NCBI GenBank assembly: GCA_021776275.1
Contig: JAJFGH010000098.1
Coordinates: 1-34,686, forward strand
Origin: Alphaproteobacteria bacterium
GTDB taxonomy: Bacteria; Pseudomonadota; Alphaproteobacteria; GCA-2746255
Length of the DNA stretch: 34,686 nucleotides
Reading direction: 5' to 3'
A model generated the notes under the pieces. That model ran no database searches and was not told the origin of the DNA. It saw nothing but the letters and a program-made list of their open reading frames with translations. This document shows positions 1 through 34,686 of the stretch, piece after piece. Numbering within the stretch: the first letter of the stretch is position 1; every line of letters starts with the position of its first letter. The translations under genes and the position numbers were made by a program.

Positions 1-1
1 C

Positions 2-967
2 CTTCGCCACGACTGGCAGCGCGAGGAAATCCTCTCTCTTTTTGATCGCCCTTTTAACGATCTTCTTTTCGAGGCGCATTCGCTGCACCGTCGCAATTTC
101 GACCCGAACTGCGTGCAGATCAGCACGCTGCTCAGCATCAAAACAGGCGGTTGTCCGGAAGACTGCAAATATTGTGCGCAAAGCGCGCGCTACGACACCG
201 AAATTGGCGCAGAGAAATTGCTGGCGCTTCAGGAGGTCGTGCGCGAGGCCCGCAAAGCGAAAGAAGCGGGGGCGACGCGTTTTTGCATGGGGGCGGCCTG
301 GCGCAATCCGAAAGAGCGCGACCTTCCCCATATCCTCGAAATGGTTCAGGCCGTGAAGGCGATGGGGCTGGAGACTTGCGCCACCCTAGGCATGGTGACA
401 TCCGAACAGGCGACGGCGTTGAAGGAAGGCGGCCTCGATTATTACAACCACAACGTCGACACCTCGGAAGAATTCTACAGCGAGATCATCACCACGCGGA
501 CCTATCAGGACCGCCTCGACACCCTGGCCAATGTGCGCGCCGCCGGCATGAAGGTTTGCGCGGGCGGCATTGTCGGCATGGGGGAGGCGCGAGCCGACCG
601 GGCCGGCATGCTGATGACGCTTGCGAATTTGCCGGAGCATCCCGAAAGCGTGCCGATCAACCTTTTGATACAGGTGCCGGGTACGCCGATGGCGGACACG
701 GAAGCGCTCGACCCGATCGAATTCGTGCGCACGGTTGCCGTCGCCCGGATTTTGATGCCGCAATCCATGGTTCGCCTGTCGGCCGGACGCGAACACATGA
801 CGGACGAGATGCAGGCGCTATGTTTCTTTGCCGGTGCGAATTCGATCTTCCAGGGCGAAAAATTGCTGACCGCGGGAAACCCGGAAGCAACCGCCGACCG
901 TGCCCTTTTTGACCGCCTCGGTCTTAAAGGAGAGGAACCCGCCGGCGCCGCCCGGCCCCATCGATGA
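2..967 (+). CDS. bioB: Biotin synthase, 5' truncated by window edge
   Basis: The frame is open from base 2 ([64 protein letters not shown]). It has the radical-SAM CxxxCxxC of BioB. The GTG at 113 in the ORF track is internal. Confidence 0.97.
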
Positions 968-2256
968 AACGCGCTGCCCCAGAGAAAAAGGGGCGGCACC
1001 CGGAACATCTTTGGCTGCCCTATACCCAAATGGCGATCGAGACGCCGCCCTTGGAAGCCGTGGCGACGCAAGGCGCGCGCATTCGTCTGAAAGACGGCCG
1101 CGAATTAATAGACGGCATTTCGTCCTGGTGGACGGCCTGCCACGGATACAACCATCCCCATATCCGAGACGCGGTGACGCGTCAGCTTGAAAGCTTTCCG
1201 CACATCATGTTCGGAGGCTTCGTGCACGAGCCCGCCATTCGTCTTGCCGACCGTTTGATTGCCCTGCTGCCGCCGGGGCTGGCGCGCGTCTTCTTTTCCG
1301 AATCTGGCTCCGTCGCCATTGAAATCGCCTTGAAGCTGGCCGTTCAATATTGGGTCAACCGGGGCGAAACCGGGCGCGACCGTTTCGTTGGCTTTCGCCG
1401 CGGCTATCACGGCGATACGCTGGCGGCGATGGCCATCTCGGATCCAGACACCGGGTTTCACGACCGCAAGCATTTCAGCGGCTACATCCCGGAGCATTTC
1501 TTTACGGAAATTCCGAAAAGCGAGACGGACGCGGCGGCGTTTGAAGACTTTCTCCGCCAAAACCGCAGCAAGATCGCGGGCGTGGTGGTGGAACCGCTGG
1601 TCCAGGCGGTGGGCGGCATGCGGTTTCATTCCGCCAAAAGCCTGCGCAGGATCGCCGAAGCCTGCGCGCGCCAGGGCGTGCTTTTCATCGCCGACGAAGT
1701 CGCGACAGGCTTTGGCCGTTTGGGCGCGCTGTTTGCCTGCGAAGAGGCCGGCGTTACGCCGGACATCCTTTGCCTTTCCAAGGCGCTTACCGGGGGTACG
1801 CTTCCCCTGGCGGCGACCGTTGCCAGCGCGGAAATATTCGACGCCTTCTTCGCACCGGACCCGGAGAAAGCCTTTCTGCACGGGCCGACCTTCATGGCGA
1901 ATCCGCTGGCCTGCGCGGCGGCAAACGCGTCGCTCGATCTGTTCGAGCGCGAGCCGCGGCTCGAACAGGTGGCGGCGATAGCCGCACATTTTCAAACCGC
2001 GCTTGAACCTTGCCGGGCGCTTCCCGGCGTTTGCGACGTGCGCGTGAAGGGGGCGGTCGGGGTGGTCCAGCTTGAAGGCGAGGTGGATCACGATTGGCTG
2101 CGCGGCCGTTTTATCGAAGAAGGGGTATGGATTCGTCCTTTTGGCGACATGGTCTATCTGATGCCGCCTTTCGTGATCGAAGAGGCGGAGCTGGGCCGCC
2201 TGACCGATGCCATCGTCAAAGTGGTTGGCGAGTGGTCGGCGCAAAAGCGGGCATGA
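964..2256 (+). CDS. bioA: Adenosylmethionine-8-amino-7-oxononanoate aminotransferase
   Basis: Class III aminotransferase with [24 protein letters not shown] and [12 protein letters not shown] motifs. ATGA overlap with bioB. Confidence 0.95.
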
Positions 2257-2293
2257 AAAAACCCCCGGCCGCAGATCGCGGCCGGGGGTTTTT
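2257..2293. terminator. Bidirectional Rho-independent terminator between convergent genes
   Basis: AAAAACCCCCGGCCGC-agatc-GCGGCCGGGGGTTTTT: perfect 16-nt arms and a 5-nt loop between bioA (+) and the hydrolase (-). Confidence 0.9.
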
Positions 2294-2302
2294 AAAGCTT
2301 GG

Positions 2303-3403
2303 TTACTTGCCCAGGAAGGCTTTCTTCAGCCGGTCGTTGACGAGGTCCGGCTTCTCCCACATCAGGAAGTGACCGCCATCCGGCACATATTCCATCGTGT
2401 AATTGTTGTACCAAAGCGTCACGTCGTTCGACCAAACGGACGGCACGACGGGATCGCCCATTCCCCAAAGGAAGGTCGTATCAAGGTCCGAAATCGTGCG
2501 GTCAAGCGGCGTCCATGGATTGGACGTGATCGAGAGATTGGCGCGATAGAAATTAAAGCCGCCATGCACATTTCCAGGCTTCACGAAGTTGTCCGTGAGG
2601 ATTTCCATTTCTTCGTCCGTGATCAAATCCTTGTTGTAGGACCAATGGGAGAAGAAGTGCTTGAAGTAGCGCTTGGTCGCTTCGCGGCTTGAGGAAACCA
2701 CGTCAACGGCCATGTCGAGCTGATGGAACTGGGAATACCACGATTCCGGGAAATGGCCGGGGCTTAGGTAGCGCGGCCCAAAGCCGGGAACGATGGGGTC
2801 CATGATGCAGGCTTTGATCGTCCGGTTGCGGTATTTGCGGATAAATTTATGAGCGACGACGGAAGCGTAGTCGTGGCCGACGATGTAGGCCTGCTTGATG
2901 TCGAGGGCATCCATCAATTGGGCATAGTCCTCGACGACATGATTCAAATGATATTCCTGGACGTTTTTGAGGTCCGGCTTCTCCGTATCGCCATAGCCCC
3001 GCATGTCCGGCACGATGACGTCGAAATGCTTGGCAAGCTCACCGATGTTTTTGTGCCACTCCCACCAGAAGCCGGGCCAGCCATGCCACAGAAACAGCGG
3101 CGGGCCTTTGCCTTCGCGGACGTAGTGCATCTTGACGTCTTTTAGCTGGACATAATGATGCTTGAAGTCGTCCGGCTTGCGAATGCCGGAAGCGGCCTGG
3201 GCCGAAGGAAAGAAGCCTTCGGACATTTTTTGGCGCAAGGGGAGGCCGGCGCCAAGAAAGGCACCCATGGTGGCAAGGCCCGCGCGCTTGAGAAAACGCC
3301 GCCGCCCGGCATCCGAGATGGGGTCAAAAAGCGCGGCGTCCATAAGTTCGCTGTTTTGGGACGGGGTTTTGCTCGCGCTTCGCTCGGTCTTGGCAATGGT
3401 CAT
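2303..3403 (-). CDS. Alpha/beta hydrolase (epoxide hydrolase-like) with Tat-type N-terminus
   Basis: HGWP oxyanion motif, DMRGYGDTEKP, VGHDYAS nucleophile elbow with Asp, and GGHFLMWEKP. N-terminal GRRRFLKRAGLATMGAFLGAG. Start chosen at MTIAKTERS, preceded by GGAGGAAACC. Confidence 0.82.
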   Translation of the reverse strand: MTIAKTERSASKTPSQNSELMDAALFDPISDAGRRRFLKRAGLATMGAFLGAGLPLRQKMSEGFFPSAQAASGIRKPDDFKHHYVQLKDVKMHYVREGKGPPLFLWHGWPGFWWEWHKNIGELAKHFDVIVPDMRGYGDTEKPDLKNVQEYHLNHVVEDYAQLMDALDIKQAYIVGHDYASVVAHKFIRKYRNRTIKACIMDPIVPGFGPRYLSPGHFPESWYSQFHQLDMAVDVVSSSREATKRYFKHFFSHWSYNKDLITDEEMEILTDNFVKPGNVHGGFNFYRANLSITSNPWTPLDRTISDLDTTFLWGMGDPVVPSVWSNDVTLWYNNYTMEYVPDGGHFLMWEKPDLVNDRLKKAFLGK

Positions 3404-3631
3404 GGTTTCCTCCCTAAAGACTTCCCTTTTTTGCCCTTTTAAGCCGCCATGGCGGCGGCTTCTGCCAAGAAGTATGCCTGCTTTGGCTGCCCGAAGAAAC
3501 GATTTTAGCCCCCTCAAAATCCCGGAATTCCCGCCCTGGATTTACCCCTTGTCAACATGGTTGCCCCAGGGTTAAGCCCGTCACGACGGCGGAGGCAGGG
3601 GCCTCGACGCCTAAAGCAAGGAAACAGGGCC

Positions 3632-4495
3632 ATGGACCCGGAAAAAGAGCGCTACATTCTCACGATCGCCTGTCCGGACCGGAGAGGGATCGTTGCCGCC
3701 GTTTCCGGCTTTCTTGCGAACCAGGACTGCTTCATCACCGAATCGTCCCATTTCGGCGACATGGAGACGGGGCTGTTCTTCATGCGCACGGTTTACCTGC
3801 CGGGGGCGGGGACGCCCTCGGAAGAGGCGTTCGCGGCGCAATTTGCCGATGTTGCCGATGGCTTCCAGATGGAATGGGCGCTTTACGACGGGCGGGCGCG
3901 CCCAAAAGCCCTGATCCTGGTCTCGCGTTTCGACCACTGTTTGAACGACCTGCTTTACCGTTACCGGACGGGGGCGCTTGGCATGGATGTGCCGGCCATC
4001 GTCTCCAACCATGAGGATCTGGCCGATTTGGCAAATTGGCACGGCATTCCCTTTCATCATCTCCCGGTCACGCGGGAAACGAAGGAAGCGCAGGAAGCCA
4101 AAATTCTGGCGCTGGTTGAGGAAAGCGGGGCCGAGCTGGTTGTTCTTGCGCGCTACATGCAAATCCTGACACCGGAATTTTGTGCGAAGCTTCCGGGCCG
4201 GATCATCAACATCCACCATTCCTTCCTTCCCGGTTTCAAGGGCGCAAAGCCCTATCAGCAGGCCCATGAGCGTGGCGTGAAGCTGATCGGCGCCACGGCC
4301 CATTACGTGACGCCCGACCTCGACGAGGGGCCGATCATCGAACAGGAAGTCGAACGCGTCGATCACGCCGATCGGGTCGAGGATTTCGTCCGGGTCGGCC
4401 GCGACATCGAATGCGTCGTGCTGGCACGGGCCGTGCGCTATCACCTCGAACGCCGGCTGCTTCTGCACGGCAAGAAAACGGTGGTCTTTCGGTAA
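3632..4495 (+). CDS. purU: Formyltetrahydrofolate deformylase
   Basis: N-terminal ACT domain (YILTIACPDRRGIVAAVSGFLANQDCFI) and formyltransferase domain (INIHHSFLPGFKGAKPYQQAHERGVKLIGATAHYVTPDLDEGPIIEQ). Confidence 0.95.
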   Translation: MDPEKERYILTIACPDRRGIVAAVSGFLANQDCFITESSHFGDMETGLFFMRTVYLPGAGTPSEEAFAAQFADVADGFQMEWALYDGRARPKALILVSRFDHCLNDLLYRYRTGALGMDVPAIVSNHEDLADLANWHGIPFHHLPVTRETKEAQEAKILALVEESGAELVVLARYMQILTPEFCAKLPGRIINIHHSFLPGFKGAKPYQQAHERGVKLIGATAHYVTPDLDEGPIIEQEVERVDHADRVEDFVRVGRDIECVVLARAVRYHLERRLLLHGKKTVVFR

Positions 4496-4515
4496 ACTCC
4501 CGACGCAGGCGGGCG

Positions 4516-5013
4516 CTATTCGTGGTCGTGGTTGTCTTCGTGCGAAGGGGCGGTGCTGGGGGTTTCGACGTCGGAGCGAACCCCGAGGCCGTGTTCGTAA
4601 ACAAGCTCGCCGCCCTCAAAGGCGGTAAGGCCTAACATGCCAAGGGCAATTGCAAGGGCCGCCAAAAAGCCAAGGGCAATTTTTTCATTGCGCCGATACA
4701 TGCGGGCTGCCCACAGCGCCAGCACCCACCAGGCAATGGCCGTCGGCACCGCCCAGTTTCGATGGTCCGTCATTTCCGCGTGGCTCGCCGCGTCATGAGT
4801 GACGGTGTAATAGGCGTAAAACCCGGCGCTGATGGTGGCGATCGTAAAAAACGCGCCAAGCCAGAGATTCCAATAGGCCGCAATCTGCAACGGCTTGGCC
4901 CAGCTTCTGCTGGCGAAGGCTGTGCTTGTAAAAAAAAGCAGGCCCGACGTCACAAAAAGAGCAACCGTGAAATGGACGAAGATCGGGTGCCAGTTGGGCA
5001 CAATTTCGATCAT
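4516..5013 (-). CDS. DUF2231-type small membrane protein with His/Asp-rich C-terminus
   Basis: NWHPIFVHFTVAL start typical of DUF2231, four hydrophobic segments, C-terminal SHEDNHDHE. Confidence 0.75.
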   Translation of the reverse strand: MIEIVPNWHPIFVHFTVALFVTSGLLFFTSTAFASRSWAKPLQIAAYWNLWLGAFFTIATISAGFYAYYTVTHDAASHAEMTDHRNWAVPTAIAWWVLALWAARMYRRNEKIALGFLAALAIALGMLGLTAFEGGELVYEHGLGVRSDVETPSTAPSHEDNHDHE

Positions 5014-5098
5014 GCTTTTCTCCTGGACTTAAGATGCGCCATCGGGGCTGCGACCCGGAACGCGTTGTGACGCATTCCGGGTCGGTGCTTTTCTTCTT

Positions 5099-5365
5099 TT
5101 AATGGTCTTGCATCATTTCTTTCATGTGTTCTTTTGCTTTTTCCTTATTCCCTTCCATCTTCTCCATATTTTTTTCCATTTTCTCCATGTTTTCTTCTTT
5201 CTTCATTTCCTTGTGGGATTTTGCTTCGTCCTTGTGCTCTTGCATCATGCCTTTCCCTTGCATCATGCCGTCTTTTTTCTCCATGTGATGCCCGGCCAGG
5301 CTGGGCGAAGCGGTCATCGCCAATGCGAGGGCAAGGGCCGGTATCGTAAAAAAGAATTTTTTCAT
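5099..5365 (-). CDS. Small secreted Met/Lys/Glu/His-rich protein, putative periplasmic metal-binding peptide
   Basis: MKKFFFTIPALALALAMTASPSLAG signal peptide followed by HHMEKKDGMMQGKGMMQEHKDEAKSHKEMKKEENMEKMEKNMEKMEG. Start chosen at MKKFFF, not the ORF-track start. Confidence 0.65.
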   Translation of the reverse strand: MKKFFFTIPALALALAMTASPSLAGHHMEKKDGMMQGKGMMQEHKDEAKSHKEMKKEENMEKMEKNMEKMEGNKEKAKEHMKEMMQDH

Positions 5366-5415
5366 CGGATGTCTCCTTCCTAAGGGTCTGTCACGGATTC
5401 GATAACGTTTCAGGC

Positions 5416-6645
5416 TCAATGCCCGCCTGAAATGGGCCCGAAATTGAAAGCATCGTGTTCCAGGTTAAGAATGCTGCCTCGTTCGCCGACCGATTCATTG
5501 AAGATATGGTCAAAGGCGAACACGAATCCAAGGACGAATTTATGTTCGCTGTCGATGCCGGTCGCGGTTTCCAGAAGCGAATCGTTCTCCGTGTATTGGT
5601 ATTGGGTAAAGAAATCGATTCCGCTTCCAAGGCGGTAGGCGTAGGTCGGCACGATCGAGAAGGCCGAGGCGTTCGAGAAATTCCGGTAATCCTTCCAGGC
5701 GACGGTAATTGCCGCTTCGCCGCGGGTTTGAAGGTAGGGGCGGTAGAGGAAGCGAAGCGAGGCCGCGACGCCCATGCTTTCCGCCCGGCGCCGTTCGAAG
5801 CGTTCCGCCAAGGCGGACACCTTGGCGCCGTCCTGGTAGATCCCCTGAACGTCCAGCGACCATTCGCCTTCCGGGTTGCCGTTGAGGTTGAGGGATAGCG
5901 CGCCGATGAGCGCAAAGGCCTCGTCCTTGGGTGCCGTGCCAAGGGCGTCGAGGTTTTGAAAATAGCCGGTGAGGCCTGCGAAGCGTACGCCGGGCGCCAC
6001 CATCAAGGCTTCGGGTATTTCATAGGCAAGGGTCACGCTGCTGCCGTTCACGTCGCTGCTCGATTGGCGCTTGGCGGCGAGGTTCGTCTCCGTCTGGGCG
6101 AGCAGGGCGCCGGAAAAGCGCAAATTCGGCATGGCCCACCAGCTTGCCTGGCCGAGGCCGCCGAAGATTTGGTATTCCTCGGCTTCCGCGTTCGACTGGC
6201 CGTTGCCGACATAGACAAAATCGACAAGGTCGTCGTCGCGGATGGTCGGAAAGGCGATCAGCCCGTTTGGCAGTCGCGACCGTCCCATCTTGACCTCATA
6301 AGCCGGCCCGCCGATTCCGGCGAAGGCCTGATGCAGGTAGATGTCGTCTTCGAGGTCCGTATCGTCTTCGGGCGCCTTGATGCCGAAGGTGGCAAAGCCA
6401 TAGCTTTCGCTGTCGAAGAGGTATTTCGAAAACCCGAAAAGCAGGCTGCTGTCGGCAATGTCGAGCTTGGTCGAATCGCCGCTGCCCGGGCCGTTTTGCC
6501 AGGTCTGGTCGAAGGTGGCGACGATCCGGCCGCCGATGGCGATCTCCGGCGTTACTTTCGGATCGATCTCCAGGGCAAACGCCGGTGGCGCCGCAAGGCA
6601 GGCGGCCAGCGCGATGGCGAAATGTCGAGTGCGTTGGTTTTTCAT
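5416..6645 (-). CDS. Outer-membrane porin-like beta-barrel protein
   Basis: Signal peptide (FAIALAACLAAPPAFAL), acidic and aromatic alternating beta-strand composition, porin-like GGRIVATFDQTW and KMGRSRLPNGL segments. Confidence 0.65.
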   Translation of the reverse strand: MKNQRTRHFAIALAACLAAPPAFALEIDPKVTPEIAIGGRIVATFDQTWQNGPGSGDSTKLDIADSSLLFGFSKYLFDSESYGFATFGIKAPEDDTDLEDDIYLHQAFAGIGGPAYEVKMGRSRLPNGLIAFPTIRDDDLVDFVYVGNGQSNAEAEEYQIFGGLGQASWWAMPNLRFSGALLAQTETNLAAKRQSSSDVNGSSVTLAYEIPEALMVAPGVRFAGLTGYFQNLDALGTAPKDEAFALIGALSLNLNGNPEGEWSLDVQGIYQDGAKVSALAERFERRRAESMGVAASLRFLYRPYLQTRGEAAITVAWKDYRNFSNASAFSIVPTYAYRLGSGIDFFTQYQYTENDSLLETATGIDSEHKFVLGFVFAFDHIFNESVGERGSILNLEHDAFNFGPISGGH

Positions 6646-6654
6646 CCTACCCTC

Positions 6655-7941
6655 CTATTCGTTCAAGGCGATGGACGGCACATAAGGCGCGTCGTCCATG
6701 TCCTCGTAGGTCAGCATGGTCAGCATGCCGCCCGGATAAATGCCGTTGTTCGTCACGCGACGGACGTCGTGATCGTGAAACGTCCAGAAACCCGGATTGT
6801 CGCCATAGATCACAATGTCGGCGGTTTTTCCGGGATGGATGGGGATGGTGTTCATCCGCTCGGGCCGCTCCAGCGGGTTGCCGTCATCCGCCACTTTCCA
6901 GAACTGGTGCCCGTGCAGATGCATGTGGTGGGAAAGCATGCCGCCATTGATGAGGCGGACGCGGATATATTCGCCTTTTCGAATCTTGATGGCTTCGGTC
7001 GCCGGATAGGATTTTCCGTTGATCGCGAAGAAATCCGGCTCGATTTTCGGGGCCTCGGCATTGCCGCGCGTATAAGGGGGGTGCCAGCCGTCCTCGATGG
7101 CCTGCACAAAATCCGCATAGGTTTTGAAAAACCCGTGGGTTCGCGAAGACAGCTTCCCCAAGGCCATCAGGCGGTTCACGCGTTTCATGCCCTTCAGGAC
7201 TTCGTTCATGGTCTTGCGCGAAAAATTCAGGTCGAAACTTTCCAGCATCAGCACGTAGTCCCGTTCGTAAGGAAAGCGTTTGCGAATGGGATCGTCCGAT
7301 GATTCGATAATGAAGGCGCCGTGAAGCGCCGACATCATGTGCATCGGCGTCGACCAATGGCAGTGATAGAAGCGGGTGCCGGCGGGCCGCGCCTGAAAGC
7401 GATAAACGAAGGTCTCTTTTGGGTGGATCGGGTCCTGGGTCACCATCGGCACGCCGTCCATGGTGTAAACGACGTCGAGGCCATGCCAATGAACCGTGTG
7501 CATCTCTTCCGTGTTGTTCGTCACGCGGACCTTGATCCAATCGTTTTCCTGAACCCGGAAGACCGGTCCCGGCACCTGGCCGTTGAAGGCGAAGGCGGGG
7601 AGGTGCACCTTCGGCAACAATTCGTGGTTCACGATGTCGAAGCTAAGGTCAAAGGTCCGGTAAGAAACGTCTGCGTCGGAAGGCGCGCCGGGCGGCTCCG
7701 TGATGGCGCCCATCATGTTGTGACCCGGCGTGTACATCATCGAGCCCTTGCCCGGCGCATTGGGCTGGGTCATGTAGCCATGGCCATGGCCTTCCATCTC
7801 GGCGGCGTTGGCTGCCCCGGCAACCAGGCTGCCGCCGGCCAGGGCCAGCGTCGTTTGAAGAAATCGCCGCCGGCCGGCATCGTCCGGCCGCGCCAGGGCG
7901 GTTTCTTCGGTTTTGAATGGGTGGTCCGGGCTCTCCGACAT
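6655..7941 (-). CDS. Multicopper oxidase-family (CopA-like) protein, Tat-exported, atypical T1 site
   Basis: RRRFLQTTLALAGG Tat-type signal, then HWHG, HCHW and HMHLHGH motifs. C-terminal motif is HDHDVRRVTNNGIYPGGM. Start taken at MSESPDHPF. Confidence 0.85.
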   Translation of the reverse strand: MSESPDHPFKTEETALARPDDAGRRRFLQTTLALAGGSLVAGAANAAEMEGHGHGYMTQPNAPGKGSMMYTPGHNMMGAITEPPGAPSDADVSYRTFDLSFDIVNHELLPKVHLPAFAFNGQVPGPVFRVQENDWIKVRVTNNTEEMHTVHWHGLDVVYTMDGVPMVTQDPIHPKETFVYRFQARPAGTRFYHCHWSTPMHMMSALHGAFIIESSDDPIRKRFPYERDYVLMLESFDLNFSRKTMNEVLKGMKRVNRLMALGKLSSRTHGFFKTYADFVQAIEDGWHPPYTRGNAEAPKIEPDFFAINGKSYPATEAIKIRKGEYIRVRLINGGMLSHHMHLHGHQFWKVADDGNPLERPERMNTIPIHPGKTADIVIYGDNPGFWTFHDHDVRRVTNNGIYPGGMLTMLTYEDMDDAPYVPSIALNE

Positions 7942-8018
7942 GTTGTCGCTCCTCATTGCCTCGTCGCCACGAAACCGCCAATTGGCGGCCGCGAAGCGGT
8001 TTCATCGTTTCGGGCGGA

Positions 8019-8375
8019 TTAGAGGATGGCGAATTGCGGAGGGGCGGAAGGGGGTGCCGTCAGATGGCTGGGAGGCAGGCGAAGCGCCCGGGGCTGGACG
8101 ATGGGCGCCGGCAGGGCGCGGCCGGCGACGGCGATTTCCGGCACAAGGCCGGAGGCGACGGCGACGCTGCAACAGCACCCGGCCATGGGCTCGCACGATG
8201 TGTTTTGGTCATGGGCGACGGCTTCATTCGAAGCCATCTCATGGTGCGAACTGGCGGCTTCGTCGCAAGGAGAGGCCTGGCCGCCGAGCGCCGTCCAATC
8301 CGACGCGGCCAGCAAGGCCGCCCCGAGAATCAGGGCAAATCCAAAGGCCAGATAGGTGGAAGCCGGTTTTTTCAC
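8019..8375 (-). CDS. Small Cys/His-containing secreted or membrane protein, putative metal-associated
   Basis: GTG start VKKPASTYLAFGFALILGAALLAASDW (hydrophobic N-terminus), then SHHEMASNEAVAHDQNTSCEPMAGCCCSVAVASG and a Pro-rich tail. First gene after the CueR-like promoter. Confidence 0.5.
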   Translation of the reverse strand: MKKPASTYLAFGFALILGAALLAASDWTALGGQASPCDEAASSHHEMASNEAVAHDQNTSCEPMAGCCCSVAVASGLVPEIAVAGRALPAPIVQPRALRLPPSHLTAPPSAPPQFAIL

Positions 8376-8406
8376 GCCGTTCCCGATGTGCCATGGCGAG
8401 GTCAAA

Positions 8407-8437
8407 CGAGTAAACGTTCCCGCGGCTGGAAGGTCAA
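8407..8437 (-). promoter_or_regulatory. CueR/MerR-family type metal-responsive promoter
   Basis: Minus strand reads TTGACC-TTCCAGCCGCGGGAACGTT-TACTCG: -35, 19-bp spacer, -10. Embedded dyad ACCTTCC-N7-GGAACGT resembles the ACCTTCC-N7-GGAAGGT operator of CueR-controlled copA promoters. Confidence 0.72.
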
Positions 8438-8498
8438 TGGGAAAGGGCGCCGAAACTAGGGATTGACGGACACCCTCGCAGCTTTTCTCATAGGGGCG

Positions 8499-9698
8499 AT
8501 GGTCGATTTCACCCTTTCGCCGGAAATTCAGGATTTTCAAAAGCGCATCCGCGCCTTCGTGGCCGAGCGGGTCTTGCCACTCGAGGCGGACCCGAGCGCC
8601 TATGACGCCCATGAAAACATTGCGATCGAGCGGCTGGAAGGGTTGCGCGCCGAGGCAAAACGCGAGGGCCTATGGGCGCTGCAGATGCCGAAAGCGCGCG
8701 GCGGCCAGGGGCTTGGCGCCGTCGGCATGGCGGTCACCTACGAGGAAATGGGCCGTTCCATCTTCGGGCCGGTCGTCTTCAACGCTGCCGCTCCCGACGA
8801 CGGCAACATGCTGCTGCTGAACCGCATCGGCACGGATGCGCAGAAAGACCGCTGGCTGCAGCCAATCATCGATGGCGATGTCCGGTCCGCCTTTGTGATG
8901 ACGGAACCGATGCCGGGTTCGGGTTCGGATCCCGGCGCCATGCTTACGCGGGCGACAAAAAAAGGGTCCAAATGGCTTGTCCATGGCGAAAAATGGTTCA
9001 CGACGGGGGCGGAGACGGCCAAACATTTTCTTCTCGTGGCGCGCACCTCGGACGATCCGCGGCGCGGCCTTAGCGCCTTTCTCTTTCATGGCGATCGGCC
9101 GGGCTGGGAAATTACGCGCCGCATTCCGATCATGGGGCCGGAGGAACATGGCGGCCATTGCGCGCTGCGTTTCGACGGGCTCGAGATCGAGGACGCCGAC
9201 CGCCTGCTCGAGATCGGCGATGGCCTCAAGGTCACCCAGATCCGCCTCGGCACGGCGCGGCTCACCCAGTGCATGCGCTGGCTGGGCATGGCCAAGCGGG
9301 CCATGGAAATTGCCAGCGAGCACGTCCGCGAGCGCGAGAGTTTCGGGACGAAACTCGCCGATCACGAAGGGGTTCAGTGGATGATGGGCGAGGCGGCGAC
9401 GGAAATTTCCGTTGGCCGGCTGCTGACGTTGCACGCGGCCTGGAAGCTGGATCAGGGCGATTTTGCCCGCAAGGAAGTCGCGATGGCGAAGATCCAGGTG
9501 GCGGACACGCTGCACAAGGCTGTCGACACGGCACTGCAGCTTTGCGGGGCAAAGGGCTATTCCAAGGACACGCCCTTGGAGTGGATGTACCGCTACGCCC
9601 GTCAGGCGCGCCTCGTCGATGGCGCGTCCGAGGTCCACAAGATGGTTCTGGCCCGCTTTCTGTTGCAGGAAGGAGCGGCGTTCTGGTCGTGGGCGTGA
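8499..9698 (+). CDS. Acyl-CoA dehydrogenase, ACAD10/11- or LvaC-like
   Basis: AFVMTEP, KWFTTGA, RESFGTKLADHEGVQWM and CGAKGYSKDTPLEWMYRYARQARLVDGASEVHKMVLAR motifs. Start chosen at MVDFTL. Confidence 0.88.
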   Translation: MVDFTLSPEIQDFQKRIRAFVAERVLPLEADPSAYDAHENIAIERLEGLRAEAKREGLWALQMPKARGGQGLGAVGMAVTYEEMGRSIFGPVVFNAAAPDDGNMLLLNRIGTDAQKDRWLQPIIDGDVRSAFVMTEPMPGSGSDPGAMLTRATKKGSKWLVHGEKWFTTGAETAKHFLLVARTSDDPRRGLSAFLFHGDRPGWEITRRIPIMGPEEHGGHCALRFDGLEIEDADRLLEIGDGLKVTQIRLGTARLTQCMRWLGMAKRAMEIASEHVRERESFGTKLADHEGVQWMMGEAATEISVGRLLTLHAAWKLDQGDFARKEVAMAKIQVADTLHKAVDTALQLCGAKGYSKDTPLEWMYRYARQARLVDGASEVHKMVLARFLLQEGAAFWSWA

Positions 9699-10717
9699 GC
9701 GAGCCGGATCTTTGCCAGCGCCTCGAAAATTTTCTTGCCGATGGGGCTGGGGCCAGGGCCGCGAAATTGCTGGAATTGGCGCCGCTCGCCGGTGGGGCGG
9801 TGCAGGAAAACTGGCGCCTTGATGCCGAGCTTGCCGACGGGCCCTATCGGGGCAGGCAGGCCTGGGTATTGCGGGCGACGGCGCCGGCCGGCATTCCGAA
9901 CAGCCATTCGCGCGCCGAGGAATTCGCCCTTTTGGAAGTCGCGCGGGCAGAGGGCCTGGCGGTGCCGAAGCCGCTTTTCGTCTGCCGCGACCCGGCCGTG
10001 TTCGGACGCGATTTTTTTATCATGGAGCGGCTTGCAGGCGATGCCGCCGGTTACCGCCTGGTGCGCGACAAAGACCTCGATGGCGAGGCCCTTTTGCATC
10101 GCCTCGGCACCGAACTTGGGCGCATGCATCGCATTCGCCCGCCGCGGGCCGATCTCGGCTTTCTCGAGCTGCCGGAACCCACCCCCGCCCTTGAGGCGGT
10201 TCACCGGTTTCAGGCCCAAATCCAGGCGCATCCGGCGCCGCATCCGGCTTTCGAATGGGGCTTGCGCTGGCTTGCGGCGCACGCGCCGGAACCCCAGGCC
10301 CTCGTCCTTTGCCACCGTGACTTTCGCACCGGCAATTACCTGGTTGCCGAGGGGAAATTGGTGGGGCTTCTCGATTGGGAATTCGCGAATTGGAGCGATC
10401 CGATGGAGGATGTGGGCTGGTTTTGCGCGAAATGCTGGCGTTTCGGGAATGCCCGGGAGGCGGGTGGCATCGGGACAAGGGATGCCTTCTACCGGGCCTA
10501 TGAGGCGGCGTCGGGCCTTCGCATTCAGCCCGCATCGGTCCATTATTGGGAGGCAATGGCCCATCTGCGCTGGGGGATGATTGCGGTTCAGCAAAGTGAC
10601 CGGCATCTAGGCGGTAAGTTGCCGTCGCTGGAATTGGCGCTGACAGGGCGGCTGGTCGCGGAAATGGAGCTTGAATTGCTGGCCCTGATCGATCGGGCGG
10701 AAGGGGAGCGCGGCTGA
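9695..10717 (+). CDS. APH-family phosphotransferase (acyl-CoA hydroxyl kinase, LvaA-like)
   Basis: FIMERLAGDAAGYR, LCHRDFRTGNYLV and GLLDWEFANWSDPMEDVGWF. GTG start overlaps the acyl-CoA dehydrogenase stop (GTGA). ORF-track extension to 9158 lies inside the upstream gene. Confidence 0.85.
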   Translation: MSEPDLCQRLENFLADGAGARAAKLLELAPLAGGAVQENWRLDAELADGPYRGRQAWVLRATAPAGIPNSHSRAEEFALLEVARAEGLAVPKPLFVCRDPAVFGRDFFIMERLAGDAAGYRLVRDKDLDGEALLHRLGTELGRMHRIRPPRADLGFLELPEPTPALEAVHRFQAQIQAHPAPHPAFEWGLRWLAAHAPEPQALVLCHRDFRTGNYLVAEGKLVGLLDWEFANWSDPMEDVGWFCAKCWRFGNAREAGGIGTRDAFYRAYEAASGLRIQPASVHYWEAMAHLRWGMIAVQQSDRHLGGKLPSLELALTGRLVAEMELELLALIDRAEGERG

Positions 10718-11121
10718 TGCAGGATCGCCCGACGGCGCCGGAACTGCTGGAAGCGGCGCTCGCCGCCTATGTCCGCGATCTGTTGCCGGAAATCCCCGGC
10801 GAGAAGCGCTACATGGCGCTGATGGTGGCCAACGCGCTGGCGATCGTCGGGCGCGATCTGGCGCAGGGCGAGGCGTTGCTTCAAAAAGAAATAAAGCGTC
10901 TTCAAGAACTTCTGACACTTCCTTCATCTGAAATCAAAAATTCGGATTCGCTCAAAGCAGAGGCCGAAACCCTCAACCGCCAATTGGTGGCGCAGATCCG
11001 TACCGGCGCCTTCGACGAACCGGGCGCGGCGCGGGACTTGCAGGCGCATCTCGTCGCCACCACGGCTGAGAAGCTTGCCACCAGCAATCCAAAAGCGTTG
11101 CGGGGCAAAGAGGGGGCATAG
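10717..11121 (+). CDS. DUF6285-like small protein (LvaB-like partner of the phosphotransferase)
   Basis: MQDRPTAPELLEAALAAYVRDLLPEIPGEKRYMALMVANALAIVGRDL; shares one base with the upstream stop codon. Confidence 0.75.
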   Translation: MQDRPTAPELLEAALAAYVRDLLPEIPGEKRYMALMVANALAIVGRDLAQGEALLQKEIKRLQELLTLPSSEIKNSDSLKAEAETLNRQLVAQIRTGAFDEPGAARDLQAHLVATTAEKLATSNPKALRGKEGA

Positions 11122-11185
11122 GCAAAAGGCTGGAATTGACGGCCCATCGCCCTAGAATGACAAAAAACAATCGGGAGGAAACGCC

Positions 11186-12322
11186 ATGCCGAACGCCAAT
11201 CATCAGATTGCTCTCGTTCAAAATCCGGCCGGCAAGTTCAGCGGCAGCGATTTCAAGCTCAAGAAAACGCCCATTCCGAAGCCGAAGAAGGGGCAATTTC
11301 TCGTCCGCAACCTTTACCTTTCCCTCGATCCGGCGAACCGCCTTTGGGCGTCCCCCTATGCCAGCTACACGCCGCCGGTCGGCCTTGGCGAGGTGATGCG
11401 TGGCTTCACGGTCAGCGAAGTCATCGAATCGAAGCATCCGAAATTCAAAGCCGGCGACATCGTCCAGGGCATGGATGGCTGGCAGGAATATGCCATCTCG
11501 GACGGCGTCAATTACAACGAGGAAGGCAAGGTCGACACCTGGAACATGAAGGCCGTCGTCAAGGCCGGGCTCCCCATCTCGGCAGGGCTTAGCGTTCTCG
11601 GCACGACCGGGCTGGCGGCCTATGTGGGGCTTCTCACAACCTGTCATCCAAAGCGCGGCGAAACGGTGCTGGTTTCCGGTGCCGCCGGCGCGACCGGCTC
11701 GATTGCAGGCCAGCTCGCAAAAATCAAGGGCTGCCGGGCCGTCGGCATCGCCGGTTCCGACGAAAAATGCAAAATTCTTCGCAAGGAATTCGGTTTCGAT
11801 GCGGCGATCAATTACAAGACCCAGGACCTCGACAAAGCCATCGCCAAGACCTGCCCGAAAGGCGTCGATATCTATTTCGACAATGTCGGCGGCGATATGC
11901 TGAACATCGCGCTAACCCATATCAACGATCACGCGCGCGTCTCCATCTGCGGCGCAATTTCCCAATACACGACCTTGGAAAAAGGCATCCAGGGCCCATC
12001 GAATTACGGCTATCTATTGTTCAAGCGGGCGCGCATGGAAGGCTTCATCGTTCTCGATCATTACATCAAGGACCGGGACAAAATGGTGGCGGATATGATC
12101 CGCTGGATCAAGGCGGGGAAAATCCATTACCGCGACGAGATCGTGAACGGTCTGGCAAAAGCGCCGAAGGTCATCAACCGTCTCTATGATGGGCGCAACA
12201 TGGGCAAGCTCACCGTCAAGATCGGCGAAGAGCCGGCGGCGCCCGTCAAACCAAAAAGAAAAGCCGCGAAGAAGTCCGCCAAGAAACCGAAGCGCAAGGC
12301 CGCCAAAGCGAAACGCCGCTAA
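11186..12322 (+). CDS. NADP-dependent MDR oxidoreductase (prostaglandin reductase/CurA-like) with Lys/Ala-rich C-terminal tail
   Basis: LGTTGLAAYVGLL, VLVSGAAGATGSIAGQLAKIKG and DIYFDNVGGDMLN motifs. Tail is PAAPVKPKRKAAKKSAKKPKRKAAKAKRR. Confidence 0.9.
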   Translation: MPNANHQIALVQNPAGKFSGSDFKLKKTPIPKPKKGQFLVRNLYLSLDPANRLWASPYASYTPPVGLGEVMRGFTVSEVIESKHPKFKAGDIVQGMDGWQEYAISDGVNYNEEGKVDTWNMKAVVKAGLPISAGLSVLGTTGLAAYVGLLTTCHPKRGETVLVSGAAGATGSIAGQLAKIKGCRAVGIAGSDEKCKILRKEFGFDAAINYKTQDLDKAIAKTCPKGVDIYFDNVGGDMLNIALTHINDHARVSICGAISQYTTLEKGIQGPSNYGYLLFKRARMEGFIVLDHYIKDRDKMVADMIRWIKAGKIHYRDEIVNGLAKAPKVINRLYDGRNMGKLTVKIGEEPAAPVKPKRKAAKKSAKKPKRKAAKAKRR

Positions 12323-12340
12323 GGCGCTGGCTGTCGAATG

Positions 12341-12374
12341 CTGGCCGGGGAGGGATACCTCCCCGGCCAGTTTT
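12341..12374 (+). terminator. Rho-independent terminator after the MDR oxidoreductase
   Basis: CTGGCCGGGGAGG-gata-CCTCCCCGGCCAG-TTTT: perfect 13-nt arms. Confidence 0.88.
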
Positions 12375-12375
12375 C

Positions 12376-12849
12376 TTATTTGATCTCGTAAACGTGGTAG
12401 GCGACGCCGTTCTGGATGCGCCGGCCGACGGCCATCGCAAGCGTGTGGTTGAGCCAGTTGTATTTCTTCGAACCGGTCTCAAAGCGCATGCTGGAGCGGA
12501 AATACATCGTCGAGGGGTCGATATCCACGTCGTCCTCGAACTGCATGAACTTCTCCATGGCTTCCGGGGTGCCGTGGATATAGCCGTGATAGTAAAGGTA
12601 GATCAGCTCGCCATCGTCGGTCTGAAGTTGGGTGCGCACATCGATGACGAGGGTGCCGTCGTCGAGAATGCGGAGCCAGTCGGCGCCAAGGTGAAGCGCC
12701 TTGCCTTTCATTTTCGGCCCTTCGAATTCGCCCCGGGTCACCTCGACAATCATTCGGTGGCCGGCTTCGGGCGTCGTGCCGATGTCATAGACGTCGCCGC
12801 CCAAATAGAGCTTGATATCGAAAAGCAGTTCGCTTTGTAGTTCAGACAT
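12376..12849 (-). CDS. DUF3237-family protein
   Basis: LGGDVYDIGTTPEAGHRMIVEVTRGEFEGPKMKGKALHLGADWLRILDDGTLVIDVRTQLQTDDGELIYLYYHG. ATG start preceded by GGGAGGA. Confidence 0.8.
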   Translation of the reverse strand: MSELQSELLFDIKLYLGGDVYDIGTTPEAGHRMIVEVTRGEFEGPKMKGKALHLGADWLRILDDGTLVIDVRTQLQTDDGELIYLYYHGYIHGTPEAMEKFMQFEDDVDIDPSTMYFRSSMRFETGSKKYNWLNHTLAMAVGRRIQNGVAYHVYEIK

Positions 12850-12894
12850 CAAAAGTCCTCCCTGCCAGCACTTCCCGTGCTTTTATTATTTTTC

Positions 12895-14595
<1,701 letters not shown>

Positions 14596-14597
14596 TC

Positions 14598-15563
14598 CTA
14601 TTTCTCCATCCGGATTTCGGCCAGAAGATCTTGTGCCGCTGAATATGGATTCGTTTTGTGAGCCAGCATCTGGCTGACCAGTGCCGAGACTTTTCCGTCC
14701 CGGTGTTTTTCAAATTCGTCGCGCAGAATTTCCTCTGCCGTTTTCAACATGCGCCGTTCGGCGATACGTTTTCGGCGCGCATCAAGTTCGTCGGACGATT
14801 CGAGGGCTTTTCGGTGCTGGCCGATTGCCTCGACAAGTTCAGCGATGCCCTCCAGCTTCAAGGCGCTTGTGGCGATGACCGGGACCCGCCAGTTGGAATT
14901 TCCCGAAAAGTTTAGGCCCAGGGTCATCATGCCCTTCAGATCGACAATCGTCTTGTTTGAGTCCGGCCGGTCGCATTTGCTGACGACGTGGATGTCGGCG
15001 ATTTCCAGTATGCCGGCCTTGATCGCCTGAATGTCGTCGCCAAGGCCGGGGGCGGAGACGACGATCGTCGTATGGGCCGCCTGCACGATGTCCACCTCGT
15101 CCTGGCCGACGCCGACTGTCTCGATCAGGATCAGATCGAAGCCGGCGGCGTCCAGAACGTCCACCGCGTCGAGTGTGGCCCGTGCCAGGCCGCCGAGGGA
15201 GCCGCGCGTCGCCATGCTGCGGATAAAGATTCCCTTGTCCCCGGCCAGTTCGTTCATGCGAATGCGGTCTCCCAGAATGGCACCGCCGGAGAAGGGGCTG
15301 GATGGGTCGATGGCGACGACGGCAACTTTTCGTCCCGTCGTACGGATCGTTGCGGTCAGCTTGCCCATCAGGGTGGATTTACCGCTGCCTGGTACGCCGG
15401 TGATGCCGACGATGTGGGCGCGCCCCGTGCGCCGATAAATTTCGGCAAGGGCAGGGCGGCATTCTTCCTGGCCGGATTCGGCGCGCGTAATCATGCGCGC
15501 GATGGCGCCAATGTCTCCAGCGGCAACGCGGTCGACCAACTCAAGCGACGGAACGTTTCTCAC
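14598..15563 (-). CDS. MeaB/ArgK-type G-protein chaperone of the mutase (MeaH-like)
   Basis: ITGVPGSGKSTLMGKL (P-loop), VVAIDPSSPFSGGAILGDRIRM, ILIETVGVGQDEVDI and KCDRPDSN. Directly downstream in the mutase locus. Confidence 0.93.
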   Translation of the reverse strand: MRNVPSLELVDRVAAGDIGAIARMITRAESGQEECRPALAEIYRRTGRAHIVGITGVPGSGKSTLMGKLTATIRTTGRKVAVVAIDPSSPFSGGAILGDRIRMNELAGDKGIFIRSMATRGSLGGLARATLDAVDVLDAAGFDLILIETVGVGQDEVDIVQAAHTTIVVSAPGLGDDIQAIKAGILEIADIHVVSKCDRPDSNKTIVDLKGMMTLGLNFSGNSNWRVPVIATSALKLEGIAELVEAIGQHRKALESSDELDARRKRIAERRMLKTAEEILRDEFEKHRDGKVSALVSQMLAHKTNPYSAAQDLLAEIRMEK

Positions 15564-15568
15564 TTTGT

Positions 15569-17002
15569 TTATGCTTCCTCTGTTTTTTTGATCATTTCCT
15601 GGAATACTTTCCGATCGTCAATGACACGCCGTGCCTTGAAATCCGTTCGGGGAATGCTGTTCAAGGCAACAATTTCCACTTTCGTGCGTACGCCAAGGAC
15701 GCGTTGCAAATTCTCCGCCACTTTGTTCTGGAAAGCGGTCGTGGCATCGGCGCCCTTTGCATGGGTTTCGGCTTCCGCTTCCACCCGAACAAGCAGCTCG
15801 TCCATGGTGCCGTCGCGGGTGATGACGATGCGGTGCTCTCCGCCATAGCCGTCGATCTTGTTCAAAACGGCGTCGATTTCGCTTGGATAGATGTTTTCCC
15901 CGCGAACCGTGAACTGGTCGTCGATGCGTCCGAAGATTCCGTTTGGAAGATGCGGATAGGTGCGGCCGCAGGGCGCGGGGCCATCGTAGCGCCATTCCGT
16001 CAGATCGCCGGAAAGCAGCCGGATCATCGGCTGCGAGGTGCGCTCAAGATGCGTATAGACGGGCGTTCCTTTCTGGCCATAGGGAACGCGGTGGAAATTC
16101 GCCGGGTCGCAGACTTCGGTATAGACGATGTCCTGCCACAGCAGCATGCCTTCCGGCGTTCCTTCCGAGCCGGCGCAATTCATCCAGGGCGACATTTCCG
16201 CCATGGAACCGGAATCGTAGACCTGGGCGTTGTAAAAATCCTTGATCTTGTCGCGCACGCCAGGGATCGAAGCGCCCGGTTCGCCCGAGAAGAACAGGCA
16301 TTTGAGGCCGAATTCCCGTGGGTCCAAACCTTCGTTAATGGCGGTTTCGGCCAAATGAATGGCGAAGGAGGGGGTGCCGTAAAACGCCGCCGGTTTCATC
16401 TGGCTTAGCCATTGGGCGGCGCGGGCGCTCATGCCCGGTGCGCCGGCGCCAAAGGGAAAAGCCTTGGCGCGCAACCGTTCGGCGCCGATCAACGCGCCCC
16501 AGGAGCCAAGGTAGAGGCTGAAAATTGCCGCGACAAAGATCATGTCGCCCGGGCGCATGCCCATGCCGTACATGATGCGCGCATGGGCGTTGGCGATGGC
16601 GTCCCAATCGTTGCGGCCGATGGCAAAAACGGTTGGCGTGCCGGTCGTGCCGGAGGTGCCATGGATGTGGTGCACGTCACTTTCCGGAATGCACAAATAA
16701 TCGCCGAAACGCGGTACGCGCGTCTGTGCTTCGCGCAAATCCTGCTTCGTGATGACCGGAACTTTTTCTTCGAAATCCTCGAGGGATTTCAGGTGGTCGG
16801 GATGGAAGCCGGCTTCGTCCCATTTCCGTTTGTAGAAGGGGGACTTTTCATAGGCATATTTCGTGACGTCCTTGAGACGCTCGAGAATGGCCCGGTCCCG
16901 CTCGCCCGGGTCCATCGTCTCCCGCTTTGGAAACCAATAGGGGGAAGCGGCGTCCGGCAGGTAATTGGGGTCAAATTTTGGCGGAAATGACCAACTTTCC
17001 AT
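15569..17002 (-). CDS. Phenylacetate-CoA ligase-family acyl-CoA ligase, predicted 2-hydroxyisobutyrate-CoA ligase
   Basis: TSGTTGTPTVFAIG P-loop, YDSGSMAEMSPWMNCAG, RLLSGDLTEW and RIDDQFTVRGENIYPSEID. Lies between the mutase subunit genes. Confidence 0.85.
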   Translation of the reverse strand: MESWSFPPKFDPNYLPDAASPYWFPKRETMDPGERDRAILERLKDVTKYAYEKSPFYKRKWDEAGFHPDHLKSLEDFEEKVPVITKQDLREAQTRVPRFGDYLCIPESDVHHIHGTSGTTGTPTVFAIGRNDWDAIANAHARIMYGMGMRPGDMIFVAAIFSLYLGSWGALIGAERLRAKAFPFGAGAPGMSARAAQWLSQMKPAAFYGTPSFAIHLAETAINEGLDPREFGLKCLFFSGEPGASIPGVRDKIKDFYNAQVYDSGSMAEMSPWMNCAGSEGTPEGMLLWQDIVYTEVCDPANFHRVPYGQKGTPVYTHLERTSQPMIRLLSGDLTEWRYDGPAPCGRTYPHLPNGIFGRIDDQFTVRGENIYPSEIDAVLNKIDGYGGEHRIVITRDGTMDELLVRVEAEAETHAKGADATTAFQNKVAENLQRVLGVRTKVEIVALNSIPRTDFKARRVIDDRKVFQEMIKKTEEA

Positions 17003-17051
17003 GGTGGCTTCTCCTCCCGTTTATTTTTTTACTTTTATGTTTTTTTTGTGA

Positions 17052-17468
17052 TTAGCGCGGGCCGCGTTCCGTAACGAGGCGCTGCATCGAGTCGATGATA
17101 TTTTGCGGCGGCGTGTCCTGAAGCATCACTTCTTTGACGCCGAGCTTTTTCAGATCGTCCACTTCGTCGTCCGGGATGACGCCGCCGCCGGTGACGATGA
17201 TGTCCTCGGCCTCGCTCTCTTTCAGCAATTCCAGGATGCGCGGAAAGACGGTCATGTGCGCGCCCGACAGGATGCTCACGCCGATAATGTCCACGTCTTC
17301 CTGAATGGCGGCGCGGACGACTTCTTCCGGCGTGCGGTGCAGGCCCGTATAAATGACATCCATTCCGGCGTCGCGAAGGGCGCGGGCCACAACTTTCACA
17401 CCCCGGTCGTGACCGTCCAGTCCGACCTTCGCAATCAAGATGCGGATGATGCCCGAATTCTTACTCAT
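17052..17468 (-). CDS. hcmB: B12-binding small subunit of acyl-CoA mutase, predicted HcmB
   Basis: Cobalamin-binding KVGLDGHDRG (DxHxxG), SILSGAHM and VTGGGVIPDDEVDDLKKLGVKEVMLQDTPPQ. Confidence 0.88.
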   Translation of the reverse strand: MSKNSGIIRILIAKVGLDGHDRGVKVVARALRDAGMDVIYTGLHRTPEEVVRAAIQEDVDIIGVSILSGAHMTVFPRILELLKESEAEDIIVTGGGVIPDDEVDDLKKLGVKEVMLQDTPPQNIIDSMQRLVTERGPR

Positions 17469-17503
17469 AATCGAAACTCCCTAACTTTCTAATGCGTTCT
17501 TCT

Positions 17504-18187
17504 TCAAAGACCGGCAGCGTCGCTGACAGGAATGTCGGCTAACAAGACATGCTGCAAAGACTTGGAAGCGCTTTCCACATGCCCGCTGGCAACCGCTTCC
17601 GCTTTTCCCGCGTCGCCCTCGGCGATGGCATCTAGAATGGCATCATGTTCCATCCAGACGTTTTCTCCATAGCCTTCGATGCGAAGCACGGCGCTCATAA
17701 CACGCCGCAGGTGGTTTAGGTAGAGGCTCATTGTTTCGGCAATGATCACATTGCCGGAAAGTTCGTAGATCAGCCGGTGGAATTCCATGTCGGCAGCGAT
17801 CAACTTCGCAACCGAGCCGTTCGCGAGCGCTTTTTTGCCCTGGGCAACGACCCGTTTGCCATGGGCAATGTCGTGGGGCGTTGCGCTTGTAGCGGCCAGG
17901 CGGGCGGCAAGCCGGTCGAGGGCGCAGCGAAACTCATAGAGCGAACGGACAAAATCTTCCTCAAGAGGGGAGACCATCAACCCCCGCCGGCCGGATTTGC
18001 AGACGAAGCCCTGGCTTTTCAAAAGCATGAGCGCCTGGCCGACCGGTTGGCGGGAGACGTTCAGCTTCTCGGCAATGCCCTCCTGGGCCAGGCGTTCGCC
18101 GGGGGCCAGACGGCCATCGCAGATGGCGTCCAAAATGGTGCCATAAACCTGCTCCATCATGCGGGGCTGGACGTGAAGTTTATGCAC
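17504..18187 (-). CDS. GntR-family (FCD subfamily) transcriptional regulator
   Basis: wHTH: ILDAICDGRLAPGERLAQEGIAEKLNVSRQPVGQALMLLKSQGFV, followed by an all-alpha effector domain typical of FCD. Confidence 0.9.
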   Translation of the reverse strand: MHKLHVQPRMMEQVYGTILDAICDGRLAPGERLAQEGIAEKLNVSRQPVGQALMLLKSQGFVCKSGRRGLMVSPLEEDFVRSLYEFRCALDRLAARLAATSATPHDIAHGKRVVAQGKKALANGSVAKLIAADMEFHRLIYELSGNVIIAETMSLYLNHLRRVMSAVLRIEGYGENVWMEHDAILDAIAEGDAGKAEAVASGHVESASKSLQHVLLADIPVSDAAGL

Positions 18188-18202
18188 GAAAACGCTCCTA
18201 TT

Positions 18203-18230
18203 TACGGAATACGGTATGCAATAATCCGTA
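18203..18230. promoter_or_regulatory. Candidate GntR/FCD operator upstream of the regulator gene
   Basis: TACGGA-ATACGGTATGCAATAA-TCCGTA. Core ATACGGTAT (18209-18217) matches the core upstream of the ThDP enzyme; outer TACGGA/TCCGTA form an inverted repeat. Confidence 0.65.
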
Positions 18231-18279
18231 TTTGGAAAAGACGCAAGCGCTGTTTGTGAAATAGTCCTTTTTCAATGGG

Positions 18280-20022
18280 TTAGCTCTTCTTTTCCAGGCC
18301 ATCGCGCCAGGCGCGCTCGGCCGTATCCCACGCTTCCAGGGGCTGTGTGTCCGGCACCCAGGCTAGGCCCGCCTTGCCGTCGCCCGAAACCGCCTCGCGG
18401 GTCACCCGCACGTCCAGCACGGCCGGCGCGTTTTCGAGGCAGCGCGTGAAGGCGTCGCCCAAATCTTTTTCGTCCTCGACCTGTTCGCCATGGGCGCCGA
18501 GGGCGCGGGCAAGGCCAGCATAATCCGAATGGCGAAGCTCGGTGCCGACGAGGTTGCCGTCATAGGTGACGCGCTGGTCGTAGCATTCGATGTTCCAGGC
18601 CCCATTGTTGGCAATCACGAAGACGACCTTGGCACCGTGGCGGACGGCGGTATCGACTTCGATCGCATTGAAGCCGAAGGCCCCGTCGCCGGTGACGACC
18701 ACGACTTGGCGGCCGGGAAGGGCGAGCGCCGCGGCGATCCCGAAGGGAACGCCGACGCCGAGACAACCAAGGGAACCGGGGTCCATATAGGGCCCGGCGG
18801 AAAGGGCGACGCGGGCAAAGCTTAAGATGTCGCCGCCATCGGCGATGGTGACCGCGTCCGGGGCGATTCGTTCCTGCAACGCGCTCAGCAAGCGGTTCGG
18901 ATGCATGTAGCCGTCGCTGCCGGGGGGCGCCTTGCGCAGCAGATCGGCAAATTTTTTGCGCTTTTCGGCGTGCTTCGCCCGCATTCCCTGGGTCCATGCG
19001 CCATCCGTGGCGGGCTTGCGGTTGCCGGCGGCGGCAAGGATGGCCTGAAGGGCGAGGGCCGGCGTGGCAAGAATTTCCGGCGTGCCGCGCCGATTGTCGT
19101 TCAGCTCTTCCGCGTGCGCGGCCAAGCGGACAAAGCGGGCCTGCTTGAAAACGGCAGGCGAGCCGTAAGCGAGTTGAAAATCAAGTTTGCGGCCAAGGGT
19201 CAGCACGACGTCGGCCTCTTCCATCGCCTTGCCGCGCAGCGAGGAGACGGCGGCGGCGTGGCTGTCCGGAACGAGGCCACGGCTTTCAGAGGTATCCAGA
19301 TAAAGCGCGTCCAGCGTGTCCAGCAGGGCGCAGATTTCCGGGCCTGCGCCGCGGGCGCCGCGTCCGGAAATCACCAGCGGCCGCTTCGCGCCCCACAAGG
19401 CGTCGACCGCTTCGGCGACGGCCGCTGGATCCGGCGGCATCTGCGGCGCGGGCCGTGGCGCCACATGTTCGGGCAACACCTGATGGCGGGGCAGGCGCGC
19501 GCGCAGGATGTCCGTCGGGAAATCGATATAGACCGGCCCCGGCACGCCGCCTTCGCCAAGGGCGCGGGCAAAGGCCGCGTCCATGGCCGGCAGCACGTGG
19601 GCCGCCTCGCGCACGGTTCGGCAATAGCGGGTGACAGAATCCAGCAGGTCCGTATGCACCAGATCCTGAAGCGCCCCCATCTGTTCCTGGGGGCGGGGCG
19701 GCACGCCGGAAAGAACGACGACGGGGGCCCGGGCGACATGGGCGTTGACGATGCCGGTGATCGCGTTCGTGACACCGGGCCCGGCGGTGGCGAGCACCAC
19801 CCCGATGCTGTCCGTCAGCTCGGCATGGGCATGGGCCATGTGGGCGGCGGCGCGTTCGTCCCGTACGTCGACGATGCGGATGCCGGCCCGCGCGACCTGA
19901 TCCCAAATCGGCATGATGTGGCCGCCGCAAAGTCCGAAAATCCGGTCAATGCCGCGGGCAACTAGGAATTCGGCGATCCACTTGGCGACCGTTTCCGGTA
20001 CCTCGGCCTGGTCAGCTGTCAC
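18280..20022 (-). CDS. ThDP-dependent enzyme of the acetolactate synthase / 2-hydroxyacyl-CoA lyase / oxalyl-CoA decarboxylase superfamily
   Basis: Three-domain ThDP fold: VRDERAAAHMAHAHAE (Glu56 candidate), GVVLATAGPGVTNAITGIVNA and ThDP motif GDGAFGFNAIEVDTAVRHGAKVVFVIANN. Confidence 0.87.
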   Translation of the reverse strand: MTADQAEVPETVAKWIAEFLVARGIDRIFGLCGGHIMPIWDQVARAGIRIVDVRDERAAAHMAHAHAELTDSIGVVLATAGPGVTNAITGIVNAHVARAPVVVLSGVPPRPQEQMGALQDLVHTDLLDSVTRYCRTVREAAHVLPAMDAAFARALGEGGVPGPVYIDFPTDILRARLPRHQVLPEHVAPRPAPQMPPDPAAVAEAVDALWGAKRPLVISGRGARGAGPEICALLDTLDALYLDTSESRGLVPDSHAAAVSSLRGKAMEEADVVLTLGRKLDFQLAYGSPAVFKQARFVRLAAHAEELNDNRRGTPEILATPALALQAILAAAGNRKPATDGAWTQGMRAKHAEKRKKFADLLRKAPPGSDGYMHPNRLLSALQERIAPDAVTIADGGDILSFARVALSAGPYMDPGSLGCLGVGVPFGIAAALALPGRQVVVVTGDGAFGFNAIEVDTAVRHGAKVVFVIANNGAWNIECYDQRVTYDGNLVGTELRHSDYAGLARALGAHGEQVEDEKDLGDAFTRCLENAPAVLDVRVTREAVSGDGKAGLAWVPDTQPLEAWDTAERAWRDGLEKKS

Positions 20023-20077
20023 GTGCGCTTCTCCCCATATAACTCTTTGTAATTTTTATATTTTTATAGAGTTATCT

Positions 20078-20098
20078 GCATACTGTATGCGATAATTG
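20078..20098. promoter_or_regulatory. Candidate GntR/FCD operator upstream of the ThDP enzyme
   Basis: Perfect 13-bp palindrome GCATAC-T-GTATGC at 20078-20090, followed by GATAATTG. Same ATACNGTATGCRATAAT as upstream of the regulator. Confidence 0.65.
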
Positions 20099-20136
20099 TG
20101 GCCTTCGCAACGCCGATCTGCGGCGTTGCCGGCAAA

Positions 20137-20883
20137 TTATTCGCCGAGTGCGATCCGTCCGATCCCCGGCAGCAGGAGCGCCGGCTGAAAAGGGTCAAAC
20201 CCGACAATTAAACCCAGAAAATTGAGCTCTATGCCCTCCTTTTCGGCATATAGCGCCCCAAAAAGCCCGTGGAACGAGATTTGATGGCCGGTTCCGCTCG
20301 GGGCGGGGCCATGAAAGGCCCCGTTCATCAAAAAGTCTTTGCCGATCGCCGTCGGCGGCAGTACCAGACCCAGTTCGGGCACGGCCCTGGCCACATGGGC
20401 CGTAAAGCTGTTGCTATTGGGCCCCGGCCACATGCGGTAGGTCCCATGGTCGTATTTTTCGATTGCGGCGCGAAGCTTCGGCAACGCCGCCTCGGCCGAT
20501 GGGCCGCGCAGATCCAGCAGGATTTCCGGCGGGTTTCCGTACCAGCGTCGATCCGGCACGTCCTCGGTCACGGAAAGGACCGGCTTTCCGAACCATTTTT
20601 GCCAGCCGATGATCTGATAAACGCTAAATTGCCGGGCGTTTGCGGGTTTGACGGCGATCCAGCTATGGATGCCGAAAAGCCCCCGCCAGGAAAAGGCGCG
20701 GGCGCCATAGACCTGAATGACGGCTTGCGGCGTGTGCGCCGGATCGGGGGCGATGCCGGTGCTTTCCCGGTTTGCCGTTCGCCAATCGGCGCCAAGCTCA
20801 ATGTCCGTCGCCGCCAGGCTGTAAAGGGGGCCAGCCATGGCAAGGCAGACAATCAGCAGCAAAATCCTCTGCCAGAAGGCCAT
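20137..20883 (-). CDS. DUF3750-like protein
   Basis: DWRTANRESTGIAPDPAHTPQAVIQVYGARAFSWRGLFGIHSWIAVKPANA and MWPGPNSNSFTAHVARAVPELGLVLPPTAIGKDFL. Confidence 0.75.
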   Translation of the reverse strand: MAFWQRILLLIVCLAMAGPLYSLAATDIELGADWRTANRESTGIAPDPAHTPQAVIQVYGARAFSWRGLFGIHSWIAVKPANARQFSVYQIIGWQKWFGKPVLSVTEDVPDRRWYGNPPEILLDLRGPSAEAALPKLRAAIEKYDHGTYRMWPGPNSNSFTAHVARAVPELGLVLPPTAIGKDFLMNGAFHGPAPSGTGHQISFHGLFGALYAEKEGIELNFLGLIVGFDPFQPALLLPGIGRIALGE

Positions 20884-20993
20884 GAAGGAATGCTACCATT
20901 TCAGACGGCCAGGCTTCCAGCGTGGCCGGGGGCAACCGGAAGGAAAGGCACGAAAATCACGCCTGCGGAACGCGGCGTCTTTCTTGATATAGC

Positions 20994-21506
20994 ATGATAA
21001 AACTCTTTTTTATCTCTTTGGTTTTTATCGTTTTTATTTCTGGAAATGCCTGGGCGGGCTTCGACGAGGGGCTGGCCGCCTACAAACAGAAAGATTTCGA
21101 AAAGGCGCTTCGGGAATTTGCGCCTCTTGCCCGTGAGGGCGACGCCCCCGCTCAATTCTATCTGGGCCTGCTCTACGGCTTTGGCGAGGGGGTCAAAAAG
21201 GATCTGGCCGAGGCCGTCCGCTTGTGGAAATTGGCGGCGGATCAGGGGAACGTCGCTGCCCAGTCCAATCTTGGCTTCATGTACAAATATGGCAATGGCG
21301 TGTCCCAGGACATGGTGAAGGCCTACAAATGGTCGAAAATTGCCTCCGAGGGTGGCGCCGTCTATGCGAAGGAGAACTTAAATCTGTTCGCCGAAAGCAT
21401 GTCGGAGGAAGAAATCGTCAGGGCCGAGGATTTGGCCAAGGCCTGGCTGGATTCGCATCCGCGCGCCGCTAGCGGCCCTGCCGCCGCCGGCAAGGAAACC
21501 CCTTAG
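20994..21506 (+). CDS. Secreted Sel1-repeat (TPR-like) protein
   Basis: Signal peptide, then repeats APAQFYLGLLYGFGEGVKKDLAEAVRLWKLAADQGNVAAQSNLGFMYKYGNGVSQDMVKAYKW. Confidence 0.85.
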   Translation: MIKLFFISLVFIVFISGNAWAGFDEGLAAYKQKDFEKALREFAPLAREGDAPAQFYLGLLYGFGEGVKKDLAEAVRLWKLAADQGNVAAQSNLGFMYKYGNGVSQDMVKAYKWSKIASEGGAVYAKENLNLFAESMSEEEIVRAEDLAKAWLDSHPRAASGPAAAGKETP

Positions 21507-21560
21507 GGTTTTCCCCGCTGCCGGGCGGCAGCCGGATTTGCCGTTGCACCGGAGGAAAGA

Positions 21561-21591
21561 AAAAGGGTCAGACCGATGGCCTGACCCTTTT
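21561..21591. terminator. Rho-independent terminator (probably bidirectional)
   Basis: AAAAGGGTCAG-accgatggc-CTGACCCTTTT: perfect 11-nt arms between the Sel1 gene (+) and tRNA-Asn (-). Confidence 0.8.
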
Positions 21592-21596
21592 GAAAC

Positions 21597-21672
21597 TGGC
21601 TCCCCGGGCCGGACTCGAACCAGCGACAAGGTGGTTAACAGCCACCTGCTCTACCAACTGAGCTACCGGGGA
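21597..21672 (-). tRNA. tRNA-Asn (anticodon GTT), CCA encoded
   Basis: Reverse complement TCCCCGGTAGCTCAGTTGGTAGAGCAGGTGGCTGTTAACCACCTTGTCGCTGGTTCGAGTCCGGCCCGGGGAGCCA folds as a cloverleaf. Confidence 0.96.
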
Positions 21673-21858
21673 TCATTGGTCCCAGGCGCGCAAGCGCGTC
21701 CGGGCCGTTTTCGGCTATATAGCAGAGCCGCCCCCTCCTTGGCCAGTACCCCATCCACCTTCACAAAGGCTTAAAAGCTCCCGATGATTGGGCGGTCTGG
21801 GGGGTGTTTTACGCTTGTGCGCCCGTTGCGGTACGGCGCAATTTGAAAAAGGGATGGA

Positions 21859-22067
21859 ATGGATAGATGGCGGCGTTTGGCGGACCCGAAGATGATGCGG
21901 CAATCCGCGTTCGTGGCGATCGTCGTCGGCACCCTTTTAAATCTGATCAACAATTCCGGCATTTTTCTGGGGGATGCGCTGACCTTTGGGGCGCCGCGAA
22001 GGTCGCGTTGACCTATTTGGTTCCCTATAGCGTTTCGTCCTACAGCCGGGTTTTTGGAACCCCTTAA
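21859..22067 (+). pseudogene. nrtS: NrtS-like small nitrate/nitrite transporter ORF with apparent frameshift
   Basis: Frame 1 gives MDRWRRLADPKMMRQSAFVAIVVGTLLNLINNSGIFLGDALTFG... and stops at 22009. The overlapping frame continues AAKVALTYLVPYSVSSYSRVFGTP to a stop at 22067. One extra G in the run at 21988-21991 joins them. Confidence 0.62.
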
Positions 22068-22100
22068 CCTTTTGTGGCGAAGGTTTGACGAGTGGGAAAT

Positions 22101-22174
22101 TGGAGGCGCGGGCCGGACTCGAACCGGCGTACACAGATTTGCAGTCTGCTGGATAACCACTCTCCCACCGCGCC
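22101..22174 (-). tRNA. tRNA-Cys (anticodon GCA), CCA encoded
   Basis: Reverse complement GGCGCGGTGGGAGAGTGGTTATCCAGCAGACTGCAAATCTGTGTACGCCGGTTCGAGTCCGGCCCGCGCCTCCA folds as a cloverleaf. Confidence 0.96.
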
Positions 22175-22363
22175 GGCCGTTTGATCGAAACATCCGCCGG
22201 CCCAAGAACGCGGCCGAGGGGAAGAGGCTCCCGGGAGGGGGTTGAGATATAGGACCTGCCCGAAGGCCGGTCAAGCAAGGGCAGGCTTCTAAAAACGCGC
22301 TTTCCAAGCGGCGCTGTGTAAACGTATAAACGGATGCCCAGATTTGGCGGATCGAGAGAGAAA

Positions 22364-23020
22364 ATGACCGATTTTGCAGATGCCCGGCGGAACATGGTGG
22401 AATGCCAGTTGCGGCCGAACAAGGTGACGGATCCGCGCATCGTTGCTGCCATGTCGGAATTGCCGCGCGAACGTTTCGTGCCGCCGGCCCATCAATGCGC
22501 CGCCTATAGCGACGAGGATTTGCCGTTGGGGCGGGGCCGCTCCCTGATGGAACCAATGGTGCTGGCCAGGCTTTTGCAGCTCGCCGAAATTCAGGAAGGG
22601 GATGTCGTCCTCGATATCGGGTGCAACACCGGCTATTCGGCTGCCGTGCTCGCGCGGCTTGCGGGAACGGTCGTCGCCCTCGAATCGGATTCCGCGTTTG
22701 CCGCCTCGGCGACGGAATTGCTTACCGAACTTGGCTGCGACAACGTCGTCGTCGTGGAAGGGCCGCTGGCGAGCGGCTATCCGAGCCAGGCGCCGTTCGA
22801 CGTTATTTTCATCGATGGCGCCGGCGCCGATCTGCCGGGCACGCTCTGCGAGCAGTTGAAGGAAGGCGGCCGTCTGGTCGCCGTGCAGGCGGGGGCGGAA
22901 GGCATCGGCCAGGCTACGCTTTGGATGCGCACGGCCGGTTGCGAAGGACGCCGCGCCGCCTTCGATGCGGCGACGCCGCAATTGCCGGAATTCGCGGCCA
23001 AGGAAGCGTTTGTCTTTTAG
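22364..23020 (+). CDS. Protein-L-isoaspartate O-methyltransferase-family protein
   Basis: ARRNMVECQLRPNKVTDPRI, VLDIGCNTGYSAAVLARLAG and FDVIFIDGAG motifs. Confidence 0.88.
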   Translation: MTDFADARRNMVECQLRPNKVTDPRIVAAMSELPRERFVPPAHQCAAYSDEDLPLGRGRSLMEPMVLARLLQLAEIQEGDVVLDIGCNTGYSAAVLARLAGTVVALESDSAFAASATELLTELGCDNVVVVEGPLASGYPSQAPFDVIFIDGAGADLPGTLCEQLKEGGRLVAVQAGAEGIGQATLWMRTAGCEGRRAAFDAATPQLPEFAAKEAFVF

Positions 23021-23100
23021 CGGGTTTTACACTAAGTTTTAGGTGTAAATTTGCATCAATCTGTCGGCTGGCCCGGCATTCAGGTGGAAGGGGCTTGACG

Positions 23101-24483
23101 TTGCACGGCAGGGCGATCCCATCGTTGCTTGGTGTGTGTGCGGTTGTCCTGTTTGGCGGCGGGGCGTTTCAGCCATCCGCTTTTGCGCAAACGATCCAGC
23201 AATCCCTGGCCTCCGCCTATCAGAGCAACCCGACCTTGCGTGCCCAGCGGGCGCGGCTGCGGGCGACGGACGAGGCGGTTCCCCAAGCCCAGGCCGGTTG
23301 GCGGCCGACGATTACGGCCAGTGGCGAAACCGGGCGCTCGCGCAACGAAGGCAATCTCTTCGCGCAATCCTCGGGCACGCAAATCCGATCGCCTTCCAGT
23401 TTAAGCGTCACCCTTTCCCAGCCGATTTTCCGTGGCGGGCGCACCTTCTATGAAACGCGCCAGGCGGAGTACCGCGTTCAGGCGGAGCGGGCGCGGCTAC
23501 GCCTGATCGAGGCGCAAGTGCTGCTCGATGCGGCGATTGCCTTCACGGATGTCGTGCGGGATCAGGCGGTGGTAGAGCTGAATATCAACAACGAACAAGT
23601 TCTTCACAAGCAGCGGGAGGCCGCCGGCGATCGTTTTGAAGTCGGTGAAATTACCCGTACGGACGTTGCCCAGGCCGACGCACGATTGGCCGGCGCGCGG
23701 GCAGACCGGATCCGCGCGGAAGGAAACCTTGCGGCCTCGCGGGCCGTGTTTCTAAAGGTGGTCGGCATCTCGCCGCAACGGCTTGTCGACCCGACGTCCC
23801 TTAGGAGTTTGCCGCGATCCAAAGACGAGGCGCAACGCAGCGCCGCCGCCCATTTCCCGGCCGTCATCGCCGCCGAATTTGACGAAAAATTCGCCGGCGA
23901 GGCGGTCAACGTGGTCGAAGGGGAAATGCTGCCGACGGTTTCCCTGAACGGAGAAGTCAGCAAGGCGGAAGAACAATTCTCCTCCGTTGACGATACGGAA
24001 CGCGCGACGGTCAGCGCACGGGTTTCCATGCCGCTCTATCAGGCCGGCGCAGTCCATTCGCGCTTTCGCGAAGCGCGGCAGGTTGCGGGCCAACGCCGGG
24101 TCGAGGTTGAAGAAACCCGTCGCGAAGCCATCGAACAGGCAGCCCGGGCCTGGTCGGATTTGCAGGCAACCCGGGCGAGCATTCTTTCTCTCAAATCCCA
24201 GGTCGAAGCGTCCACCATTGCGCTGGATGGCGTCGAGCAGGAAGCGCTGGTCGGATCGCGTACCGTGCTGGACGTGCTGGATGCGAAACAGGAACTCCTG
24301 GATGCAAAGGTGGATCTGGTACGGGCGAAGCGGGACGAACTGGTTGCTTCTTTCCGCCTGAAATCGGCGGTGGGGGCGTTGACCGCGGAAGCCCTGGCAT
24401 TGCCGGTTGAGGTCTATGACATCAACAAGCATTACAACGATGTCCGCGGGCGTTGGCTCGGCCTTGGCAGCGATTCCGAATAG
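23101..24483 (+). CDS. tolC: TolC-family outer-membrane efflux protein
   Basis: Likely TTG start after GGAAGGGG; signal peptide ending AFAQ; SLASAYQSNPTLRAQRARLRATDEAVPQAQAGWRPTI; C-terminal GSRTVLDVLDAKQELLDAKVDLVRAKRDELVASFRLKSAVGALTAEAL. Confidence 0.93.
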   Translation: MHGRAIPSLLGVCAVVLFGGGAFQPSAFAQTIQQSLASAYQSNPTLRAQRARLRATDEAVPQAQAGWRPTITASGETGRSRNEGNLFAQSSGTQIRSPSSLSVTLSQPIFRGGRTFYETRQAEYRVQAERARLRLIEAQVLLDAAIAFTDVVRDQAVVELNINNEQVLHKQREAAGDRFEVGEITRTDVAQADARLAGARADRIRAEGNLAASRAVFLKVVGISPQRLVDPTSLRSLPRSKDEAQRSAAAHFPAVIAAEFDEKFAGEAVNVVEGEMLPTVSLNGEVSKAEEQFSSVDDTERATVSARVSMPLYQAGAVHSRFREARQVAGQRRVEVEETRREAIEQAARAWSDLQATRASILSLKSQVEASTIALDGVEQEALVGSRTVLDVLDAKQELLDAKVDLVRAKRDELVASFRLKSAVGALTAEALALPVEVYDINKHYNDVRGRWLGLGSDSE

Positions 24484-24604
24484 CGGGCCGATGGCGCTAG
24501 TTGCTTCTTATTCTGGCGTTTTTTCGTAGACTGGCTTAGGGTTAACGAATTCTTTTCTGTGGTCGGCTATGACTTGGCGGGTCACGGCGAAAGGACGATG
24601 ATGC

Positions 24605-25327
24605 ATGGCGGACGGTCACGAAAACAATCCCTCCTCGGAGGAGGCTGGCGACGGGCAGGCGGAACCCTCCATGGAGGAAATTCTGTCGTCCATTCGTCGG
24701 ATTATTTCCGAAGACGAGGAGCCTGGAGAGGCGAAAGCGGCCGGCGCACCGGATGCGGACGCCGATGCTATGGAAGCGGAGACCGTTGAGGCGGCTGAAG
24801 AAGTAGCGGCAGAGGAAGAAGCCGAGGAGGGGGAGGACGTTTTGGAACTCACCCGCATGGTTTCAGACGATGGCAGCGTGACGGACCTGGCAGAAGAAAA
24901 CGAGCCGGAGGCGGAGATGGCGACAGAAGCGGGCGAGTTGGACGCAAGCCCCGAAGAAGAGGCACCGGAAACGGCGGCGGAGGAGAACGCACTGGAATTG
25001 CACGATAGCGTGCCGTCCGATGTCGCAGCCGAAGCGCCGAAGCCTGTTGAAGCCGAAGCGCCGAAGCCCACTGGCGAGCAGTTGCTTGCCGATCAGACGG
25101 TTACGGCGGCCACCGAATCCTTTACCGAGCTTGCGAAGGCCGTCGTCAAGGAAGATGGGCCGGGCATGCGTCTCGGCGCCAATGGCGACAAGTCGCTGGA
25201 AGATATCGTCAAGGAGCTGCTTCGCCCGATGCTGAAGGAATGGCTCGATCAGAATCTTCCTTCGATTACCGAAAAGCTGGTACGAAAAGAGATCGAACGC
25301 GCCGCGCGCCGGGCCGAAGAACTCTAA
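24605..25327 (+). CDS. popZ: PopZ-like / DUF2497 protein
   Basis: N-terminal PSMEEILSSIRRIISEDEE, long acidic Pro/Glu/Ala linker, C-terminal SLEDIVKELLRPMLKEWLDQNLPSITEKLVRKEIERAA. Immediately upstream of valS. Confidence 0.88.
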   Translation: MADGHENNPSSEEAGDGQAEPSMEEILSSIRRIISEDEEPGEAKAAGAPDADADAMEAETVEAAEEVAAEEEAEEGEDVLELTRMVSDDGSVTDLAEENEPEAEMATEAGELDASPEEEAPETAAEENALELHDSVPSDVAAEAPKPVEAEAPKPTGEQLLADQTVTAATESFTELAKAVVKEDGPGMRLGANGDKSLEDIVKELLRPMLKEWLDQNLPSITEKLVRKEIERAARRAEEL

Positions 25328-25416
25328 CTCCGAAACAGTTGGACGAACGAGGCTAGGGCGCATCCCGCGGCCGGGATTCGCTGTGCTTGAAAAATGAGGA
25401 AACGCGCCGAAGGGCC

Positions 25417-28044
25417 ATGAAAGAATTAGAAAAAACATATTGCGCGGAAGCGGTCGAAGGGGCGCGCTACGACGCGTGGGAGAAGGCCGGCGCCTTTGCC
25501 GCCGACACAGGCTCGCCCGCTACCCCTTTCACGATCATGATGCCGCCACCAAACGTGACGGGCAGCCTGCACATGGGGCACGCTCTCAACCACACGCTTC
25601 AAGATATCCTCACCCGCTATCACCGCATGAAGGGGCGCGATGCCCTTTGGCAGCCGGGAACGGATCATGCCGGCATCGCCACCCAAATGGTGGTCGAGAG
25701 GCAACTCGCCGAAAAAGGCGTCACCCGCCACGATCTGGGACGGGATGCCTTCGTCGAACGCGTCTGGGAATGGAAAAAAGAATCCGGCGGCACGATCACC
25801 CGTCAATTGCGCCGCCTCGGCGCTTCGCCCGATTGGGAGAAAGAGCGCTTTACCCTGGATGCGGGTCTTTCCGAAGCGGTGACGAAAGTTTTTGTCGAGC
25901 TGCACAAGGCGGGCCTCATTTACCGGGACAAGCGGCTGGTCAATTGGGATTGTGAATTGCTGACGGCGATTTCCGATCTGGAAGTCGTGCAGAAAGAAAC
26001 GAAAGGCCATTTGTGGCATTTCCGCTATCCCCTTGAAGATGGGTCCGGCCATATCGTCGTCGCGACGACGCGGCCCGAAACGATGTTTGGCGATACGGCG
26101 GTTGCCGTGCACCCGGAAGATGCGCGTTACCAGCATTTGGTTGGCAAGCAGGTGCGTTTGCCGATCAGCGACCGTTTGATTCCGATTGTGGCCGATGAAC
26201 ATTCCGACCCGGAAATGGGCAGCGGCGCCGTGAAGATCACGCCGGCGCATGATTTCAACGACTTCGAGGTCGGCCGTCGCCACGACCTTCCTTTGGTCAA
26301 TGTTTTCGACGCGAAAGCCCATCTGAACGAAAACGCGCCGGAGGCCTATCGCGGCCTTGACCGTTTTGCGGCGCGCGAAAAAGTTGTCGCGGAAATGGAA
26401 TCCCTCGACCTTCTCGAACAGGTTGAAGACCATGTTCACGCGCTGCCCTATGGCGACCGTTCCGGCGCGGTGATCGAGCCCTATCTCACGGATCAATGGT
26501 TCGTGGACGCCAACACCCTCGCGCAACCGGCCATCGAGGCGGTGGAGACGGGCAAGACCCGCTTCGTGCCGAAGCATTGGGAAAACACCTATTTCGAATG
26601 GATGCGCAACATCCAGCCCTGGTGCATTTCGCGCCAGCTTTGGTGGGGGCACCGGATTCCTGCCTGGTATGGGCCGGACAACGAAATTTTCGTCGCGGCG
26701 ACGGAAGAAGACGCCCAAGCCGCCGCTAAGGCCCATTACGGCAAGGACGCAGAACTGACCCGCGATCCGGACGTGCTCGACACCTGGTTTTCATCCGCGC
26801 TGTGGCCGTTCTCTACCCTCGGTTGGCCCGAACAAACGCCCGAACTTCAACGCTATTACCCGACGGACGTGTTGGTGACGGGGTTCGACATCATCTTTTT
26901 CTGGGTGGCGCGGATGATGATGATGGGGCTCCACTTCATGGGCGACGTTCCCTTTCGCACCGTTTACATCCACGCCCTGGTTCGCGATGCGTCGGGACAA
27001 AAAATGTCGAAGTCGAAGGGGAACATCATCGACCCCCTGGAACTGATCGACCGCTATGGCTGCGATGCTCTGCGTTTTACGTTGACGGCGCTGGCGTCGC
27101 CGGGGCGCGACATCAAGCTTTCGGAAGGGCGCGTCGAAAGTTCGCGCAATTTCGCAACGAAGCTTTGGAACGCCGCGCGCTATTGCCAATTGGCGAAATG
27201 CGCGCCGGACCCGGATTTCAATCCTGGTACGGCGTCGCTTACGGTCAATCGCTGGATCATCGGTCATGTCGCCAAATTGGCGGGCGATCTTGAACAGGCG
27301 CTTGCGGCTTACCGTTTTAACGATGTGGCCAGTGTGTTGCATCACTTTGTCCGGGGAACCTTCTGCGATTGGTATCTGGAATTCACCAAGCCGATCCTAA
27401 GCGGCGGCGACGAAAACGCGACGCAGGAGACGCGGGCCACGACGGCCTGGGTGCTGGATCAGATCCTTCACCTGCTGCACCCGGTCATGCCGTTCCTCAC
27501 CGAGGATCTGTGGCAAAAGACGGGCAATCGCGATGAAATGCTAATGACATCCGCCTGGCCGAGCTTCGATCGGGGCCTGATCGACGCGGCGGCGATGGAG
27601 GAAATGGATTGGGTGGTGCGGCTGATTACGGAGATCCGCTCGATCCGCTCGGAATTTCAGGTGCCGCAAAAACGTCTGGTCGGCGTTTCCCTGGAAGGGG
27701 CGAACGCCGCCACGGCCAAGCGCATGGAAACCCATGACGCGATCATCAAGACCCTTGCCAAGCTGGAAAGATTTGGTTCGGCCGGGGACGACGGTGCCAT
27801 TCCCTTCGTCCTTGACGAGGCGACGGGCCGGCTTTCGCCGGGGGACGCCATTGACATGACGGTTCAGAAAGCGCGCCTCAGCGAGGACGTCCGCAAATTG
27901 GACAAGGAAGTGGAAAAAATCGAAAAGAAGCTCGGCAATCGGGATTTTCTCGCGCGCGCACCCGAAGACGTCGTGGCCGAACAACGCGCGCGTCTTGCCG
28001 AAGCCGAGGCCACGCGCACCAAAAAACAAGGTTGGCTAAGTTAA
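25417..28044 (+). CDS. valS: Valyl-tRNA synthetase
   Basis: [21 protein letters not shown] (HIGH region), KMSKSKGN and a C-terminal coiled coil. Start chosen at MKELEKTY. Confidence 0.97.
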
Positions 28045-28084
28045 AATCTTTGAAGGCAATTAAGGAAGGGAAGGGGTATCTCCC

Positions 28085-29809
28085 ATGACCCGCAAATTTG
28101 ACGAAAAGCAGAATTTGCCGAGCCGCTACGTTTCCGTTGGTCCGGAAAGCGCGCCGCACCGGTCGTATTACTACGCGATGGGGATGACGGAGGAGGAAAT
28201 CCATCAGCCTTTCGTTGGCGTGGCGACGTGCTGGAACGAGGCGGCACCCTGCAACATTACGCTGAGCCGTCAGGCCCAATCCGTGAAGAAAGGCGTGAAG
28301 GCGGCCCATGGCACGCCGCGGGAATTTACGACGATTACGGTAACCGACGGCATCGCGATGGGGCATGAGGGGATGAAATCCTCGCTCGTCAGCCGCGAAG
28401 TGATCGCCGATTCGGTCGAATTGACCATGCGCGGCCATTGTTACGATGCGTTTGTCGGCATCGCCGGCTGCGACAAATCCTTGCCCGGCATCATGATGGC
28501 CATGCTGCGCCTGAACGTGCCCGCTATTTTCATGTATGGCGGCACGATTCTGCCGGGCCATTTCAAAGGCAAGGAAGTCACCGTGCAGGACGTGTTCGAA
28601 GCCGTCGGCGCCGTCAGCGCCGGCACGATGACCGGGGACGAGCTGCACGAATTGGAATGCGTCGCCTGTCCTTCCGCGGGCTCCTGTGGTGGCCAGTTCA
28701 CGGCCAACACCATGGCGTGCGTCTCCGAAGCCATTGGGCTGGCGCTGCCCGGTTCGGCCGGTGCGCCGGCGCCTTATGAATCCCGCGATGCCTATGCCGA
28801 AAAAAGCGGCGAGGCCGTCATGGATCTGTTGAAAAGCAATCTGCGTCCGCGCGACATCGTTACCCGAAAGGCGCTTGAGAATGCGGCGATGGTGGTGGCG
28901 GCGACCGGCGGTTCGACGAATGCCGGATTGCATTTGCCGGCGATGGCCAGCGAGGCCGGGATTGAATTTGATCTGCACGACGTTGCCGCCATTTTCCGCA
29001 ACACGCCTTACATCGCCGATCTGAAACCTGCCGGGCGTTACGTGGCGAAAGACCTCTATGAGGTGGGCGGCGTGCCGATCGTGATGAAGGCGTTGCTGGA
29101 AGGCGGCTATCTGCATGGCGATTGCATAACGGTGAGCGGCAAGACGATTGCCGAAAATCTGCAAGACGTTGTCTTTCCGACGGATCAAGACATCGTGCGG
29201 CCAACGTCGGACCCGCTTTTGCCGACGGGAGGTGTCGTCGGGCTGAGAGGAAACCTTGCGCCCCAGGGCGCCATCGTCAAAGTCGCCGGAATCGAAAACC
29301 CAAAATTTCGCGGACCGGCGATCTGTTTCGATCGCGAGGAAGACGCGTTCGAGGCCGTCGAAAAACAGCAATACAAGGAAGGCGACGTTTTCGTCATTCG
29401 TTACGAAGGGCCGCGCGGCGGTCCCGGCATGCGCGAGATGCTGGCGACAACCGCCGCCATTTACGGCGAAGGCATGGGCGACAAGGTGGCCCTCATCACG
29501 GATGGCCGTTTCTCCGGCGCGACGCGCGGTGTCTGTATTGGCCATGTTGGGCCGGAAGCGGCGGTCGGTGGTCCGATCGCGTTGTTGAAGGATGGCGACA
29601 TCATCGCCATCGATGCCGACAAAGGCACGATTGAGGTCGAGCTAAGCGACGAAGAACTCGCCAAGCGCGCAAAAGCCTGGAAGCCGCGGGAAAGCGACTT
29701 TGGCTCGGGCGCGCTTTGGCGCTATGCGAAAAATGTCGGCGATGCGGAGAAGGGGGCACTTACCCATCCCGGCGCCAAGGCGGAAAAACGCGCTTACGCC
29801 GATATCTGA
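28085..29809 (+). CDS. ilvD: Dihydroxy-acid dehydratase
   Basis: VGVATCWNEAAPCNITLSRQA, GCDKSLPGIMMAMLRLNVPAIFMYGG, CPSAGSCGGQFTANTMACVSEAIGLALPGSA and FSGATRGVCIGHVGPEA. Confidence 0.96.
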   Translation: MTRKFDEKQNLPSRYVSVGPESAPHRSYYYAMGMTEEEIHQPFVGVATCWNEAAPCNITLSRQAQSVKKGVKAAHGTPREFTTITVTDGIAMGHEGMKSSLVSREVIADSVELTMRGHCYDAFVGIAGCDKSLPGIMMAMLRLNVPAIFMYGGTILPGHFKGKEVTVQDVFEAVGAVSAGTMTGDELHELECVACPSAGSCGGQFTANTMACVSEAIGLALPGSAGAPAPYESRDAYAEKSGEAVMDLLKSNLRPRDIVTRKALENAAMVVAATGGSTNAGLHLPAMASEAGIEFDLHDVAAIFRNTPYIADLKPAGRYVAKDLYEVGGVPIVMKALLEGGYLHGDCITVSGKTIAENLQDVVFPTDQDIVRPTSDPLLPTGGVVGLRGNLAPQGAIVKVAGIENPKFRGPAICFDREEDAFEAVEKQQYKEGDVFVIRYEGPRGGPGMREMLATTAAIYGEGMGDKVALITDGRFSGATRGVCIGHVGPEAAVGGPIALLKDGDIIAIDADKGTIEVELSDEELAKRAKAWKPRESDFGSGALWRYAKNVGDAEKGALTHPGAKAEKRAYADI

Positions 29810-30564
29810 CACCAGATCGGCGTGTGGTCCGACGGCTTTTCCTTGGCACGGGGGCTCTTGTCGATCTCGCATGTTTCCAGCCGGTCGGCGGCCTGGGGCG
29901 AAAGCAGCAAATGGTCGATGCGAAGGCCGAGGTCGCGCTGCCAGGCGCCGCCCTGGTAATCCCAAAAGGTAAAGGCGTGGGCGGCCGGGTGCAGGCTTCG
30001 AAACGCATCCGTCAGGCCAAGATGGATCAGCGCCCGGAATTTTTCCCGGGTAGGCAGCGTGTAAAGCGCATCTTCCGTCCAGCCTTTCGGGTCGTGCACG
30101 TCCATGGCCGTCGGGATGACGTTGAAATCGCCCGCCAGCACGAAGGGCTCTTCCGTTTTTAGAAGGGCCTCGGTGTGGCGCGTCAGCCGGTCCAGCCAGC
30201 GCAGCTTGTAATCGAATTTCTCCGTCGTGACCGGGTTGCCGTTCGGAAGGTAGACCGAGGCCACGCGCACGCCTTCGATCCGGGCCTCCACATAGCGCGC
30301 CTGTTCGTCCGCTTTTTCGCCGGGCAAACGCCGTTCCAGCACCTCGATGGGGGCCTTCGCCAAAATGGCGACACCGTTATAGGCCTTCTGACCGACGACG
30401 GCGGATTTGTAGCCCGCCGCTTCGATTTCAAGGGCGGGAAAATTTTCTTCGACAGTTTTGGTTTCCTGCAGGCAAAGCACGTCCGGCGCGGCCGTATCCA
30501 GCCACGCCAGCACGTGGGGCAGCCGGGTCTTGATGGAATTGACGTTCCAGGAGGCGATCTTCAC
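29794..30564 (-). CDS. xthA: Exodeoxyribonuclease III
   Basis: MKIASWNVNSIKTRLPHVLAWL, DVLCLQETK, LAGDFNVIPTAMDVHDPKGW and IDHLLLSPQAADRL. Confidence 0.95.
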   Translation of the reverse strand: MKIASWNVNSIKTRLPHVLAWLDTAAPDVLCLQETKTVEENFPALEIEAAGYKSAVVGQKAYNGVAILAKAPIEVLERRLPGEKADEQARYVEARIEGVRVASVYLPNGNPVTTEKFDYKLRWLDRLTRHTEALLKTEEPFVLAGDFNVIPTAMDVHDPKGWTEDALYTLPTREKFRALIHLGLTDAFRSLHPAAHAFTFWDYQGGAWQRDLGLRIDHLLLSPQAADRLETCEIDKSPRAKEKPSDHTPIWCQISA

Positions 30565-30580
30565 GGATGGGGCGATCCGT

Positions 30581-30919
30581 CTAGCCGACGGAAAAGGAAT
30601 TGCCGCAGCCGCAGGACGCCGTCGCGTTCGGATTGCGGATGGCGAAGGCGGACCCGATCAGGTCTTCGACGAAATCGACTTCGGCGCCGGCCAGATATTC
30701 GCGGCTGATTTCGTCGATCACGACTTTGGCGCCGTTTTTCTCAAAAATCAGATCGTCGGCGTTCGTCGCATTGTCGAAGGTGAAATTGTACTGAAAGCCC
30801 GAGCAGCCACCGCCGGTGACGGCGATGCGCAGCATATGGCCGGGCTCTGCCTCGGCGGCGAGCAGTTCGGCAATGCGCTTGGCGGCGCTTTGCGAAATGG
30901 TGAGTTGTGTGGCTTCCAT
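30581..30919 (-). CDS. erpA: Iron-sulfur cluster insertion protein (ErpA/A-type carrier)
   Basis: GGGCSGFQYNFTFD and SCGCGNSF cysteine motifs. Start taken at MEATQL. Confidence 0.92.
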   Translation of the reverse strand: MEATQLTISQSAAKRIAELLAAEAEPGHMLRIAVTGGGCSGFQYNFTFDNATNADDLIFEKNGAKVVIDEISREYLAGAEVDFVEDLIGSAFAIRNPNATASCGCGNSFSVG

Positions 30920-31086
30920 GGCACCCATTCTAGGCCAAATTTCAGGCCCGCAAAACAGGCCCGCTTGTTAGGTGGGGACTGGATCGATTTTATCAATGTT
31001 TTCTAGGTGCTTTCAGGCCGGGCCGGGTACGGGACGGGTGAAGGGAAGCGTTGCGCACGCCCAAAGCTTCCGAGTAGTGTCCGGCC

Positions 31087-32265
31087 ATGGAACCCCTTGC
31101 ACCTTACGCCTGCAGGCCGGAAGAAAGCCGCGGCCGCCGCCATCCGGAAGCGGAAAGCACGATGCGGACGGTTTTTCAGCGCGACCGCGACCGCATCATC
31201 CACGCATCGGCGTTTCGGCGTCTCAAATACAAGACCCAGGTCTTCGTCTATCACGAAGGCGACAATTACCGGACGCGGCTCACCCACAGCCTCGAAGTGG
31301 CGCAGATTGCGCGTGCCATCGCGCGCGCCCTGGCGCTTAACGAGGATTTGGCGGAGGGGCTGGCGCTGGCCCACGATCTTGGCCACCCGCCTTTCGGCCA
31401 TGCCGGCGAGGCCGGGCTCGATGCGGCGATGGCGGCCTATGGCGGCTTTGACCACAACGCCCATACGCTGCGCGTTCTTACCGATCTGGAGCGGCGCTAC
31501 GCAGAATTCGACGGCCTCAACCTCACCTGGGAAACCCTGGAGGGGATCGTGAAGCACAATGGCCCCCTTGCCGGGCCGAAGGCAAAACCCGGCAAGGACG
31601 TGCCGGACGGCATTCTTGCTTACGTGGCGGTGCATGACCTGGAATTGGCGAGCTTTGCCGGTGCCGAGGCGCAAATCGCCGCCCTTTCGGACGACATCGC
31701 CTATCACAGCCACGATCTCGACGATGGCCTGCGCGCCGGGCTTTTCACGGTGGACGAGGTGGCGGACGTGCCGCTGGTCGGCCCGGTCCTGGCCGAAGTG
31801 CGGGAGCGCTACCCGGAAATCGAGATCCAGCGTCTGGTCCCGGAGACCATTCGGCGGTTGATCGACCGCATGGTGCTGGATTTGATTGGCGAGACGAAAC
31901 GCCGGCTGGGTCAGGCCAACCCGAAAAGCGCCCAGGCCATCCGCGACCTGGACGCTCCCATTGTCGCCTTTTCCGAGAAAATGGAGAAGGACAATCAGGA
32001 TTTGAAGGCCTTTCTCATGCGGCGCATGTACCGCCATTACAAGGTCAACCGCATGGCCAGCAAGGCGCGCCGGATCGTGAAGGAACTGTTCGACCTTCTC
32101 CTTGCCGAGCCGGGTTGCCTGCCGTCGGAATGGCAGGCAGACATGGAAGGCCTGGATCCACCGGGGCAGGCGCAGCTCGTTCTCGATTACATTGCCGGCA
32201 TGACGGACCGCTTCGCGTTGGAGGAACATCGTCGGCTCTTTGATGCATACAAGAAAATAGAATGA
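31087..32265 (+). CDS. dgt: Deoxyguanosinetriphosphate triphosphohydrolase-like protein (HD domain)
   Basis: [57 protein letters not shown] and [16 protein letters not shown]. Confidence 0.95.
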
Positions 32266-34019
32266 ACCTTTTCAAATACTTTCAGGCTGAAGTTCTAAGC
32301 GTTATTGAAGAAATGACGGTCGCCGGCACGCTGGCGCCGGAGCTTGTGACGACCAAGATCGTCGCCGAGCCGCCGCGCGAAGCCGCCCATGGCGACGTTT
32401 CGACGAACGCGGCTCTGGTGCTGGCCAAGGCGGCTGGACAAAAGCCCCGGGATCTGGCCGAGCGCATCGCCGCCCAGCTTGCGGAAAATCCGACGGTGGT
32501 GTCGGTCGAGGTGGCCGGCCCCGGCTTTATCAATCTGCGGCTAAGCGACGATTTTTGGTACGAACGCCTTGCCGAAATCCTGACCGAGGGCACGGCCTAT
32601 GGCGATCAGGACCTGGGCCAGGCGGAGACGGTCAATGTCGAATACGTCTCGGCCAATCCGACCGGCCCGATGCATGTCGGCCATGGGCGGGGCGCCGTCA
32701 TTGGCGACGTGCTGGCGTCGCTTCTCGAAAAGGTGGGCTACCGCGTTACCCGCGAGTTCTACATCAACGACGCCGGCGCCCAGGTCGATAAATTGGCCCA
32801 GGCCGCCCATTTCCGCTATTGCGAAGCCCTTGGCATCCGGATCGGGGAGGATGCCTTCGAAGGTTCCTATCCCGGCCATTATTTGAAGCCGGTGGGCAAG
32901 GCCCTGGCCGAAAAATACGGGCGCGAATGGGTCGATGCGGCGCCCGAGACCTGGCTTCCGGTCTTCCGGGATTTTGCCATCGAGGCGATGATGGCGCTTG
33001 TCACCGAGGATTTGAAAGCGCTTGGCGTCGTTTTCGACCGGTTTTCTTCGGAGCGCGCGCTGGTCGGCGCAGGCGGCGTGCAGGACGTTCTGGAGAGCCT
33101 GGAGAGCAAGGGCCTCGTCTATGAGGGGATCTTGGAGCCGCCAAAGGGGATGCTGCCCGAAGATTGGGAGCCCCGGCCGCAAACGCTTTTTCGTTCGACG
33201 GAATTCGGAGACGACGTCGACCGGCCGCTCAAGAAATCCGATGATTCCTGGACCTATTTCGCGACCGACATCGCCTACCACCTCGACAAGTTCCGCCGCG
33301 GCTTTGCCCAGATGATCGACGTGTGGGGCGCGGACCATGGCGGCTATGTCAAACGCATGCAGGCGGCGGTGCAGGCGATTACGGATGGCCGGGGCGATCT
33401 TGACGTGAAGGTCTGTCAATTGGTCAATCTGTTGGAGGGCGGCGCGCAAATAAAGATGTCGAAGCGCGCCGGCACCTTCGTCACGCTTCGCGAGGTCGTG
33501 GACGAGGTCGGCAAGGACGTGGTCCGCTTCATCATGCTGACCCGCAAGAACGACGCGCCGTTGGATTTCGATACCGAAAAAGTGCGCGAACAGACGCGGG
33601 ACAATCCGGTTTTTTATGTGCAATACGCCCATGCGCGCGCGAAATCGGTGCTTCGCCATGCAAAGACGGAATTTCCCGAAATGGATCTTGCGGAGGCGGC
33701 GCTTGCCAAGGCGGCCTTCGTCCGGCTGACATCCCCGGGCGAGCTTGCCATGATCCGCAAGATGGGGGATTGGCCGCGCCAGGTGGAAACGGCGGCGCAT
33801 TTTCACGAGCCGCACCGGCTTGCCTTCTACCTTTACGATCTCGCCGGCGAATTTCACGGGCTTTGGAATCAGGGCAACGAGGACACGGTTTTGCGGTTCT
33901 TGCGCCCCGACGATCTGGAATTGTCGGCGGCCCGGATGGGGCTGGTTTCGGCATTGGCCATCGTTATCGCGTCGGGTCTGGAGGTCTTTGGGGTTGCGCC
34001 GGTCGAGGAGATGCGCTGA
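32262..34019 (+). CDS. argS: Arginyl-tRNA synthetase
   Basis: [24 protein letters not shown] (HIGH region), [15 protein letters not shown] and DALM-like C-terminal domain. Overlaps the dgt stop. Confidence 0.97.
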
Positions 34020-34686
34020 TGAAGGCGGCCCGGCGTCCGATCGATCGCTCCCAAGCCCAGCGGCCCTTTTTTCTTCGCCGCGGCTTCTTTGGTTTCGTTG
34101 CGGCCCTGGCCGCCTTCGGCGTGTTCGCCGCCATCGTCTGGACCGCTTACGAAGAAGAACAGTTTTCCGGCACCGAAGCCCAGGTGCCGATGGTTCGGGC
34201 CGAAAAGGGCCCGATCAAGCTGCGCCCCAAAACGCCGGGCGGCATGGACGTGCCGTTTCAGGACAAGCTTGTATACGACCAGCTTTCCGAGGCGCCGCCG
34301 ACGGCACAAGTAACCCAATTGCTGCCGCCGCCGGAAGAGCCGGTCGCGCCGCCGAAGGCGCCAGCGGCGGAAAGCCTGGCCGAACAAGCGCCACCGAAAA
34401 CCGAAGTGCTGCGCCTTTTGGAAGAAGCGCCGGTGGCCGCGCCGCATGCAAAGGCTGCGCCGAAGCCTGCTGAAAAAACGGAACCGACCCCAACGCCCAA
34501 AGTCACGGCATCGGCGGCGCCCATCGTGGCGAAGGGGGTGCGCATTCAAATTGCGGCCCTTCGTTCGGAACGGGACGCCCTCGACCAATGGGCCCGGCTT
34601 CAAAAAGCCCATGGCGATCTTTTGGGGGGTCTGACACCCCATGTGCAGCGGGTGGATTTGGGCGCAAAAGGCATTTTCTTTCGCTT
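34019..34686 (+). CDS. SPOR-domain protein, 3' truncated by window edge
   Basis: [43 protein letters not shown] segment, GPIKLRPKTPGGMDVPFQDKLVYDQL, then VRIQIAALRSERDALDQWARLQKAHGDLLGGL. ATG overlaps the argS stop by one base. Confidence 0.88.
   Translation, partial: MKAARRPIDRSQAQRPFFLRRGFFGFVAALAAFGVFAAIVWTAYEEEQFSGTEAQVPMVRAEKGPIKLRPKTPGGMDVPFQDKLVYDQLSEAPPTAQVTQLLPPPEEPVAPPKAPAAESLAEQAPPKTEVLRLLEEAPVAAPHAKAAPKPAEKTEPTPTPKVTASAAPIVAKGVRIQIAALRSERDALDQWARLQKAHGDLLGGLTPHVQRVDLGAKGIFFR

Follow-up and report, generated by a model that had tools for sequence, protein, structure and literature searches.

Which regulator reads the promoter of a copper operon when the genome around it yields no regulator of the expected family? 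The minus strand of the stretch of DNA studied here raises this question. The stretch (the window, 34,686 nucleotides) is contig C181 of a draft genome of 1.70 Mb, 183 contigs and 89% completeness.

The promoter site and the genes behind it

The first-pass annotation described a TTGACC hexamer, a 19-bp spacer and a TACTCG hexamer, with an internal dyad that carries one mismatch in its second arm, about 32 bp upstream of the GTG of a small gene. Sequence and coordinates were right (Table 1); 31 bases separate the hexamer from the GTG at 8375, and the full minus-strand reading is ccatTTGACCTTCCagccgcgGGAACGTTTACTCGtttgacc. The annotation also saw here the layout of CueR-activated copper promoters, which our comparisons bear out. 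Scored against the consensus TTGACCTTCC-N7-GGAAGGTNTA (19 fixed positions), the box reaches 18/19, its sole mismatch lying in the second dyad arm and within the natural range (relatives have GGAACAT, GGAACAC or GGAAACC), and it is conserved independently in the congener G002 and four other MAGs. Escherichia coli promoters scored alike give 19/19 for copA and 18/19 for cueO, the latter the same as the window box. PcopA and PcueO share with it the TTGACC hexamer, the 19-bp spacer and the ACCTTCC-N7-GGAA arms, and cueO also encodes a multicopper oxidase, whereas the −10 differs (TACTCG in the window, TAACCT in copA, TATGCT in cueO) and the window, in contrast to the E. coli cueO system, has a two-domain oxidase with a leader gene ahead of it and an assembly in which no cueR was found.

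Chance matches of this quality are not expected. No other place in the window matched the promoter consensus with three or fewer mismatches, no match arose in 100 dinucleotide shuffles of the window, and under an independence model the expected number of matches at 18/19 is 9e-6 in the window and 4e-4 in the 1.7-Mb genome. With a profile trained on the other sites, this one scored 34.6 bits, and the next best unrelated match in the window reached 5.7. The dyad alone is uninformative when searched window-wide with three mismatches (1.27 matches expected by chance), and the significance comes from adding the promoter frame. The −10 hexamer agrees with TATAAT at 2/6 and does not end in T; in most relatives the −10 reaches 4/6 with the spacing likewise at 19 bp, and TACTCG is the weakest −10 among the compared boxes, L105 excepted. 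Another candidate −10, TTTACT, matches at 4/6 with 17-bp spacing. Judged by its sequence, the site at 8437-8407 on the minus strand is almost certainly a real CueR/HmrR-type copper promoter heading a multicopper oxidase operon, and thus a further example of a known promoter type.

Table 1. Positions of the promoter elements and genes of the minus-strand copper operon in the window.
Feature	Position	Strand	Details
CueR/HmrR-type promoter	8407..8437	(-)	TTGACC (8437-8432), 19-bp spacer, TACTCG (8412-8407)
CueR-type dyad	8414..8434	(-)	ACCTTCC (8434-8428), N7, GGAACGT (8420-8414)
CutF/CopL-like leader	8019..8375	(-)	118 aa, GTG start, signal peptide, CxxxxxCCC, C-terminal PPSAPPQFAIL
Putative anti-Shine-Dalgarno CGCCATCCTC	8022..8031	(-)	last leader codons; ten-locus joint signal, not significant here alone
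Likely oxidase Shine-Dalgarno GAGGAG	7949..7954	(-)	from sequence
Two-domain multicopper oxidase	6655..7941	(-)	twin-arginine-like leader; nearest solved structures are the two-domain oxidases 3g5w and 2zwn
Outer-membrane porin-like protein (Porin_4)	5416..6645	(-)	always adjoins the oxidase in L105-L118
Small exported Met/His-rich protein	5099..5365	(-)	ORF opens at 5419, ATG 5365 likelier; counterpart in G002
DUF2231 membrane protein	4516..5013	(-)	last gene of the presumed operon

The divergent neighbor of the operon is an acyl-CoA dehydrogenase gene. The type 1 copper cysteine of the oxidase lies in domain 1 (YHCHWSTPMHMM), and there is none in the C-terminal HDHD motif; the oxidase is therefore not of the three-domain CueO/CutO kind. 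An alternative oxidase start, ATG 7956, is less likely than ATG 7941, which stands behind GAGGAG and agrees with the start positions of orthologues. A search for intrinsic terminators or a second promoter within the operon gave nothing above shuffles, and this, with the gene order, would allow the genes from leader to DUF2231 protein, 8375 to 4516, to form a single transcript. The proposal that one metal-sensing MerR protein controls everything from 8375 down to about 4516 is thus consistent with the gene order and the lack of internal signals, but no MerR gene was found in the assembly.

The same promoter in other genomes

In G002, the interval from purU to the acyl-CoA dehydrogenase gene contains a leader gene, a three-domain CopA-type oxidase, CopB, the Met/His protein and DUF2231; the same interval holds DUF2231 alone in G003 and nothing in G001. 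The G002 box, in the syntenic place, reads TTGACCTTCCACCTGCCGAAAGGTCTA and is identical to the window box at 21 of 27 positions, the flanks at 16/60 and 22/60. A side-by-side view of the two operons (L081 7372-11431 in G002, 4516-8375 in the window) has the CopA-type oxidase and CopB replacing the two-domain oxidase and the porin. The middle genes are swapped between congeners, and thus the enzyme pair varies while the promoter, the first gene and the last two genes are kept.

Outside the genus, a scan of GTDB genomes for the oxidase gave 14 loci. The orthologous oxidase operon is preceded by boxes in L106 (16/19), L107 (17 and 16) and L105 and L116 (15/19 each), and none was present in the DNA examined for the gammaproteobacterial orthologues L108, L109, L110 and L112. 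The genomes of L106 and L107, which have the best-scoring boxes, encode a Ser-type CueR over the cut-off, and in those of L105 and L116 the only MerR relatives score lower and carry Cys at CueR's Ser position. A near-consensus pattern occurred 10 times in 9 genomes, a reversed control pattern 0 times. The CueR/HmrR regulon would thereby extend to a leader-headed two-domain oxidase operon common to several alphaproteobacterial MAGs, and genomes with and without CueR offer a natural comparison for following operator decay.

Some single loci differ in detail. In L107, a second CueR-type box (4544-4570) stands ahead of the gene for a small c-type cytochrome, upstream of the oxidase operon. A CueR from the L106 genome (L137) has Tyr replacing the second metal-binding Cys (ERPEYPILDG). 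In G012 (L160, about 1500-1580), an oxidase gene and a copper-ATPase-like gene flank a back-to-back pair of CueR-like dyads.

The regulator and the trpG locus

The first-pass annotation reported no MerR gene in the window, correctly, and our search extends this result to the whole draft genome, where no MerR-family gene (MerR_1 domain) was found; congener genomes have 2 to 5 such domains each. The annotation would have taken the lack of a MerR/CueR homologue in the genome as a refutation, and its suggested scan indeed found none, although this absence is not decisive because the MAG is only 89% complete. The scan for other dyad copies, also suggested there, found one at the trpG locus. In G002, a true CueR (TIGR02044, 162 bits against a cut-off of 147; Ser-type sensor loop, C-X7-C) is encoded directly after copA, between trpG and a divergent-polysaccharide-deacetylase-like gene, and the copA box reads TTGACCTTCCAGTAACTGGAAGGTGTA. 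In the genome of the window, trpG and the deacetylase gene lie on one contig, and between them are only TTGACCTTCTGGCGGCGAGAAGGTTTA, a perfect 7-7-7 CueR dyad and the second dyad of this genome, and some 50 bp similar to the beginning of copA, so that copA-cueR has been deleted there. The copA stub (AGCTTACGCCGAAA, which G002 and G003 have too) stands directly before the next gene, the remaining half of which lies with trpE on contig C159. The remnant itself, a perfect dyad with a short copA stub, occupies G000:C174:13969-14090 (L077). A box and copA also adjoin trpG in the genome of L106 (L164), and the order trpG, box, copA, seen both there and in G002, is therefore probably old. Another copper ATPase gene in the window's own genome, on contig C53, is not followed by a cueR and is truncated at its 5′ end by the contig edge.

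This arrangement recalls the alphaproteobacterial HmrR system, in which the signal is ACCTTCCAG-N3-CTGGAAGG and the regulator is the second gene after the copper ATPase (PMC1526738). The signal is the same here, and the regulator follows the copper ATPase in G002 and G004, whereas a deletion has removed copA-cueR from this position in the window's own genome.

The own cueR is either lost or encoded in the approximately 11% of the genome that was not assembled, and we favor the latter, since both own operators are well kept (18/19, and a perfect palindrome) and genomes in which only Cys-type sensors were found have degraded boxes or none. CueR activation is established for promoters of this kind (PMC1526738 and references therein), and sequence and context point to it here. 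The overlong spacer would keep the promoter off without activated CueR; a CueR dimer on the dyad, once loaded with Cu(I), Ag(I) or Au(I), would re-align both hexamers; and the activated promoter would transcribe leader, oxidase, porin, Met/His protein and DUF2231. The regulator would be encoded in the unrecovered part of the genome, its old copy beside copA at trpG being gone. Together with a leader that adds a second layer of control, this is the reading that we consider probable overall.

It is also conceivable, although we think it rather unlikely, that the promoter has been orphaned: cueR would have been lost with copA at trpG, the box would be a decaying relic, and the leader or some other regulator would be in control, while transcription would be constitutive or begin elsewhere. 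Such a history would explain a deletion that lies at the ancestral locus inside a single contig and has left a copA stub, the lack of any MerR-family match in 89% of the genome, and the weak TACTCG, beside which TTTACT at 17-bp spacing could serve without an activator; G001 and G003 are likewise without a Ser-type CueR. A relic would not, however, be expected to keep two dyads in such condition, when genomes in which only Cys-type sensors were found have boxes reduced to 15/19 (L105, L116) or none found (G001, G003), and there is room for one gene in the 11% that is missing.

Far less probable than loss of the regulator is that a divalent-metal sensor of the ZntR, CadR or PbrR type reads the site. 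The layout is common to MerR-family sites, and G001 and G003 carry Cys-type sensors, but no MerR-family gene of any type was found in the recovered part of the window's genome, the operon is a copper operon, and arms of the ACCTTCC/GGAA type are reported for CueR and HmrR (PMC1526738). The MerR proteins of G001, G003, G059 and G070 were considered as CueR candidates and rejected on an alignment that places Cys at CueR's Ser, and they are therefore more likely divalent-metal sensors. Chance resemblance without any promoter, for which only the weak −10 might speak, is hardly credible against a box absent from all 100 shuffles and conserved at the same place in independent genomes.

The leader gene and a possible translational layer

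The first-pass annotation called the first gene product a Cys/His protein, but more specifically it looks like a CutF/CopL-type leader. The protein has an N-terminal hydrophobic signal (a signal peptide as judged by eye), the cluster CEPMAGCCC and a PP near its stop, within the last 15 residues; it is shorter than 150 aa and is followed, after a 77-nt gap, by the oxidase gene on the same strand. These features follow the CutF rule, which asks for a small exported protein, encoded ahead of an oxidase, whose final 15 residues include PP (PMC8456105, PMC9973294). Leaders of orthologous operons repeatedly have PP[RQ] ahead of the stop. The CxxxC copper motif is absent from the window leader, which has CEPMAGCCC instead, and cysteine patterns vary among relatives. 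On these features, the first gene probably encodes a copper-responsive translational leader of the CutF/CopL type, so the promoter need not be the sole copper switch.

Rhodobacter capsulatus cutFOG provides the closest precedent: a small exported first gene product, likewise of 118 aa, with a cysteine motif and PP near its end, is followed by a Tat-type multicopper oxidase whose Shine-Dalgarno (SD) sequence can be sequestered (PMC8456105, PMC9973294). The systems differ in the motif (CxxxC there, CxxxxxCCC here), in the two-domain oxidase here, and in the third gene, which is a porin and not CutG; moreover, cutF transcription is reported to be copper unresponsive (PMC8456105, PMC9973294), while the window leader has a CueR box ahead. 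Following the CutF precedent, the leader tail may sequester the oxidase SD, and copper bound by the nascent exported leader may delay the ribosome at the PP motif and so release the SD.

Over ten loci, the oxidase SD and the final 42 nt of the leader had a mean predicted pairing of 0.64, against 0.29 for shuffled tails and 0.19 for other slices of the same gene, and 0 of 20,000 joint draws reached the ten-locus mean. At the window locus taken by itself, 22% of shuffled tails pair as well with the oxidase SD, and G002 is negative; SD pairing is therefore a property of the family and not proof for this operon. The local leader/oxidase hairpin at the window locus was not more stable than shuffles (z −1.1). 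As an observation apart, the codons of the leader PP motif (CCTCC) seem to double as the oxidase anti-SD in L105-L118.

A second, leader-based layer of control is plausible. A more specific circuit is rather unlikely: cytoplasmic Cu(I) would set transcription through the CueR-type promoter, and periplasmic copper would set translation of the two-domain oxidase through a leader in which the codons for PP are themselves the anti-SD; once this lineage had lost cueR, the copper response would fall to the leader alone. Transcriptional sensing in the cytoplasm would then be stacked on translational sensing in the periplasm, a directly testable AND-type copper gate.

The Xanthomonas copLAB operon and the Bordetella cruR-DUF2946 leader likewise place a small Cys-rich first gene before an oxidase, G002 has a copL-copA-copB-like order, and CopL has been discussed as perhaps isofunctional with CutF (PMC8456105, PMC9973294). 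In contrast to these, the window protein has no Pfam match and falls well below the cut-off of NCBIfam CopL_fam (NF033807; 16.1 bits against 40, E 0.013, a subthreshold score). The gammaproteobacterial leader of L110 comes near DUF2946, with an E value of 1.9e-4, just under the cut-off.
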